Assembly: GCF_900106765.1 (NCBI RefSeq)
Contig: NZ_FNNG01000003.1
Location: 186,001 to 250,000 of the forward strand
DNA from: Tepidimicrobium xylanilyticum
GTDB taxonomy: Bacteria; Bacillota; Clostridia; Tissierellales; Tepidimicrobiaceae
Length of the DNA: 64,000 nt
Direction of reading: 5' to 3'
Positions within the stretch are counted from its first letter, which is position 1, and every line of letters starts with the position of its first letter. The notes beneath the pieces are model-generated. The model did not search any database. It was given only the letters and a program-made list of their open reading frames with translations, and was not told the origin of the DNA. Both the position numbers and the translations under genes were made by a program. Positions 1 through 64,000 of this stretch are shown in pieces.

Positions 1-145
1 CATCTATGCCATCGGATACTTCAGTCAAAGTTTTTGGAGCCTTTTCCTTTTGTTCTATTTTTGAAGATTTGTCGTTCTTATTCATGCAAGCCATTAGAAA
101 AAAGGGAATTATTATAATAATAGCTAAATATATTTTCCTGTTCAA
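1..145 (-). CDS. Putative lipoprotein, N-terminal fragment (runs off window)
   Basis: The minus strand has an open frame from a TTG codon at 145-143 to the window edge. GAGGTGAT (149-156) is a good ribosome site. The translation begins with a short basic stretch, a run of isoleucines and leucines, and a lipobox LMAC with the lipidated Cys at residue 20. A lysine-rich polar linker follows, as in a secreted lipoprotein. Only about 48 residues are visible, so no family can be assigned. It lies 52 bases downstream of the cardiolipin synthase gene on the same strand and may share its transcript. The plus-strand frame over the same bases is a shadow. Confidence 0.72.
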   Translation of the reverse strand, partial: MNRKIYLAIIIIIPFFLMACMNKNDKSSKIEQKEKAPKTLTEVSDGID

Positions 146-153
146 GATTATCA

Positions 154-179
154 CCTCAGAAAATAGTGTTCCCCTGAGG
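154..179 (-). promoter_or_regulatory. Small inverted repeat overlapping the lipoprotein ribosome site
   Basis: CCTCAG (154-159) and CTGAGG (174-179) form a 6-bp inverted repeat with a 14-base loop. On the minus strand the downstream arm contains the GAGG of the lipoprotein ribosome binding site. If it forms in mRNA it could partly mask translation initiation. The stem is short and may be chance. Confidence 0.3.
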
Positions 180-197
180 CAATTTTTTATCCCACTG

Positions 198-1667
198 TTA
201 TAAGATAGGAGAAAGTAATCTGGAGATGGATTCCTTTATTTTCACAATATTAGACCTCTGAGCATATTCTTCTTTAGTTATTTCCCTACAATGTTCTAGA
301 TCCTTATTAAACTGTTCTACCATTTTCCTATTCGCATCCTCATCGTATATAAAAGCATTTACCTCAAAATTAAGCTTAAAGCTCCTAATATCTAAATTAG
401 CTGTACCTATGGAAGTAACAAAATCATCCATTATAAAGGTTTTACAGTGAAGGAATCCATTTTGGTAGGTATAAAATCTCACCCCAGCTTCTAATAGCTC
501 TCCTATATAGGAAAGTCCTGCCCAATAAACAAAGGGGTGGTCTGGTTTGCAAGGAATCATGACCTTTACATCTATACCAGAAAGGCCAGCTACTCTTAAA
601 GCTTCAAATATACTATCATCTGGTATAAAATATGGAGTTTGAATATAAATCCTTTCCCTAGCATTGGCAATCATCTTAAAATATCCATCTTTTACACTAG
701 CCCATTTTGAGTCTGGTCCACTACTTACTATCTGAATTCCCGCCTTCCCCTTCTTTGGTCTTTCAGATAGTTCCATGTTCCATTGAATATTATACTTCTT
801 GGCTGCAAAAACCCAATCTTTAAAGAACCTCCACTGAAGGTCCTCAACTGCAGTCCCTATTATCTTTATATGGGTATCTCTCCAATATCCAAATTTTTTG
901 GAAAGGCTTAAATATTCATCCCCTATATTAAATCCACCAATAAAGGCTTCTTTACCATCAATTATGCAAATCTTCCTATGGTTTCTATAATTTATTCTGG
1001 GAGTAACATAGGGGGCAAATGGAGGGAAAAAAACTGCTACTTCTCCGCCAGCTTTCTTCAGTGCATCAAAGCAATCCTTCCTTAACTTTCTTCCTCCCAT
1101 TCCATCATATAATACCTTAACTTCTACTCCTTCTTTCGCTTTTTGGGTTAATTTATCTATAAGCTTAGTACCTATGCCATCACTCTTCATAATATAGTAT
1201 TCCAAATATATATATTTCTTGGCATTTTCAATACTCTCTAATAAAGCCTCAAATTTTTCCTGACCCGAGAAATAAAATTCAATATAATTGTCCTCAGAAA
1301 AAAAAGATTCACTAGTTAAGATATGCATCTTTATTATATCATCATACTCTAAAAACCTAGGATTAGAAAACTTATATTCATCTTCCACCATCTTTTGACC
1401 TTGTCGTAATACCCTCTCTCTAATTCCCTTATCCTCTTTTTCCTTTATTTTAAACATCTTTTTTTTACTCATGTCCTGCCCGATGAATAAATATAATAGA
1501 AAACCTATACCTGGAAGAAAAGTCAATACCATAAGCCATAACCAAGTGGTAGTAGGATTTCTCCTTTCAAAAAATACCAACAATATAGCAAATAAAATAT
1601 TTATCCATAATATATTCGTGAATAGCCAAGTATAGCCATCTATTATATACTCCATAGAATCACCCAT
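198..1667 (-). CDS. cls: Cardiolipin synthase (phospholipase D family)
   Basis: This membrane enzyme joins two phosphatidylglycerol molecules to make cardiolipin and glycerol. The 489-residue protein has the usual bacterial Cls layout: two N-terminal membrane segments (about 13-33 and 41-63) followed by two PLD domains. Both HKD motifs are intact, with H230-K232-D237 (NHRKICIIDG) and H407-K409-D414 (LHCKTFIMDD). The length is typical of the family. The ATG at 1667 has no clear ribosome site. The in-frame ATG at 1655 sits just after GGGTGA and gives a protein beginning MEYIID, so it is probably the real start. The gene follows typA with 30 bases between. Confidence 0.93.
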   Translation of the reverse strand: MGDSMEYIIDGYTWLFTNILWINILFAILLVFFERRNPTTTWLWLMVLTFLPGIGFLLYLFIGQDMSKKKMFKIKEKEDKGIRERVLRQGQKMVEDEYKFSNPRFLEYDDIIKMHILTSESFFSEDNYIEFYFSGQEKFEALLESIENAKKYIYLEYYIMKSDGIGTKLIDKLTQKAKEGVEVKVLYDGMGGRKLRKDCFDALKKAGGEVAVFFPPFAPYVTPRINYRNHRKICIIDGKEAFIGGFNIGDEYLSLSKKFGYWRDTHIKIIGTAVEDLQWRFFKDWVFAAKKYNIQWNMELSERPKKGKAGIQIVSSGPDSKWASVKDGYFKMIANARERIYIQTPYFIPDDSIFEALRVAGLSGIDVKVMIPCKPDHPFVYWAGLSYIGELLEAGVRFYTYQNGFLHCKTFIMDDFVTSIGTANLDIRSFKLNFEVNAFIYDEDANRKMVEQFNKDLEHCREITKEEYAQRSNIVKIKESISRLLSPIL

Positions 1668-1675
1668 TATGAAAT

Positions 1676-1702
1676 GTAAAATAATCTAATCTAAAGATTA
1701 TT
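1676..1702 (-). terminator. Weak terminator after typA
   Basis: AATAATCT (1680-1687) and AGATTATT (1695-1702) form an 8-bp AT-rich hairpin. On the minus strand a short T run follows, and the typA stop codon overlaps the stem. It is weak and may allow read-through into cls. Confidence 0.4.
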
Positions 1703-3518
1703 TCTTCGATTTATGTCTTTTATTCGAATCCAAAATCTTCTTTCTTATCCTAAAGCTAGTTGGAGTTACCTCTATAAGTTCATCATCTTCTATAAACTCT
1801 AAGGCTTCTTCTAAGGATAATTGCCTTGGTGGAGCTAACCTTAAAGCTTCGTCAGAACCTGCAGCTCTTATATTGGTTTGATGTTTTTTCTTACAAACAT
1901 TTATCTCAATATCCATTCCTTTAGGATTTGAACCTATTACCATCCCTTTATAGACTTTAGTTCCTGGAGTGATAAAAAGTTCCCCCCTGTCTTGAGCTGA
2001 ATATAATCCATAGGCTGTTGCTTCTCCTGTCTCATAAGCAATCAAGGAACCTTCCTTCCTCGTAACAATGTCCCCCTTGTAGGCCCCATAACCATCGAAT
2101 ACAGAATTTAGAATGCCATTGCCCTTAGTATCCGTCATAAACTCGCCTCTATAACCGATTAAACCTCTAGCAGGAACAGAAAATATTAGCCTATGATATC
2201 CTCCGTTGCTTTCCGACATGCTGATTAATTCACCTTTTCTCATACCCAATTTTTCTATTACTATTCCAATATATGATTCCGCTACATCAACTGTTACCAT
2301 TTCCATTGGTTCTAATCTCTTCCCATTTTCGTATTTATATAAAACCTCTGGTTTTGAGACTTGAAACTCATAACCTTCCCGCCTCATGTTTTCTATGAGA
2401 ACAGATAAATGTAATTCTCCCCTCCCAGATACTTTAAAAGCATCAGTAGAACTTGTTTCTTCTACCTTCAAGCTAACATCCGTTTGCATCTCCTTAAATA
2501 ACCTGTTTCTTAATTGTCTTGAGGTCATATATTTTCCTTCTTTTCCCGCAAAAGGGCTGTCGTTGACCGAAAAAGTCATGGCAATGGTAGGTTCAGAAAT
2601 CTTTACAAAGGGAAGAGGCTCCGGAGCATCTACATCACAAATGGTATCTCCTATATGAATTCCCTCTACGCCTGTAACTGCAATTATACTCCCTGCTTTT
2701 GATTCTTTTACTTCTTTTCTGTTTAATCCTTCAAATTCATAGATATTAGTTATCTTTACCCTTTTTATTTCGTCTTTTTTGTTTTCATTAACAATTATAG
2801 CTTCTTGATTCGTTTTTATTTTTCCTCTTTCTATTTTACCAATTCCAATTCTTCCTACATAATCATTATAATCTATAGTGGAAATTAATAATTGCAATGG
2901 TTCATCTATATTGACATTTGGAGCTGGAATATATTTAATTATCGTCTGGAATAAATCCTCTAAGTTATCTTTTTTCACGTTCAAATCTAATGTTGCCGTT
3001 CCCTCCTTTGAGGAAGTAAATACGAAAGGAGATTCCAAGTATTTTTCATCTCCACCTAATTCGATGAATAAATCTAAAACCTCATCTAAAACTTCTTCTG
3101 GTCTTGCTTCAGGCCTATCTATCTTGTTTATGCACACTATAGTTGGCAAGTTTAACTCCAAAGCCTTCTTTAATACAAATTTGGTTTGGGGCATAGGCCC
3201 TTCAAAAGCGTCTACCAATAATAATACTCCATCTACCATTTTAAGAACCCGTTCCACTTCTCCACCAAAATCTGCATGGCCTGGAGTATCTACAATATTT
3301 ATCTTAACATTTCCATAATAGATAGCTGTATTTTTTGCTAAAATGGTAATACCTCGTTCCCTTTCAATATCATGTGAATCCATAATTCTTTCTGCAATTA
3401 TCTGGTTTTTTCTAAAAATCCCGCTTTGCTTTAACATACTATCTACTAATGTTGTTTTCCCGTGATCAACATGAGCAATAATTGCTATATTTCTTAAGTC
3501 ATCCCTTATAATTTCCAT
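1698..3518 (-). CDS. typA: Translational GTPase TypA/BipA
   Basis: TypA is a ribosome-binding translation-factor GTPase needed under stress and at low temperature. At about 606 residues it has the family length. The GTPase motifs are clear: P-loop AHVDHGKTT near residue 16, DTPGHADFGGEVERV, and NKIDRPEARPEEV. EF-G-like domains and the BipA C-terminal region (RGLIGYRGEFMTDTKG, then APPRQLSLEEALEFI) follow. I chose the ATG at 3518-3516 preceded by AAGGGAT; a TTG one codon upstream is also in frame. It is followed by cls on the same strand. Confidence 0.97.
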   Translation of the reverse strand: MEIIRDDLRNIAIIAHVDHGKTTLVDSMLKQSGIFRKNQIIAERIMDSHDIERERGITILAKNTAIYYGNVKINIVDTPGHADFGGEVERVLKMVDGVLLLVDAFEGPMPQTKFVLKKALELNLPTIVCINKIDRPEARPEEVLDEVLDLFIELGGDEKYLESPFVFTSSKEGTATLDLNVKKDNLEDLFQTIIKYIPAPNVNIDEPLQLLISTIDYNDYVGRIGIGKIERGKIKTNQEAIIVNENKKDEIKRVKITNIYEFEGLNRKEVKESKAGSIIAVTGVEGIHIGDTICDVDAPEPLPFVKISEPTIAMTFSVNDSPFAGKEGKYMTSRQLRNRLFKEMQTDVSLKVEETSSTDAFKVSGRGELHLSVLIENMRREGYEFQVSKPEVLYKYENGKRLEPMEMVTVDVAESYIGIVIEKLGMRKGELISMSESNGGYHRLIFSVPARGLIGYRGEFMTDTKGNGILNSVFDGYGAYKGDIVTRKEGSLIAYETGEATAYGLYSAQDRGELFITPGTKVYKGMVIGSNPKGMDIEINVCKKKHQTNIRAAGSDEALRLAPPRQLSLEEALEFIEDDELIEVTPTSFRIRKKILDSNKRHKSKK

Positions 3519-3630
3519 CAAGAATATCCCTTCCTACTTTAAACTTATAATTAATTTTTATATATCGTCAACAATCTTCCATATACTATATATGGACTAG
3601 CAAATTCTTTAATATTATCTTTAAATTATG

Positions 3631-3652
3631 ATGGCAGGGGGTACCCTGCCAT
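3631..3652 (-). terminator. Hairpin between the RsbW-like gene and typA
   Basis: ATGGCAGGG (3631-3639) and CCCTGCCAT (3644-3652) form a 9-bp GC-rich hairpin with a 4-base loop, just downstream of the RsbW-like gene on the minus strand. Only an AT-rich tract follows, so it is a probable rather than certain terminator. Confidence 0.5.
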
Positions 3653-3666
3653 ATTCATAATATATA

Positions 3667-4071
3667 TTATCCCATATATTTTACAGCTACAATTCTATTA
3701 TTGTCAATATATAACTCATCAGATAACCCATCAACAATTATCAAGCCCCTCCCACAGCATTTTAATTCCGTCGGATCATAGCTAGATATATCAAAATCTA
3801 TACCCTCTCCCTCATCAGCAACTTCTATTCTTATGGTATTACCTGCTATTTCAAGGAATAAGTTCACACTCTTATTACAATTACATCGATTCCCATGAAC
3901 TACACTATTTATAATGAGTTCATTTAATATTAATTTTATATCAAACATTATATCCTGATCTTGGATAATCTTTTCTATTCTACTTAGTACCTTTTTAATA
4001 AATGCTTTTATATCGTCTAAATCGCTGCGTACAGAACCCTCAAATATGAAAGACACCTCAATCACGCCCAT
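3667..4071 (-). CDS. Anti-sigma-factor-like serine kinase (RsbW/SpoIIAB-type HATPase)
   Basis: This 134-residue protein is a stand-alone GHKL ATPase domain of the HATPase_c_2 type. The N box is [11 protein letters not shown] (about residues 50-60), the G1 box is DEGEGID (about 87-93), and the glycine-rich GRGLIIV lies near 108. RsbW and SpoIIAB use this fold to bind a sigma factor and phosphorylate an anti-anti-sigma protein. No sigma factor or STAS partner is adjacent, so the target is unknown, and it could instead be a solo phosphorelay ATPase. The ATG at 4071 lacks a strong ribosome site, so the start is uncertain; a GTG at codon 3 is an alternative. It is divergent from rubredoxin. Confidence 0.8.
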
Positions 4072-4233
4072 CTACTCAATAATCCTTATTTAGTATTATT
4101 TATAGTTTACCCACAAATCATCCATTTAATCTTATACCCTTTTATTATTCTATCACAATATTTAACAAATTTCAGTTTAAAATCTATATTTTTGGGTATT
4201 ATCCCAGTGATTACATATGAAAGGAGAGTATAT

Positions 4234-4395
4234 ATGGACAGATATGTTTGTGAACCCTGTGGATATGTTTATGATCCAGAAGAAGGTGATCCGGATAATG
4301 GAATAGAACCTGGTACATCTTTTGAAGAATTACCAGATGATTGGGTTTGTCCAGTATGTGGGGCTACAAAAGATATGTTCGTTAAAGAAGAATAA
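4234..4395 (+). CDS. Rubredoxin
   Basis: Rubredoxin is a cytoplasmic one-electron carrier with one iron held by four cysteines. In anaerobes it feeds rubrerythrin and other oxygen-stress reductases. The 53-residue protein beginning [19 protein letters not shown] has both CxxCG-type knuckles, CEPC near residue 6 and CPVC near residue 39. I chose the ATG at 4234 because AAAGGAGAG lies just upstream and the protein then has the exact family length; the longer in-frame start adds a non-homologous extension. Rubrerythrin, a likely redox partner, is at 42.0 kb. Confidence 0.97.
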
Positions 4396-4401
4396 TACTC
4401 T

Positions 4402-4435
4402 AGAGCAGCTATCTTTTAGATAGCTGCTCTTCTTT
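4402..4435. terminator. Bidirectional terminator between rubredoxin and engB
   Basis: AGAGCAGCTATCT (4402-4414) and AGATAGCTGCTCT (4418-4430) form a perfect 13-bp hairpin with a 3-base loop, followed by a pyrimidine-rich T tract on the plus strand. The engB stop codon lies inside the stem, so the hairpin serves both converging genes. Confidence 0.93.
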
Positions 4436-5020
4436 CTTAATGAGGATATTCTGTATTAAGCTCCATATCTTATCCCTATTAATATAATTTGATGAGGAAT
4501 AGGGTAATATAAGGTTTAAATCCTCTATCTGCAATTTGTCTTTAATAATCTTAATATTTTTCTGGTATTTTCCCTTCGATATTTTGTCCGCCTTTGTAGC
4601 TATAACTATCCCTGCAAATCCAAATGTTCTAATCCAATTATACATCATTAAATCCTGTTCTGTTGGTTCGTGCCTTATGTCTACCAACTGGATTACTTCG
4701 ACTAAATTTCTTCTAGTATTTAAATATTCCTCTATTATATAGCCCCATCTCTCCTTTTCCTTTTTAGACACTTGAGCAAACCCATAACCGGGCAAGTCCA
4801 CAAGTCTTAATCTCCCATCTATATTGTAAAAATTTATAGTTCTAGTCTTCCCAGGTTTGCTACTAGTTTTTGCTAGATTTTTTCTGTTTAATAGGGAGTT
4901 AATAAAGGAAGATTTTCCTACATTAGATCGCCCAACAAGAGCAATTTCCGGTAATCTATCATCCGGATACTGTTTTACATTTACAGCTATTTTCTCTAAT
5001 TCAGCTTTAATCACTTTCAT
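4409..5020 (-). CDS. engB: Ribosome biogenesis GTP-binding protein YsxC/EngB
   Basis: EngB is an essential GTPase for assembly of the 50S ribosomal subunit. The protein beginning [10 protein letters not shown] is about 203 residues. It has the G1 loop [10 protein letters not shown] (about 30-39), a threonine-containing switch ([11 protein letters not shown]), G3 DLPGYGFA and G4 TKADK. I chose the ATG at 5020, preceded by AGGAAGAGGACA; an upstream in-frame ATG at 5059 would add 13 residues coded inside lon. The start overlaps the 3' end of lon by 14 bases, which indicates translational coupling. The tig-clpP-clpX-lon-engB order is common in Firmicutes. Confidence 0.96.
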
Positions 5021-7379
5021 TGTCCTCTTCCTTTTTGAGCCCCTCTTTAAGCAACGCATGCTCTAAAACTTGGTCCATGTTCTTTATTAGTACGAATTCT
5101 AGTTTTTTCCGTATGTTCTCTGGAACTTCTTCTAAATCCTTACTATTCTCATGGGGAATTAAGACCTTCTTTATTCCGACCCTATAGGCTGCTAAAACTT
5201 TTTCTTTTATGCCTCCAACTGGCAATACTCTGCCACGCAGGGTTATTTCTCCAGTCATTGCAATACTACCGTCTACAGGTCTGTTGGTTAAAGCGGAAAT
5301 TGCTGCTGTAGCCATAGTTATTCCTGCAGATGGCCCATCTTTTGGGATTGCTCCCTCAGGTACATGAACGTGGATGTCCATTTCCTTATAGAAATTGCTA
5401 TCTATCCCCAGTTTGTCTGAATTAGCTCTAATATAGCTTATACCTGCCATAGCTGATTCCTTCATTACATCTCCTAATTGGCCTGTCAACTGCAATTTTC
5501 CAGTACCCTTCATTGAATTTACCTCTATAGAAAGGGTATCTCCACCAAAAGCAGTCCAAGCTAATCCAGTTGCTACTCCCACTTGATTTTCTACACTTCC
5601 TAGACCATCCCTATACTTTTCCACTCCTAAGAATTTATGAAGATTACCAGTATTAACCTTTACCTTATCAACATTGGTTTCAACAATTTTTTTTGCTGCC
5701 TTTCTGCATATATTAGCAATATTCCTTTCTAAATTTCTTACTCCTGCTTCTCTAGTATAGTTGTTGATTATTTTTTTCAATGCCCTATCCGATATAACTA
5801 AATTTTCCTCTTTTAGTCCATGTTCCTTCAATTGTTTAGGCAATAGATGATTAGTAGCAATCTTAAACTTTTCCTCATCAGTATAGCCGCTTATCCTTAT
5901 AACTTCCATCCTATCCAATAATGGAGCGGGTATGGAATTTACCGTATTAGCTGTGGTGACGAATAGCACCCTAGATAGGTCGAAGGGTAGCTCTAAATAA
6001 TGGTCTGTAAAGCTACTATTTTGTTCCGGGTCTAATATTTCTAATAAAGCACTGGCTGGATCTCCTCTATATCCAGTACTTAACTTATCGATTTCATCGA
6101 ATAGAAAAACAGGATTCTTAGTGCCAGCTTTTCTAATTAGTGAAATAATTCTTCCTGGTATGGCTCCCACATAGGTTCTCCTATGTCCTCTCATTTCTGC
6201 TTCGTCCCTTACTCCTCCTAAGGACATACGTACGAACTTTCTACCTAAAGATTCAGCAATTGATTTGGCAATAGAGGTCTTCCCAACTCCAGGAGGCCCT
6301 ACTAAGCAAAGGATTGGCCCTTTCATATTGCTTGTAAGCTTTCTTATGGAAATAAACTCCAATATCCTTTCTTTCACATCTTTTAGACCATAATGATCCC
6401 TGCTTAAAATCTCCCTTGCCCTCTTAATATCTACTATATCTTTCGTCTCCTTATCCCATGGTAGTTCTACTATCCAATCTAGATAGGTCCTAATAACGGC
6501 TGTTTCCGCAGAATGAGTAGACATTTTATCCAATCTTTCTACTTCCTTTAACGCCTTTTCCTTTACTTCTTTAGGCATTTTAATCTTTGCAATCTTATTC
6601 TTATACTCTTCTATTTCCTCATCTAACTCATTTTCTTCTCCCAGTTCTTTTTGTATGGCCCTTAATTGCTCTTTTAAATAATACTCTTTTTGAACCTTAC
6701 TAATCTGCTTTTTAACCCTTTGATTGATCTTTTCTTCTATCCTTAATAATTCTATTTCTTCTTGTAATATGGCGTAAAGTACTTCTAATCGCTTATAAAA
6801 GTCAAAAATCTCTAATATCTTTTGATGATTTTCGATTTTTAAATTCATATAAGAAGCTATTACATCAGCTAACCTTCCGGGATCCTCAATATCAGTAATA
6901 GTTAGCAATATATCAGGGGATATTCTGCGACTTAAAGTTAAATATTCCTCAAAGTTGTTAACTACTAAACGCATAGCTGCTTCCATTTCTTTGTCTACTG
7001 TTATTTCTTCTGGATCATAGGAATATTCCTCCACTAAAACTTCATAATATTCATCTTCTTTAACTATTTCTACTATTTTCCCTCTGTTTATTCCCTCAAC
7101 TAATACTCTTATACTACCGCCGGGCAGTTTTAACATCTGTTTTATTTTAGCAACAGTCCCTATATGATAAAAATCTTCTGGTGATGGTTCTTCTATCTTA
7201 GCGTCCTTTTGAGCACATAAAAAAATCAATGAATCATCTATCATAGCCTTTTCCAAAGCGTTAATAGATTTTTCTCTACCTACATCAAAGTGGATTACCA
7301 TGTGAGGAAATACCGACATACCTCTCAAAGGAATAAGGGGTATTGTTTTTTTCTGCACAACATAAGGGTTTTTGTACAT
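5007..7379 (-). CDS. lon: ATP-dependent protease La (Lon)
   Basis: Lon is a cytoplasmic AAA+ serine protease that degrades damaged and regulatory proteins. The 790-residue protein has the full LonA layout: an N-terminal substrate domain (from [19 protein letters not shown]), a coiled-coil linker (about 190-290), an AAA+ module with Walker [10 protein letters not shown] and Walker [10 protein letters not shown], and a protease domain. The catalytic Ser684 (DGPSAGIT) and Lys727 (GGIKEK) are present. The ATG at 7379 follows GGAGTGAGG. It is separated from clpX by a terminator, so it probably has its own promoter, and it overlaps engB. Confidence 0.98.
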
Positions 7380-7433
7380 AACCTCACTCCTTATCTATAG
7401 ATAATAGAAACTACTTTTTAAATTGAAACAAGT

Positions 7434-7466
7434 GAGAAAAAAGGCTCACGGTCTAGTGAGCCTTTT
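7434..7466 (-). terminator. Terminator after clpX
   Basis: AAGGCTCAC (7441-7449) and GTGAGCCTT (7456-7464) form a 9-bp hairpin. On the minus strand a run of six Ts follows directly. It lies right after the clpX stop codon and before lon. Confidence 0.93.
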
Positions 7467-8749
7467 TATGATACTGATTCCTTGTTATCTTTTTTCCTAG
7501 CCCTATTCTTTGCTTTTCTTTCTGATAATACCAAAGTTGGTTCACCATTAAATTCAATGGTTTCTTTAGTAATAAGGCATTTTTCTATCTCTTCTCTGGA
7601 AGGAATCTCATACATTATATCCAATAGGATTTCCTCAATTATACTACGAAGCCCTCTTGCACCAGTTTTTCGTTCAATGGCCTTCTTGGCGATGGCCTTT
7701 AACGCTTCTTCTTCAAAGTCTAAGTCTACTCCATCCATGCTGAATAATTCTTTATATTGTTTAACTAGTGCATTCTTAGGTTCTGTCAATATTTTTACAA
7801 GGGCGTCTTCATCCAATTCCTCAAGAGTAACTATTATGGGCAATCGTCCTACAAATTCAGGTATTAGCCCATATTTTAGTAAATCTTCAGGCTGTATCTC
7901 CTTTAGTAAATCTCCAATATTATAATCTTTTTTACCCTTAATTGTAGCACCAAATCCCATTGATTTAGTATCTATCCTGTTTTTAATTATCTTGTCTATT
8001 CCATCAAAGGCTCCACCAACTATGAACAAGATATTAGTTGTATCTACTTGAATGAATTCTTGATGAGGATGCTTCCTTCCACCTTGAGGAGGTACATTGG
8101 CAACAGTGCCCTCAAGAATTTTTAATAAAGCTTGTTGTACTCCTTCTCCACTTACATCTCTTGTAATAGAAGGATTCTCAGTTTTTCTAGCAATTTTGTC
8201 TATTTCATCTATATATACTATGCCCTTTTCAGCTCTTTCTATATCATAATCTGCAGCTTGAATAAGCTTTAGAATAATATTTTCCACATCTTCACCAACG
8301 TATCCAGCTTCTGTTAAAGAAGTTGCATCTGCAATTGCAAAAGGTACGTTTAGTATTTTAGCCAAAGTTTGAGCTAGTAAAGTTTTTCCAGAACCCGTTG
8401 GTCCAATCATAACGATATTGGATTTTTGTAATTCTACATCATTATTTTTGGATGGTTTTCTATTTATCCTTTTATAATGATTATATACAGCAACAGCCAA
8501 CGCTTTCTTTGCTCTTTCCTGCTTTATTACATATTCATCTAAAGTCTCTTTTATCTTCTTGGGCTTAGGAAGTTCCCTTACTTGATAATCGAAACTTTCA
8601 ATAAATTCTTCATCTATAATCTCTTGACACAATTCTATACACTCATCACAAATAAATACATTTGGCCCAGCAATAAGTCTACGAACCTGATCTTGAGGTT
8701 TACCACAGAAAGAGCAGCGTAGCTGTTTATCATCATATTTGGCCATCAT
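7466..8749 (-). CDS. clpX: ATP-dependent Clp protease ATP-binding subunit ClpX
   Basis: ClpX is the AAA+ unfoldase that feeds substrates into ClpP. The 427-residue protein begins with the ClpX zinc-binding domain ([11 protein letters not shown] at about 12, [11 protein letters not shown] at about 34). Walker A is [12 protein letters not shown], Walker B is [10 protein letters not shown], the pore loop region is GYVGEDVE, and the arginine-containing sensor segment is [13 protein letters not shown]. Two adjacent ATG codons (8749 and 8746) follow GAGGTGTC, and the second has the better spacing. It lies 10 bases downstream of clpP, so the two are co-transcribed and act as one complex. Confidence 0.98.
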
Positions 8750-8759
8750 GACACCTCAC

Positions 8760-9347
8760 TTAATATTTTTTTCTTGATATTACCTCATCTATTATACCAT
8801 ATTCTTTTGCTTCTGAGGCAGTCATAAAGAAATCTCTATCTGAATCCCTAGCAATTTTTTCTAAAGGCTGCCCAGTTCTATCACTTAATATTTGATTTAA
8901 TTTTTCTCTAGTACGGATAATCCTTTCTGCATGAATTCTAATGTCTTCCGCTTGACCTGAAGTTCCTCCTAATGGTTGATGTATCATAATTTCAGCATTT
9001 GGAAGTGCAAATCTCTTTCCTTTTGCACCAGATGCTAATAGAAAGGCACCCATACTAGCTGCCATACCAATGCAAATTGTAGACACATCTGGCTTTATAT
9101 ACTGCATAGTATCGTATATTGCAAATCCAGCTGTTATTGAACCTCCAGGACTATTTATATAAAGTTGTATATCCTTATCTGGATCTTCAGCTTCTAAAAA
9201 TAATAGTTGTGCTACTACCAAATCGGCAGTAACGTTGTTTATTTCTCCCCCTAAGAATATTATTCTTTCCTTTAATAGTCTAGAATATATATCATAGGAC
9301 CTTTCGCCTCTATTAGTTTGCTCAACGACTATAGGAACTAATGCCAT
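8760..9347 (-). CDS. clpP: ATP-dependent Clp protease proteolytic subunit ClpP
   Basis: ClpP forms the tetradecameric serine-protease barrel used by ClpX and other Clp ATPases. At 195 residues it has the family length and the full catalytic triad: Ser98 (GMAASMGA), His123 (IMIHQPLGG) and Asp172 (DRDFFM). The ATG at 9347 follows an AGGAGGGG ribosome site. It lies between tig and clpX on one strand with very short gaps, as in many Firmicutes. Confidence 0.98.
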
Positions 9348-9364
9348 ACATACCCCTCCTAAAT

Positions 9365-10654
9365 CTAATTTACCTTAGCATTGTTAACTAATAATTCTAT
9401 GGTCTTATCCCTCATTATACCCGTCTTCAGGAATTCTAAATCCCCTTTTTTCATATTTTCCTTGAATTTTTGGGCATCTTCTTGATTGTATTCTTTTGCC
9501 ATCTTTTCCAGTTCCTCATCTAGATCTTCCTCAGTAACTTCTAAACTTTCTTTCTTTGCTATAGCTTCTAAAACTAGATCGGTTTTAATCCTTCTTTTCG
9601 CTACAGGGGTCATTTCTTCTTTTAAGGCATCTATGCCAGTATTAGTTAATTCAAGATATCGATTTATATCTAAACCTTGTAGTCTCAACCTATAGTCGAA
9701 TTCACTTATCTCTCTTTCAATTTGACGACTTATCATAACCTCTGGTATATCTACTTCAGCAGAATCAACGACTTTTTCAATTATTTTATTTTCAAGTTCT
9801 CTCTTTTCTTTTTCCTCAGCTTCCTTTTCCAATCTTTCTCTTATACTATTCTTAAATTCCTCTAATGTTTCAAATTCACTTACATCTTTGGCAAACTCAT
9901 CATCTAATGCTGGTAATTCCTTTTCTTTCACTTCATGAATAACCACTTTGAATAAAGCTTCCTTTCCTTGTAAGCTCTCTTCAAAATAATCTTCAGGGAA
10001 GGTTACTTTGACTTCTACCTCATCTCCTTTTTTTCTACCAATAAGCTGTTCTTCAAAGCCTGGGATAAATCTATTGGAACCTATTTCAAGGACTTGCTTC
10101 TCAGCTGTTCCACCTTCAAATTTTTCTCCATCTATATAACCTTCAAAATCTATAGTAAGTATGTCCCTTTCTTTAGTTTCTCTGTCCCCAGCATCTATAA
10201 TCCTACCATTCATTTCTTGAATTGCTTTTAATTCCTTCTCTACATCTTCATCTGTAACATTATACTCTACTTTTTCAACTTCTATACTTTTATATTCTCC
10301 CAGTTTTACCTCTGGTTTAATAGTTACCTCTACCTTTACTATAACTGGTTTTCCTTTCTCCAACTGCTCAATATCCACTTCTGGAGTATCTACTGGCTCT
10401 AATTCCAAATCTTCTACGGCTTTATCATAAACTTCTGGTAAAAGTATATTTAATGCTTCTTCATAAAATACACCCTCACCATAATTCAATTCGATTATCT
10501 TTCTTGGTGCCTTACCTCTTCGAAACCCGGGGATGTTAAATCTATTTCTGTTTTTCAAATATGCCTTTTGTATAGCTTTTTCAAATTCATTTTGGTCAAT
10601 TTCAATATTAAAAAAAGCTTTATTATTTTCCTTTTTTTCTAGAACAGAATTCAT
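9365..10654 (-). CDS. tig: Trigger factor (ribosome-associated chaperone/PPIase)
   Basis: Trigger factor binds the ribosome exit tunnel and helps nascent chains fold. From [10 protein letters not shown] the protein is about 429 residues. The N-terminal ribosome-binding domain carries the signature [13 protein letters not shown] near residue 44. A FKBP-type prolyl isomerase domain follows at about 150-240 ([29 protein letters not shown]), then the long helical C-terminal domain. I chose the ATG at 10654, behind GGGAGGAC; a longer frame starts 12 codons earlier without a ribosome site. It heads the tig-clpP-clpX group. Confidence 0.97.
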
Positions 10655-10780
10655 TACATTGTCCTCCCTAAACTTAATATTTATTAACATTTAAAGCTAA
10701 CCTATTATACCATAAAATTATACCAATTAAAATATTATTATCCCATTCATATGTATTATATCATAAATTAGTGCAATATT

Positions 10781-10808
10781 AAAAAAACCAATGGCATGAC
10801 CACTGGTT
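10781..10808 (-). terminator. Terminator after tRNA-Leu
   Basis: AACCAATGG (10786-10794) and CCACTGGTT (10800-10808) form a 9-bp hairpin with one G-T pair. On the minus strand it follows the tRNA by six bases and is followed by seven Ts. Confidence 0.9.
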
Positions 10809-10813
10809 ATGTC

Positions 10814-10897
10814 TGGTGCGGGAGAGAGGACTTGAACCCCCACGTCAAAGACACTAGATCCTAAGTCTAGCGCGTCTGCCAGTTCCGCCACTCCCGC
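10814..10897 (-). tRNA. tRNA-Leu (anticodon TAG)
   Basis: The minus strand folds as a class II tRNA. The acceptor stem pairs GCGGGAG (10897-10891) with CTCCCGC, the anticodon stem CTAGA/TCTAG encloses loop CTTAGGA with anticodon TAG, and there is a long variable arm and a T loop GGTTCAAGTCC. Discriminator A (10817) and an encoded CCA (10816-10814) complete it. TAG reads CUA-family leucine codons. It stands alone, with its own consensus promoter upstream and terminator downstream. Confidence 0.97.
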
Positions 10898-10920
10898 TTA
10901 TGAAAAATTCTTACCTTATC

Positions 10921-10948
10921 ATTATAGCATGTATTTAATTTATGTCAA
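10921..10948 (-). promoter_or_regulatory. Consensus sigma-A promoter for tRNA-Leu
   Basis: On the minus strand TTGACA (10948-10943) and TATAAT (10926-10921), both perfect, are separated by 16 bases. The -10 box lies about 23 bases upstream of the mature tRNA 5' end, giving a short leader. Confidence 0.88.
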
Positions 10949-11017
10949 TAAGATTTAAAGATTTTTTATATTTTTTTATAAATAATATTATCTCGTCATT
11001 AAAGTCCCCAAATGCAC

Positions 11018-11073
11018 ATAAATTAAAGCCTGAAGCCCTCATTTATAATAGAGCCCAGGCTATGTTAATTTAT
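11018..11073 (-). terminator. Long hairpin at the 3' end of the first opp operon
   Basis: The arm at 11018-11032 (ATAAATTAA then AGCCTG) pairs with the arm at 11056-11073 (CAGGCT, a 3-base bulge, then TTAATTTAT). It is about 50 bases downstream of the last gene of the opp operon. No strong T run follows, so it may be a terminator or a 3' mRNA-stabilising hairpin. Confidence 0.5.
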
Positions 11074-11121
11074 AGTAAAATTAAATACTTTAATATATTT
11101 TCATAACATTAGATATTCCAT

Positions 11122-11346
11122 CTATTTTAGATAGAAATTTAAAAAAACATAAACAAATACGCTCATTACAAGTACCCCTATTAAAACCAAAGGCATTATC
11201 ACCTGATATCCTGCTATTATCATAGCTAGGATATCCTTTCTCGTAAATTCAAAGGGTTCTTCATCGTTTTTTTTATCCACTTCTATCTTTACATCTCTCT
11301 CGTATTCTCTAATTGGCTTTCTACTCGGCAAAGTGACACGCGACAA
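11122..11346 (-). CDS. Small single-pass membrane protein at the end of the opp operon
   Basis: This 74-residue protein starts at a TTG (11346) with AGGAGGAG seven bases upstream, inside the 3' end of oppF; the overlap is 26 bases. The first 45 residues are highly charged ([20 protein letters not shown]). One strong hydrophobic segment lies at about residues 46-71. I recognise no family. Its position as the last gene of an oppABCDF operon suggests an accessory membrane role for the transporter or an unrelated passenger; nothing in the sequence decides this. Confidence 0.72.
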   Translation of the reverse strand: MSRVTLPSRKPIREYERDVKIEVDKKNDEEPFEFTRKDILAMIIAGYQVIMPLVLIGVLVMSVFVYVFLNFYLK

Positions 11347-12292
11347 AATGTTCTCCTCCTAAATCCCTAAATTCCGGAACTACTTCTTTACAAATATCTT
11401 TAGCGTACATACATCGGGTATGGAATTTACAGCCAGACGGTGGATTTGCTGGACTTGGTATATCTCCCTCAAGTATAATCCTATCCCTCTTCATAGTTGG
11501 ATCTGGCACTGGGATAGCTGATAAAAGAGCTTGAGTATATGGATGTTTTGGACTATCAAAGAGGGCATTCTTTTCTGCCAATTCAACCAATGAACCTAAA
11601 TACATAACTCCAACTCTATGGGAAATATATCTAACAACTCCTAAATCATGGGAAATAAACATATATGAAATGTTTAGCTCCCTTTGTAAATCTGTAAATA
11701 AATTGATAACTTGAGATTGGATAGAAACATCAAGAGCTGAGACAGGTTCATCTGCCACTATAAAAGATGGATTTAATGCCAAAGCTCTAGCAACACCAAT
11801 CCGCTGCCTCTGTCCTCCAGAGAACTCATGGGGATATCGATTCATATGATATCTGGCCAAACCACATTTATTCATAATTTCAACCACATAGTCTTCTAAT
11901 TCTTTTCCCCTTCTATATAGCCCATGTTCAACTAGAGCTTCCCCTATTATTTGAGATACGGTCATCCTAGGATTTAATGAGCTATAAGGGTCCTGAAATA
12001 CTATCTGCATTTTTCTTCTTAATTCTTTCATCTGATCCTTCGAAGCTTTTAATACATCTATGCCCTTAAAAGTTACCTCTCCTTCTGTAGCTTCATACAA
12101 CCTTAACAAAGTTCTTCCTAAGGTAGATTTCCCACATCCTGATTCTCCTACTATGCCCAATGTCTCGCCTTCTTTAATGAATAGGGAAACATTATCCACA
12201 GCCTTAACTTCCCCTACTTTCCTCTTCAAAACTCCTTTTGTCACTGGAAAATATTTTTTTAAATTTTTCACTTCTAATAAAACTTCGCTCAT
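11321..12292 (-). CDS. oppF: Oligopeptide ABC transporter ATP-binding protein OppF
   Basis: OppF is one of the two cytoplasmic ATPases of the oligopeptide importer. The 323-residue protein has Walker [10 protein letters not shown] (about 41-49), signature [10 protein letters not shown], Walker [13 protein letters not shown] and the switch histidine (FISHDL). The C-terminal oligo_HPY region carries a cysteine cluster (CKFHTRC, then CKEV and CH) of the type that binds an iron-sulfur cluster in some clostridial Dpp ATPases. The ATG overlaps the oppD stop codon (ATGA), with GGAGGTGA upstream, so translation is coupled. Confidence 0.95.
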
Positions 12293-13269
12293 TGTCTAGT
12301 CACCTCCTCAGCTCTTATACAGGCAACCTTATGTCCAGGTGCTATTTCTCTTAATTCAGGTTGGGCATGTTTACATTCTTCTACGGCATACTTACATCTA
12401 GGATGGAAATAGCATCCTTTTGGTAGATATAATGGATTTGGTACCATTCCTGGGATGGTCTCTAACCTTTGCCCTTCCTTAACCAAAGAAGGAATAGAGC
12501 CCATAAGTCCAATAGTATAAGGATGTCTTGGATTTTTAAACAATTCTATGATAGGTGCATCTTCAACTACTTTCCCAGAGTACATTACAATAACATGATC
12601 TGCCATCTCTGCAACAACTCCTAAATCATGAGTTATTAGCATAATGGATGTATTCAATTTATTTTTTAAATCATTCATGATTTCTAATATTTGAGCTTGT
12701 ATTGTTACGTCCAAAGCTGTAGTAGGTTCGTCAGCAATTAAAAGTCTAGGTTGGCAAGCTAAAGCCATAGCTATCATTATCCTTTGTCTCATTCCACCAG
12801 ATAGCTGGTGAGGATATTCATCAACAATCCTTTCTGGATTAGGAATACCTACCAGTCTAATCATCTCAATTGCCCTTTCCCTAGCTTCTTCCTCACTTAA
12901 TTTCTGATGAAGCATTAATACTTCTCCGATTTGGTAACCTACAGTAAATACCGGATTTAAAGATGTCATTGGCTCCTGAAATATCACAGAAATATTATTC
13001 CCTCTTATTTCACGAATTCGCTTATCCGATACCTTAGTAAGGTCCTCTCCTTCAAATATAATCTCTCCGTTTACTATCTTTCCTGGCGGATCTGGTATTA
13101 AACGAAGTATAGACATGGCAGTTACACTTTTACCGCACCCTGATTCTCCTACTATCCCTATGGTTTTTCCAGAATCTACTGAAAAGCTAACTCCATCTAC
13201 AGCTTTTACCACTCCATCATCTGTATAAAAGTAAGTTTTTAAATCCGTAACTTCTAATAATTTAGACAT
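12289..13269 (-). CDS. oppD: Oligopeptide ABC transporter ATP-binding protein OppD
   Basis: OppD is the second ATPase of the importer and pairs with OppF. It has 326 residues with Walker [10 protein letters not shown], a Q loop ([15 protein letters not shown]), signature [10 protein letters not shown], Walker [13 protein letters not shown] and H loop LITHDLGVV. The C-terminal oligo_HPY domain has the cysteine cluster [14 protein letters not shown]. It sits 17 bases after oppC and overlaps oppF by four bases. It closely resembles the OppD at 43.8 kb, and both belong to full transporter operons. Confidence 0.95.
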
Positions 13270-13286
13270 ATTCTACCCTCCTATCC

Positions 13287-14225
13287 TTATTTAGACTTGG
13301 GATCTATAGCATCACGTAGCCCATCACCAAGCAAATTTATACTCATAACTGCCATAAATATACACAATCCAGGCGGTAACCATAGCCATACTCTATTCTT
13401 TAGCACATATATATCCCGTGCGTTTTGAACTAAGTTACCCCAAGTAGGCACTGGTGGTGTCACCCCAAGACCAAGGAAAGATAGTCCAGCCTCACTAAGT
13501 ATTGCTCCCGCCATTCCTAATGTGGCACTAACTATAATATATCCGACAGTATTTGGTATTAGATGCCTCCAAATAATTTTTCTGTCTCTTATACCTAAAG
13601 CTTTGGCAGCAAGGATAAATTCTTGCTCTCTTAAGGAAAGTATTTGTCCTCTAACCATCCTAGCAAGACCAGGCCAACTTAACAATCCTATAATCATCAT
13701 AACTATATACATTTTATGTTCTGGCTTAACACGAACTCCTACTACAGCAGATATGGTAATTGCCAAAGGCATGAAAGGAAAGGACATGACTATTTCAACT
13801 AACCTCATAAGCAAGTTGTCTATCCAGCCTCCATAATATCCTGCTAATCCTCCCACTAAAGAACCTACTATTACTTGAATTATAACAGCAAAAAGTCCCA
13901 CTTTCATGGAAACTCTTCCACCGTATAAAATTCTTGCCAAATAGTCTCTACCTAACTCATCTGTGCCTAATATATGCTCTTTAGATGGTTTTTGGTTGAT
14001 TTTAGTAAAATCCATTTCATAAGGATCATGTGGTGTTAAATAAGGTGCAAATGCTACTGCTAACACCATTAAAACTAGTATTATAAGACCAGCCATGGCA
14101 ACTTTATTTTTTCTAAATTTTCTCCTCACTAATTTCCAGGGAGTTAATATCTCCTGCTCTTTCTGGCTATTATCATCTATTTGACTCAGTTTTTCATCTT
14201 CAATTATTTTACTTTTATCAGTCAT
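13287..14225 (-). CDS. oppC: Oligopeptide ABC transporter permease OppC
   Basis: OppC is one of the two integral membrane channel subunits. The 312-residue protein has a charged N-terminal tail of about 40 residues, then one membrane helix (about 41-62), and the BPD_transp_1 core with the EAA-type cytoplasmic loop (EFILAAKALGIRDRKIIWRHLIPN) that docks on the ATPase. The closing [14 protein letters not shown] is typical of OppC/DppC. The ATG follows GGAGGGTAAAC. It is 16 bases after oppB and 17 before oppD. Confidence 0.95.
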   Translation of the reverse strand: MTDKSKIIEDEKLSQIDDNSQKEQEILTPWKLVRRKFRKNKVAMAGLIILVLMVLAVAFAPYLTPHDPYEMDFTKINQKPSKEHILGTDELGRDYLARILYGGRVSMKVGLFAVIIQVIVGSLVGGLAGYYGGWIDNLLMRLVEIVMSFPFMPLAITISAVVGVRVKPEHKMYIVMMIIGLLSWPGLARMVRGQILSLREQEFILAAKALGIRDRKIIWRHLIPNTVGYIIVSATLGMAGAILSEAGLSFLGLGVTPPVPTWGNLVQNARDIYVLKNRVWLWLPPGLCIFMAVMSINLLGDGLRDAIDPKSK

Positions 14226-14241
14226 GTTTACCCTCCTTTGA

Positions 14242-15204
14242 CTAATCAGTTTTAATTCTTGGGTCTACAAGTGCATAGCCAATATCTGCTAATAGATTAC
14301 CAAGTAAAGTCAGTAATGCAAAAAACATATTAAGTGCCATCAGCAAGTTGTAGTCTCTATTATTAATTGCATCCATCATAACATTTCCTATTCCAGGCCA
14401 TATAAATACTCTTTCCAAAATAACAGCCCCTGAAAAAAGTGAAGGTATAGTAAACCCTATTATTGTTACAATAGGAATTAAAGCATTTCTAAATGCATGT
14501 CTATATATAACCACCTTCTCTTCTAATCCCTTTGAACGAGCTGTACGTATATAGTCTTGATTTATAACTTCCAACATGCTAGTCCTAGTATATCTGACCA
14601 AACTTGCCAAACTACCTATAGTTAACACTACCGCTGGAAGTACTAGATGGTGAAGTATATCTTTAATCCTAGCCCAACCTACTGCATTACTGCCAGGTGT
14701 TACCATTCCATTGATTGGAAATAGATTTAATTTAACTGCAAAAAAGTAAATTAATAATAATCCAAAAAAGAAAGTGGGCATAGATATTCCAATAATTGAA
14801 AAGACTGTCCAAAAATTATCCGTTCTAGAATATTGTTTAACTGCACAGATGATTCCAATAGGAATAGATATAACAAAAGCAAATAAATATACTACTATAT
14901 TCAGTATGAAAGTATTTTTTATGAATACTGGTATAACTTCTTTAACTGGTCTTTTATAAATATATGAATCTCCAAAATCGCCTTTCACAGAACGTTTTAA
15001 CCAATTCCAATACTGAACAGGCAAAGGTTTGTCCAAACCTAATCTAGCCCTTTCTGCTGCCCTTTGCTCTGCAGTTGCTTTAGGATCAAGATTGGCACCT
15101 ACAGGATCACCAGGAGCCATTTTAATTATTGCAAATATGAGAATAGATATAACTATAACGACAGGTATTAAATGAAGTACTCTTCGTACTATATATTTTA
15201 GCAT
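14242..15204 (-). CDS. oppB: Oligopeptide ABC transporter permease OppB
   Basis: OppB is the second membrane subunit of the importer. Its 320 residues begin MLKYIVRRVLHLIPVVIVIS, the classic OppB/DppB N-terminal helix, followed by GDPVGANLDP, the YWNWLKRSVKGDFGDSY segment and the docking loop (DYIRTARSKGLEEKVVIYRH). About six membrane segments are visible. The ATG at 15204 follows AAGGAGGGG. It is separated from oppA by 127 bases holding a strong hairpin, which may set lower permease expression than the binding protein. Confidence 0.95.
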   Translation of the reverse strand: MLKYIVRRVLHLIPVVIVISILIFAIIKMAPGDPVGANLDPKATAEQRAAERARLGLDKPLPVQYWNWLKRSVKGDFGDSYIYKRPVKEVIPVFIKNTFILNIVVYLFAFVISIPIGIICAVKQYSRTDNFWTVFSIIGISMPTFFFGLLLIYFFAVKLNLFPINGMVTPGSNAVGWARIKDILHHLVLPAVVLTIGSLASLVRYTRTSMLEVINQDYIRTARSKGLEEKVVIYRHAFRNALIPIVTIIGFTIPSLFSGAVILERVFIWPGIGNVMMDAINNRDYNLLMALNMFFALLTLLGNLLADIGYALVDPRIKTD

Positions 15205-15256
15205 GATTCCCCTCCTTAAAAGTGTTATCGCTTTAACGGTTTAAAGTTATCCATTA

Positions 15257-15297
15257 TATAGCATAAACCCGGTGGCTTAAACCGGGTTTATGCTATA
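15257..15297 (-). promoter_or_regulatory. Intercistronic hairpin between oppA and oppB (first operon)
   Basis: TATAGCATAAACCCGG (15257-15272) and CCGGGTTTATGCTATA (15282-15297) form a perfect 16-bp stem with a 9-base loop. No T run follows on the minus strand, so it is more likely a partial attenuator or a stabiliser of the oppA mRNA 3' end than a full terminator. Confidence 0.85.
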
Positions 15298-15331
15298 TTG
15301 TTACTAAACAAGTTAACATTTTATATAGATA

Positions 15332-17035
15332 CTATTCTAATTCAACGCTTAGAATTATATCTGGAGAAGTGAATTTTTGATATGGGGATGTATTAAAGTT
15401 TTTAACCCTCTTATTTACAACATCCCAGTTTTCACCTTGATTAATGAACATATAAGGAAGTTCTTCATTTATCAAGGCAGCCCATTCTTGGTATATTTGA
15501 GCACGTTTTTCTGGGTCCACTTCTCTTCTTCCTGCTTCAAGTAGCTCATCATTCTTTTCATTCCTAAAGCCCATACAGTTAAATCCTCCAGGAACATCTG
15601 CTGAACTATGGAATATTTCATAGGAATCTGGATCTATGCTTAGAGACCATCCCATATTATACATTTCAAATTCTCGTTTATCAAATACTTTTTCAGATAG
15701 AGCATTGAATTCCATCAAATTCGCTTCAACTTTAACACCTATTTTTTCCCAGTCAGCTTTTAACATAGGAATTAATGTTTCAACATATCTACTTTCAGTA
15801 TAGGTATCCCAGATAAACTCTAGTCTTTGACCATCTTTTTCTCTTACTCCGTCTGGCCCTTCTTTCCAGCCAGCTGCCTCTAAAATTTCAATAGCTTTTT
15901 CTGGATTATATTCATAAGCATTAACATCCTCTGAATAAGCCCATGATACTTGTGAAATTGGTTGGTTACATACCGCACCATAGCCTTGATAGTAAACATT
16001 TACGAATTGCTCACGATTAAATCCATATACTAAAGCTTGACGTACGTTCTTATCAGAAAGCCTTGGATCTCTTAAATTGAACCCCATATAATAATAGCTA
16101 TTTCCAGGGAAGCTAACTATATTTAAAAATCCTGTTCCTTCAATAATTTCTTTGTTTTCATTATTCGTTGCAGCTGCCAACTGAACATCTATAGTTCCCT
16201 TCTCAAGCTCAGACATATAAGTCTCTGGAGTAGTGAACTTAAGTATTAACTTAGGCACTTTTGGTGCACCTAAAAAGTAGTCTTCATTTCTTTCAAATTC
16301 TACATATTGTTTCGGCTCAAATTTAACTAATTTATATGGTCCTGAACCAAGTGGTTCAAGCATTTTAGCCTTTGCTGTTTCAATATCTCCTTTTTCAAAA
16401 CCATAAATATGTTTTGGCATTATTCCTATACTAAAATTCCAAATATTTGTTGCCAATCCTTCTGTAAAAGTAAATTCAATTGTATGGTCATCTATTACCT
16501 TAATTCCTTCTACATCTGTAGCATCACCATCATGATACTCTTTATATCCTACTAAATCAGAAACATATGAAGTACGTGGACCATCATACTTTGGGTCACT
16601 TAAAAGTAAATAAGTAAACTTCACGTCTTCAGCTGTAAGTGGTTCTCCATCTGTGAACTTAACATCTTTTCTTAAATAAAATGTAAAGGTTTTATTGTCA
16701 TCTGTTTCCCACTTTTCAGCTAAATGAGGTACTGGATTACCCGCTGCATCATTGCTAATAAGGCCATCAAATATTAAATCTACTACATAACCATCATATA
16801 CTGATGATGAAAAGCCAGGCATAAACTCACCTTTTGCCTCACTTGTACCTATAATTAATGTATCTGCTGCATCTGATCTGCCCTTAGCTGGATTATTTAC
16901 ATCATCAGCTGGAGTTTCAGTTTCTACTGGTTCTCCTTCACCAACGTCAGCTGGTTCATCTTTTTGGCCGCAGGCTGCTAGAAAAATTGATAACACTAGT
17001 ACCAAGGCCAATAACACTGCTAACTTTCTTCTCAT
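15332..17035 (-). CDS. oppA: Oligopeptide ABC transporter substrate-binding lipoprotein OppA
   Basis: OppA captures extracellular peptides and delivers them to OppBCDF. The 567-residue protein has a lipoprotein signal (basic MRRK, a leucine- and valine-rich core, lipobox LAAC with Cys22), an acidic linker (about 25-50), then the SBP_bac_5 fold, with the family segments PHLAEKWETDDNKTFTFYLR and KFTDGEPLTAEDVKF. The ATG at 17035 follows AGGGGGAG. It is the first gene of its operon and has a consensus promoter upstream. The peptide specificity cannot be read from sequence. Confidence 0.95.
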   Translation of the reverse strand: MRRKLAVLLALVLVLSIFLAACGQKDEPADVGEGEPVETETPADDVNNPAKGRSDAADTLIIGTSEAKGEFMPGFSSSVYDGYVVDLIFDGLISNDAAGNPVPHLAEKWETDDNKTFTFYLRKDVKFTDGEPLTAEDVKFTYLLLSDPKYDGPRTSYVSDLVGYKEYHDGDATDVEGIKVIDDHTIEFTFTEGLATNIWNFSIGIMPKHIYGFEKGDIETAKAKMLEPLGSGPYKLVKFEPKQYVEFERNEDYFLGAPKVPKLILKFTTPETYMSELEKGTIDVQLAAATNNENKEIIEGTGFLNIVSFPGNSYYYMGFNLRDPRLSDKNVRQALVYGFNREQFVNVYYQGYGAVCNQPISQVSWAYSEDVNAYEYNPEKAIEILEAAGWKEGPDGVREKDGQRLEFIWDTYTESRYVETLIPMLKADWEKIGVKVEANLMEFNALSEKVFDKREFEMYNMGWSLSIDPDSYEIFHSSADVPGGFNCMGFRNEKNDELLEAGRREVDPEKRAQIYQEWAALINEELPYMFINQGENWDVVNKRVKNFNTSPYQKFTSPDIILSVELE

Positions 17036-17077
17036 TAAAATACTCCCCCTTTTACTCTTATTTGAATATTATTAATT

Positions 17078-17132
17078 TATTGTATTATACCACTAATCTT
17101 TTAATTCTGTCAATGAGAGGTATAATACAATA
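17078..17132 (-). promoter_or_regulatory. opp promoter with a perfect 14-bp inverted repeat
   Basis: On the minus strand TTGACA (17113-17108) and TATAAT (17089-17084) are 18 bases apart, a good sigma-A promoter for oppA. The -10 lies inside TATTGTATTATACC (17078-17091), which has an exact inverted partner GGTATAATACAATA at 17119-17132. The arms bracket the whole promoter, as in a two-site operator. The binding protein is unknown. Confidence 0.7.
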
Positions 17133-17541
17133 CAATTAAAAGCAAAATGTAATAAATAACAATTGCTTTAAAAGGTTAAAATTATAGCCTTTGAATCTAA
17201 TTGCGTAATATAATCAGATAATTCTTATAAATGAATGTTAAAAAAAATAGTACATAATATCGGACTCTTATAATATAGATATTCTACAATCCTAGTAATT
17301 ATCCTTCTAAAATATTTGTCGTATTTTATTGTATTTTTGTAATTTTAAATAGAAGTTTTATTTTTACTATTATAACATATACTGTAGCAATAATGTAAGT
17401 ATGCATCCATATTTTATTCATTTTAATAAGCAATTTAATAAATTATAAAATATGTTAATATTTTGTAATATTTGTAATTAAATAAAGGATTTTTTGAGTA
17501 TATCTTTAATTTAGTAAATATAAATATTATGGGGTGGTGCT
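17133..17541. other. AT-rich intergenic stretch with no gene found
   Basis: About 400 bases of very AT-rich DNA lie between the opp promoter and the small plus-strand ORF. I found no coding frame with a ribosome site, no RNA fold that I recognise and no clear terminator. The promoter of the small ORF should lie near the right end. Confidence 0.6.
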
Positions 17542-17703
17542 GTGGATAAAATTGATAATGAAATCCTTCAATTGTGCACTGATTTTTTATTATTATTGGA
17601 AAAGTTAAAGGAAATGGGAAGGATATCCGAAATTGAATTTGAATCACATGTTAAACTAAAAAAACGATTCATCCATCAAGAAAAGAGCAAGCTTTCTACT
17701 TAG
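17542..17703 (+). CDS. Small conserved-looking protein, 53 residues
   Basis: A GTG at 17542 is preceded by GGGGTGGT, and the frame runs 53 codons to TAG at 17701. The product begins MDKIDNEILQLCTDFLLLLE and is a charged, probably helical protein ending in a lysine-rich segment. The frame is well supported by the ribosome site, and its stop codon falls in the loop of the terminator shared with glmM. I do not recognise the family. It is convergent with glmM. Confidence 0.62.
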   Translation: MDKIDNEILQLCTDFLLLLEKLKEMGRISEIEFESHVKLKKRFIHQEKSKLST

Positions 17704-17719
17704 AAGGCCTGCTCTTTTA
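17681..17719. terminator. Bidirectional terminator between the 53-residue ORF and glmM
   Basis: AAAAGAGCA (17681-17689) pairs with TGCTCTTTT (17711-17719), extended inward through GC/GC and TTCTA/TAGAA pairs with one mismatch. The A/T flanks allow it to work for both converging genes. Confidence 0.88.
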
Positions 17720-17735
17720 ATATTATTTACAAATA

Positions 17736-19082
17736 TTAGCTTCCTAATCTTTCCTTAATTAATTTTGCTAATTCCTCTGCTACTTTTTCTATTTTTTCTT
17801 TGTCTTTTCCTTCTATCATTACTCTAACAAGGGGCTCAGTTCCTGAAGGCCTTATTACCACTCGCCCTTTACCATGGAACATTTTCTCTATTCTTTCGAT
17901 TTCCTCTCGTATCTTTTCATCTTCAAGATAGGAATTCTTCAATTCATTTTTCACTCTTGCATTTACTAATATTTGGGGGAAATTAGTCATTAAGCTATTT
18001 AGCTCAGATAATTTCTTACCTTCCTCTTTCATAATTTGGATCAATTGTAGAGATGTTAATAATCCATCTCCTGTAGTATTATGCTCTAAAAATATTATAT
18101 GACCTGATTGTTCCCCTCCAAGTACGTAATCATTATTAATCATTTCTTCAAGTACATACCTATCTCCAACGGCAGTTTTTACTATGTCCATCCCTTTACT
18201 CTTTAAATATTCGTCTAATCCCATATTGGTCATTACTGTGCCTACTACTTTGTTATTCTTTAGCTTACCTTTCCTATTGAGATAAGTACCACAAATAGCA
18301 AGTATATGGTCTCCATCTACTATATGGCCCTTTTCATCTACAGCTATGAGTCTATCTCCATCTCCATCGAAAGATAAACCTATATCAGCTTGAGTTTCCA
18401 ATACTAAAGATTTAATCATAGATGGATTAGTAGACCCACATTCCACATTTATATTGCTACCATTTGGCTTATCATTTATGACTATTATCTCTCCGTTCAA
18501 TTCTTCTAATAATATAGGTGCTATCTTAAATAAAGCTCCATTTCCACAGTCAACGGCTATTTTTATCCCTTTTAAATCCCCTTTTATGGTGGATTTTAAA
18601 TGATTAACATAATGTTTATATCCTTCTTCTTCTACTATTACCTGCCCAATATCTTCACTTATAGGCCTTAAGTCTATGTCCTCATCTTTTAAGACCAGCT
18701 CTTCAATCTCCTCTTCTACTTCATCCCTTAACTTAAATCCATCACTATTAAAAAACTTTATTCCATTATATTCTACTGGGTTATGAGAGGCAGATATGAC
18801 AATACCTGCTAATGCATCGTATTTTTTTGTCAAATAGGCTACTGCTGGAGTTGGAACAACCCCTAAAGATATTACATCTAATCCTGTGGAGCAAATTCCT
18901 GCTGTTAATGCGGCTTCCAACATATCTCCTGATTTTCGAGTGTCCTTGCCAACCACTATTTTTCCCTTTTTACCCTTTGATAATATATAAGCTCCTATCC
19001 TTCCTACTTTAAATGCCAGCTCTGGAGTCAAATCCTTATTTGCAATTCCCCGTATTCCATCCGTACCAAATAGTTTTCCCAT
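17736..19082 (-). CDS. glmM: Phosphoglucosamine mutase
   Basis: GlmM converts glucosamine-6-phosphate to glucosamine-1-phosphate for peptidoglycan precursor synthesis. From MGKLFGTDGIRG the protein is about 448 residues. The catalytic serine motif SASHNP (about 99-104), the metal-binding DGDGDR loop (about 240) and the phosphate-binding GGEQSGH and RPSGTEPLVRV motifs are intact. I chose the ATG at 19082 after GGGAGGTTCAAAC; a start five codons upstream is less likely. In many Firmicutes glmM follows cdaA-cdaR, and GlmM can inhibit CdaA. Here cdaAR lie about 18 kb away. Confidence 0.97.
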   Translation of the reverse strand: MGKLFGTDGIRGIANKDLTPELAFKVGRIGAYILSKGKKGKIVVGKDTRKSGDMLEAALTAGICSTGLDVISLGVVPTPAVAYLTKKYDALAGIVISASHNPVEYNGIKFFNSDGFKLRDEVEEEIEELVLKDEDIDLRPISEDIGQVIVEEEGYKHYVNHLKSTIKGDLKGIKIAVDCGNGALFKIAPILLEELNGEIIVINDKPNGSNINVECGSTNPSMIKSLVLETQADIGLSFDGDGDRLIAVDEKGHIVDGDHILAICGTYLNRKGKLKNNKVVGTVMTNMGLDEYLKSKGMDIVKTAVGDRYVLEEMINNDYVLGGEQSGHIIFLEHNTTGDGLLTSLQLIQIMKEEGKKLSELNSLMTNFPQILVNARVKNELKNSYLEDEKIREEIERIEKMFHGKGRVVIRPSGTEPLVRVMIEGKDKEKIEKVAEELAKLIKERLGS

Positions 19083-19108
19083 GTTTGAACCTCCCAACTA
19101 AAATATAC

Positions 19109-19136
19109 AGTATAATAATAACACAAGTTTTATCAA
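19109..19136 (-). promoter_or_regulatory. Likely sigma-A promoter of glmM
   Basis: On the minus strand TTGATA (19136-19131) and TATACT (19114-19109) are separated by 16 bases. The -10 lies 27 bases upstream of the glmM ATG. Confidence 0.6.
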
Positions 19137-19429
19137 TGCACAATTATTATTCAATTGACAATTGACAGTGAACAATTCTTATCAATTTACAATTCATGAT
19201 GCACAATCCATAATTGCTTGGGTATAACTCTCTTGGGATCTCTTTTGTTGGGTCTTAGAGTTTGTAAACAGATAATATGTCCTTATTTTTTCTTCTCTCG
19301 TGGTTGTACTAGGTATATTATAAAAAACAGATCTCCGACTCAAGATTTACAAATATCACGTAAGTCAAGCCTTTTCTCTATGGATATGTTTTTCAGCCTC
19401 CCAAGTATATTTAATTCGTTTGCCTAATT
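19137..19429. other. Intergenic region with degenerate CAATT repeats and possible gene debris
   Basis: Positions 19137-19216 hold about eight irregular copies of a CAATT/CAATTG word with variable spacing, too degenerate for a CRISPR. The next 200 bases have less extreme composition. On the minus strand they give short open pieces interrupted by stops (for example RLKNISIEKRLDLRDICKS), so this could be the remnant of a decayed gene or element. I could not identify it. Confidence 0.4.
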
Positions 19430-19503
19430 AAAAAAATTGGAAAGACAAGCCCCAATTTATAAAAACATGTGATACCTATCGAACCTTGAATTGGGGGGGC
19501 TTC
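19430..19503 (-). terminator. Probable terminator region after cca
   Basis: AAGCCCCAATT (19448-19458) is inverted against AATTGGGG...GCTT (19490-19503, with three extra Gs). On the minus strand a smaller hairpin AAATTGG/CCAATTT then runs into seven Ts (19432-19438). Either fold could end the cca transcript. Confidence 0.6.
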
Positions 19504-19551
19504 TTCCCAAATATGTTATAGGCCAGACAATTTGTGTAGCGTAGCCAAACA

Positions 19552-20892
19552 TCATTTCTTATCTATATAGTCTAAGGCTAACTTTTTTAAAGTATCCTTC
19601 TCATTTAACTCGGGTTTATCCATTACTCTATCTAATAAGTATTCCAATACTTGACCAATTATGGGACCTTGTTTAAAACCTAGATCTAACAAATCCCTGC
19701 CATTTATGGCCAACTGCCTTATTTCATAGGCTTCTTCTTTTTCAAGTATTTCTTCTATCCTTTTCCTTCTTTCTACTATATGGTCGATGGTGGCCTTTTC
19801 ATTTGAGCATTTAATATCAGCAATTTGTAGGTCTATTAAGTCAAATATTTCTTTTTCTCCCATCCTTCTAATTAATCTTTTTAATCCCTTTTCCTTAAAA
19901 TCTGCATGGTGATTCATATGCTCTTTAACTAAAAGGTAAACCTTATCCCTTAAATCATTGGAGGCTTTAAATCTCTCCAATACCATTTTGGATGTTTGGG
20001 CTCCTATTTGGTCATGACCATAAAAATGGCCTATTCCTCTTTCATCTATAGTTAATGAGCTGGGTTTACCAATATCATGGAATAAAGCAGCCAATCTGGT
20101 TTGAATTATAGGAGGGGTATTATCTAATACGCATAATATATGGTTATATACGTCCATATTGTGGTTAGGATTTCTTTGATCAAATCCTATGGTTGGAATT
20201 AATTCTGGTAATACCATTTCCAATATCCCCATTTCCTCCATCATCCTAATTCCATTAGATGGCTTCTTAGATAAAAGGATTTTAAAGAATTCATCTGAAA
20301 TCCTTTCCATGCTCACATTTGAAATTTTACTACTGCATTTTCTTCCTGCATAAAAGGTAGGCTTATCTATAGTAAATTTAAGCTCTGTAGCAAATCTAAT
20401 GGCTCTTAATATCCTAAGGTAGTCTTCACTAAACCTTTTCTCTGGGTTCCCTACGGTTCTAATTATTCTATTTTTAAGGTCTTCCCTACCTCCATAAGGA
20501 TCAATAATTCCCACTTTCTTATTATATGCCATCGCATTAATTGTAAAATCCCTGCGGCTTAAATCATCTTCTACTTTTCTGGAAAAAGTCACCCACTCGG
20601 GTCTTCTTCCATCCAGATAATTACCCTCTTGTCTAAAAGTGGTTATTTCTACATTACCTTCCTCCTGACATACTATAATGGTCCCAAATTCTTTTCCTAC
20701 ACTAATGGTTTTAAAATCAGAAAATATGTCTTCTAATTCAAAGGGCTTGGCATCTGTAGTAATATCGTAATCCTTAGGATTTTTCCCCAGAAGCATATCC
20801 CTAATACTTCCACCAACTACATAAGCCTGATATCCTTCTTTCTCCAACTTTTCAAGTATTTTCTCCACATAATCTGGAATATTAAACTGCAT
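19552..20892 (-). CDS. cca: CCA-adding tRNA nucleotidyltransferase with HD domain
   Basis: This enzyme adds or repairs the CCA end of tRNA. The 446-residue protein begins with the class II nucleotidyltransferase fold: YVVGGSIRDMLLG (about 23-35) and the metal-binding DYDITTD (about 42-48). The template-like RRDFTINAMAY motif follows. An RNA-binding helical region and an HD hydrolase domain with RLAALFHDIGKP (about 266-277) come next. A poly(A) polymerase is possible by homology, but the HD-containing CCA enzyme fits best. The ATG at 20892 follows GAGGTGATATA. Confidence 0.93.
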   Translation of the reverse strand: MQFNIPDYVEKILEKLEKEGYQAYVVGGSIRDMLLGKNPKDYDITTDAKPFELEDIFSDFKTISVGKEFGTIIVCQEEGNVEITTFRQEGNYLDGRRPEWVTFSRKVEDDLSRRDFTINAMAYNKKVGIIDPYGGREDLKNRIIRTVGNPEKRFSEDYLRILRAIRFATELKFTIDKPTFYAGRKCSSKISNVSMERISDEFFKILLSKKPSNGIRMMEEMGILEMVLPELIPTIGFDQRNPNHNMDVYNHILCVLDNTPPIIQTRLAALFHDIGKPSSLTIDERGIGHFYGHDQIGAQTSKMVLERFKASNDLRDKVYLLVKEHMNHHADFKEKGLKRLIRRMGEKEIFDLIDLQIADIKCSNEKATIDHIVERRKRIEEILEKEEAYEIRQLAINGRDLLDLGFKQGPIIGQVLEYLLDRVMDKPELNEKDTLKKLALDYIDKK

Positions 20893-20963
20893 TATATCAC
20901 CTCAAGAATCAGTTCCTATTTACCAGTATATCATAGTAGAGATATTAAGAATTATTCTATTCC

Positions 20964-21004
20964 AAAAAAATATAGGGCTCTGGATTTAAATCCAAAGCCC
21001 TATA
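20964..21004 (-). terminator. Terminator after fabF
   Basis: TATAGGGCT (20971-20979) pairs with AGCCCTATA (20996-21004), continued by TGGATTT/AAATCCA across one mismatch. On the minus strand seven Ts follow the stem. It ends the fab operon. Confidence 0.93.
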
Positions 21005-21005
21005 C

Positions 21006-22244
21006 TTATTCACCATATTTTTTCAGCAATATGGAAGCATTATGTCCCCCAAATCCTAAAGAATTGGACAGGGCATATATTACCTCCTTTTTTGCTGGAA
21101 CATTTGGAGTATAGTTCAAATCGCATTCTTCATCTGGAATTTCATAGTTAATAGTTGGAGGTATTATACCTTTCTTAATAGTCAATATAGTAGCTATAGC
21201 CTCTATACCACCAGCAGCTCCTAAAAGGTGACCCGTCATAGATTTGATTGAACTTATAGCTATATTATAAGCATGTTCTTTAAACAGCCTTTTTATTGCT
21301 AAAGTTTCCAATTTATCGTTATAATAAGTACTGGTGCCATGGGCATTTATATAATCTATATCAGTGTAGTTAACTTTACCTTCCTTTAGAGCCAATTCCA
21401 TGGCCTTCGTTGCTCCTTCCGCTTCAGGGTCTGGGGCTGTAATATGATAGGCATCTGAAGTTGCACCATAACCTATTATCTCTCCGTATATTACTGCATT
21501 CCTTTTCAATGCATGGTCTAATTCTTCAAGTATTAAAATTCCAGCACCTTCACCCATCACGAAACCATCCCTTTCCTTATCAAAAGGTCTACTTGCTTTA
21601 GTAGGTTCTTCATTTCTTGTGGATAAGGCCTTCATGGAACTAAAACCTGCTAATGAAATTGGCGTTATGGCACTTTCACTGCCTCCCGTTATAACCAAAT
21701 CACATGTGCCCCTTTGAACCATTCTATAGGCTTCGCCAATAGCATGGGTACTAGAAGCACAGGCAGTGGTAATGGTTAAACTAGGTCCTTTTAGCCCATA
21801 AAGGATAGATATATATCCAGGAGCCATATTGGATATCATCATAGGAATAAAATGAGGACTAATCCTATCAGGCCCTTTTTCCAGTAGTTTTTCATGCTCT
21901 TTTTCTAAAGTTGTCATACCTCCTATACCAGAGCCTAATACTGCCCCAATTTTATCTTTATCCAATTTATCTAAATCTATTTCTCCATCTTCTAAGGCCA
22001 AAGCTGTAGCTGCAATAGCATATTGGGTAAAACGATCCATCCTCTTGGCTGTTTTTCTATCCATAAAATCTGCTGGATTAAAGTCCTTCACCTCTGCGCC
22101 AATCCTTGTGCCAAATTTACTTGGATCGAACCGGGTTATATATCCAACTCCAGAGTTCCCTTTTAAAAGGGAACTCCAGAATTCGTCCTTGCCAATACCT
22201 ATAGGGGTAACTGCTCCTAATCCAGTGACTACTACTCTTTTCAA
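21006..22244 (-). CDS. fabF: 3-oxoacyl-ACP synthase II (FabF)
   Basis: FabF elongates acyl-ACP with malonyl-ACP in fatty-acid synthesis. The 412-residue protein has the thiolase fold with catalytic Cys162 (TTACASSTHAIG), and the two active-site histidine motifs NAHGTSTYYND and SIKSMTGHLLGAAGG. It is the last gene of fabH-fabK-fabD-fabG-acpP-fabF and ends at a strong terminator. A ribosome site AGGAGG precedes the ATG at 22244. The length and all motifs are normal. Confidence 0.97.
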   Translation of the reverse strand: MKRVVVTGLGAVTPIGIGKDEFWSSLLKGNSGVGYITRFDPSKFGTRIGAEVKDFNPADFMDRKTAKRMDRFTQYAIAATALALEDGEIDLDKLDKDKIGAVLGSGIGGMTTLEKEHEKLLEKGPDRISPHFIPMMISNMAPGYISILYGLKGPSLTITTACASSTHAIGEAYRMVQRGTCDLVITGGSESAITPISLAGFSSMKALSTRNEEPTKASRPFDKERDGFVMGEGAGILILEELDHALKRNAVIYGEIIGYGATSDAYHITAPDPEAEGATKAMELALKEGKVNYTDIDYINAHGTSTYYNDKLETLAIKRLFKEHAYNIAISSIKSMTGHLLGAAGGIEAIATILTIKKGIIPPTINYEIPDEECDLNYTPNVPAKKEVIYALSNSLGFGGHNASILLKKYGE

Positions 22245-22260
22245 TTGTAGGCCTCCTTAT

Positions 22261-22497
22261 TTAACTTATCTTATTCTCGATGTATTTTACTATATCTCCT
22301 ATATTTTTAAACTTTTCAGCATCTTCATCAGGTATTTCAATATCGAATTCATCTTCCAAGGCCATCATCACTTCCACTGCATCTAATGAGTCAGCATCTA
22401 AATCATTCATTATTGAAGTTTCCATTGTAATGCTTTCTAAATCATCTATTTCTAAAACATCACCAATTATATTTTTAACCTTTTCAAAAATTGCCAT
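22261..22497 (-). CDS. acpP: Acyl carrier protein
   Basis: ACP carries growing acyl chains on a phosphopantetheine arm. The 78-residue acidic protein has the attachment serine S37 in the motif DADSLDAVE, followed by the recognition helix ([20 protein letters not shown]). The ATG at 22497 follows AAGGAGGATGAAAG. It sits between fabG and fabF, 16 bases from each, which fits a single fatty-acid operon. Confidence 0.98.
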
Positions 22498-22513
22498 CTT
22501 TCATCCTCCTTTT

Positions 22514-23257
22514 TTACATTACCATTCCACCATCTATATTGATTACTTGACCTGTTATATAATCTGCCTTTTCACTAGCTAAAAATACTACAATGTTGGC
22601 TACATCTTCAGGTTTCCCTATTCTCCTCATTGGAATACTTTTAACTAGTGAATCCTTAATATCTTCCTTTAAGAGTTCTGTCATATCAGTTTCTATAAAC
22701 CCAGGTGCTACTGCATTAACGTTTATGCCTCTGCTAGCTAATTCCTTTGCAATAGCTTTAGTAAAACCTATAACACCTGCTTTCGATGCACTATAATTAC
22801 CTTGACCAATGTTTCCTGTAACTCCCACTATGGAAGCTATGTTTATTATCTTTCCATATCTTTTCTTCATCATTCCCCTAGCAACTAATTTAGTGCAAAT
22901 ATAAGTCCCCTTTAAATTCGTATTGATTACATCATCCCATTCTTCCGCCCCCATGCGGATTAACAGATTATCCTTAGTTATTCCTGCATTATTTACTAGT
23001 ATATCTATGGAACCCATTTCTGCTTCAATTGCTTTAACCATATTTTGTACATCTGTTTCTTTGGAAATATCAGCTTTTATACTCATTCCCTTAACTCCAT
23101 TCTTCTCTATCTCCTTTACCACCTCCTTAGCCTTTTCTTCATTATTTAAATAGCTAATAGCTATATTAGCACCATACTTTGAAAGCTCTAAGGCAATAGC
23201 TTTGCCTATTCCTCGAGAGCCCCCTGTAACTAAAGCAACTTTATTAGATAAATTCAA
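22514..23257 (-). CDS. fabG: 3-oxoacyl-ACP reductase (FabG)
   Basis: FabG is the NADPH-dependent reductase of the elongation cycle. The 247-residue short-chain dehydrogenase has the cofactor motif TGGSRGIGKAIA (about 11-22), NNAGIT (about 89), the catalytic serine (NIASIVG), and YSASK (Tyr and Lys of the catalytic tetrad). It ends with the family GQVINIDGGMVM. The start overlaps the fabD stop by four bases, which indicates coupled translation. Confidence 0.97.
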   Translation of the reverse strand: MNLSNKVALVTGGSRGIGKAIALELSKYGANIAISYLNNEEKAKEVVKEIEKNGVKGMSIKADISKETDVQNMVKAIEAEMGSIDILVNNAGITKDNLLIRMGAEEWDDVINTNLKGTYICTKLVARGMMKKRYGKIINIASIVGVTGNIGQGNYSASKAGVIGFTKAIAKELASRGINVNAVAPGFIETDMTELLKEDIKDSLVKSIPMRRIGKPEDVANIVVFLASEKADYITGQVINIDGGMVM

Positions 23258-24213
23258 TTTGCCATCTCCTTTCCCAAAGAATCAACGGTCTTTTTAAGAG
23301 TTTCTACGCTATTCACATTATAGGTTTCAACGCTTTTGTTCATGAATTTTCCTATTCGCTTTACAAAACCAGTCAATGCTTTACCTGGCCCTATTTCTAT
23401 AAATGTATTAACGCCATTTTCAATCATAAATTCTATACTATCCTGCCAGAGCACAGAACTGCTTACCTGTTCAGCTAATTTCTCTTTTATTTCCTCTTTA
23501 GAGTTAACGGGTTTTCCGTCCACATTGGATACTAGATTTTTCTTCAAATCGAACAGGGGTATTCTATCCAGTTCCTCCTTCAATCTTTCAGCAGCAGGTT
23601 TCAACAAGCTAGTATGAAAAGGTGCACTTACCAGTAGGGGGACGGTCTTTTTAGCTCCAAGATTTAAAGCCTCTTTACAAGCCAATTCGACCCCTTTCTT
23701 TTCACCAGATATGACTATTTGCTCTGGAGAATTATAATTTGCTACCTCTACTATACCATGTTCTTTCACCCTATCTAATACCAACATGACCTTTTCTCGG
23801 CTTAATCCCAATATGGCAGCCATTCCTCCTACCCCTTCTGGCACAGCTTCCTGCATAAGTTTACCTCTAATTTTTACAAGCCATAGGGCATCTTCAAAGC
23901 TAATACCTTCAGATTTCACCAAAGCAGTATACTCACCTAGACTTAAGCCTGCCGTATATTCACAATCTATCCCTTGCATTTCCAAAGCCTTCAACATGGC
24001 AATACTTGTAGTAAGAATGGCCGGTTGAGTATTTTCCGTCCTTATCAATTCTTCTTCTCTGCCTTCAAAACAGATTCTCTTTAAATCCATGTTTAAACAG
24101 TCATTAGCTTCTTCAAATACCCGTCTAGATTCAGGAAAAACCTGATAAAAATCTGCTCCCATTCCAACGTACTGGGAACCTTGACCTGGAAATATAAAAG
24201 CGATTTTTCTCAT
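23254..24213 (-). CDS. fabD: Malonyl-CoA:ACP transacylase (FabD)
   Basis: FabD loads malonate from CoA to ACP. The protein from MRKIAFIFPGQGSQ is 319 residues. It has the oxyanion motif GQGSQ, the nucleophile elbow GLSLGEYTA, and the histidine of the dyad in APFHTSLL. I chose the ATG at 24213 because GGAGGTTGGGAG lies upstream and it overlaps the fabK stop (ATGA). A TTG three codons earlier is less likely. It lies between fabK and fabG. Confidence 0.96.
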   Translation of the reverse strand: MRKIAFIFPGQGSQYVGMGADFYQVFPESRRVFEEANDCLNMDLKRICFEGREEELIRTENTQPAILTTSIAMLKALEMQGIDCEYTAGLSLGEYTALVKSEGISFEDALWLVKIRGKLMQEAVPEGVGGMAAILGLSREKVMLVLDRVKEHGIVEVANYNSPEQIVISGEKKGVELACKEALNLGAKKTVPLLVSAPFHTSLLKPAAERLKEELDRIPLFDLKKNLVSNVDGKPVNSKEEIKEKLAEQVSSSVLWQDSIEFMIENGVNTFIEIGPGKALTGFVKRIGKFMNKSVETYNVNSVETLKKTVDSLGKEMAN

Positions 24214-25166
24214 TGCTCCCAACCTCCTCTATAGGAGGCTAACATATCTAAGTACTTCCCAGCTTCATTTATTATATCCTCAATTATTTCTTTGCAGGGC
24301 TTTATCTCCTTTATAAGACCTGAAATCTGACCAGCCATAACGGAACCATTTACAACCTCTCCCTCTTTTACTGCCATTTTAAGTCTGCCTACTGTAAAAG
24401 CTTCAAGTTCCTGAATTGTTGCACCCTTTTTCTCCATTTCAAAATACTCTTTGGTAAAACTATTCTTCAATGTTCTAGCTGGGTATCCAGTATTTCTTCC
24501 AGTTACTACTGTTGACCTATCCTTAGCTTTTAAGATCATCTCCTTAAAATTATCATGAGCCACACATTCAGTGGAACAAACGAATCTCGTTCCTAGCTGT
24601 ACTCCCTCGGCTCCTAAAGATAAGGCCGCTAAAAAACCACGACCATCGGCAATACCTCCAGCAGCTATAACTGGAATTTTTACCTCATCTACTACTTGAG
24701 GAATTAATACCATAGTAGTTAATTCTCCAATATGACCACCAGCTTCTGTTCCTTCTACAATCAAGGCATCCGCCCCTTGCTTTTCCAATCTCCTTGCTAA
24801 AGACATAGTAGGTACTACAGGTATTACTTTTATATCAAATTCTTTAAATTCCTTAATGAATTTGGATGGGTTTCCTGCACCTGTAGTCACCACAGGAACC
24901 CTTTCTTCACAGATTATACCTACTATATCCTCAGCATAGGGCGACATTAACATTATATTGACTCCAAAAGGTTTCTTTGTAAGTTTTTTAGCTTTTCGAA
25001 TTTCATCCCTTACTACATCTGGTGGTAAATTACCTGCAGCAATAACTCCCAATCCACCTCCTTCAGATACTGCTACCGCCAGCTCATGTGTAGCGACCCA
25101 TGCCATGCCACCTTGAATAATTGGATATTTAATATCTAGGAGTTTACATACCCTTGTACTAAACAT
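24210..25166 (-). CDS. fabK: Enoyl-ACP reductase II (FabK, FMN-dependent)
   Basis: FabK carries out the last reduction of each elongation cycle using FMN and NAD(P)H. It is a TIM-barrel flavoprotein of the nitronate monooxygenase superfamily. From MFSTRVCKLLDIKYPIIQGG the protein is 318 residues and has the FabK signatures IQGGMAWV, GAGNPSKFI, EGTEAGGHIGE and IAAGGIADGRG. I chose the ATG at 25166 after GGAGGGGTGATT; an upstream frame adds 15 residues coded inside the fabH end. No FabI is present in the window. Confidence 0.95.
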   Translation of the reverse strand: MFSTRVCKLLDIKYPIIQGGMAWVATHELAVAVSEGGGLGVIAAGNLPPDVVRDEIRKAKKLTKKPFGVNIMLMSPYAEDIVGIICEERVPVVTTGAGNPSKFIKEFKEFDIKVIPVVPTMSLARRLEKQGADALIVEGTEAGGHIGELTTMVLIPQVVDEVKIPVIAAGGIADGRGFLAALSLGAEGVQLGTRFVCSTECVAHDNFKEMILKAKDRSTVVTGRNTGYPARTLKNSFTKEYFEMEKKGATIQELEAFTVGRLKMAVKEGEVVNGSVMAGQISGLIKEIKPCKEIIEDIINEAGKYLDMLASYRGGWEQ

Positions 25167-25177
25167 AATCACCCCTC

Positions 25178-26173
25178 CTATTTGATCCATTTCAATATAG
25201 TTGATCCCCAAGACAAGCCAGCACCAAAAGCTACCAATAATATTATATCTCCTCTTTTAAGCAAGCCATCCCTATAAGCTTCATTTAAAGCTACTGGTAT
25301 GGAGGCTGCAGACATATTTCCATATCTGTCTAAATTAATATAGATCTTATCATCATCTAACTTAAGTTTATTTTTTGCCGATTGGATTATCCTTATATTG
25401 GCTTGATGGGGAATTAGATAGTCTATATCCTCTAAAGATAGATTAGCACTCTTAAGAACTGCTTCTGAGGATTTTTCTATTATTCTGACTGCAAATTTGA
25501 ACACTTCCCTGCCATCCATTTTAATGGTGTGAAGTTTGTTCGACACGGTATCAAAACTTGCAGGTAATCGAGAACCACCTGCTGGTTGTGAAAGCAAATG
25601 TCCTCCTTCTCCATCCGATCCTAAGTCGAAGGAAAGAAATCCAAAGCCTTTTTCACATTTTTCCAATATACAAGCTCCTGCCCCATCGCCAAAAAGTACA
25701 CAGGTGTTTCTGTCTTCCCAATTTACAATTTTAGATAATGTTTCTCCTCCAATTACCAATACTTTTTTACACGTTCCAGCTCTTACCATGTTATATCCTA
25801 TGGATAGTCCATATATGAATCCAGAACAGCCTACGGATATATCAAAAGCTGCTGCATTTGTAGCCTGAATGTTTTTCTGTACTATGGAAGCTGTTGCTGG
25901 GAAAAACATATCGGGAGTGGCTGTTGCTACTATTATTAGGTCAATTTCTTTAGGATCAACTTTTCCATCAATTAATGCTTCTCTAGCAGCAATAGTGGCA
26001 ATGTCAGATGTAGAAACATTTTTTTCTACAATTCTGCGTTCCCTTATGCCAGTCCTTGTTACGATCCACTCATCTGATGTATCCACCATTTGGCTTAGGT
26101 CAAAATTAGTTAACACTTTTTCTGGTACAAAGCTGCCTATTCCAGTTATTCCTACTGAGTACAAATTATTCAA
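25178..26173 (-). CDS. fabH: 3-oxoacyl-ACP synthase III (FabH)
   Basis: FabH starts fatty-acid synthesis by condensing a primer acyl-CoA with malonyl-ACP. The protein is about 331 residues with the catalytic triad motifs VGCSGFIYG (Cys), PHQANIRI (His) and GNMSAASIP (Asn). I chose the TTG at 26173 (MNNLYSVGITGIG) because a perfect GGAGGTGA lies eight bases upstream; a longer frame from 26188 begins inside that ribosome site. Isobutyryl- and isovaleryl-CoA from the oxidoreductase at 29-32 kb could serve as primers, which is inference. Confidence 0.95.
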   Translation of the reverse strand: MNNLYSVGITGIGSFVPEKVLTNFDLSQMVDTSDEWIVTRTGIRERRIVEKNVSTSDIATIAAREALIDGKVDPKEIDLIIVATATPDMFFPATASIVQKNIQATNAAAFDISVGCSGFIYGLSIGYNMVRAGTCKKVLVIGGETLSKIVNWEDRNTCVLFGDGAGACILEKCEKGFGFLSFDLGSDGEGGHLLSQPAGGSRLPASFDTVSNKLHTIKMDGREVFKFAVRIIEKSSEAVLKSANLSLEDIDYLIPHQANIRIIQSAKNKLKLDDDKIYINLDRYGNMSAASIPVALNEAYRDGLLKRGDIILLVAFGAGLSWGSTILKWIK

Positions 26174-26317
26174 TTGTTTCACCTCCAAAAAATTATTAGG
26201 ATGACTTTTATCAACTCCCTTCCTTGAAAATATAAGTAGTTGCTAGAAAATTCAAGTTTTTGTATTATATTAATAGGAATGACAAAAACTTTAAAAACAA
26301 GTATATATTAATTTCAC

Positions 26318-26328
26318 TTGATGGTCAA
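26318..26328. promoter_or_regulatory. Candidate FabT-like operator between fabH and fabZ
   Basis: TTGATGGTCAA is an inverted repeat (TTGA-N3-TCAA) in the 196-base divergent region between fabH and fabZ. The MarR-type regulator FabT binds sites with this TTGA-N3-TCAA core. No FapR-type site was seen. The match is short and no fabT gene is in the window. Confidence 0.35.
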
Positions 26329-26369
26329 TAATCATTTTGGCACGTAAAACTATAATAAGAGGTGGTATA

Positions 26370-26801
26370 ATGAATAATATGTTAGAAATTCAAGATATAA
26401 TAGAGATTATTCCACATAGATACCCTTTTTTGCTTGTTGACAAGGTTGAAATCATTAGAGAAGGTGAAAAAGGGATAGGTTATAAAAATGTAACTATAAA
26501 CGAACCCTTTTTCCAAGGTCATTTTCCAAAGAAACCTATAATGCCTGGAGTTTTAATAATAGAAGCATTAGCCCAAGTAGGTGCAGTCGTTTTATTATCG
26601 AAAGATGAATATAGAGGAAGAACACCCTATTTTGCAGGAATAAATAAAGTCCGTTTTAAAAGGAGAGTAGTTCCTGGAGATATACTAAAAATGGAGGTTG
26701 AAATACTTAAAGTAAGATCCTCCATTGGTATAGGAAAAGGAGTGGCCTTAGTAGGAAATGAGATTGCTTTAGAAGGGGAATTCCTGTTTGCCATAGAATA
26801 A
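26370..26801 (+). CDS. fabZ: 3-hydroxyacyl-ACP dehydratase (FabZ)
   Basis: FabZ removes water from 3-hydroxyacyl-ACP. The 143-residue hotdog protein from [10 protein letters not shown] has the catalytic histidine in [11 protein letters not shown] (His16) and the catalytic glutamate in [13 protein letters not shown] chose the ATG at 26370 after AAGAGGTGGTATA; an upstream start gives a non-homologous extension. It is divergent from the fabH operon and encodes the one elongation step missing from that operon, so the two sides are probably regulated together. Confidence 0.96.
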
Positions 26802-26806
26802 AAACT

Positions 26807-26837
26807 AAGTTGCCTATTAACCATTAATAGGCAACTT
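26807..26837. terminator. Bidirectional terminator between fabZ and the 135-residue ORF
   Basis: AAGTTGCCTATTAA (26807-26820) and TTAATAGGCAACTT (26824-26837) form a perfect 14-bp hairpin with a 3-base loop. On the minus strand a T-rich tract follows. The stop codon of the minus-strand gene lies within the stem. Confidence 0.88.
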
Positions 26838-27221
26838 GTTCCCATTTGATAATTCTATACTCTTTATATATTTAAGCTGTATAAGGACATTATAAAATTC
26901 ATCAAAACTTAACTCATTATACAGCTTATTTTTAAAATAGTATTTCCCAGAATCACTACATAGTTTTAGAAAATCCTTGAAAAATCTATTTAAGGTCTCC
27001 TTTTCTTCATCTCCCATTAATGAATTTAAGCTGTCAGATTCTATTAGATCATGTATTACTTTTAATATTTTTTGATCAATATCCTCTTTTTCTATTTTTG
27101 AGTACCTTATTTCATCACATATATCTATTATTATGCTCAAACCTTTCGTTAAAGAAATACCTTTTAGGTAATCTAAAGCCATCTCGATACAATTATCTAT
27201 CTTCCTATCTTGCTCCCCCAT
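26817..27221 (-). CDS. Hypothetical acidic helical protein
   Basis: This protein has about 134 residues from MGEQDRKIDN. I chose the ATG at 27221 because AGGGGTG lies six bases upstream; a GTG three codons earlier overlaps that site. The sequence is rich in Lys, Glu, Asp, Ile and Leu and looks all-helical, with no signal peptide or membrane segment. I recognise no family. It is a single gene between fabZ and the opine-dehydrogenase gene, with its own terminator. Confidence 0.7.
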   Translation of the reverse strand: MGEQDRKIDNCIEMALDYLKGISLTKGLSIIIDICDEIRYSKIEKEDIDQKILKVIHDLIESDSLNSLMGDEEKETLNRFFKDFLKLCSDSGKYYFKNKLYNELSFDEFYNVLIQLKYIKSIELSNGNKLPING

Positions 27222-27498
27222 TTTAAACACCCCTGTTTGAATAGTTCAACCAAATTTAGACCATGTTCAAATATAAATACTAAGAGCTTTCCATAATTTA
27301 GAATATTCTTGTCAACATATATAGAATATTTCCCAGGAAATTTACTACTCAGCAAAAATTAGAAACTATTATAGTGGTATTTCAAGTTTATTGTCTATTA
27401 TGGTAGAAAAATATAGGCAAAAAGTCCCAACTTATTGACTATATAGTACTATATGGAAACAAACATTTCAAGTAAAATTTTCCCTTTTCTTAATAAAA
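27222..27498. other. Intergenic region with two short palindromes
   Basis: No gene was found here. TTGAATAGTTCAA (27237-27249) lies just upstream of the 134-residue gene and could be its operator. ATATAGTACTATAT (27441-27454) is a perfect 14-base palindrome of unknown meaning. The rest is AT-rich, and the promoter of the hypothetical gene must lie here. Confidence 0.45.
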
Positions 27499-27540
27499 AA
27501 CATCTTAAACCAAATATCCTGATATTTGGTTTAAGATGTT
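27499..27540 (-). terminator. Very strong terminator after the opine-dehydrogenase gene
   Basis: The arms 27499-27518 and 27521-27540 (beginning AACATCTTAAACC, ending GGTTTAAGATGTT) are perfect 20-base inverted repeats with two bases between them. On the minus strand a T run follows. The riboswitch-controlled gene is therefore a single-gene transcript. Confidence 0.94.
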
Positions 27541-27565
27541 CAAATCCATAAATTATTTTGTATTT

Positions 27566-28684
27566 TTATGAAGCCGCTTCTTCTTCTACTCTCATTATTT
27601 TACCCGTTTCTGCAAATTCATGAATTTCCTTTACAGACAAGCCCTTAAGCCCTAGTCTTTCCACAGTTCTTCCTCCCTTGAAAAAGTCTTTACCAGTTAT
27701 CAATCCCGCTATTTTGATTATGGAATCTATGGCTGGAGTTTCAATATTAAATTCCTTTGCTATAGATGACATTGGAATTAAGCTGTAAGGAACATCTTCA
27801 TATATATACCTAATATTTAGACCTTTGGGTGCTTGCAGCCCTTTATATGCGGGGTTATTTTGTACTGCTTCGTATAGATTGCTCCCCTTGGCTCCATAAG
27901 TTTCTTCAAGCCATTCCCTAGCGGATAAAGTATTTACATTAAGTAATAATCCTATTTTCATCCTTTCAGCATCCATCTTTTCTAGGAAATTCCCTATGGA
28001 AGGAGTAATACCCTCTGTATAATAGTCAAATGCAGCTCCCCTTTCAATGTGTCCACTGTTTAGAAGAGTTGGAGCAGGATGGAAAATAGCCCCATAATTA
28101 TTAATACTAGTTTCGATTACATCCTTAGCTGGTGTAAATTGAGGATATGCATCTTTTAGAATTTCTATAACATATTGTGTTTTTATCGCTGGAATTGCTG
28201 CTAATGTAACTTCCTTTTTACTTTTAAATATATGAGCACTGGTTAAGGATGTTTTTCTACAAGCGTAAATAAAGGTTTGAGCTTCAGCCACAATAATATC
28301 TTTATTAAATCCACATCTTCTAATGGTTGAATAAACTTCCAAAGCCCCTCCTGTTCTACCAGGATTTAGTACTATTATCTGGCCTTCTTTTAAATGAGGT
28401 GCCATTTCCTTAGCTAGATCATAATGCCCCATAGCTGGTATAGTTACCATTATTATATCTGCACCTTCAATAGCTTCTTCTATTTGATTCGTGGCCATAT
28501 TTAATTTCCCTTCGCCTTCAACTTCACCAGTAAGGCCTATTAATGGGCTATCTATCAAAGGTAGTATATTTTCTAAAGTTCTATTATAAAGATTCACCTT
28601 ATAACCCAGTAAACTTAAATATCCTGCCATTGCAATTCCGCCATTACCTGCACCTATTACGGCATAAACCAAATCTCTTTTCAT
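27566..28684 (-). CDS. NAD/NADP octopine/nopaline (opine) dehydrogenase family protein
   Basis: Opine dehydrogenases reductively join a 2-oxoacid to an amino-group donor. The 372-residue protein has an N-terminal Rossmann fold (GAGNGGIAMAGYLSLLGY, about 9-26, then YNRT) and an Octopine_DH C-terminal domain with the motif NNYGAIFHPAPTLLNSGHIE (about 197-216), which carries the family's conserved histidine. The ATG at 28684 follows ATAGGAGGTAATAAT. The substrate cannot be read from sequence, and ketopantoate-reductase-like enzymes share the N-terminal fold. It is a single-gene transcript between a cyclic-di-AMP riboswitch and a 20-bp terminator. Confidence 0.88.
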   Translation of the reverse strand: MKRDLVYAVIGAGNGGIAMAGYLSLLGYKVNLYNRTLENILPLIDSPLIGLTGEVEGEGKLNMATNQIEEAIEGADIIMVTIPAMGHYDLAKEMAPHLKEGQIIVLNPGRTGGALEVYSTIRRCGFNKDIIVAEAQTFIYACRKTSLTSAHIFKSKKEVTLAAIPAIKTQYVIEILKDAYPQFTPAKDVIETSINNYGAIFHPAPTLLNSGHIERGAAFDYYTEGITPSIGNFLEKMDAERMKIGLLLNVNTLSAREWLEETYGAKGSNLYEAVQNNPAYKGLQAPKGLNIRYIYEDVPYSLIPMSSIAKEFNIETPAIDSIIKIAGLITGKDFFKGGRTVERLGLKGLSVKEIHEFAETGKIMRVEEEAAS

Positions 28685-28728
28685 ATTATTACCTCCTATC
28701 CCACTATTTCCCTATTTGTTTTGAAGTA

Positions 28729-28760
28729 AAATAAAAGACTATAGAGGGCTCCCCATAGTC
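28729..28760 (-). terminator. Riboswitch expression-platform terminator
   Basis: GACTAT (28737-28742) and ATAGTC (28755-28760), extended through GAGG/CCCC-type pairs with G-T wobbles, form a hairpin of about 10 bp followed on the minus strand by TTTTATTTTA. It lies between the cyclic-di-AMP aptamer and the opine-dehydrogenase start codon, where a transcriptional OFF switch would be. Confidence 0.82.
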
Positions 28761-28784
28761 TGTATATGGCAATAAATATCTATC

Positions 28785-28900
28785 CCCCCTCCACGCTTAC
28801 GAGGTTAGCTGACGGGTTCGGGCTAAGGGTTTTGCCCGTCCTAAAAAGGATTCACCCCAAAAATTGGTTCCCCCGCTTCTTTTACAAGAATTCAGCGATT
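28785..28900 (-). promoter_or_regulatory. Cyclic-di-AMP riboswitch (ydaO/yuaA class)
   Basis: Read on the minus strand the segment shows the conserved ydaO blocks in the correct order: TCGCTGAATTC, GCGGGGGAACCAA, TTTTGGGGTGAATCC, a variable helix, ACGGGCAAAACCC, TTAGCCCGAACCCGTCAG and CTAACCTCGTAAGCG. The outer helix pairs CGCT with AGCG. In other Firmicutes this aptamer binds cyclic-di-AMP and usually turns off genes for potassium uptake, osmolytes or wall enzymes. Here it precedes an opine-dehydrogenase gene, with a terminator hairpin between. The aptamer call rests on the conserved blocks; the gene response is inferred. Confidence 0.94.
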
Positions 28901-29186
28901 TATTTATATTAAATTATTAATAGTAAAAATGGAATAATAACTAATAATATCAATTACCTAGAGATAAATGACTTAAGAAAATTTATTTAATATTATATTA
29001 TAGTTAATGTGATAATATTCAAAGAATGTAGGATCTATATAAAAGAATTTTTGTCAGTTTAAACGTAAAGAGAATAGACTTAATAGAAAGTTATTCAAAA
29101 GTTAATAGCATATTTATACAAGAATTAGTATATCATATTTTTTAGTGAAATGCAAATTTTTTTTAAAAAATTAATGAAAAAATTAA
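28901..29186. other. AT-rich region upstream of the riboswitch
   Basis: No gene was found between the riboswitch and the terminator of the oxidoreductase operon. The promoter for the riboswitch transcript must lie here, but several AT-rich -10-like words make it impossible to choose one. Confidence 0.5.
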
Positions 29187-29214
29187 AACCGATTCTTCAC
29201 TAGAAGAATCGGTT
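29187..29214 (-). terminator. Terminator of the 2-oxoacid oxidoreductase operon
   Basis: AACCGATTCTTC (29187-29198) and GAAGAATCGGTT (29203-29214) form a perfect 12-bp hairpin with a 4-base loop. On the minus strand TTTTAATTTTTT follows. The stop codon of the gamma-subunit gene overlaps the stem. Confidence 0.95.
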
Positions 29215-29770
29215 ACGCCATCACCTTCATCTGTTTCCTTGCAACTTGAGCTCCTCTTTCTAGAGCTTCCTTATTTATAGGAATTAAATGGGCTCTATTT
29301 TCACCAAATACCTTTGTGAACCCTTCAAGAACAGATTTAATATCAACAATCTTAGAAACTTCTAAATAGGCTCCTAACATTACCATATTGGCCACTCTCA
29401 TATTGCCTAATTCATCTGCTATTTCATTAGCAGGAATATAATACGCCTCTATATCATCCCTATTGGATTTTTGCTCTATTAAAGAAGAGTTAATAAATAG
29501 CTTTCCATCCTTATTAACACCAGATTCAAATTTATCTAAAGATGGCTTATTCATAACAATAGCCGTTGTAGAGTTTACTACTACTGGTGAGCCTACTGGC
29601 TCAGTAGAAATTATAACACTACAATTGGCTGTACCTCCGCGCATTTCAGGACCATAGGAAGGTAACCATGATACGTGTTTTCCTTCTATCATGCCAGCAT
29701 AGGTTAAAAGCTGTCCCATGGCCATTACTCCTTGCCCTCCAAATCCTGCAATTATCAATCTTTCTTCCAT
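29213..29770 (-). CDS. 2-oxoacid:ferredoxin oxidoreductase, gamma subunit
   Basis: This 185-residue protein matches the POR gamma domain that binds coenzyme A in the 2-oxoacid:ferredoxin oxidoreductase complex. It has the family N-terminus IIAGFGGQGVMAMGQLLTYA and the segment PSYGPEMRGGTANCSVIIS. It completes a four-gene set (ferredoxin-like delta, alpha, beta, gamma), and its start is directly adjacent to the beta stop. AGGAGGTGG precedes the ATG. The complex is probably specific for branched-chain 2-oxoacids given the ptb/buk context, though 2-oxoglutarate is possible. Confidence 0.92.
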   Translation of the reverse strand: MEERLIIAGFGGQGVMAMGQLLTYAGMIEGKHVSWLPSYGPEMRGGTANCSVIISTEPVGSPVVVNSTTAIVMNKPSLDKFESGVNKDGKLFINSSLIEQKSNRDDIEAYYIPANEIADELGNMRVANMVMLGAYLEVSKIVDIKSVLEGFTKVFGENRAHLIPINKEALERGAQVARKQMKVMA

Positions 29771-30517
29771 TTATTCCACCTCCTCAGGCCTTTTAAAGTT
29801 TCCTAGAGGATAATAGGGTATCATGTTATTTTCCAACCATCTTAAAGCTTCCTCAGGAGTATATCCCCAGTTGGTTGGGCATGTGGACAATACCTCTACA
29901 ATCCCAAATCCCTTTCCTTCTATTTGGACCTTAAAGCATTCCATTATGGCTTTCTTAGCTTTCCTAACATGGGCAGGAGTGGTAACTGTAACCCTTTCTA
30001 CAAACTTAGCTCCATCTATAGTAGCAAGTAACTCCGACATCCTTATTGGCTTTCCGCAATGGGCTTCATCTCTACCATACGGAGCAGTAGTGGCTTTTTG
30101 TCCAACTAAAGTAGTAGGTGCCATTTGTCCTCCTGTCATCCCATAGATAGCATTATTGACGAATATAGTCGATATTTTCTCACCTCTATGGGCTGCATGG
30201 ACTATTTCCGCTGTTCCTATGGAGGCTAAATCTCCGTCCCCTTGATAAGTAAAAACAAAGTTTTCAGGTCTAGCCCTTTTTATTCCCGTTGCCACAGCTG
30301 GAGCCCTACCATGAGCAGCTTCGTGCATATCACAATTAAAATATTTATATGCAAGTACTGAACATCCTACTGGAGCTACTCCAATAGCAATGTCTAATAC
30401 TCCTAAATCTTCCAAGGCTTCTCCTACTAATCTGTGGATAATACCATGGGTACACCCAGGACAGTAATGGGTTGGAACATCGGTTAGGCCTCTGGTTTTT
30501 TTAAACACTACTGTCAT
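29771..30517 (-). CDS. 2-oxoacid:ferredoxin oxidoreductase, beta subunit (TPP-binding)
   Basis: The beta subunit binds thiamine pyrophosphate and is the decarboxylating centre. The 248-residue protein has the TPP motif YQGDGDLASIGTAEIVHAAH ending NN, and cysteines near the N-terminus (YCPGCTHG) that fit an iron-sulfur site of the family. The start overlaps the alpha stop (TAATG), so the subunits are translated together. The family covers isovalerate-, 2-oxoglutarate- and pyruvate-type enzymes; the neighbours favour branched-chain substrates. Confidence 0.93.
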   Translation of the reverse strand: MTVVFKKTRGLTDVPTHYCPGCTHGIIHRLVGEALEDLGVLDIAIGVAPVGCSVLAYKYFNCDMHEAAHGRAPAVATGIKRARPENFVFTYQGDGDLASIGTAEIVHAAHRGEKISTIFVNNAIYGMTGGQMAPTTLVGQKATTAPYGRDEAHCGKPIRMSELLATIDGAKFVERVTVTTPAHVRKAKKAIMECFKVQIEGKGFGIVEVLSTCPTNWGYTPEEALRWLENNMIPYYPLGNFKRPEEVE

Positions 30518-31578
30518 TATTTTTCACCTCCATAGATTTCCTTCACCTTCTCGATTATCTCATCAGGAGTTGGCACCATTCCCCCAGTTCTGCCATGGAA
30601 ATATACTGGACATCTCCCATTAACGGCTATCTTTACATCATCTATCATCTGTCCCGTATTCATTTCCACTGTCAAAATTCCTTTACAATTAGGATTGATT
30701 TTATCAAATTCATCATAAGGATAAGGCCATAAGGTAATAGGTCTAATAAGTCCTACTTTATATCCTTCCTTTTCTAATTGTGAAATGGCAGTTTTTACAA
30801 TTCTAGATGTAGTTCCATATGCAGCTATGACTACATCTGCATCTTCTGTATTATAGGATTCAACCTTCACTTCGTTTTCCATTATCTTCTTATATTTAAC
30901 TTGTAACTTAATATTATGCTCTTCTAATTCTTCTGGTGCCAAATATAAGGAGTTTATGATATTAGGTTTTCTTTTTCCTCCAGTACCAGTGGTAGCCCAA
31001 TCCTTTTCTGGAAGCTCTCTTCTTTTTGGTTCTTTAAACTCTACCGGTTCCATCATCTGTCCTATCATTCCATCTCCTAATATCATAACTGGATTTCTAT
31101 ATTGATCTGCTATATCAAAACCCTCTATTATTAAATCTACTAATTCTTGCACATTAGATGGAGCTAATACTACAAGTCTATAATCTCCATTACCTCCACC
31201 TCGGGTTGCTTGGAAATAGTCGGTTTGAGATGGTTGAATACTTCCAAGACCCGGTCCACCTCTCATTATATTAACTATTAAACAAGGTAGCTCTGCTCCT
31301 GCAATATAGGAAATACCTTCCTGTTTTAATGAAATACCTGGACTTGACGAGGAAGTCATAACCCTTACTCCTGCTCCGGCAGCACCATATACCATGTTTA
31401 TTGCTGCTATTTCTGATTCTGCTTGTAAGAAAACCCCATCAACCTTAGGTAGTTCTCTGGCCATATACTCTGGTAATTCGCTTTGAGGCGTTATAGGATA
31501 GCCGAAAAAATACTTACAACCCGCCTTAATTGCTGCTGCACCTATAGCCTCATTCCCTTTCATGAGAACTTTAGCCAT
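30517..31578 (-). CDS. vorB: 3-methyl-2-oxobutanoate:ferredoxin oxidoreductase alpha subunit (VorB-like)
   Basis: The alpha subunit pairs with beta to oxidise 2-oxoacids to acyl-CoA while reducing ferredoxin. The protein has about 353 residues from MAKVLMKGNEAIGAAAIKAG, with the family segments YPITPQSELPEYMARELP, QAESEIAAINMVYGAAGAG and TSSSSPGISLKQEG. I chose the ATG at 31578 behind GGAGGGTTATTG; a TTG one codon earlier is in frame. It lies between the ferredoxin-type subunit and beta. The VorB assignment rests on similarity and context. Confidence 0.92.
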   Translation of the reverse strand: MAKVLMKGNEAIGAAAIKAGCKYFFGYPITPQSELPEYMARELPKVDGVFLQAESEIAAINMVYGAAGAGVRVMTSSSSPGISLKQEGISYIAGAELPCLIVNIMRGGPGLGSIQPSQTDYFQATRGGGNGDYRLVVLAPSNVQELVDLIIEGFDIADQYRNPVMILGDGMIGQMMEPVEFKEPKRRELPEKDWATTGTGGKRKPNIINSLYLAPEELEEHNIKLQVKYKKIMENEVKVESYNTEDADVVIAAYGTTSRIVKTAISQLEKEGYKVGLIRPITLWPYPYDEFDKINPNCKGILTVEMNTGQMIDDVKIAVNGRCPVYFHGRTGGMVPTPDEIIEKVKEIYGGEK

Positions 31579-31598
31579 CAATAACCCTCCTTCATAAT

Positions 31599-31829
31599 TT
31601 AATTGCTTAACCTCTCAACTGTTATTACTAAATCTGGACACATCATTGCACAACTAGCACAGGCTATGCATTTATCCATATCGGATATGGTAGCTGGATG
31701 ATACCCTTTTGCATTTATCTTATCATTATCTAGATAAATAATCTTTGTAGGGCACACTGAAACGCATAATCCGCATCCTTTGCAAAGGTCTTCCTGGAAT
31801 GTTACTCTTCCTTTTACTTTGGCCATCAT
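31599..31829 (-). CDS. 4Fe-4S ferredoxin-type (delta) subunit of the 2-oxoacid oxidoreductase
   Basis: This 76-residue protein has two CxxCxxCxxxCP motifs, CKGCGLCVSVCP (about 16-27) and CIACASCAMMCP (about 54-65), for two 4Fe-4S clusters. It carries electrons from the alpha/beta core to external ferredoxin. Two adjacent ATG codons (31829, 31826) follow AAGGGGG, and the second has the more usual spacing. It lies 20 bases upstream of the alpha gene in the same operon. Confidence 0.94.
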   Translation of the reverse strand: MMAKVKGRVTFQEDLCKGCGLCVSVCPTKIIYLDNDKINAKGYHPATISDMDKCIACASCAMMCPDLVITVERLSN

Positions 31830-31852
31830 AAAACCCCCTTACCTATTTATTA

Positions 31853-32527
31853 TTAGACCATCCACTCTTCCCTCATATATAAAGTCATCGGGAAAATTTC
31901 TCCTTCTAAATCCTTTGGCAATTCCTTTGCTACGCTTTCGATAGCAGATATATATTTAATAGGTAGATTAGCTTCTTGCGATAATTTCTCTGCCAATTCT
32001 TGTCCTCTTAATACATCTTCTATTGTAGTGCTTTTCAACATATGGGTATTATTTATTATGCCCGTTACTTTTACTCTAGCTGCGTCTTCAATTTTTCTTA
32101 AGTATTCAATAGCTTTTTCTACAGTTTGGGTTTCAGGTCTATTGGCGTTTAATACAAAAAACATATCGTATTCTTCTGGTATAAAATACTGATAGTACAT
32201 ACCTAGCACCCTAGCTCCTACTGGATCTCCTCCTACATCTATAATCCCCTCATAGGATTTATCCTGCAAAGGCATCAATACTTCAGAAGAGATAGCCGGT
32301 ATATCAACGGCCGCACCCTTTACAGAACTTCCAATAACCCTTATGCCCATCTCTTCTAAAATATTCGACTTTTCTCTGCTTCTAAAATAGAGGTTTACAA
32401 TATCTAGATCCACTAAAGCCACCTTTTTCCCCATTTTGGCTAATTTCACAGCGTAATTGACGCTAAACTCAGTCTTGCCACTGCCATAATGCCCAATAAC
32501 AATCCTTAATCTTTTATCTTTAAGCAT
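31853..32527 (-). CDS. P-loop ATPase of unknown role in the vor/buk operon
   Basis: This protein has about 224 residues from MLKDKRLRIVIGHYGSGKTE. The P-loop is GHYGSGKT (about 12-19), followed by VDLDIVNLYFRSR and a conserved DVGGDPVGARVLG, as in MinD/CobB/ParA-like NTPases. It has no signal peptide or membrane segment. The real start is probably the ATG at 32527 with AGGTGA upstream; a GTG three codons earlier overlaps that site. It lies 24 bases from the ferredoxin subunit and 15 from buk. A role in cofactor or cluster insertion, or as an energy sensor, is guesswork; I do not know its function. Confidence 0.82.
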   Translation of the reverse strand: MLKDKRLRIVIGHYGSGKTEFSVNYAVKLAKMGKKVALVDLDIVNLYFRSREKSNILEEMGIRVIGSSVKGAAVDIPAISSEVLMPLQDKSYEGIIDVGGDPVGARVLGMYYQYFIPEEYDMFFVLNANRPETQTVEKAIEYLRKIEDAARVKVTGIINNTHMLKSTTIEDVLRGQELAEKLSQEANLPIKYISAIESVAKELPKDLEGEIFPMTLYMREEWMV

Positions 32528-32542
32528 TTTTCTCACCTAATT

Positions 32543-33619
32543 CTAAATATATTCTTTTGCTACCTCTTCACCTCTTAAAACCCTAAGTCCACCTTCTGCC
32601 AAGGCAGTTAGCTCATCTTCTCCAGGATAGATAAACACCTTAGATATAAAGCTAACCCTTTCTTCTATCCAACCAGTAAACATCTTGTCGTGGGCTATTC
32701 CGCCAGTAAGTAAAATACCATCAACTTTTCCCTTCAATACTGCAGCACAAGAACCTATTTCCTTGGCTATCTGATAGGCCATGGCATAATAAATGGATTT
32801 AGCATAATCATCTCCTGCTTTAATCCTTTCGCAGACTTCCATAGCATTATTTGTATTCAAATAGGAGACCATTCCACCCTTGCCTACTATCATGCTCCTC
32901 ATATCTTCATAGGTGTATTTGCCAGAATAACATAGTTTTATTAGATCTCCAACTGGAAGCCCTCCTGACCTCTCTGGGGAAAAAGGTCCCTCTCCATCTA
33001 AAGCATTAGCTACATCTATAACCCTTCCTCTTTCGTGGGCTCCTACAGAAACCCCTCCTCCCAAATGGGCAATAATTAAATTCATATCTTCATAAGCCTT
33101 ACCTTGAAGCTTGGCATGTCTTCTAGCAACTGCTTTTTGGTTCAAGGCGTGGAATATGCTTTTTCTTTCTATTTCTTTTAAACCTGAAATCCTGGCTATA
33201 TCCTGTAATTCATCTACCACAACAGGATCTACTATAAAAGCTTCAACGTCAATCATTTTGCCAATCTCATAGGCTATAATTCCCCCTAGATTAGAAGCAT
33301 GTTCTCCATAAGTTCTACTCCTTAAATCCTCTAACATCTTCTCATTAACCTTATAGGTACCACCAGGGATTGGTTTTAGAAGTCCTCCTCTCCCAACAAC
33401 TGCAGATAAGGATTCCAAAAGAATTTGATTCTCTTCTAAGGTCTTTAAAATGATATCCTTCCTAAATGCAATCTGGTCTGTTATATTTTCATACTTAGAT
33501 AGTTCTTCTACCGAATGTCTCAAAGTTTTTTCTAATACTATGTCCTCATCGTAAAATACTGCAATTTTTGTGGAAGTTGAACCTGGATTAATGATTAGTA
33601 ATCTATGTTTTGCTGACAT
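32543..33619 (-). CDS. buk: Butyrate kinase (second copy)
   Basis: Butyrate kinase makes ATP from butyryl-phosphate, or from isobutyryl- and isovaleryl-phosphate. The 358-residue ASKHA-fold protein has the N-terminal NPGSTSTKIAVFYDE, the segment GRGGLLKPIPGGTY, the central HLGGGVSVGAHERGRVID and the C-terminal LTGGIAHD motif. AGAGGAGGATATTA precedes the ATG at 33619. A second butyrate kinase lies just upstream of ptb, so the two may prefer different acyl chains. It is part of the buk-ptb-buk-ATPase-vor operon. Confidence 0.93.
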   Translation of the reverse strand: MSAKHRLLIINPGSTSTKIAVFYDEDIVLEKTLRHSVEELSKYENITDQIAFRKDIILKTLEENQILLESLSAVVGRGGLLKPIPGGTYKVNEKMLEDLRSRTYGEHASNLGGIIAYEIGKMIDVEAFIVDPVVVDELQDIARISGLKEIERKSIFHALNQKAVARRHAKLQGKAYEDMNLIIAHLGGGVSVGAHERGRVIDVANALDGEGPFSPERSGGLPVGDLIKLCYSGKYTYEDMRSMIVGKGGMVSYLNTNNAMEVCERIKAGDDYAKSIYYAMAYQIAKEIGSCAAVLKGKVDGILLTGGIAHDKMFTGWIEERVSFISKVFIYPGEDELTALAEGGLRVLRGEEVAKEYI

Positions 33620-33631
33620 TAATATCCTCCT

Positions 33632-34534
33632 CTATTTCGAAGTTAACATTATTCCTAATATTATAGAGTTTAATTTTGCTTCTTGGTTGTCTGCTCTTGA
33701 AGTCAAGACTATAGGAGCCTCAGCACCTAAGATAATACCTGCACTTTTAGCTCCTGCTAAAAAAGTCAATGATTTATATAATACGTTACCAGCATCTATA
33801 TCGGGTACTAATAATATATCTGCATCACCTGCTACCGTCGATTCAATCCCTTTATGTGCTGCAGCCTCTTTAGAAATGGCGTTATCCAAAGCAAAAGGTC
33901 CTTCTACTATACAGCCTTTAACTATCCCCTCTCTATTCATATCAGCTAATTCCTTTGCATGAACTGTGGCCTCCATTTTTGTGGAAACCTTTTCCTTGGC
34001 AGCAATCACAGCTACTTTTGGATTGGCTATACCTAAGGAATGAGCTAATTCAACTGCGTTTTCTATTATTTCCCTCTTTTGATCCAAATCGGGACTTATA
34101 TTCATAGCTGCATCGGTTACAATAAATATTTTATGGTATGTATTAACATGGAAAACCGCTGCATGGCTGATTATTTTTCCTGCTCTTAACCCTATTTCCT
34201 TGTCTAATACCTGTTTCATGATAATTGATGTGTCAATTAACCCTTTCATAAGTATATCAGCTTTGTTGCTGCTTACTAACCTTGTAGCCTCTTTTGCTGC
34301 TAAAATACCATCTTTTTCATCAATTACCTCAGCCTTAGAGAGGTCCAAACTTATTTCATCGCTAATTTCAACTATTTTTTCCTTATTTCCTACCAGTATT
34401 GGTTCTACTATATTTAAGTCCATTGCTGCTTTTACAGCTTCTAATACGGGTTTGTCCTCAGCAACTGCAACAGATAATCGCTTCTTGCATTTTTCTTTAG
34501 CTAAAACTTTTAAATCTTCAAAGGATTTAATCAT
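33632..34534 (-). CDS. ptb: Phosphate butyryltransferase
   Basis: Ptb converts an acyl-CoA and phosphate into acyl-phosphate, the substrate of butyrate kinase. The 300-residue protein is of the PTA_PTB family, with AVAEDKPVLEAV near the start, KGLIDTSIIMKQVLDKEIGLR, HVNTYHKIFIVTDAAMNISP and VPDIDAGNVLYKSLTFLAG. It lies between two butyrate kinase genes, overlapping the first buk stop by one base (TAATG). With the adjacent oxidoreductase it would give ATP from branched-chain 2-oxoacids. Confidence 0.94.
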   Translation of the reverse strand: MIKSFEDLKVLAKEKCKKRLSVAVAEDKPVLEAVKAAMDLNIVEPILVGNKEKIVEISDEISLDLSKAEVIDEKDGILAAKEATRLVSSNKADILMKGLIDTSIIMKQVLDKEIGLRAGKIISHAAVFHVNTYHKIFIVTDAAMNISPDLDQKREIIENAVELAHSLGIANPKVAVIAAKEKVSTKMEATVHAKELADMNREGIVKGCIVEGPFALDNAISKEAAAHKGIESTVAGDADILLVPDIDAGNVLYKSLTFLAGAKSAGIILGAEAPIVLTSRADNQEAKLNSIILGIMLTSK

Positions 34535-35619
34535 TATCTTATCACCTCATTTTCATATATTTTAGGCTTTTCTTCACCATTAATTACCCTTAATACTCCT
34601 TTATTTAAAGCACCCATTTCATCCTCTCCAGGATATACTATTACAGGTCCTATAAAGGATACCATTTCTGTTAATCTTTCAACTAAATATTTTGAGCAAG
34701 CAAGACCTCCAGTAAGAATTATATTATCCACTTCCCCCTTGAGCACTGCAGAAGCAGCCCCTATTTCTTTCCCAATTTGATATATCATTGCATCGAATAT
34801 TAGTTTAGCATATTCATCTCCGGATTCAATCCTTTTTTCCACTTCTCTTGCATCAATAGTGTCTAGATATGACATCAATCCACCTTTACCTTTTATCTTC
34901 TTCTTCATATCCTCATAGGTATAATTCCCAGAGTAGCACATTTTTACCAAGTCCCCTACTGGAAGGCTTCCAGTCCTTTCGGGAGAAAAGGGGCCCATTT
35001 CACTCGCATTATTTACATCTATCATGCGTCCTCTTCTCACAGGCGCTACAGAAATACCTCCTCCTAAATGGGCAACTATTAAATTTAATTCCTCCAAATT
35101 CTTATTTAATTCCTCTGCCCTTCTATGGGAAACAGCTTTAATATTAAGAGCATGGATTAAGGATTTTCTTTCAATTAAATTAAGACCAGATATTCTTGCC
35201 ACTTCCTCAAATTCATCTACCGATACGGGATCTACTATATAGGAACTTATATTTTCCCTATCGGCTATTCCCCTGGCGAGAATCCCTCCAAGATTAGCCG
35301 CATGCTCTCCTCCAACACCTAATCTTAAATCCTCTATCATCTTATCGGTAACAAGGTATGTCCCACCAGGAATTGGCCTTAATAATCCTCCCCTGCCTAC
35401 TACAGCCTTTAAACTGCAAAGTTTGATATTTTCTTTATCTAACCAATTAAGAATTAGATTTAATCTGTATTCATATTGGTCTAATATACTGTCATATTTT
35501 GCTAATTCATCTTCTTTGTGCTGTATCTTGTGAGTTTTTATTTCCACGTCTCCATCATAGATGGCTACCTTGGTAGAAGTAGAACCTGGATTAATAACTA
35601 ATACATATTTCCTTTCCAT
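34534..35619 (-). CDS. buk: Butyrate kinase (first copy)
   Basis: This 361-residue butyrate kinase is clearly paralogous to the 358-residue one downstream of ptb. It has NPGSTSTKVAIYDGD, GRGGLLRPIPGGTY, HLGGGISVAPVRRGRMID and LTGGLACSKYLV. Its ribosome site AGGAGGTAAAA overlaps the cdaR stop codon, so it is probably translated from a cdaA-cdaR transcript. The pair may differ in chain preference, but nothing in the sequence proves it. Confidence 0.93.
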   Translation of the reverse strand: MERKYVLVINPGSTSTKVAIYDGDVEIKTHKIQHKEDELAKYDSILDQYEYRLNLILNWLDKENIKLCSLKAVVGRGGLLRPIPGGTYLVTDKMIEDLRLGVGGEHAANLGGILARGIADRENISSYIVDPVSVDEFEEVARISGLNLIERKSLIHALNIKAVSHRRAEELNKNLEELNLIVAHLGGGISVAPVRRGRMIDVNNASEMGPFSPERTGSLPVGDLVKMCYSGNYTYEDMKKKIKGKGGLMSYLDTIDAREVEKRIESGDEYAKLIFDAMIYQIGKEIGAASAVLKGEVDNIILTGGLACSKYLVERLTEMVSFIGPVIVYPGEDEMGALNKGVLRVINGEEKPKIYENEVIR

Positions 35620-35628
35620 TTTTACCTC

Positions 35629-36843
35629 CTACTCTTTGATTAGCGTTATATTTAGACCCTCCGGAACAAGAGTTACAACTGTAATCCCTTCTTCAACTGA
35701 AACATCTACATTAACCCTATGAGTTCCTTCATCAAGATCCTTTAAGTCCATTGTCAAATCTATATCTTCCTTGTTTAGTGAATTAATCTTAGAACTCATT
35801 CCTTCAACAGTAACCATAATGGTTTTATTAAAATCATTTTCATCTATAATGAGATTAGAATCTAGGTTTACAATATCAACATCTTCCAAGGTGTAACCAA
35901 AGGTCCTAGATATTTTTTCATCTACATTCAAGGTTATGATTACTTTTTCATCCGGCCTTAATAAACTTACTCCTTCTGGTAATTCCAATTCTACTGGAAT
36001 ATTTCTATTATCTATTAAAGCATTAATATCAATAGGTTTAGTTTTAATTAAATTAACCTTGGCTAGATCTTCTTTTCTACCTTTAATTTCTATAGTGCTT
36101 GGATTTATATTTATCTCCACTATTTCATAATTATCTGGCAGTTGATTTTCCGTTTGTAGTTCTATTGGTACTTTTTTAACCTGATATACTGGAATGAATA
36201 CATCGACTACACTTTGCTCCATGGTCACTCCTCTTACATCATTTCCCTCATCGTCCACAATTTTTACTGCAACAGTTGTATTAATATCCTCAGCTTTATT
36301 TGAAACATCTACATATGCTATAGCTTTAGCCACCAAATTTACCCATGTTCTAGGACCTTGTATATAGATGGATTCTGGTTTTATTTCAGGAGTGGCAAGA
36401 ACATATCCCTGAGCCAGCTTTCCTTGAGTTTCAACTACAACTGGGCTACTCTTTCTAATTATCTTATCAAATCTAAATAGTATTTCCTTCGGACTATAAT
36501 CTACAATTTTAACATCATCTGGAACCTGAACGTATACAGGAACTTTCTGTTCCCCTTCGGAATAACCGCTTAAATCTACTTGAGCTATGATATCCTTTTC
36601 AGATACTTTTAATACCTCAGACCTCCTGCCAGAAATGGTTACTCTAATAGTGGCCTTTTGAGGCTCCATTACAACCAAACCTTGTCTTTCTAAGGCAGCT
36701 TCATTTATATATTCAACATTCACATTTTTAAATTCATTTTCAAAGGGTGGATTCACTTCACTCATAACATAGCTCCACAAAATGATAGCTATTATTAGAG
36801 CAAAGATCTTCAAGGTTAAATCATTATTTTTCTCTTTGCCCAT
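35629..36843 (-). CDS. cdaR: CdaA regulatory protein CdaR (YbbR repeats)
   Basis: CdaR is a membrane-anchored extracytoplasmic protein that regulates the diadenylate cyclase CdaA. The protein from MGKEKNNDLTLKIFALIIAI has about 404 residues, with one N-terminal membrane helix (about 11-28) and then several YbbR-type beta repeats (for example VRVTISGRRSEVLKVSEKDI and IEIKGRKEDLAKVNLIKT). I chose the ATG at 36843 behind GGAGGCGTAAAG; it overlaps the cdaA 3' end by 20 bases. It ends nine bases before buk. Confidence 0.93.
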   Translation of the reverse strand: MGKEKNNDLTLKIFALIIAIILWSYVMSEVNPPFENEFKNVNVEYINEAALERQGLVVMEPQKATIRVTISGRRSEVLKVSEKDIIAQVDLSGYSEGEQKVPVYVQVPDDVKIVDYSPKEILFRFDKIIRKSSPVVVETQGKLAQGYVLATPEIKPESIYIQGPRTWVNLVAKAIAYVDVSNKAEDINTTVAVKIVDDEGNDVRGVTMEQSVVDVFIPVYQVKKVPIELQTENQLPDNYEIVEININPSTIEIKGRKEDLAKVNLIKTKPIDINALIDNRNIPVELELPEGVSLLRPDEKVIITLNVDEKISRTFGYTLEDVDIVNLDSNLIIDENDFNKTIMVTVEGMSSKINSLNKEDIDLTMDLKDLDEGTHRVNVDVSVEEGITVVTLVPEGLNITLIKE

Positions 36844-37657
36844 CTTTACGCCTCCATTTTGCAATAAAAGTAGATTTCTGGTCTTTAGGTTTATACATAT
36901 CCATCAATATTTGCCTTAAAGTTTTAGTATCTAAATATCTAGCTAAACTGCCATTTTCAGCAATGGAAATGGCTCCCGTTTCTTCTGATACAATTATGGA
37001 AAGACTATCAGATTTTTCTGAAATGCCAAGAGCCGCTCTATGTCTAGTGCCTAAATCCTTACTAAGAGATGTATTCTCCGTCAAAGGCAAAAAACATCCA
37101 GCAGCTTTTATTATGTCCTCTTTTACTATTACAGCACCATCATGAAGGGGAGTGTTTGGAATAAAGATGTTTATAAGAAGGTCACTCGAAACTTTTCCAT
37201 CGATCCTTGTACCAGTCTCAATTACCTCGCTTAATCCTGTAGTTCTTTCAATAACGATGAGAGCACCAATTTTCTGTCTGGAAAGGGATGCCACAGCTTC
37301 TACAATTTCTTCCACCAACTGACTTAAACTTTCGTCCTTTATTTCTATAAAGGATTTAGTAAAGAAATTGCTTCTGCCTATATATTCTAAAGCTCTTCTC
37401 AACTCCGGTTGAAAAACTATGATTAAAGCCAGTATTCCAACGGTCATAGTCTTATCCAGTATCCAGTGAACAGTGTAAAGTTGGAGCCAATCACTTACCT
37501 TAGTAAAAACGAATAAAGCTATAATTCCTTTAGTTAATTGCTCTGCTCTTGTTTCCCTAATCAACTTGAATAGTTTATAAAAAGCCATAGCAACTATAAA
37601 AATATCAACAATATCTTTTAGTCTTAAATTGATGAATAATCCTTTTATAAATTCCAA
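36824..37657 (-). CDS. cdaA: Diadenylate cyclase CdaA
   Basis: CdaA makes the second messenger cyclic-di-AMP from two ATP at the membrane. The 277-residue protein has three N-terminal membrane segments (about 14-31, 40-55 and 62-82) and a DAC domain with the catalytic motifs DGA (TPLHDGAVIV, about 180) and RHR (LGTRHRAALG, about 213). The start is a TTG at 37657, with AAGGTGTGG upstream. It overlaps cdaR. The usual third gene, glmM, is at 17.7 kb instead. A cyclic-di-AMP riboswitch lies about 9 kb downstream on the same strand. Confidence 0.96.
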   Translation of the reverse strand: MEFIKGLFINLRLKDIVDIFIVAMAFYKLFKLIRETRAEQLTKGIIALFVFTKVSDWLQLYTVHWILDKTMTVGILALIIVFQPELRRALEYIGRSNFFTKSFIEIKDESLSQLVEEIVEAVASLSRQKIGALIVIERTTGLSEVIETGTRIDGKVSSDLLINIFIPNTPLHDGAVIVKEDIIKAAGCFLPLTENTSLSKDLGTRHRAALGISEKSDSLSIIVSEETGAISIAENGSLARYLDTKTLRQILMDMYKPKDQKSTFIAKWRRKDGQREK

Positions 37658-37764
37658 GGGCTACCACACCTTCAAATATATTATCATTTTTATTATATAA
37701 CAAACATATGTCAATTTGAACTAAATAATATTAAATAAAAAATGTAAATAAATTCAGAATTTAG

Positions 37765-38973
37765 TTAATTTTGTGCCATCTTTTCCAGTGTATCATGATA
37801 GGATTCCTCTATTCTCTTTCTTTCCTTTTCACTAATTATTGAATATAGCCCTTCATCTTCAAGAAAATCAACAATAGGCAGTATTTCATACTTTACTCCA
37901 TTATCATTATACCTTCTAACCCAAGTAGGTATATAGGTAATGTCTTTTATAATCGTTTCATCTCTAATAAGATCCTTTTCTAGCAAGATTTTAACCATTA
38001 TTCCATCCTCTGCATATTTAGTGTTGACATTTTCTCTTCTCTGATTAGATAAAAAATTCCCCATGGAATATATGATGAAATTATCTTTCCCCCCATAATG
38101 GACAATTTCAGACCTTTGCACTACATGGGGATGGCCTCCTAAAATTATATTGGCTCCCCATTCTATCATTTTTTTTCCTAATTCAACTTGAAACTCCGAA
38201 GGTTCCCTTTCATATTCATTACCCCAATGAATGCAGACTACTATTATATCCGAATCGTGCCCCTTTGCCTTCAGTATGTCCTCCTTAATTCTGTTCTCAT
38301 CTATTCTATTGACCAAATAGGAAAGTTCTTCCTCAGTTAGACTATATTCTAAACCATTGAAACCATAGGAATAGGATAATAGGGCTACTTTTATGCCATT
38401 AATATTCTCTATAAGTAACTGGTCACTTGGTTCCCTATAGGTGCCTAGATTCTTCATTCCTTCCCTCTCAATAAATTCAATGGTCTTCAACAGCCCTTCC
38501 TTTCCTTGGTCTAATGCATGATTATTAGCAGTAGTAAGAATATTAAAACCCGCATTTTTAATAGCTTTCAAGGTTTCTTCTGGAGAATTAAACCTAGGAA
38601 ACCCAGAAAAACCCCTTTCATTACCTGCTACTACCGTTTCAAAATTGGCAATGGATAAATCTGCAGAATCTATATATTTTCTAACATATCTGAACACATC
38701 GTTGAAATCATAAGTATTATCGACCGGATTATAGGCAGATTTTATTTGAGGCATATGAAACATTATATCTCCAACCGCTAACAAGGTAGCAGTTGTAATC
38801 TTTTCCTCTTCTTCTTGGGGTATTTCAGATTCTGGTAGAGGGGATAGAAATCCATTCTCTTCTTGGCTTGTCCCATTATGGATTTTAGTTATATTTAATA
38901 AAAACTGGTTAATGATAAAGAGGGAAAAAAGTAGTAAGAGCAAAGACGGTATTATTATATTTCTTTTCTTCAT
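37765..38973 (-). CDS. CapA-family metallophosphatase-like protein
   Basis: This protein has about 402 residues from MKKRNIIIPSLLLLLFSLFI. It has an N-terminal membrane anchor (about 5-27) and an extracytoplasmic PGA_cap domain of the calcineurin-like phosphoesterase fold: AVGDIMFHMPQIK, IANFETVVAGN, TANNHALDQG, and VVCIHWGNEYE ending GGHPHVVQ. CapA proteins act in poly-gamma-glutamate capsule synthesis, but many stand-alone members have unknown roles, and no capBC genes are adjacent. I chose the ATG at 38973; an upstream ATG coincides with the ribosome site. It lies between prsW and cdaA. Confidence 0.88.
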   Translation of the reverse strand: MKKRNIIIPSLLLLLFSLFIINQFLLNITKIHNGTSQEENGFLSPLPESEIPQEEEEKITTATLLAVGDIMFHMPQIKSAYNPVDNTYDFNDVFRYVRKYIDSADLSIANFETVVAGNERGFSGFPRFNSPEETLKAIKNAGFNILTTANNHALDQGKEGLLKTIEFIEREGMKNLGTYREPSDQLLIENINGIKVALLSYSYGFNGLEYSLTEEELSYLVNRIDENRIKEDILKAKGHDSDIIVVCIHWGNEYEREPSEFQVELGKKMIEWGANIILGGHPHVVQRSEIVHYGGKDNFIIYSMGNFLSNQRRENVNTKYAEDGIMVKILLEKDLIRDETIIKDITYIPTWVRRYNDNGVKYEILPIVDFLEDEGLYSIISEKERKRIEESYHDTLEKMAQN

Positions 38974-39039
38974 TATAAATATCCTCATTTCATCAATTAT
39001 ATTACCATTTTATTATTTATCATAAAAATTTTCAACCCG

Positions 39040-39744
39040 CTATTCCTCCCTTTCAATATCCATAATCCTATTTCTTGAATCGTATATGAATTTATTTAAT
39101 TTTTGTTGGTTTATCCACCATATATAGATTACATAAGGAACAAATAATATACTAAGTTGAGGAATATTTGTCATCAATATAAAATTAAATGTACCATGTA
39201 GAAGAATTGGCATATAAAGAGATCTTCTCATATTTTTTCTCGATCTGATTTTGTCCCCATCAAATTTTGCTAACGATAAATAATATCCCATGGTTATTCC
39301 AAAGACAGCATGAGCAGGAACGGAGAAAATCCCTCTGTATAATCCTACATGAGGATTATTGGCATATCGATATACAACATATACTATGTTTTCCACTGTA
39401 GCAAATCCCATGGATGAAAATACTCCATATACTATCCCATCTAGTTTCTCATTAAAATACCTAGTCTTATAAGGTACTCTCAATATAACCTCCCTTTTAA
39501 AGAATTCTTCTGTAAGACCTGCCACTATGAAAGCAGTATAAAGAGCTTCTAAAGTTCCACCAAATATATTAAAGCTCAATAATACCTCCTCAACTATAAT
39601 TATGGGTATCACAGTTAGAGCACCTAGCAAATATGTTAATATTAATATTTTTAATGGTTCCCTATCATATCTATCGCTTAAGTATATAGCAAGTATTATG
39701 GCTACTGCTGGTGTTATCGCAGTTATGAATAATCTAGTATTCAA
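39040..39744 (-). CDS. prsW: PrsW-family intramembrane metalloprotease
   Basis: PrsW proteases cleave membrane anti-sigma factors such as RsiW. The 234-residue protein has about seven membrane segments and the family motifs: an acidic patch TEEFFKR (about 79-85), MGFATVENIVYV (about 112-123) and PAHAVFGITMG (about 142-152). The short family length fits. It is followed by the CapA-like gene after about 66 bases. No cognate anti-sigma factor is in the window, so the substrate is unknown. ATTGGAGGGGATATTTTGA precedes the ATG. Confidence 0.87.
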   Translation of the reverse strand: MNTRLFITAITPAVAIILAIYLSDRYDREPLKILILTYLLGALTVIPIIIVEEVLLSFNIFGGTLEALYTAFIVAGLTEEFFKREVILRVPYKTRYFNEKLDGIVYGVFSSMGFATVENIVYVVYRYANNPHVGLYRGIFSVPAHAVFGITMGYYLSLAKFDGDKIRSRKNMRRSLYMPILLHGTFNFILMTNIPQLSILFVPYVIYIWWINQQKLNKFIYDSRNRIMDIEREE

Positions 39745-39827
39745 AATATCCCCTCCAATAATATTGTTAAATATATTATTTGGTAGATATCAAATTATTA
39801 TCCTAGAAATATTAGTAAACTTTAGCA

Positions 39828-39858
39828 ATTAAAAAATTAAAACCCGCCTTTAGCGGGT
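39828..39858 (-). terminator. Terminator after ptsI
   Basis: AACCCGC (39841-39847) and GCGGGT (39853-39858) form a 6-7 bp GC-rich hairpin. On the minus strand TTTTAATTTTTTAA follows. It lies immediately downstream of ptsI. Confidence 0.88.
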
Positions 39859-39862
39859 CCTA

Positions 39863-41572
39863 TCATCTAATTATTATATTTTTATCTATAAATTTTTCCA
39901 CATCTTCTGCTGTTGGCAAGCTTAATATTTCATCAAGCATGGATTCTACTTCTTTTTTTGATGTATGGTTTATTATATATCTGGCCTTCAATATGGAAGC
40001 TGGATTCATGCTAAACTCATCTAAACCCATAGCCAATAATACAGGAATTAGCTTTTCATCTCCTGCAGCTTCCCCACACATACCTACCCAAATTCCTGCT
40101 TTGTGACCGTTGTCTATGGTCATCTTTATTAACCTTAATACAGCGGGGTCATATTGGTTGTATAGATGAGAAATATCCTGATTACCTCTATCCACTGCCA
40201 ATGTATATTGGATTAAATCATTGGTTCCAATACTGAAGAAGTCTACTTCCTTTGCGAATATATCTGAGTGTACAGCAACCGAAGGTATTTCAACCATTAT
40301 TCCTACCTCTATATTTTCATTAAACGGAATGTTCTCTTTCCTTAACTCATCTTTAACTTCTTCTAAAATTCTTTTAGCCTCCCTTACTTCCCCTATATTG
40401 GATATCATGGGAAACATTATCTTAATATTGCCAAAGGCAGAAGCTCTTAATAAAGCCCTTAGCTGAGTCTTAAATATATCCCTTCTGTCTAGACAAAGCC
40501 TAATGGCTCTATACCCTAGGAAAGGATTCATCTCTTTTGGAAGTTCCAAATATGGTATATCCTTATCCCCACCTACATCTAAAGTCCTAATTACAACTGG
40601 TTTCCCTTCCAACTTCTCTGCTACTATTTTATAAGCTTCAAATTGTTCCTCTTCAGTCGGTAAGCTATCACTATCCATATAGAGGAATTCCGTTCTAAAT
40701 AGTCCTACTCCTTCTCCATCATTTGCTATGACATTATCTATATCCTTCGGTGTACCAATATTGGCAGCTATCTCTACCCTTATGCCATCCTTAGAAATGC
40801 TCTCTTTTCCCTTCATTTCCTTGACTTTTGATTTAAAATCTTCATATTTCTTCTTTTTTTCTTCATAAAACTCAATTTCCTCTTTAGAAGGATTGATTAA
40901 AATTATCCCTGTATTTCCATCTATAATCATGAAATCCCCGTCTTTTATTAAATTGGTAATATCTTTCGCTCCAGCTACTGCTGGTATTTCTAAACTTCTT
41001 GCCATTATAGAAGTATGAGAAGTTTTTCCACCTAGTTCAGTTACTATTCCTACTACCTTTTTCTTATCCATTTGAGCAGTATCTGAAGGAACTAAATCCT
41101 CTGCTACAATGATGGATTTTTCCTTTATAGATCTTAAATCCCCACCTTCTATTCCAGCTAATATCCTAAGAAGCCTTTTAGATACATCCTTTAAATCTAA
41201 AGCTCTTTCCTTTAAATAAGCATCTTCAATATTCTCAAATAATGATATATAGTAATCTGTTACCTCTTTCAAGGCCCATTCTACATTAACTTTTTCTTCC
41301 TTTATCTTGTTTTTAACACCTTCAATGTATTCTGGGTCATGTAGCATCAATTTATGGGCATTAAAAATCTCTGCTTCTTTTTTGCCAATACTTGCTAAAG
41401 TTTCTTCATATAAACTTTCAAGTTCTTTTATACCTTTCTTAACTGCATTATCTAATCTTTCAATTTCATCGTTATAATTTTCAGTCTCTTTTCTTTCAAC
41501 TTTAATATCAGGTTCCTTGTACACTAGTACCTTACCTAGAGCGATTCCTGATGATGTTCCTATGGCTTTCAT
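39863..41572 (-). CDS. ptsI: Phosphoenolpyruvate-protein phosphotransferase (PTS enzyme I)
   Basis: Enzyme I passes phosphate from phosphoenolpyruvate to HPr. The 569-residue protein has the N-terminal HPr-binding domain, the phosphorylated histidine in GGKTSHTSIMARSLEIPAV (about His188), and the PEP-binding C-terminal barrel with GVGLFRTEFLYMD, IMFPMISNI and CGEAAGD (the conserved active-site cysteine). An AGGAGGCATTTCGC site precedes the ATG at 41572, 13 bases after ptsH. No sugar-specific enzyme II lies nearby, so this is the general PTS operon. Confidence 0.97.
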   Translation of the reverse strand: MKAIGTSSGIALGKVLVYKEPDIKVERKETENYNDEIERLDNAVKKGIKELESLYEETLASIGKKEAEIFNAHKLMLHDPEYIEGVKNKIKEEKVNVEWALKEVTDYYISLFENIEDAYLKERALDLKDVSKRLLRILAGIEGGDLRSIKEKSIIVAEDLVPSDTAQMDKKKVVGIVTELGGKTSHTSIMARSLEIPAVAGAKDITNLIKDGDFMIIDGNTGIILINPSKEEIEFYEEKKKKYEDFKSKVKEMKGKESISKDGIRVEIAANIGTPKDIDNVIANDGEGVGLFRTEFLYMDSDSLPTEEEQFEAYKIVAEKLEGKPVVIRTLDVGGDKDIPYLELPKEMNPFLGYRAIRLCLDRRDIFKTQLRALLRASAFGNIKIMFPMISNIGEVREAKRILEEVKDELRKENIPFNENIEVGIMVEIPSVAVHSDIFAKEVDFFSIGTNDLIQYTLAVDRGNQDISHLYNQYDPAVLRLIKMTIDNGHKAGIWVGMCGEAAGDEKLIPVLLAMGLDEFSMNPASILKARYIINHTSKKEVESMLDEILSLPTAEDVEKFIDKNIIIR

Positions 41573-41584
41573 GCGAAATGCCTC

Positions 41585-41848
41585 CTATTCGTTAAAATTG
41601 TCATTTACAAGTTTTACTAAAGCTTTCACTGCTTCTTCAGCATCGCTGCCTTCTGCTTTTATTATTATAGTATCTCCTTTTGCAGCTCCCATACTCAATA
41701 TTCCCATAATGCTCTTTGCGTTATATTCTTTCCCGTCTTTTTCAACGATTACATTTGATGTGAATTTTGAAGCCTCTTTTACAAATAAACTTGCTGGTCT
41801 TGCATGAAGACCTGTTTCATTTGTTAATGTTACCTCTTGTTTATACAT
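41585..41848 (-). CDS. ptsH: HPr phosphocarrier protein
   Basis: HPr shuttles phosphate from enzyme I to the sugar-specific PTS proteins. The 87-residue protein has the phosphorylated His in TGLHARPASLFV and a regulatory serine region, SIMGILSMG (about Ser46), of the Firmicute type that HPr kinase can phosphorylate. AAAGGAGGAAATTA precedes the ATG. It is the first gene of ptsHI. Confidence 0.97.
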   Translation of the reverse strand: MYKQEVTLTNETGLHARPASLFVKEASKFTSNVIVEKDGKEYNAKSIMGILSMGAAKGDTIIIKAEGSDAEEAVKALVKLVNDNFNE

Positions 41849-41905
41849 ATTAATTTCCTCCTTTTGTATTTATATAAGTTATTATTATTTATTTTATTAT
41901 AATTA

Positions 41906-41934
41906 AGCATATTAAATATGCATATTGATTTCAA
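41906..41934 (-). promoter_or_regulatory. ptsHI promoter overlapping a palindrome
   Basis: On the minus strand TTGAAA (41934-41929) and TATGCT (41911-41906) are 17 bases apart. The -10 region overlaps GCATATTAAATATGC (41907-41921), a 15-base palindrome with 7-base arms. This looks like an operator placed on the ptsH promoter; the regulator is unknown. Confidence 0.5.
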
Positions 41935-41982
41935 AATTAGTTTAATAGGGTGTAAATATAAAATTCATGAAAAGGTTTGTAT

Positions 41983-42009
41983 AAAAAAGTGAGGTGGAAA
42001 TTCCACCTC
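41983..42009 (-). terminator. Terminator after rubrerythrin
   Basis: GAGGTGG (41991-41997) and CCACCTC (42003-42009) form a hairpin extendable by AA/TT pairs. On the minus strand six Ts follow. It lies directly after the rubrerythrin stop codon. Confidence 0.9.
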
Positions 42010-42010
42010 A

Positions 42011-42556
42011 TCAATACTCTTTAAATAATTCTTTTTTAGCATTACACAATGGGCAAGTTTCTTCTTCACCCGTTATACTAATAAAGCCACATACTGGGCA
42101 TAACAAGATAGTTTCTGCTTCTAAATCTTTACCTAAATCTACAGCTTCTTTTGCTTTAGTAAACAATTCAGCATGAACTTTTTCCGCTTCTATAGCATAT
42201 CTATAAGCTGAAAGTGCAGCCTTCTCATTTTGCATTTCTGCTACAGCTATGTAAGCAGGGTACATTTGTTCCACTTCAAATAACTCTCCATCAATGGCTC
42301 CTTGCAGATTATCCGATGTAGAATCATAGCCAAACACTCCACCAGATAATACATCAAAGGAACCCACTTCATCTTTTAAAGCTTTAAAATGCAATGTAGC
42401 ATGTACTTCTTCAGCATCGGAGGTTGCCATAAATAATCGGGCTACATTTGGAAAGCCATCCTTTTTAGCTTTTTCGGCCCAAATCCTGTACCTCATATGC
42501 GCTTGACTTTCTCCACCATAAGCCGACCTTAAATTGCTTGCAGTCATAGCGTTCAT
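42011..42556 (-). CDS. rbr: Rubrerythrin
   Basis: Rubrerythrin reduces hydrogen peroxide in the cytoplasm of anaerobes. The 181-residue protein has a ferritin-like di-iron domain with paired glutamate motifs (GGESQAHMRYRIWAEKA, EEVHATLHFKAL, EMQNEKAALSAYRYAIEAEKVHAELF) and a C-terminal rubredoxin-like domain with CPVCG and CPLCN knuckles (about 154-171). AAGGGGGAATACAT precedes the ATG. It is a single-gene transcript. The rubredoxin at 4.2 kb is a plausible electron donor. Confidence 0.97.
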   Translation of the reverse strand: MNAMTASNLRSAYGGESQAHMRYRIWAEKAKKDGFPNVARLFMATSDAEEVHATLHFKALKDEVGSFDVLSGGVFGYDSTSDNLQGAIDGELFEVEQMYPAYIAVAEMQNEKAALSAYRYAIEAEKVHAELFTKAKEAVDLGKDLEAETILLCPVCGFISITGEEETCPLCNAKKELFKEY

Positions 42557-42865
42557 ATGTATTCCCCCTTTAGTAAAGTAAATATACTATTAACTTATAT
42601 TATATCCTTATTTAATAAATAAGTCTAGTTATATTAGCATTTCAAATACTTTTTCATTCAAAATTCTTAGTATTATTACATTTTTAAATGTAAATACATA
42701 TAAAACAACCTTCATAACATGACATTATATCCCATCATTTCCAGATATAATTCTTCTTGCAACTATAACCATTGAATAAATATTATAAATTTGCTTTCTA
42801 CAAGACTTTTAATATTCTATTGTTCAATTCATAAAGATTAGGAAACTAAATGTATACAATTTTTG
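42557..42865. other. Intergenic region between opp operon 2 and rubrerythrin
   Basis: About 309 bases without a gene. A candidate rubrerythrin promoter on the minus strand is TAGACT (42627-42622), 17 bases, TATAAT (42604-42599). I did not find a clear terminator for the second opp operon. Confidence 0.45.
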
Positions 42866-43834
42866 TTAATTATCAGTATTTTCTTCTACTAAGAAACAAG
42901 CTACTTGATGGCCACTTCCTACTGCCATTAATTTTGGTTCTTCATCAAAACATCTGTCCATTACATAATTACAACGGGCTGCAAATCTACAACCAGGTTT
43001 TGGGTCTATTGGTGATGTTATCTCACCCTTCAGTATAATATGTTCCCGTTTGCTCTTTATACTGGGAACTGGAATAGCCGAAAGCAATGCTTGGGTATAG
43101 GGATGAAGGCTATTTTTAAACAATTCGTCTGCAGGAGCTTTTTCTACAACTTTACCCAGATACATCACTGCGATATTGTCTGAAATATGCTTAACTACCG
43201 ACAGATCATGGGTTATGAATAAATAGGTTAAGTCCAGATCTTCTTGTAAATCCTGCATTAAATTTAATATTTGAGCTTGGATGGAAACATCTAACGCAGA
43301 TACGGGTTCATCACATACTATGAATTTAGGTTTTAAGGCTAAAGCCCTGGCAATTCCTATTCGCTGCCTTCTTCCGCCATCTAGCTCGTGGGGATATGAA
43401 TTCATCAATCTTTTAGCCAGCCCGACTAAGTCCATTAAACGTAGTACTTCCTTTTCCAGTTCAGAATTCTTCTTGCCTACAATATTATGTATAATCAAAG
43501 GTTCCGCTATAATTTCGGATACCGATAATCTCGGGTTTAAGGATGAAAAAGGGTCTTGAAATATTATTTGCATATCCCTCCTAAGCTTAGTCATCTGCTT
43601 TTTGTTAAATTCATTTATGTTCTGACCTTCAAAATAGATTTCCCCTTCGGTTGGCTCAAGAAGTCGAAGTATAACTCTACCTATAGTCGATTTTCCACAG
43701 CCTGACTCCCCTACAAGCCCTAATGTTTCTCCTTTTTCCATATCAAAATCTACTCCATCAACAGCATGTAACATGCCTTTTGGAGTTTTAAAATACTTTT
43801 TAATGCCTTTTACCTTTAACAGTGCTTCAGCCAT
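42866..43834 (-). CDS. oppF: Peptide ABC transporter ATP-binding protein OppF, second copy
   Basis: This 322-residue ATPase has Walker [11 protein letters not shown] loop [15 protein letters not shown], Walker [13 protein letters not shown] and H loop FITHDLSVV. The signature is [10 protein letters not shown] rather than the usual LSGGQ. The C-terminal oligo_HPY region has cysteines [14 protein letters not shown]. It overlaps the oppD stop by one base. The altered signature suggests it forms an asymmetric pair with OppD2, whose signature [10 protein letters not shown] is normal. The reading frame is intact, so it is probably functional. Confidence 0.94.
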
Positions 43835-44823
43835 TAAAGCACCTCCTTTGCTTCTATAACGCCTTCATATATTAGACATTTCACCATATGACCTTCTTCT
43901 ATATTGGTTATAAAAGGTTTTCGTTTCTTGCAAATATCCTGGGCATGGGAACACCTAGGATGGAAAGTACAACCTGAGGGAAGATTTGTAGGATCTGGCA
44001 TGAGTCCTTTTATGGGTTTCAATCTTTCCACATCTTCTTCAAGGCTGGGTATGGAACCAAAAAGGCCTAGTGTATAAGGATGTTTAGGATTTTCAAATAA
44101 TTGCTCCAATGTAGCATATTCTATTATCTCCCCAGCATACATTACAGCTACCTTATCACAGGTCTCTGCTACGATGCCTAAGTCGTGGGTTATAAGGATC
44201 ATAGCTGTATTAAACTCATCCCTTAATCGCTTCATAAGCTCCAGTACTTGAGCCTGTATGGTAACATCTAGTGCAGTAGTTGGCTCATCTGCAATGAGCA
44301 AACTAGGATTACAAGCCAAGGCTATGGCAATTACCACCCTCTGCTTCATACCACCAGAAAACTGATGAGGATAATCTATAGCCCTTTCCTTTGGAATTCC
44401 TACTAATTCCAACATCTCATTTGCCTTTTCCATTGCTTCCTCATGAGATAAACCTTGGTGGATTTCGATTCCCTCTGCTATTTGATCTCCTACGGTCATA
44501 ACTGGATTTAAAGAGGTCATAGGGTCTTGAAATATCATGGATATCTTATTACCTCTAATGCTTCTCATATCTTCTTCAGATAGCTCCAATAGATTTTCTC
44601 CATCAAAATATATTTCACCACTAATTATCTTCCCTGGAGGATTTGGAATCAACCTCAATATGCTTAGAGCAGTTGTTGTCTTCCCTGCTCCAGTTTCTCC
44701 TACTAAGCCCAAGGTTTCCCCCCTTTTAAGAACCATATCTAATCCATTTACAGCTTCAACTACACCCTCATCAGTAATATAATGTACTACTAAATTTTTT
44801 ATTTCAAGAATGTTATTATCCAT
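43834..44823 (-). CDS. oppD: Peptide ABC transporter ATP-binding protein OppD, second copy
   Basis: This 329-residue ATPase has Walker [11 protein letters not shown] loop [15 protein letters not shown], signature [10 protein letters not shown], Walker [13 protein letters not shown] and H loop LITHDLGIV. The C-terminal oligo_HPY domain carries [26 protein letters not shown] precedes the ATG at 44823. It sits between oppC and oppF of the second operon and resembles the OppD at 12.3 kb. Confidence 0.95.
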
Positions 44824-44836
44824 ATATTCCCCTCCT

Positions 44837-45742
44837 TTACTGCTTTAATCGTGGATCCAGTGCATCTCTTAACCCGTCACCCAATAAGTTCAATGCAAGG
44901 ATAGTTATTACAATAGCTAGACCTGGGAAAGTAGTAATATGGGAAGCATCCCACAAATAGGTTCTTCCATCGGACAACATTGATCCCCATTCTGGTCTAG
45001 GCTTAGGTACTCCCAGTCCAATGAAACTTAATCCAGCTGTAGATAGTATAGCTGTTGCTACTCCTAAAGTTCCTTGAACGATTACTGGAGCCAATGCGTT
45101 GGGGATTATATGTTTGGTAATAATCCTAAAGTCAGATGCCCCTATGGCCCTAGCTGCTTCTATAAACTCTTGGTCCTTCACAGTTAATACCGAGGCCCTA
45201 ACTATTCTAGCATAACCTGGAATAGAGGAAATCCCAATAGCTAACATTAAATTAAATAGATTGGTACCTAAAGCAGTAACTATTGCAATGGCAAGCAATA
45301 TACTTGGAATAGCTAGAAAAATATCCATCGCCCTCATAATGATGTTATCTATCCTCCCACCATAAAAACCTGCTATTGCACCTAAGGTTCCTCCTATTAA
45401 TACCGCAATACCTACAGCAACTACCCCTACCATTAGTGAAACTCTTGCACCATGGATTATCCTGGCGAATATATCCCTACCAAAGTTATCAGTTCCTAAC
45501 CAGTGTTCCTTTGATGGTCCTTGTAATCTAATAGCAGTGTTCTGTTTAATTGCCACCTCTTCATAATCTGCAATTATATTTGCAAATATGGCCAGCAAAA
45601 TTAATATGACCATAATAATTAAACCAACCATAGCCATTTTATTCTTTTTAAGCCTTCGCCAAACTTCACCCCACTGTGATCTTTTCCGTCCCGAATTAGG
45701 TTTTAAATTAACATCCTTTTCTGCTGACATGCTTGAATTCAT
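44837..45742 (-). CDS. oppC: Peptide ABC transporter permease OppC, second copy
   Basis: This 301-residue membrane protein has a basic N-terminal tail, one helix (about 34-56) and the permease core with the docking loop [21 protein letters not shown] and the closing [17 protein letters not shown] typical of DppC/OppC. AGGAGGGCATAAT precedes the ATG at 45742. It is 12 bases after oppB and 13 before oppD. Confidence 0.95.
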
Positions 45743-45754
45743 ATTATGCCCTCC

Positions 45755-46681
45755 TTACCTGTATTGAGATTTTATACGCGGGTCTAAGAATGCATATAAT
45801 ATATCTACCAATAGATTGACAATACTAAATACAACCGACATAAATATAACCGATGCTAATACCACAGGAGTATCTTTTTGCTTGATGGCTTCTACCATAA
45901 GCCTACCAACTCCGGGCCAGGAAAATACGGTTTCAGTTAGTACAGCCCCCCCTAATAGATATCCAAACTGAAGCCCTATAACAGTAACTACAGGTATTAG
46001 TGCGTTTTTTAAAGCATGTTTATTTATCACCTTTCTTTCTGCAACTCCTTTAGCCCTTGCAGTTCTTATGTAATCTTGCCTTATTACCTCTAGCATGGAT
46101 GAACGGGTCATTCTGGTTATAATAGCAGCCACTCCTGTACCAAGGGTAATTGCAGGAAGTATTAAGGAGGAAAATCCTGCATCCCCTCCAGAAGGTAATA
46201 AACCCAGATTAACTGAAAATAATAGTATTAGCATTAATCCCAACCAGAAATTAGGCATAGATACTCCTAATAATGCTAGAATCATGGTAATACTGTCTAT
46301 TGCTGAATATTGTTTAGTAGCGGAAATTATACCAACTGGGATACCAATTGCAACAGCTATTAATAATCCTGCTGTAGATAGTTTTAAAGTGGCTGGAAAT
46401 CTGGAAAAGATTTCATCAAAGACTGGCTTTCTTGTTGAATAGGACCTACCAAAATCGCCTTTTAAGGCATTCTTTAAAAATCTTAAATATTGTATAATGA
46501 AGTGATCGTTTAATCCCATTTCTTCTCTTAATTTTTCAACCTGTTCCTCGGGAGCATTTTCTCCTAGTATAATTAACGCTGGATCTCCAGGTGTAAAGAA
46601 CATAATACTATATACTATAAAGGTAACTCCTATAATTACTGGTATTAACATTATTAACCTTCTAACAATATATTTATGCAT
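45755..46681 (-). CDS. oppB: Peptide ABC transporter permease OppB, second copy
   Basis: This 308-residue membrane protein begins MHKYIVRRLIMLIPVIIGVT and has the OppB/DppB features: TPGDPALIILGENAPEEQVE, YLRFLKNALKGDFGRSY, the docking loop DYIRTARAKGVAERKVINKH and about six membrane segments. A GAAGGAGGGAAACA site precedes the ATG. A hairpin lies between this gene and oppA. Confidence 0.95.
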   Translation of the reverse strand: MHKYIVRRLIMLIPVIIGVTFIVYSIMFFTPGDPALIILGENAPEEQVEKLREEMGLNDHFIIQYLRFLKNALKGDFGRSYSTRKPVFDEIFSRFPATLKLSTAGLLIAVAIGIPVGIISATKQYSAIDSITMILALLGVSMPNFWLGLMLILLFSVNLGLLPSGGDAGFSSLILPAITLGTGVAAIITRMTRSSMLEVIRQDYIRTARAKGVAERKVINKHALKNALIPVVTVIGLQFGYLLGGAVLTETVFSWPGVGRLMVEAIKQKDTPVVLASVIFMSVVFSIVNLLVDILYAFLDPRIKSQYR

Positions 46682-46720
46682 TGTTTCCCTCCTTCATTAG
46701 CTAACCAATTGAACAGCAAT

Positions 46721-46752
46721 GGTATGGAGTCCTTTGAAAGGACTCCAGTACC
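46721..46752 (-). promoter_or_regulatory. Intercistronic hairpin between oppA and oppB (second operon)
   Basis: GGTATGGAGTCC (46721-46732) pairs with GGACTCCAGTACC (46740-46752), with one bulged base and a 7-base loop. It sits in the 84-base gap between oppA2 and oppB2 and lacks a T run on the minus strand. It is the same architecture as in the first opp operon. Confidence 0.82.
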
Positions 46753-46765
46753 ATCCACTTTAATA

Positions 46766-48289
46766 TTACTTAAAGCTTACATTTACTAATTTATGATGTC
46801 CTGCTGGATGTAATCTAAATCCTTCTACATTGCTTTGTACCCCAGCATTTTGAGTTTGGAAATATAGAAATAATTGAGGAGCATCTTCTACAATTAATTC
46901 CTGAGCTTTAGCATATACTTCTAATCTTTCACCTTCATCTATAGAGGTTCTACCTTGGTCTAATAGCTTATCTACCTCAGAATTAGTATAGAAGGTTCTG
47001 TTACCAGCTCCGCCATGCTGAGAACTGTGGAACAATGCATATAGTCCATAATCTGCATCACCAGTTACAGTAACCCACCCTAATATGAACATGTCATGCT
47101 CTCCAGCAGCAGTCCTTTCTAGATAAGCACCCCACTCTACTTCTTCAATTGTTACCTCGACTCCAACTTCTTTAAGCTGGGCTTGGACCAGTTCTGCTAT
47201 TCTAACCCTTACCGGACTATCATTTGTCCAAATGGTAGTTTTAAATCCATCGGGGTAACCAGCTTCAGCTAATAATTCCTTAGCCTTTTCTGGGTCATAT
47301 TCATATCCTTTTAGGTCCTTATTATAGCCAAACACCTTATCGTTAATAGGTCCTGTGGCCTTTTTACCTGCTCCTTCTAATACTACCTCTATTATTTCAT
47401 CAACATTTACAGCATGATTTAAAGCCTTTCTAACTCTTACATCGTGGAATGGAGCTTTTTTAGTATTAAAGCCTATGTATGATGTAGATAGGGATTCTTC
47501 TTCGATCAATACTAGTTTATCATCTTCTCTAACCTTGCCTAAATCAATTGGCTCTATATCATAAGCAATATCGATTTCTCCAGTTTTTAAACCTATGGTT
47601 CTATTAGTACCTTCTGGTATATTTCTGAATATTAAAGTATTGACCTTTGCAGGTTCACCAAAGTAATCATCAAATCTTTCTAATGTAACCTTATCTCCTG
47701 CATCATGACTTACAAACTTAAAAGGCCCTGTGCCTATAGGATTATTTGCATAATCATCTCCAGCCTCTGTAACCGCCTTTTCGTTTAGTATTGAAGCAGC
47801 TGTATGGGCTAAATGAGCTAATATAGGTGCGAAAGGTTCTTTGGTCTTTATTATTACTGTGTAATCACCCTCAATTTCAACAGATTCTACAGCTCCAACT
47901 ATATGAGCTACTTCTGGTGAATTCATCATTCTGTCTAAACTGAATTTCACATCGCTTGCTCTTAGCTCTTCACCATTATGAAATTTAACCCCTTCTCTTA
48001 GTTTAAATCTCCAAGTAGTTTCATCAACTTGTTCCCAACTTTCGGCTAGTCCTGGCTCTATCTCCATGTCCTCAGTTGCTTCTACTAGGGTATTATAGAT
48101 TTGCTTATTAACCCTAGAAGAAGGTTGATCGTTAGAGGCATGAGGATCTAATGATTTAGGGTCTGCCCCTTGAGCCACTACTAGTTCATCTTTCCCACTT
48201 CCTCCAGTCTCTTTGCTACCACAAGCAGATAAGGTCAGCATCAAGACTAGTAAGATTGACAGGACAAAATAGGTTTTTCTGCTAAACAC
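46766..48289 (-). CDS. oppA: Peptide ABC transporter substrate-binding lipoprotein OppA, second copy
   Basis: This 507-residue lipoprotein has a signal ending in LSAC (Cys23) and a glycine- and serine-rich linker, then the SBP_bac_5 fold with PGLAESWEQVDETTWRFKLR and KFHNGEELRASDVKF. The start is a GTG at 48289 after AAGGGGGAGA. It is shorter than the first OppA (567) and more like a dipeptide- or glutathione-type binding protein, but the specificity is unknown. It heads the second opp operon, behind a consensus promoter and a 5' palindrome. Confidence 0.94.
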   Translation of the reverse strand: MFSRKTYFVLSILLVLMLTLSACGSKETGGSGKDELVVAQGADPKSLDPHASNDQPSSRVNKQIYNTLVEATEDMEIEPGLAESWEQVDETTWRFKLREGVKFHNGEELRASDVKFSLDRMMNSPEVAHIVGAVESVEIEGDYTVIIKTKEPFAPILAHLAHTAASILNEKAVTEAGDDYANNPIGTGPFKFVSHDAGDKVTLERFDDYFGEPAKVNTLIFRNIPEGTNRTIGLKTGEIDIAYDIEPIDLGKVREDDKLVLIEEESLSTSYIGFNTKKAPFHDVRVRKALNHAVNVDEIIEVVLEGAGKKATGPINDKVFGYNKDLKGYEYDPEKAKELLAEAGYPDGFKTTIWTNDSPVRVRIAELVQAQLKEVGVEVTIEEVEWGAYLERTAAGEHDMFILGWVTVTGDADYGLYALFHSSQHGGAGNRTFYTNSEVDKLLDQGRTSIDEGERLEVYAKAQELIVEDAPQLFLYFQTQNAGVQSNVEGFRLHPAGHHKLVNVSFK

Positions 48290-48314
48290 AAAATCTCCCC
48301 CTTATTACTTTTTA

Positions 48315-48345
48315 TTATAAATTGAGATTAAATCTCAATTTATAA
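48315..48345 (-). promoter_or_regulatory. 31-base palindrome in the oppA2 leader
   Basis: TTATAAATTGAGATT (48315-48329) and AATCTCAATTTATAA (48331-48345) are perfect inverted repeats around one central base. It lies 25 bases upstream of the oppA2 start codon and downstream of the promoter. It may act as an mRNA hairpin or as a protein-binding operator. Confidence 0.75.
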
Positions 48346-48439
48346 ACAGCAATTAATATGATGCTCTATTTCATACTATGTAATATAAAACCATTACTTT
48401 CCAAATTTATAACCCTTTTTTGGAGTCCCACTAAATGTG

Positions 48440-48468
48440 ATTATATTTCACCAATATAATTTTGTCAA
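48440..48468 (-). promoter_or_regulatory. Consensus sigma-A promoter of opp operon 2
   Basis: On the minus strand TTGACA (48468-48463) and TATAAT (48445-48440), both perfect, are 17 bases apart. The predicted leader before the oppA2 start is about 145 bases and contains the palindrome at 48315-48345. Confidence 0.88.
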
Positions 48469-48556
48469 TATATTCTGATTAGTGTGACTTGTGTGTAATA
48501 TTGGAATTATGTAATTTTACTGACTTTTCTATTGATTATAAAAATTTTGTCTTGCT

Positions 48557-48583
48557 AAAAAGGTAGAGAATTTTTCTCTACCT
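48557..48583 (-). terminator. Terminator after cotJC
   Basis: AAAGGTAGAGAA (48559-48570) and TTCTCTACCTTT (48574-48585) form a stem of about 12 bp. On the minus strand TTTTTA follows. It overlaps the cotJC stop codon. Confidence 0.88.
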
Positions 48584-49156
48584 TTAATAATATTTCTTTC
48601 TATTTAATTCATCTTGTATAATCATAAGGGCTTCTCCAAATCTTTGAAAATGGACTATCTCCCTTTCCCTTAAAAACCTTAAAGTATCCGTTACCCCTGG
48701 ATCATCGCTTATATTTATTAGCCATTCATAAGTTGCTCTTGCTTTTTGTTCTGCTGCCATATCCTCATGAAGGTCCGCTACAGGGTCGCCTTTAGAATTA
48801 ATGAATTTAGCTGACCAAGCATCTCCTGCTGCATTATGTGGAAATGGGCTTTTACCATGATTTACATAATGGGCTTCAAAAGGAGTTCCCTTTATTTGGT
48901 CTACAGAAGCATCTTTTACCAACTTCCAAACTAAGGTTCCTATTATTTCCCAATGTGCTAATTCTTCAGTTCCTATATCTGTTAAGATTGCCTTAGCTTG
49001 ATTAGTAGGCATGGTCCACCTTTGAGTTAAGTATCTAATGCCTGCTGATAATTCCCCATCAGCTCCACCAAATTGCTCGATTATCATAGCTGCCAGAGTA
49101 GGATTAGTCGTATCTACTCTAACTGGATATTGTAATCTCTTTTCATATATCCACAT
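48584..49156 (-). CDS. cotJC: Spore coat protein CotJC (manganese catalase family)
   Basis: CotJC is an inner-layer spore coat protein of the manganese-catalase fold. The 190-residue protein begins MWIYEKRLQYPVRV. The four-helix-bundle metal-ligand motifs are visible: EQFGGADGELSAG, EELAHWEIIG, EDMAAEQKARATYEW and REREIVHFQRFGEAL. It follows cotJB with 14 bases between and ends at a strong terminator. The operon is expected to be made in the mother cell under sigma-E, as in Bacillus subtilis. Confidence 0.95.
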   Translation of the reverse strand: MWIYEKRLQYPVRVDTTNPTLAAMIIEQFGGADGELSAGIRYLTQRWTMPTNQAKAILTDIGTEELAHWEIIGTLVWKLVKDASVDQIKGTPFEAHYVNHGKSPFPHNAAGDAWSAKFINSKGDPVADLHEDMAAEQKARATYEWLINISDDPGVTDTLRFLREREIVHFQRFGEALMIIQDELNRKKYY

Positions 49157-49170
49157 AGCTTCCCCTCCTA

Positions 49171-49437
49171 TTACATGTCAAAGTTTATTTCCCAAGGCCA
49201 GGGTCCATTGATATAAGACCAAGGACAGCTACTCATACCCATAAAGGTTAATAAGCCATATTTCGCCTCATAAAGAGATTTTAACTCTCCATATTTTTGC
49301 GAATAGGTATTATGGAGTCTTAAAGCTCTTTCGTCTTCTGGATGGGTATCCAAATATAAATTGGTTTCCACTAGTAAAAAACCTACTTCCATAATCTCCT
49401 TTAAAAGCATCATTTGTTCCCTATCCATAATACCCAC
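49171..49437 (-). CDS. cotJB: Spore coat protein CotJB
   Basis: CotJB is a small coat protein encoded between CotJA and CotJC. The 88-residue protein begins MGIMDREQMMLLKEIMEVGF and has the family's conserved acidic helix and the tryptophan-rich C-terminus WSYINGPWPWEINFDM. The ORF overlaps the cotJA 3' end by 17 bases, and an internal ATG (MDREQ) is an alternative start. It is a clear sporulation marker. Confidence 0.92.
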   Translation of the reverse strand: MGIMDREQMMLLKEIMEVGFLLVETNLYLDTHPEDERALRLHNTYSQKYGELKSLYEAKYGLLTFMGMSSCPWSYINGPWPWEINFDM

Positions 49438-49606
49438 CTCCGTTTAAATTCCCTCTTTCTTTCCTATAGGGCATATACAATTCTGGAAACAAAGTACCTC
49501 TCATTAGGGCTTCACTAGGACTAAATACCTGATTCATAATTTGAAAGGGTATATAGACTCTAGCCAATTGCTTTTCCCTTCCCCTTTCATAATAATCTCT
49601 ATTCAT
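49421..49606 (-). CDS. cotJA: Spore coat protein CotJA
   Basis: CotJA is the first gene of the cotJ operon and is needed for assembly of CotJC in the coat. The 61-residue protein has the conserved ARVYIPFQIMNQVFSPSEAL and GTLFPELYMPY segments, ending in a glycine- and tyrosine-rich tail. GAGGAGGATTGTAA precedes the ATG. A sigma-E-type promoter was searched for upstream, but the AT-rich sequence gives only weak candidates (for example GTACAAT near 49671). Confidence 0.9.
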   Translation of the reverse strand: MNRDYYERGREKQLARVYIPFQIMNQVFSPSEALMRGTLFPELYMPYRKERGNLNGGGYYG

Positions 49607-49732
49607 TTACAATCCTCCTCATGAATATATGAATTTATGATTCAATATATTGTACGTGAAATATATTAAATTGTTACAATAAATAGAATGAAAATAGTAA
49701 CCAATGTGCTTTCCAAATATTAAAATGACAAA

Positions 49733-49763
49733 ATAAAAATGGCCCACTAAAATGAGGCCATTT
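49733..49763 (-). terminator. Terminator after lysA
   Basis: AAATGGCC (49738-49745) and GGCCATTT (49757-49764) form an 8-bp hairpin. On the minus strand TTTATTTTGT follows. It is immediately downstream of lysA. Confidence 0.82.
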
Positions 49764-51024
49764 ACAGTTCATTTTTTATCATATCTTCATAACTTTCCCT
49801 CTTTACAATTAACCTATCTACACCATCCTTTATCATAACCACAGCTGGCTTAGGAATCTTATTGTAATTACTAGCCATAGAATAATTATAAGCTCCAGTA
49901 GACAAAACTGCCAGAATATCTCCAGATTCAATTGGTGGTACCTTTAAGTTCCAAATTAATATATCTCCTGATTCACAACATTTACCTGCTATAGTAACAG
50001 TTTCACTAGGCTCTTTGTCTGCTTTATTAGCGATAATTCCCTTATATTCCGCTTGATATAAACTAGGCCTTGGGTTATCAGTCATACCTCCATCAACGCT
50101 TGCATAAATTCTTACCCCGGGAATTTCTTTTATTGCACCTATTGTATATAAAGTTATACCAGCTTCCCCAACAATCCATCGCCCTGGTTCAATTATAACC
50201 TTAGGCCTTTCTAAGCCATAATCATTACAGCTTTCTTCAATTTCCTCCATGAAAGCATCCGTATAATAAGAAATTGGTTTTCTTTCTTCCTTATCGATAT
50301 ATTTTATGCCATAACCACCACCAATATTCAATTCCTTAGTTATAAATCCAAATCTGTTTTTAGCTTCCGCCATAAGATTAACCACATTTTTGATTGCTTT
50401 AATATAATTTTCTTTATCGAAAATCTGAGAACCAATATGGAAATGAAAACCTAATAGTCCTATATAAGTTGATTTTAAAGCATTTTCTATAGCTTCAAAT
50501 ATAATTCCTTGACTTAAAGGTATTCCGAATTTAGAATCTATCTGTCCCGTTTGAATATATTTATGGGTATTGCTGTCTACTCCTGGAGTAACTCTAAAAA
50601 GTACATTAATTTTTTTATTATATCTTTGAGTGATGTTGTTTAATAAGGAAAGTTCATATAAATTGTCTACTATTATCCTGCCTACTCCATACTTTATAGC
50701 TTTTTCCAATTCCTCTTCAGTTTTATTATTCCCATGAAAAATAATCTTTTCTGGAGGAAAATCCACTTGCATAACCGTATACAATTCCCCACCAGATACT
50801 ACATCTATGCCAAGCTTCTCACTTTTTATTATTCTTGCCATTTCTTTGGTCAAAAAAGCTTTGCTAGCATAGAAAACCTCCGTATTTTCATATTTTTCTA
50901 AAAAATTGGTTTTAATTTCGTTAATTCTATCTAAAATCATATTTTCAGACATAACATATAATGGGGTTTTATATTTATTCGCTAAATATACTGTATCGAC
51001 TCCAGCAAATTTAAAGTTGGTCAT
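49762..51024 (-). CDS. lysA: Diaminopimelate decarboxylase
   Basis: LysA makes lysine from meso-diaminopimelate. The 420-residue PLP enzyme has the cofactor lysine in VFYASKAFLT (about 52), the HFHIGSQIFD motif, the glycine loop NIGGGYGIKY, the EPGRWIVGEAG motif and the C-terminal cysteine region CCESGDI. The length is normal. GGACGGATTAAT precedes the ATG at 51024. No lysine riboswitch was recognised upstream. It is a single gene; other decarboxylases of this fold are less likely. Confidence 0.93.
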   Translation of the reverse strand: MTNFKFAGVDTVYLANKYKTPLYVMSENMILDRINEIKTNFLEKYENTEVFYASKAFLTKEMARIIKSEKLGIDVVSGGELYTVMQVDFPPEKIIFHGNNKTEEELEKAIKYGVGRIIVDNLYELSLLNNITQRYNKKINVLFRVTPGVDSNTHKYIQTGQIDSKFGIPLSQGIIFEAIENALKSTYIGLLGFHFHIGSQIFDKENYIKAIKNVVNLMAEAKNRFGFITKELNIGGGYGIKYIDKEERKPISYYTDAFMEEIEESCNDYGLERPKVIIEPGRWIVGEAGITLYTIGAIKEIPGVRIYASVDGGMTDNPRPSLYQAEYKGIIANKADKEPSETVTIAGKCCESGDILIWNLKVPPIESGDILAVLSTGAYNYSMASNYNKIPKPAVVMIKDGVDRLIVKRESYEDMIKNEL

Positions 51025-51310
51025 ATTAATCCGTCCTTTCTACAAATAATTCTTCTGACTAATTAACAAGCAATAATCATACCAATATAAACGCTTATAC
51101 TTATTGAATAAAGTGAACAATCTATTCAATTAATTCCTAGTTTTCGAACTTATTATAAAAAATCACAGCTAAAACTATGCAAATTGCCAAATTTCCTGAT
51201 GCTCGTACCATATTCCATTTTTACGTACTGTTTCAACATAGTTTTCCCAAAAAATTTTCTTTTTATGGTCTGGTTAACTAATAGAACCACTGCTACATAA
51301 ATTTACATGG
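51025..51310. other. Intergenic region upstream of lysA and the spore protein
   Basis: No gene was found. The region must hold the lysA promoter (minus strand) and, at its right end, the spore-protein promoter. I looked for a lysine riboswitch and found none of its conserved core. Confidence 0.5.
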
Positions 51311-51338
51311 TTTATATTTGCTTTTTCTACACATAATA
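51311..51338 (+). promoter_or_regulatory. Candidate sigma-G promoter of the SASP gene
   Basis: TTTATA (51311-51316) and CATAATA (51332-51338) are separated by 15 bases, close to the forespore sigma-G pattern. They lie about 56 bases upstream of the SASP start codon. Confidence 0.45.
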
Positions 51339-51393
51339 CTACTACAATTTCATATAAAAATAAAAATTAATACCTAGGAAAGGAGTGAATATA

Positions 51394-51621
51394 GTGGCTA
51401 ACAACAATACTGGCTCCAATAAAATACTAGTACCTGAAGCACGACAAGCTTTAGATCAAATGAAATTAGAAATCGCTTCTGAACTTGGTTTGTCAAACTA
51501 CAATTCAATTGACAAAGGAAATCTACCCTCTAGACAAAATGGTTATGTTGGTGGATATATGACAAAGAGATTAGTTCAGATGGCACAACAAAGCATGGGT
51601 GGAGGAACTACAACTAGATAG
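51394..51621 (+). CDS. Alpha/beta-type small acid-soluble spore protein
   Basis: SASPs coat spore DNA and protect it from UV and heat. The 75-residue protein from MANNNTGSNKILVPEARQAL has the family features: the GPR protease cleavage motif EIASELG, and the conserved GGYMTKRLVQMAQQ. I chose the GTG at 51394 with AAGGAGTGA upstream; a GTG nine bases earlier overlaps that site. It is strong evidence that the organism forms spores. Confidence 0.95.
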   Translation: MANNNTGSNKILVPEARQALDQMKLEIASELGLSNYNSIDKGNLPSRQNGYVGGYMTKRLVQMAQQSMGGGTTTR

Positions 51622-51631
51622 GTTTTATTGA

Positions 51632-51658
51632 AAAAGGCAGGTTTATAACCTGCCTTTT
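51632..51658. terminator. Bidirectional terminator between SASP and the L,D-transpeptidase
   Basis: AAAAGGCAGGTT (51632-51643) and AACCTGCCTTTT (51647-51658) form a perfect 12-bp hairpin with a 3-base loop and A/T flanks, serving both converging genes. Confidence 0.93.
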
Positions 51659-51686
51659 AATATTAAAAAAATTTCAATTTCCATTA

Positions 51687-52412
51687 TTAATCCATTAGTA
51701 TTATACCTAATTTTTCATAAATCTCATATTCGATAGTGTCTGTCAAAGCCAGATCATTATCCTTTAAATATTGGATTAAAGCATGTTTCATTCCTTCCCC
51801 ATATATGCCATCTAAAACTCCAGTATAATATCCTTTTAATTTCAATCGCTTCTGTACCTCCATCACATCTGAACCTCTATCTCCTGGTCGTAGTTTTCTA
51901 AAGCCATGTGCAAAAGGACCATAATCTCCACTTACTATGGCAACAGTAGTATTATAATTTATAAGGCTATAAAGTTCTTCCACATCTTTATTCCTCATCC
52001 TTATACATCCTGCAGAAGCATTAAAACCAATAGAACCTGGCTTGTTAGTTCCATGTATTCCATATTTACCCCAGGGCACATCTAGTCCAATCCATCGGGA
52101 ACCAAATCCGCCACCCCATTTGGCCTTTTCTACTATTTTAAAAGTTCCTAAAGGAGTTGGTGTTTCTGGCTTCCCTGTAGCCACTACATACGACTTTATA
52201 GTACTACCTGTAGCCAAATCTATTACTGAAAGCCTCTTTTTATCTACCTCAATAAGTATGGCAATTTTATTTTTATCTATCTTCAAATAGGTATCCTTGT
52301 TTTCTGAATCCATACTTTTTTGAATTAATAAAAGATGAATGTTATTTCCAATCAATATAACCATTAATACCAATGAAAATAATAAAAGTGTGGTCTTTAT
52401 TCGCCCCTTCAT
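51687..52412 (-). CDS. L,D-transpeptidase with peptidoglycan-binding domain
   Basis: This 241-residue protein has an N-terminal signal anchor (about 8-30), a YkuD L,D-transpeptidase catalytic domain (about 47-165) with HGTNKPGSIG and the catalytic cysteine in SAGCIRMRN, and a C-terminal PG_binding_1 repeat (GDRGSDVMEVQKRLKLKGYY...GVLDGIYGE). It would cross-link or modify peptidoglycan outside the membrane. Near a spore gene it may act in cortex or wall maturation, which is inference. GGGGGGATGGATGG precedes the ATG. Confidence 0.92.
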   Translation of the reverse strand: MKGRIKTTLLLFSLVLMVILIGNNIHLLLIQKSMDSENKDTYLKIDKNKIAILIEVDKKRLSVIDLATGSTIKSYVVATGKPETPTPLGTFKIVEKAKWGGGFGSRWIGLDVPWGKYGIHGTNKPGSIGFNASAGCIRMRNKDVEELYSLINYNTTVAIVSGDYGPFAHGFRKLRPGDRGSDVMEVQKRLKLKGYYTGVLDGIYGEGMKHALIQYLKDNDLALTDTIEYEIYEKLGIILMD

Positions 52413-52588
52413 CCATCCATCCCCCCTATGTACTATTTATATGCGGATATAAAATAATTAAAACTCTAGTTTATATCCTAACTTCAATATATATTTAAGA
52501 AAACTCGAATACACTTATTGTCAAATCTAACCTTTGTTTTAACCTTCTTTCTATAAAAACAATATGTAATAGATAAAATAAATATAAC

Positions 52589-52612
52589 CAGCCCTAACGG
52601 ACTGGTCCATTT
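52589..52612 (-). terminator. Terminator after the SLAP-like gene
   Basis: ACCAGCCC (52590-52597) and GGACTGGT (52602-52609) form an 8-bp hairpin with one wobble. A T-rich tract follows on the minus strand, and seven Ts also follow on the plus strand. Confidence 0.65.
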
Positions 52613-52614
52613 TT

Positions 52615-53007
52615 TTAACCTAACCTACTATCTACGGTTATTTTTAGATATTTTGCATTATCGAATTCTTTTCCTATTACTATGGCATGGGGGATAGCCT
52701 TATATGGAAAGACTACAATAGGTTTGTCTAATTTGAAACCTTTAATATAAGCAACACTACCATTGTGAGATAAAAATTTAACTGGTATTTGGTTTAATGT
52801 AATTCTTTGATTAGTACCATTTCTAATATAAAATCCTATACGTATATAATCCTCCTCCTCAACAACATGAGTTGTGTTTATTAATATTTCCCCTTTCATA
52901 ATAGGCCTATGTTTATTCAACTTATCCAGTTCAAATTGTAAATATTTAACTGCCTCATTCGATTTGCTCCCATTCATTTGTAAATCAATTTGAAAGTCTT
53001 TACCCAT
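52615..53007 (-). CDS. SLAP-like domain protein, putative surface-layer associated
   Basis: This 130-residue protein has no signal peptide in the visible frame. Its core (IRIGFYIRNGTNQRITLNQI, then IPVKFLSHNGSVAYIKGF and KPIVVFPYKAIPHAIVIG) resembles the SLAP domain found in Firmicute proteins linked to the S-layer. AAGGGGTGTTAAT precedes the ATG at 53007. It is the last gene of a run with the SLH protein and the secreted nuclease. The SLAP match is from memory and is not certain; otherwise it is hypothetical. Confidence 0.55.
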   Translation of the reverse strand: MGKDFQIDLQMNGSKSNEAVKYLQFELDKLNKHRPIMKGEILINTTHVVEEEDYIRIGFYIRNGTNQRITLNQIPVKFLSHNGSVAYIKGFKLDKPIVVFPYKAIPHAIVIGKEFDNAKYLKITVDSRLG

Positions 53008-53029
53008 ATTAACACCCCTTATACTTTTA

Positions 53030-53055
53030 TAGAAGGCAGCACAAGCTGCCTTCTA
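53030..53055 (-). promoter_or_regulatory. Hairpin between the nuclease gene and the SLAP-like gene
   Basis: TAGAAGGCAGC (53030-53040) and GCTGCCTTCTA (53045-53055) form a perfect 11-bp stem with a 4-base loop. On the minus strand no T run follows, so it may process or partly attenuate the transcript rather than end it. Confidence 0.7.
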
Positions 53056-53066
53056 TTTTATTGTAT

Positions 53067-56000
53067 TTATTGCACAGGTACAATCTCATTATCCGTTAAC
53101 GGCTTCATATTCTCCAAATTATCCCATATAAAGTATTTTACTACATAATTCCCTACCTTAGGAACTTTAATATTTGTTGCAATGGTCTCAATAGTTTTAG
53201 CACTAACAGTTTTGGAAATAGTCTTTAATTGGCCTATCAATCTATTCGTATCCTTCTCGTATACCCCTGCAATTAAGATTATATCTTGTGATTTAGTAGT
53301 TCCATTTTTCACCTTTATTTTAATTTCAGCAATATTTCCATAATTAAAGCTCTCCATTTTAGGTTTCTCTATTTTTAGTTCATTTCCTATAGGAGTTTCT
53401 GCTCCTTCGTTAGAAAAGTCTATTTGAATCATTACTGGATCATGATCACTTATCCTCCCATGAGCTTCAATAAATTCTGCATTTATATTTATAATATCTA
53501 CTTCTATTTTCCCTTCTAAATTTTTACTCACTAATATATGGTCCAATACTTGAGAATTACCTTCATGAACATAAGTATGTTGTTCTTCTATAGGCAGTAA
53601 ATCTATTGCATTAATCATCTCTTCCCCTTTTAAAACTCTCAAGGTTTCAGAAAACTGAAAATCATTTAAATCACCCATTACTACTATATTAGCATCTGGA
53701 TTCCTTGCCATTATATCTTTTACAAAATCGTTTACTATTCTTGCTTGTTTATGCCTATTTTCCTCACTTCCATTTGCTGGTGGTTGTATAGCTCCAAATA
53801 GTGGAGTATCACCTCTCTTAGATGCAAAGTGATTGTTTATTACAAATATTTTCTCATCACCAAACTTGAACTCTGCTATTATTGGTTTTCTGCTATCTTC
53901 AAACCCTAGGTTATTAGGATCTATTCTGCCAGGATTTAAAGTAAGGGTTGTATTTTTGCCCTCACCTTCAAGTCCTACAGGAGTCGTTGCATCTCCAGGC
54001 TCTGCTTCTACTATAGATACCCTATCTTTCCTATATATAAATGCTGGACGAATATTAGCATTTGGTGCTCCACCATCTTTATTATTTTCAGGATTTATAT
54101 TTACAAACCCATATTCAGGTCCACCATTCTTTTTAATACCTTCTATAATCATACTAAGAGTTTCAGTAGCATCTGAGCCTGCTTTGCCTCCCTCTCCATC
54201 ATTATCCTGTATTTCTACAAGCCCAATTATATCTGGGGATTTCATATTTTCAATAATATCCCTTACCAATCCATCTAGTCTGTCAGTAGATTTGGCCGAA
54301 AAGTTTTCCACATTATATACTGCCATACTAAGCTTTTCATCATGGGGGGCTATCTTAGTTGTATCCCTTCTAAGCCCTCCATCTATTATATTAGGTAGCC
54401 TTTCTGTATTATATAGTTTATAATTCCCAAAATCATAGGACATGATCCCAACAACCGTGCCGTCAAATTTATCCCCTACCTTAACTCTAAAATTAGGATC
54501 ATCAAATTTTTTGTCCTTTGTAATAGGGAGTATCTTGTCGGATATTAATACTCTCTGTGGATTATGATGTCCTGGTAATAATAATATGCCATTATTATTA
54601 GAAAGCCTATCTGCACAGCATTCTCCTTCATCAGGCAGTACTATTATTTCACCATAATCTTCCCGAACCCCTACTATCAATGGCTCTTCCACTTCTACTA
54701 ACATACCCTCTAAACTTTCATAAAAATCTAATGCTTTAGTTTCTGGAGCAAATATCTCCCAGTTTCCATCGTGTATCTTATCTGGAACTTGTCTTCCATT
54801 TCTGCCTATCAAAACTGGGTTAGGTAAAGAATTATTGCTGGATAATACGCTTATTTCATCAGCATGAATTTGAGTTACTGTTAAGGTATTATCATATACA
54901 TTTTCAAATTTATCTTCTTTTACCACCCCGCTAACGATTACCATATCTCCCACATTCACACTAGTATTGATACCATTTGCCTTCCTATTTATAAAAATAC
55001 CTTTTGATTTTATTTGGTCATCATCGGGGTTTATTTCCTGTATGAAGAAGCCATCATTCCAAGTATCTACGAATATTCCTGTCACAATTCCAGTTACATC
55101 GATCACCCTTTCGTTTTCAAGGGGTGATCTATGCCCCGCACCTTGAATATCCGAAATCTTGACCCCTTGTTCTATATCAGCTATCTCATACTCAAAAGTG
55201 GCAACTATACTATTCTTCAAACCTTCTTTTACAGCTATTGCCTTTAAGATAATAGGTTCATTTATAATTATTGGACTAGTATATTTATTGCTTTCAATTG
55301 TTGGTTCGCTACCATCAGTTGTATAATATATAATTGCTCCTTCAGTTTTTGTTGACAGTTCAACCTTAGAACCAGCAACTACTTTTCCACCACTAGGATT
55401 AGCTTGTACTGGCTTAACTATTGTTTTATCCTCTACTATATCTTCCGGAAAACGGGTTAAAAGTCTTACCTGATCATACTCATATACTACAATGCCTGTA
55501 ATACTTGCATAAGAATTTCCTACTTCTATCAAACGGGATTCAAATTCCCTAGCAAATGTTGCTCCTTCACTATCATCCCTTAAGGTAAATATCCTATGCC
55601 TATCTACGGATTCTACAAATATATTCTCAATTTTAACTAATTGCCCCTGCACATCGTTTGTTATTTCTTTAGACTTTAATACTTTCGCCTCAGGGACTTC
55701 TGAATTCTCTAAAAATTTTATGTCATTATCCGAGTCTAATACTATTTCCTTTAAACCATAATAGGTCCTGGTTCTTCCCCTCACCTCCACTTTGTCTCCT
55801 AATTTCAAACTGCCCTTATTAAAACCCCTTTTATATATTGCTATACCCCCAGTATCATCTTGGATATATATGGTATCGCCAAAATCAGCGGTAATAATAC
55901 CTTCTGCCATAACTTCTATGTCATCGCCTAGCTTTCTAATTTCATTAATAGGGGTGCTTTCAAATACTGTATAAGTAAATTCAGATATATCGCTATCCTC

Positions 56001-56774
56001 CATATCTTCCTTTACAGCTATTGCTTTAATGGTTGTAGTTTGATTTATAACTATTGGTCCAGTATACACTGTACTATTAGTATCTGGATCACTACTATCT
56101 AATGTATAATATATAGTTGCTCCTTCAGTTCTTGTTTCTAATATAATCTCTGTTCCTTTGCTAACTCTACCTTCTTTTGGTGTAGCTGTTACGTTATGAA
56201 CTTTGTTATCAGAGTGTCCAGTATAAGAAGTCCAAGTAATATTGTCTATAACTATTTGAGAACCGTCTTTTGTACCAATATGCCTTATTTCAAGTTTAAA
56301 ATTACCTGATATATTTATATTGTTAATCTCAAATGTTTGAACACCATCATTGCTATTATCTAATAGAAATGTTGCCTTTGATTTATCATTTATCAATAAT
56401 TCAATTTCCCTTCGACCTGAACCTGTAAATGCTTTTTTAGTATCTATCGAAAAGCTACTTATCCCGCCTTCAATATTAGCATAAATTTTAGCCCCATCTC
56501 CCGGTCTTCTAAACATAATTCCTCTGCCATCTATTTCATAAGCATCTAAATCCCCTCTAGCACCTTCATAGTTCCATGTAATATCGTTTACTCCTACAAA
56601 ACTACCACTTGAATATCTTTCACTGGTTTCAGGGAAATTATCAAATGTCTCAACAAAAACCTGCTCCTCAGCCTCTACTATCATAGGCATGCCTATGATA
56701 AAAGTAATACTTAATATCATTATTAATGATAAAATTACATTTAAACTTTTATGAATCTTGTTTTTCAACCTCAC
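53067..56774 (-). CDS. Large secreted multidomain nuclease/phosphatase (ExeM/YhcR-like)
   Basis: This 1235-residue protein has a signal peptide (about 12-34) and several surface-type modules. Two CHB_HEX_C-type beta domains (about 195-270 and 455-530, each with GATIYYT or GAIIYYT) alternate with OB-fold modules like YhcR (GIITADFGDTIYIQDDTGG and VTGIVTGIFVDTWNDGFF). A full endonuclease/exonuclease/phosphatase domain follows (about 810-1135), with AVYNVENFS, GLVEIQDNDG, VVMGDLND and ISDHDPVMIQ. A C-terminal beta domain ends the protein. It probably degrades extracellular nucleic acid for nutrients. The start is a GTG at 56774 or a TTG two codons later. Confidence 0.86.
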   Translation of the reverse strand: MRLKNKIHKSLNVILSLIMILSITFIIGMPMIVEAEEQVFVETFDNFPETSERYSSGSFVGVNDITWNYEGARGDLDAYEIDGRGIMFRRPGDGAKIYANIEGGISSFSIDTKKAFTGSGRREIELLINDKSKATFLLDNSNDGVQTFEINNINISGNFKLEIRHIGTKDGSQIVIDNITWTSYTGHSDNKVHNVTATPKEGRVSKGTEIILETRTEGATIYYTLDSSDPDTNSTVYTGPIVINQTTTIKAIAVKEDMEDSDISEFTYTVFESTPINEIRKLGDDIEVMAEGIITADFGDTIYIQDDTGGIAIYKRGFNKGSLKLGDKVEVRGRTRTYYGLKEIVLDSDNDIKFLENSEVPEAKVLKSKEITNDVQGQLVKIENIFVESVDRHRIFTLRDDSEGATFAREFESRLIEVGNSYASITGIVVYEYDQVRLLTRFPEDIVEDKTIVKPVQANPSGGKVVAGSKVELSTKTEGAIIYYTTDGSEPTIESNKYTSPIIINEPIILKAIAVKEGLKNSIVATFEYEIADIEQGVKISDIQGAGHRSPLENERVIDVTGIVTGIFVDTWNDGFFIQEINPDDDQIKSKGIFINRKANGINTSVNVGDMVIVSGVVKEDKFENVYDNTLTVTQIHADEISVLSSNNSLPNPVLIGRNGRQVPDKIHDGNWEIFAPETKALDFYESLEGMLVEVEEPLIVGVREDYGEIIVLPDEGECCADRLSNNNGILLLPGHHNPQRVLISDKILPITKDKKFDDPNFRVKVGDKFDGTVVGIMSYDFGNYKLYNTERLPNIIDGGLRRDTTKIAPHDEKLSMAVYNVENFSAKSTDRLDGLVRDIIENMKSPDIIGLVEIQDNDGEGGKAGSDATETLSMIIEGIKKNGGPEYGFVNINPENNKDGGAPNANIRPAFIYRKDRVSIVEAEPGDATTPVGLEGEGKNTTLTLNPGRIDPNNLGFEDSRKPIIAEFKFGDEKIFVINNHFASKRGDTPLFGAIQPPANGSEENRHKQARIVNDFVKDIMARNPDANIVVMGDLNDFQFSETLRVLKGEEMINAIDLLPIEEQHTYVHEGNSQVLDHILVSKNLEGKIEVDIININAEFIEAHGRISDHDPVMIQIDFSNEGAETPIGNELKIEKPKMESFNYGNIAEIKIKVKNGTTKSQDIILIAGVYEKDTNRLIGQLKTISKTVSAKTIETIATNIKVPKVGNYVVKYFIWDNLENMKPLTDNEIVPVQ

Positions 56775-58627
56775 TACCCCCTTACCCTTTCAATTAGCTG
56801 AATTGGAAATTCTAAGAACCTATTTATTGGTTCATTTAATTTTAATATCAGTTCATATTTCCCTAATTTTGTACCTACAGGTACCTTAAAACTATAGCTA
56901 AAATTCCCATTTTCATCGGTTTTTAGCTGATCTACGGATATTAACTCATTTTCGGCATCATCCTGCAATTTTAGAGTAATATCTACATTATGTAATAATG
57001 TTTCACCTTCTAGTATCTTACCAGTTACAGTTATAATCTCATCTATTGCATATCTTTCTTTATCTAGTTTTACATCAACATTATACTTTTGATCCACTTC
57101 AAATAATATTATTATCAATTTCTTAACCATATTAACAGGCTCATTAGCTTTTACTACTAATTCATATTCTCCCGGAGTTGTATTCTCCGGCACCATAAAT
57201 GTATAGATAAATTCACCATTTTTATTCGTCTTTAATTGATCTACAGTTATAGGTTCATCACCTAGCTTTAATGTAATATCTACATTTGATAATCCGATAT
57301 TACCTTTAGAAATGTTCCCTGTTATTATTATTTTTTCGTCCAATCTGTAGCTATTTTTATCCGTTTTTACAGTAAGTATATAATCTACAGGAATTGGTTC
57401 TTCATCACCTTCATGATCATCCCTGTAGTCATCCTTATAAGCATCATAATCATCTTTAGGTTCTATCCCTTTATACTCATCATCTTTTTTAAGTCCTATA
57501 ACTTTGCCATCCTTAATACTAAATTTCCTTCCCTTACTAATAATCATATTATTTAGTTTATATTCTTCATTAGCAATCACTGATTTAATATTGCCCTCTA
57601 CTGCTATTTCCACACCTTTGGATTTGATTTCAATTTTGTCAACTTCAGCATCCTTTGCTATATTAATGCTAGATGACCCTATAATTTCAATTTTTTCAAT
57701 TATAGTACCCCTTTTAACAAAAAGTTTAGTATTTTTATTTACCACCACCAAAGAGGATCTTGAATTATCAAATACTACATGCACTAATCCATCTACTCTA
57801 TTGATTATAATTTTATTTATACGTGAATTCTTTATGTTAATACCATCTGCTCCGCCACCTGTAATATATACAGTGCCATCAATAGTTACATTATCTAAAA
57901 CAATATCTCCATCTCCAATTCCCTCTGTTAAATACAAATCCCCTGATACATGAATATTTTTCAATACTACACCAGTAGTATTTACTAGTAGATTTTTTGC
58001 CATAGCTTTAGAATATTCCCCTTTTACATTAATGATTTCACCACTAACATTGGTAATCATCTTTACTGACTCCGCCCTAGTAATTGGAACATTAGGACGA
58101 AAACTCCCATCTGCATAACCTGATACATATCCCTTGTTTTTTAATAGGGCAACGTATTCCTGAGTCCAATTACTTGTTTCCTTTTGATCGATAAAATTAC
58201 CATTATTTAAATTATCATTTTCTAGTTTAAAAGCAGTAGCTAAAATTTTAGCAGCCTCTTCTCTTGTAATTGGATTGTTAGGTCTAAAAGTATTATCTCC
58301 GTATCCCTGTACATAGCAAGATTTGATAGCTTTAGCTATCTCATCATAAAACCAGTCATTCTCATTCACATCCTTAAAAGGTACATTAGCTTTGCACCTG
58401 TTACCTATTGTTCTGTTAATAATTTTTATAAACTCTGCCTTGGTAATAGGTTTATCTGGTTTAAATGTCCCATCTGGATATCCTGAAACAATCCCTTTTG
58501 ATAATAAATAATTGATTTCATCTTGTGCCCAATGACTTTCTCCATAAGATAAAGTATCTGCAGTAAAGAATAGTATACAAATCATAACACTCAGTACTAT
58601 AACTTTACTAGCCTTGTGTTGTTTCAA
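56774..58627 (-). CDS. S-layer homology (SLH) surface protein
   Basis: This 617-residue secreted protein has a signal peptide (about 8-28) and three SLH domains (about 30-75, 90-138 and 150-200; for example GIVSGYPDGTFKPDKPITKA and GYVSGYADGSFRPNVPITRA) that anchor proteins to pyruvylated wall polymer. A beta-helix-like region (about 205-375), an Asp- and Tyr-rich linker (DDYDAYKDDYRDDHEGDEE) and two Ig-like repeats follow (about 415-505 and 515-610, each with a VDQLKT...NG segment). The start is a TTG at 58627 behind GGGGGGAT. It overlaps the nuclease gene by one base. Confidence 0.9.
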   Translation of the reverse strand: MKQHKASKVIVLSVMICILFFTADTLSYGESHWAQDEINYLLSKGIVSGYPDGTFKPDKPITKAEFIKIINRTIGNRCKANVPFKDVNENDWFYDEIAKAIKSCYVQGYGDNTFRPNNPITREEAAKILATAFKLENDNLNNGNFIDQKETSNWTQEYVALLKNKGYVSGYADGSFRPNVPITRAESVKMITNVSGEIINVKGEYSKAMAKNLLVNTTGVVLKNIHVSGDLYLTEGIGDGDIVLDNVTIDGTVYITGGGADGINIKNSRINKIIINRVDGLVHVVFDNSRSSLVVVNKNTKLFVKRGTIIEKIEIIGSSSINIAKDAEVDKIEIKSKGVEIAVEGNIKSVIANEEYKLNNMIISKGRKFSIKDGKVIGLKKDDEYKGIEPKDDYDAYKDDYRDDHEGDEEPIPVDYILTVKTDKNSYRLDEKIIITGNISKGNIGLSNVDITLKLGDEPITVDQLKTNKNGEFIYTFMVPENTTPGEYELVVKANEPVNMVKKLIIILFEVDQKYNVDVKLDKERYAIDEIITVTGKILEGETLLHNVDITLKLQDDAENELISVDQLKTDENGNFSYSFKVPVGTKLGKYELILKLNEPINRFLEFPIQLIERVRG

Positions 58628-58814
58628 TTTTTATCCCCCCTTAGCACATTATAAAAATTTATTGGAATAAATATACTATATCATATATATAGATACATTT
58701 AATTATATAAATTGCATAAATTGTATAAATTGTACAATTTATTCAGCTATTTTACTTCTATTTTGCACAAATACAAATAATTTCCATTAAGCATTTATAA
58801 TAAATCTAAACACA

Positions 58815-58848
58815 ACAACAAACCAGTCCTTTAGGACTGGTTTGTTGT
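58815..58848. terminator. Strong 15-bp terminator hairpin
   Basis: ACAACAAACCAGTCC (58815-58829) and GGACTGGTTTGTTGT (58834-58848) form a perfect stem with a 4-base loop. On the minus strand TGTGTTTAG follows. The CCAGTCC core also occurs in the terminator at 52.6 kb. Confidence 0.85.
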
Positions 58849-59035
58849 ATATAAGTTCACACAAAAAAGAGATAACTTTATTATCTATTATCGTTCTTGG
58901 TAGAATTTCTATAAGATTAGCATGGATTTATTTGATTTGTAGAGCCCAAGAAGTAGTGACCCTTCACCACCAAATTGTTACCCATGCCTAGCATACCTAA
59001 AAAGAGAGTAACATTAGTGCTACCCTCAGCATTAT
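58815..59035 (-). ncRNA. Candidate structured non-coding RNA, family unknown
   Basis: The 444-base gap between the SLH gene and the 94-residue ORF holds a GC-richer stretch that is not coding. On the minus strand it folds into GAGGGTAGC/GTTACTCTC (59027-59004, 9 bp with wobbles), then GTGGTGA/TCACTAC (58970-58953, 7 bp), and ends at a 15-bp terminator (58848-58815). Unpaired segments between them (GGTATGCTAGGCATGGGTAA) look conserved-like. It might be a known RNA such as the raiA motif, a leader of the SLH gene, or only a 3' UTR. Confidence 0.4.
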
Positions 59036-59071
59036 GTAAATAAAGTTAATCCACTTATTAGATTGGCTTAA

Positions 59072-59356
59072 CTATTCTTCTGGCATATAAGGCTTATATA
59101 TTTCGTATATGGAAAAATTTTTATTACTTAATAGCTTAACCACAACAGGTATTTGTTGTACGCTTATATTTAACTCTATTCCATTATATTTTAAAACCAT
59201 GTCTTCTGCTTCCACAAGCTTGGATTGAAGAATTGTATCCACAATTCGACTTCCAGTATCTGGTATATTCATTCCACCTATCACAAAAAAAATCCGCTGT
59301 TTTTTATTTGAATAGTCTTGGGGATCTAGCTTGTTTATCAATAATATCTTGTTCAT
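59072..59356 (-). CDS. Hypothetical protein, 94 residues
   Basis: This protein starts at the ATG at 59356 (MNKILLINKLDPQDYSNKKQ), preceded by GAGGAGCTTGATT; a TTG two codons earlier overlaps the same site. It has mixed alpha/beta character with no signal peptide or membrane segment. I recognise no family. It is divergent from the Crp/Fnr regulator gene, with a shared 341-base intergenic region, and is followed by the possible structured RNA. Confidence 0.65.
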   Translation of the reverse strand: MNKILLINKLDPQDYSNKKQRIFFVIGGMNIPDTGSRIVDTILQSKLVEAEDMVLKYNGIELNISVQQIPVVVKLLSNKNFSIYEIYKPYMPEE

Positions 59357-59697
59357 AATCAAGCTCCTCGCATTCTATTTTATTAATTCATTGTAAACGA
59401 ATATTACTAGTATGACTTATTTAGCTAAAGTCTCTTCATAATAAAATCTATTTCTTAAGCTGATTTTATGTCATTAGATTTTCACTCCTTTGTTTATATT
59501 ACAGTATCGGAGAAAATATCCTATTTTTTAATTGGTCTTTTATTTTTATTTACCCAATTTCCATAAAATATTCACATTTTAAAACAATTTATTTTTTTCG
59601 AGAATGTATATTAGCCTATACATCTAGGATTGCTTTAAAACCTCCAATATAATAAAATATTTATAATACTAGTAGACCCCCATTGGAGGTTAAGAAG
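59357..59697. other. Divergent regulatory region of the Crp/Fnr gene
   Basis: No gene is present. ATGTATA (59604-59610) and TATACAT (59617-59623) form a perfect inverted repeat with a 6-base spacer, a typical spacing for a dimeric regulator. A candidate plus-strand promoter is TTGCTT (59630-59635), 17 bases, TAAAAT (59653-59658). Left of 59600 the sequence is AT-rich and unremarkable. Confidence 0.55.
59639..59691 (+). promoter_or_regulatory. Inverted repeat spanning the Crp-gene promoter and ribosome site
   Basis: AACCTCCAAT (59639-59648) and ATTGGAGGTT (59682-59691) are perfect 10-base inverted repeats. The left arm lies between the candidate -35 and -10 boxes; the right arm contains the GGAGGT ribosome site. 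They could be paired operators, or the arms could pair in a longer transcript and mask translation. Confidence 0.6.
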
Positions 59698-60378
59698 ATG
59701 AAAGAATATATAGGACAATTGTTGAAATGTGTTTTATTTAGAAATATGGATCAAGATGAAATAATAAGGGCTTTTAATAAAATACCTTATCAAATAATAG
59801 AACACAATAAAGGTGAATTGATTGCAATAGAAGGAGACGATTGTCACAGTTTAGGAATCATATTAAGGGGCAAAATAGAAATCCAAAAGGTATTTCCATC
59901 AGGCCAGGTTATGACCATAAATATTTTTAGCGAAGGAAATATATTTGGTGAATCCTTAATATTTTCAAACAAACATACCTATCCTGCAACTATAACTGCT
60001 ATAGAAAAGGCTAAAATAATGTATATAAAAAAGGAAAATATAATCGAACTGTCCATGTTTGAACCAAAGGTATTAACTAATTTTGTCTCCGTATTATCTG
60101 AACGAATTTTAATGCTAAATAATAGGATAGCCAATTTAAGCCAGGATACCATTAGAAAAAAAATAGCTAATTACCTTTTGCACGAATATAATATCCAGAA
60201 AACCACAGTTTTAAATATACCATTTACAAGAAAGAGAATGGCAGAACTTCTAAACATTCCAAGACCTTCTCTATCAAGGGAATTGGGACATATGAAAGAG
60301 GAAGGAATAATCGATTTAGACAAAAATATAATTAAAATATTGAATATTCAATTATTGGAAGAAGCTCTTTTTAATTAA
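59698..60378 (+). CDS. Crp/Fnr-family transcription regulator
   Basis: This 226-residue protein from MKEYIGQLLKCVLFRNMDQ has an N-terminal cyclic-nucleotide-binding-like domain (HNKGELIAIEGDDCHSLGII, then GNIFGESLIFS) and a C-terminal Crp-type HTH (RKRMAELLNIPRPSLSRELGHM). It lacks the N-terminal cysteine cluster of Fnr. I chose the ATG at 59698 after TTGGAGGTTAAGAAG. The ligand is unknown. It lies next to a multidrug ABC exporter operon, but a link is unproven. Confidence 0.92.
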   Translation: MKEYIGQLLKCVLFRNMDQDEIIRAFNKIPYQIIEHNKGELIAIEGDDCHSLGIILRGKIEIQKVFPSGQVMTINIFSEGNIFGESLIFSNKHTYPATITAIEKAKIMYIKKENIIELSMFEPKVLTNFVSVLSERILMLNNRIANLSQDTIRKKIANYLLHEYNIQKTTVLNIPFTRKRMAELLNIPRPSLSRELGHMKEEGIIDLDKNIIKILNIQLLEEALFN

Positions 60379-60439
60379 TATGAATGTTAAAAATAATATG
60401 GATAATTATTACAATTGTATTACAAATATGTAAATATAC
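60379..60439. other. Short spacer after the Crp gene
   Basis: AT-rich, with no terminator that I could see. It leads into the ABC-exporter promoter. Confidence 0.4.
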
Positions 60440-60467
60440 TTGCATTTTTGTGTATACAATGTATAAT
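60440..60467 (+). promoter_or_regulatory. Sigma-A promoter of the ABC-exporter operon
   Basis: TTGCAT (60440-60445) and TATAAT (60462-60467) are separated by 16 bases. TATACAATGTATA (60453-60465) is a small palindrome inside the spacer and -10. The predicted transcript starts near 60474, 30 bases before the leader ORF. Confidence 0.8.
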
Positions 60468-60504
60468 ATAGCCATAATAAATTAAGTTAAGGAGGTCGTG
60501 AAAA

Positions 60505-60579
60505 GTGATCATAATAAACTTAATAAAGTCTAAAGAGAACTATATAAATATAAAAACACGGCCTATGAGTATTTTTTGA
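60505..60579 (+). CDS. Leader peptide of the ABC-exporter attenuator (24 residues)
   Basis: A GTG at 60505 follows a strong AAGGAGGTCG site and opens a 24-codon ORF ending in TGA at 60577. The peptide is isoleucine- and lysine-rich and ends KTRPMSIF. Its last codons contain the segment CACGGCCTATG (60557-60567) that can pair with the first terminator, so ribosome position would control transcription. Small size, the perfect ribosome site and position between promoter and tandem terminators mark it as a regulatory leader rather than a functional protein. Confidence 0.78.
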   Translation: MIIINLIKSKENYINIKTRPMSIF

Positions 60580-60600
60580 TATAATTCTATCAGCCCATAC

Positions 60601-60632
60601 CCATAGGCGTGTTTGCCTATGGTTTTTATTTT
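60601..60632 (+). terminator. Attenuator terminator 1 upstream of the ABC exporter
   Basis: CCATAGGC (60601-60608) and GCCTATGG (60615-60622) form a perfect 8-bp stem followed by TTTTTATTTT. The left arm CATAGGCGTG (60602-60611) can instead pair with CACGGCCTATG in the leader ORF (10 bp with one bulge), which would prevent termination. Confidence 0.88.
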
Positions 60633-60702
60633 GAATATAATGTTAATTTCAATTTTTTGGCTCTTAGGAATAATTAGGCCTATTTTTAATAGTTTATTGC
60701 AT

Positions 60703-60747
60703 AAAACCATAGGATTGTAGACATTTTGTCACATCTTATGGTTTTTT
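60703..60747 (+). terminator. Attenuator terminator 2 upstream of the ABC exporter
   Basis: AAAACCATA (60703-60711) pairs with TATGGTTTT (60737-60745) around a bulged inner stem, followed by Ts. CCATAGG (60707-60713) inside its left arm is also complementary to CCTATGG (60616-60622) of terminator 1, giving a second competing pairing. Confidence 0.8.
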
Positions 60748-60777
60748 ATATTTTACGATTTAAGAAGGAGGGTAGTT

Positions 60778-62580
60778 ATGAAGGAAATAAAAAAATTATT
60801 CGAATTTATGACTGGTTACAGAAAGATTTATTTGTTAGGAATGGTATGTATTATCCTCTCTCAAATTTTTAGCATGCTATCTCCCTTAGTAGTTAGAACC
60901 ACAATAGATTCCATCATTGGGGATGAAGTAATCAGTTCTAAAATAATGAAGAATATTATAGATCTTTGGGGAGGCAAATTTTTCTTAAGGAATAATATAT
61001 GGTTAATCGGCAGCATCATAGTAGTAATAACCTTATTAAGAGGATTATTCTTATACTTTAAGAATACTTTATCCAGCAAAGCCGCAGAGCATACTACTAA
61101 AAAAATTAGAGATTTACTTTATGACCATATACAAAGACTTCCATATGAATACCATATAAAAGCAGAGACGGGTGACCTGGTTCAAAGGTGTACCTCAGAT
61201 GTGGAAACCATTAAGAGATTTTTATCCATTCAGTTGGTGGAAGTGGCAGGCTCCTTATTTATGGTAATATTGGTCTTTTATATTATGGTTAGCTTAAATG
61301 TAAAAATGGCCCTAGTATCTACCATTACCATGCCTGTAATATTTGCTTTTGCGTTTATATTCTTTTCTAAGGTGAAAATCGTCTTTCAAAATTCCGATGA
61401 AGCTGAAGCTGAACTAACTACAGTCCTTCAAGAAAATTTAACTGCTGTAAGGGTAGTAAAGGCTTTTGCAAGACAGGATTATGAGATAAAGAAATTTGAT
61501 GAAAAAAATAAAGAATATAGGAACAAAAGCCAGAAATTAATCAATCTTCTAGCTGTATATTGGGCAGTATCAGATTTTCTCTGTTTTTTGCAAATAGGTT
61601 TGGTATTGGTCTTTGGAAGCTTTTGGGCTGTTAGAGGAGATATATCTTTAGGTACTTTAGTAGCTTTTATAAGTTATATAAACATGCTCCTATGGCCCAT
61701 TAGGCAAATGGGACGAACTCTTACAGATATGGGAAAAGCTGTAGTCTCTGTAAGGCGTATTGAAGAAATATTAAACCAACCCATAGAAATATTAGAGGAA
61801 AAGGGAGAAAAACCTGCTATTCATGGTAATATCTCCTTTGAAAAGGTTTGGTTTGGATATGACAAAGCTAATCCTGTGCTAAAGGACATATCTTTTACAG
61901 TAAAAGCTGGCAGCACCCTAGCCCTAATTGGACCTACTGGATCAGGAAAAAGTTCATTGGTCCATCTACTGTCTAGGCTATACGATTATGATAAAGGTTC
62001 TATAAAAATTGATGACATGGAATTGAAGGACATAGATAAAAAGTGGATTAGAAAAAATGTAGGAATAGTCCTTCAAGAACCCTTTTTATATGCGAAGACC
62101 ATTAGAGATAACATTAAACTGGCAGATCCTACTATTAAAGATGATAAGGTTTATGAATCTGCAAAGATTGCTAGTGTTCACAAAGATATAATGTCCTTCG
62201 ACAAAGGCTATGATACCTACGTAGGAGAAAGAGGAGTATCACTATCTGGAGGACAAAAACAAAGAATAGCTATAGCTAGAACTATTATTAACAACTGTCC
62301 TATTGTGATATTTGACGATTCTTTATCAGCTGTAGACACAGAAACGGATATTGCTATTAGAAAAGCTTTAAAAAATAGACAGAGTAAATCTACCACGATA
62401 ATAATATCCCACAGAATTGCTACAGTATCCGAAGCAGATATGATTTTAGTCATGGACAAAGGCAGAATAGTCCAAAAGGGAAGCCATGAGGAATTGTTAA
62501 AGGAAGAGGGATTGTATAAAAGAATTTATCAGATTCAAAATCCCACTGAAGAATTCATGGACCTAAATCTTAGAACATAA
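60778..62580 (+). CDS. ABC multidrug exporter half-transporter, degenerate-site subunit (BmrC/YheI-like)
   Basis: This 600-residue type IV exporter has six membrane helices (about 15-320) and an NBD with Walker A GPTGSGKSS, signature LSGGQKQRIA and H loop IISHRIATV. Walker B ends VIFDDSLSAVD, with Asp in place of the catalytic Glu; this is the mark of the degenerate half of heterodimeric exporters such as BmrCD and TM287/288. The ATG follows GAAGGAGGGTAGTT. It probably pairs with the next gene to export drugs or lipids. Confidence 0.93.
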   Translation: MKEIKKLFEFMTGYRKIYLLGMVCIILSQIFSMLSPLVVRTTIDSIIGDEVISSKIMKNIIDLWGGKFFLRNNIWLIGSIIVVITLLRGLFLYFKNTLSSKAAEHTTKKIRDLLYDHIQRLPYEYHIKAETGDLVQRCTSDVETIKRFLSIQLVEVAGSLFMVILVFYIMVSLNVKMALVSTITMPVIFAFAFIFFSKVKIVFQNSDEAEAELTTVLQENLTAVRVVKAFARQDYEIKKFDEKNKEYRNKSQKLINLLAVYWAVSDFLCFLQIGLVLVFGSFWAVRGDISLGTLVAFISYINMLLWPIRQMGRTLTDMGKAVVSVRRIEEILNQPIEILEEKGEKPAIHGNISFEKVWFGYDKANPVLKDISFTVKAGSTLALIGPTGSGKSSLVHLLSRLYDYDKGSIKIDDMELKDIDKKWIRKNVGIVLQEPFLYAKTIRDNIKLADPTIKDDKVYESAKIASVHKDIMSFDKGYDTYVGERGVSLSGGQKQRIAIARTIINNCPIVIFDDSLSAVDTETDIAIRKALKNRQSKSTTIIISHRIATVSEADMILVMDKGRIVQKGSHEELLKEEGLYKRIYQIQNPTEEFMDLNLRT

Positions 62581-62594
62581 TGGAGGTGAGAAAC

Positions 62595-64000
62595 ATGGAT
62601 AAGGAAAAAATCAACATTAATGTATGGAGAAACTTTGCCCAACTTATAAGATCCCAGGGTAAAAATATTGTATTTCTATTTATAATTATGATAGGAGTAG
62701 GAGTATTAGATTCAGTTTTTCCACTGTTTTCTAAATATGTAATAGACAATTTCATTGCAAAAAACACCCTCCATGGGCTTGATAAATTCATCCTCATATT
62801 TCTTTCGATAATACTAATCCAAGGTATAAATGTATTCCTATTTTTAGTCCTAGCAGGAAAAATAGAAACCAATATATCCTATGACATAAGAAAGATGGGC
62901 TTTGAAAAACTTCAGTTGCTTCCTTTATCTTATTATGATAAAAAGGCTGTTGGTTGGTTAATGGCTAGAATGACGTCTGATATAAATAGAATTAGTGAAA
63001 CCATTTCCTGGGGATTAGTGGATTTTTCTTGGGGAATTGCCATGATGTTAGCCATAGTCATTGCCATGTTTAATCTAAATGTAAAATTAGCATTAATAGC
63101 ATTAACAGTGGTACCTCCATTGGCTATTACAAGCGCATACTTCCAAAAGAAAATCCTTAAAGCTCAAAGAGAGGTAAGAAAAATTAATTCCAAGATTACT
63201 GCCGCTTATAATGAGGATATATCTGGTGCAAAAACCACCAAAGTATTGGTTAGGGAAGATATCAACCTAGAGGAATTTAGCTTAATTACTGAAGATATGT
63301 TAAAGGCTTCTATAAGGGCCACCATAATTTCCTCCTTGTATATTCCTATAGTGTTAGTGCTGGGAAGTATTGGAACAGCTCTTGTATTAAATGCTGGTGG
63401 AAAAAACGTAATAATGGGAAGCATCAGTTATGGTACCCTGGTAGCCTTCATATCCTATACTATGCAGTTCTTTGAGCCCATAAGACAATTGGCAATAATC
63501 TTTGCTGAGGTTCAATCTGCTCAAGCCTCTGCTGAAAGGGTTTTTTCCCTTTTAGATGAAAAACCTTCCATTACCGATAGAAGAGATGTAGTAGTAAAAT
63601 ATGGAGACTTATTTAATCCAATAAAGGAAAACTGGCCTGAAATTAAAGGTGAAATAGAGTTTCGAAATGTATCCTTTGCCTATGAAAACGGAAAAGAAGT
63701 TTTAAAGGATTTTAATCTAAAAGTTAAACCTGGAGAAACCATAGCCTTAGTCGGTGAGACAGGTTCAGGAAAGTCTACAATAGTAAATCTGTTATGTAGA
63801 TTCTATGAATCTACCTCTGGAAAAATATTAATAGATGGAATTGATTATAAAGATATGCCTCAGGTTTGGATACACGAAAATCTAGGATATGTTCTCCAAA
63901 CTCCCCATCTATTTAGTGGAACTATTAAGGAAAATATAAAATACGGAAACCTTAATGCCACAGAAGAGGATATAATAAGAGCCAGTAAGTTAGCTAATTG
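62595..64000 (+). CDS. ABC multidrug exporter half-transporter, partner subunit (BmrD/YheH-like), partial
   Basis: An ATG at 62595 follows TGGAGGTGAGAAAC, 14 bases after the first half-transporter. The frame stays open to the window end, giving 468 residues. It has the exporter membrane domain (about 20-325), then FRNVSFAYENGKEVLKDF and Walker A GETGSGKST (about 388-396), with the Q loop VLQTPHLFSGT. The rest of the NBD, including Walker B, lies beyond the window. It is expected to carry the intact catalytic glutamate. Confidence 0.93.
   Translation, partial: MDKEKININVWRNFAQLIRSQGKNIVFLFIIMIGVGVLDSVFPLFSKYVIDNFIAKNTLHGLDKFILIFLSIILIQGINVFLFLVLAGKIETNISYDIRKMGFEKLQLLPLSYYDKKAVGWLMARMTSDINRISETISWGLVDFSWGIAMMLAIVIAMFNLNVKLALIALTVVPPLAITSAYFQKKILKAQREVRKINSKITAAYNEDISGAKTTKVLVREDINLEEFSLITEDMLKASIRATIISSLYIPIVLVLGSIGTALVLNAGGKNVIMGSISYGTLVAFISYTMQFFEPIRQLAIIFAEVQSAQASAERVFSLLDEKPSITDRRDVVVKYGDLFNPIKENWPEIKGEIEFRNVSFAYENGKEVLKDFNLKVKPGETIALVGETGSGKSTIVNLLCRFYESTSGKILIDGIDYKDMPQVWIHENLGYVLQTPHLFSGTIKENIKYGNLNATEEDIIRASKLAN

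Follow-up and report, generated by a model that had tools for sequence, protein, structure and literature searches.

A probable ribosome-controlled attenuator with linked tandem terminators upstream of an ABC exporter in Tepidimicrobium xylanilyticum

The window, that is, the whole stretch of 64,000 nucleotides of Tepidimicrobium xylanilyticum DNA analysed here, contains a gene pair for a heterodimeric ABC exporter, preceded by what is probably a ribosome-controlled transcription attenuator: a chain of six segments, P-A-B-C-D-E, predicted to decide between termination and read-through in the cell. In this reading, equally probable, the pairing P:A is an anti-antiterminator in which the ribosome-binding site of the leader itself is covered as well. 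The core of this reading (a leader ORF, an A:B antiterminator, the terminators B:C and D:E, and their coupling through C:D) had been proposed in an initial annotation and is supported by covariation. What the present work shows by computation is the segments with their conservation and covariation, the open frame of the leader, likewise conserved, and where its stop lies.

Layout of the element and its exporter genes

Re-reading of the sequence bore out segments A to E and the coordinates of the leader and of both terminators (Table 1). The five-segment scheme itself stands as regards A to E, which covary, and falls short in the count, a sixth segment, P, having been overlooked. P is complementary to the start of A, forming in the window the helix GGUCGUG:CACGGCC with one G-U pair.

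Table 1. Features of the attenuator and the exporter genes in the window
Feature	Coordinates	Strand	Sequence or description	Basis or remark
Likely promoter	60440..60467	+	TTGCAT 60440-60445, spacer 16 nt, TATAAT 60462-60467	by eye; putative
Leader ribosome-binding site	60491..60500	+	GGAGGTCGTG	sequence; comparative conservation
Segment P	60494-60500	+	GGTCGTG	overlaps leader ribosome-binding site; cis > trans pairing with A
Leader ORF	60505..60579 (stop 60577-60579)	+	GTG start, 24 codons, MIIINLIKSKENYINIKTRPMSIF	sequence; open frame
Segment A	60557..60567	+	CACGGCCTATG	pairs with P (via CACGGCC) or with B
Terminator T1 (B:C)	60601..60627	+	hairpin, then T run 60623-60627	scan; comparative
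Segment B	60602-60611	+	CATAGGCGTG	sequence
Segment C	60615-60622	+	GCCTATGG	sequence
Terminator T2 (D:E)	60703..60747	+	hairpin 60703-60745, then T	comparative; C:D cis > trans
Segment D	60707-60713	+	CCATAGG	sequence
Segment E	60737-60745 (E arm of hairpin 60735-60741)	+	TATGGTTTT	sequence
ABC exporter subunit 1	60778..62580	+	600 aa	D replaces catalytic E (FDDSLSAVD); signature LSGGQ
ABC exporter subunit 2	62580..64397, leaving the window at 64000	+	605 aa	catalytic E (LDEA); signature LSTGQ

The A:B antiterminator and the B:C terminator share B and are mutually exclusive; both covary. During free translation of the leader, a ribosome at the stop codon would mask A, so that B:C would form and the polymerase would terminate at T1; polymerases getting past T1 would meet T2, since C would be held in T1 and D left free. 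A ribosome halted on the start codon or immediately beyond it would instead mask P and free A for pairing with B; with A:B formed, T1 could not form and C would be available for C:D, which would block T2 too and allow the exporter to be transcribed. Such a switch would sense where the ribosome is, whatever peptide it is making. In cells, termination and read-through are predictions of this scheme, and ribosome-targeting drugs are the presumed inducer.

The signal from the window alone is modest, and the comparative evidence is strong. T1 was picked up by the terminator scan of the window (shuffled mean 0.6), and the attenuator region gave folding z values of -3.3 to -3.4. The likely promoter is absent from the list of the consensus promoter scan. 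Within the organism's own genome, a model search with E up to 1e-3 returned this locus only, and a DNA search for further copies gave, besides the element itself, only short chance-like matches. Rfam yielded no matches with E up to 1 across window positions 59000-62000, and in 20 element loci only two above gathering, both away from the element.

The assignment of the downstream genes to a heterodimeric ABC exporter is supported by a catalytic site which is degenerate in subunit 1 and intact in subunit 2; the signature motif is normal in subunit 1 and altered in subunit 2. Such active-site asymmetry between subunits is a known trait of heterodimeric exporters. The solved structures related by sequence are ABCB-type exporters, Sav1866 included, and two further entries among them we take to be TmrAB and TM287/288. 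The gene immediately preceding the attenuator, in the same orientation, encodes a Crp/Fnr-family regulator (59683-60378); in L014, L015, L017, L023 and L024, too, a gene of this family precedes that of the ABC protein.

Covariation, leader conservation and ribosome position

Covariation was assessed by comparing duplex energies within elements (cis) and between elements (trans) in 56 representatives (45 where T2 was needed), with 5000 permutations ignoring relatedness. Cis exceeded trans in A:B (-10.7 vs -9.0 kcal/mol), C:D (-12.1 vs -9.3) and D:E (-16.3 vs -8.5), as well as in P:A (-12.6 vs -10.5) and B:C (-15.9 vs -10.9), two pairings which are part of the search model and whose scores are therefore favoured by the selection of elements; 0 of 5000 permutations was found for each of the five. 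The control pairings P:B, P:C, P:D, A:C, A:D and A:E showed no significance (769 to 4939 of 5000). The outcome was unchanged in a reduced set, with each combination of family and gene class represented by a single element (37, or 31 where T2 was involved): 0 of 10000 permutations for each of the five pairings, relatedness again being ignored. Segments A to E of the earlier scheme covary in both sets of related genomes (56 and 37 representatives).

P:A is exchanged between elements as a whole helix: GGTCGTG:CACGACC, GGTCGTA:TACGACC, GGTCGTT:AACGACC and GGCCATG with TATGGCC are found, as are GGTTGCG:CGCAACC, GGTAGAG:CTCTGCC, GGTAGGG:CCCTGCC and GGTAAGG:CCTTGCC. The pairing is weak, only -5 to -7.5 kcal/mol, in L124, L136, L146 and L078.

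The leader was tested starting from 57 elements, in 4 of which no A was recognised; its frame is open through A in all 53 others, against 7.3 expected from dinucleotide shuffles. The leader ribosome-binding site is conserved in the alignment of 24 sequences. Of 50 elements whose A is of the CG type, 49 have their leader stop 14-33 nt downstream of the CG (median 19); a ribosome standing on that stop would extend over A. Among these 50 elements A is translated in all three frames (32, 8 and 10), and therefore it is the RNA that is conserved, not the peptide. The C-terminal residues of the leader ending KTRPMSIF, which had been singled out as distinctive, are accordingly no conserved peptide, and the peptide motif RP[MV] is rejected as the conserved feature. 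What is conserved in the leader is thus its translation and the placing of its stop, not the peptide encoded.

The response to ribosome position was modelled in 55 representatives by folding transcripts truncated immediately ahead of C, the ribosome being given a footprint of 30 nt. A:B reached a probability of 0.97 for a ribosome on the start codon, against 0.29 for one at the stop and 0.66 without ribosome; in 48 of the 55 the start value was higher than the stop value by more than 0.2, and the reverse occurred in none. Furthermore, withdrawing B raised the probability of C:D from 0.23 to 0.95; the rise exceeded 0.2 in 37 of 45 representatives, and in none did the value fall. For the window itself, folding gave A:B 0 and B:C 0.87 with the ribosome at the stop, A:B 1.00 and B:C 0 with the ribosome at the start, and C:D 1.00 with B withdrawn against 0.01 otherwise. 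Equilibrium folding after completion of T1 had also been tried as a test of the switch and was replaced by the RNA ending before C, having shown no discrimination in 34 of 55 elements: mean T1 was 0.97 without ribosome, 0.84 at the start and 0.98 at the stop, and stop exceeded start by more than 0.05 in just 20 of 55. In most elements T1 wins at equilibrium wherever the ribosome sits, and therefore the switch must be kinetic, decided during transcription.

The ribosome-free RNA of the window is predicted to hold P:A at 0.99 before B exists and A:B at 1.00 once B is made, still 0.97 after T1 is complete. As A:B prevails there, P:A may be a weak off-state in the window; accordingly, modelling allows that loss of the start codon could mean OFF if P:A persists kinetically and ON at equilibrium. 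With the ribosome at codon 5, T1 is back at 0.83 because P is free. The initial annotation had a ribosome at the leader stop favouring termination, with which folding agrees, and an earlier stall freeing A, which holds in folding for the start codon but not for codon 5; induction should therefore require a ribosome arrested at its first codons, or else a second one queuing at the binding site.

That the two terminators are independent and alike by copying, with T1 alone regulated and T2 serving as insulation, would account for the resemblance of B to D and of C to E in most elements. A strict control for plain copying of terminators is the mirror pairing B:E, which was weakly significant in the full set (3 of 5000) and gave 37 of 10000 in the reduced one (37; 31 with T2), so that part of the C:D signal may stem from repeat-like terminators. 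Nevertheless, C:D surpassed B:E in both tests, its gain in the full set being 2.8 kcal/mol against 1.1, and among ABC elements alone C:D was the only significant one of the two (0 vs 3013 of 10000). Moreover, the repeats vary together with A: in L125, L132 and L133, CGCAG arms accompany A = CCTGCGA or CCTGTG. The two terminators look coupled because the C:D signal exceeds that of B:E, and copying without coupling is considered unlikely.

As regards what is sensed, a peptide-specific arrest on the leader (as with RLR or erm leaders), in which RP(M/V) near the end would be the arrest motif, agrees with the R-P frame at A in most leaders (32 of 50), the KTRPMSIF of the window among them. It is nonetheless quite improbable: 18 of 50 read A in the other two frames (e.g. 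STTYDRF, HDLRF, TTSVVY), and a ribosome arrested at RPM would likewise sit over A, making termination more likely. The RLR arrest motif is absent from the window leader and not common to the leaders of the 85 elements described below, where a few occur by chance. Attenuation of the trp type, sensing charged tRNA through a codon run, has the same 1:2, 2:3, 3:4 logic, and Ile-Ile-Ile opens several leaders in the window's family; that run, however, is confined to this family, no codon run is common to the tabulated leaders of other families, and the exporters, acetyltransferases, rRNA methylase and peptidases downstream do not make up one biosynthetic pathway, all of which renders this reading very improbable. 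Finally, a riboswitch-like regulator binding a ligand or a protein, suggested by a structured leader conserved before transporters, is hardly credible given that no Rfam family was found at the elements, that the open leader and its stop position are conserved, and that the 24 aligned sequences have no conserved aptamer-like core beyond the pairing segments. The preferred reading remains a switch controlled by ribosome position.

Distribution, downstream genes and tandem terminators

A covariance model comprising P:A and B:C, with A:B and C:D left out, was built from 24 sequences. At the order level, 54 of 249 genomes had a match with E up to 1e-5; at the class level, 28 of 291 with E up to 1e-3; and at the phylum level, 10 of 299 with E up to 1e-5. 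Seven weak class-level loci (L079-L085, E 9e-5 to 9e-4) were inspected by eye and not accepted, and one class-level row (G165:C129, 8e-4) lay outside the inspected set. The phylum search added nine further loci, among them three before GNAT genes, three before ABC relatives and two adjoining a gene of another kind, for an ABC ATPase.

The order and class searches together provided 85 tabulated elements, L136 being included though without a visible P. Relatives of ABC subunit 1 follow 58 of them. Among the 27 others, 19 precede genes of other classes, assigned by Pfam on one protein per kind and otherwise grouped by eye: MFS (4), EamA (4), SLFN_AlbA_2 (4), GNAT (2), SpoU methylase (2), peptidase M29 (2) and PmbA/TldD (1). 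The remaining 8 of the 85 have no assigned downstream gene class, two of them lying at contig ends.

A search with the ABC protein gave 42 match rows, from which 30 loci were examined, 2 of them cut off at contig ends. The leader ribosome-binding site, with its P, and A are present in 27 of the 28 intact loci. The exception, L017 (G009), a close ABC relative with neither P nor A, has lost the leader and T1 and keeps a single CCATAGG-type, T2-like hairpin before the exporter. One contig carries exporter gene and attenuator twice, on opposite strands and with equal scores (G016:C124:21653-23431 and 50510-52288). In L025-L028, L030, L032-L036 and L128, T2 is followed, ahead of the ABC start, by a further short ORF that has a ribosome-binding site and is absent from the window; its peptides end alike before the stop (..EYG, ..ESG or ..ETG, ..DT), and it is perhaps a second, translational layer.

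The check independent of the model relied on a GNAT protein search, with matches in 12 of 299 genomes and upstream regions examined at 10 of the 12 loci, and on L041 and L040, found with the ABC protein. Five GNAT loci had a P:A rarely equalled in shuffles (L164, 2 of 300 as good; L166, 4; L167, 3; L168, 3; L169, 16), L164 being also matched by the covariance model; the upstream regions of the other five contained no leader with pairing between binding site and end. L041 has a P:A equalled by 7 of 300 shuffles and tandem terminators with, by eye, quite different arms (GGAGTCT); no P:A was found in L040, a close relative (92 of 300 shuffles as good). One uncharacterised GNAT family, whose C-terminal part is long (about 740 aa in L135), is seen at L075, L135, L156, L160, L161 and the loci of the GNAT search. 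The occurrence of this family behind such leaders in distant families suggests a role against ribosome inhibitors.

T1 was found in 82 of the 85 elements and T2 in 71 of these 82, counted with the stricter hairpin finder, a looser one having at times mistaken A:B or C:D helices for terminators. Two terminators, which the initial annotation took to be distinctive, are common in this family, and erm(K) has also been reported to have two adjacent ones (PMC4335068). Some elements have more: four in L125 and three in L132 and L133 according to the scan, and three or four by eye in L129, L137 and L138. Terminator arms of the CGCAG type follow a changed A in L125, L132, L133, L137 and L138.

Known attenuators and significance

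Attenuation of this kind is already known from several systems, described here from the accessible portions of the respective reports. The vmlR leader of Bacillus subtilis has the same three hairpins (anti-antiterminator, antiterminator, terminator) and control by a leader ribosome stalled at the start, a uORF ribosome arrested there by lincomycin or retapamulin preventing the anti-antiterminator (PMC9226507). Its uORF is a tripeptide inside the hairpin and one intrinsic terminator is described (PMC9226507), whereas the present element pairs the binding site with the leader end over at least 20 codons and chains a second terminator. Similarly, rli80-hflXr of Listeria monocytogenes combines a leader, of 14 codons, with anti-antiterminator, antiterminator and terminator; loss of the start codon results in constant OFF and ErmC abolishes induction (PMC6310831). 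That leader carries an RLR arrest motif (PMC6310831), whereas the present element lacks a conserved peptide and its tandem terminators look coupled.

The bmrB leader of B. subtilis, like that of the window, is a leader ORF ahead of a heterodimeric multidrug ABC exporter, bmrCD, with drug-induced read-through and a predicted anti-antiterminator (PMC4191407). As the initial annotation stated, a single terminator is described in the text available; it lies inside the leader coding region, whereas the window leader stops at 60579 and T1 starts at 60601, outside the coding sequence, and neither a pairing of binding site and leader end nor a C:D coupling is described in that text (PMC4191407). The ermK attenuator of Bacillus licheniformis shares with the present element two adjacent intrinsic terminators in a drug-resistance context, but in what is accessible of the report its leader is macrolide-specific and controls an rRNA methylase (PMC4335068). 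For patAB of Streptococcus pneumoniae, terminator, antiterminator and anti-antiterminator have been predicted before an ABC exporter pair; one terminator is given and the term 'leader peptide' has 0 occurrences in the text as available (PMC4319486), whereas the present element has a leader ORF and two terminators.

The literature searched, with few subscription papers in it, contained no recognised description of the present element, nor of a conserved family with pairing between leader binding site and leader end or with a C:D-type link between terminators. As far as these sources extend, the mode of attenuation is that of vmlR, rli80-hflXr, bmrB and ermK, and the family with coupled tandem terminators looks new.

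A broader proposal, for and against which we see the balance as even, is that these elements are phylum-wide, modular, peptide-independent sensors of ribosome position, in which the binding site zips to the leader end and two to four linked, mutually exclusive hairpins switch the terminators together, before many unrelated self-protection genes. If this is true, their placement before such genes (ABC, MFS, EamA, GNAT, rRNA methylase and peptidases) would mark undiscovered genes for coping with ribosome inhibitors. One covariance model would then reveal an unrecognised translation-stress regulon across Clostridia and their neighbours, and point out, among uncharacterised transporters, acetyltransferases and peptidases, those that respond to ribosome inhibitors. 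The design would also provide a mechanism for switching two or more terminators as one, and a leader readout which, unlike that of erm leaders, would be independent of the peptide.
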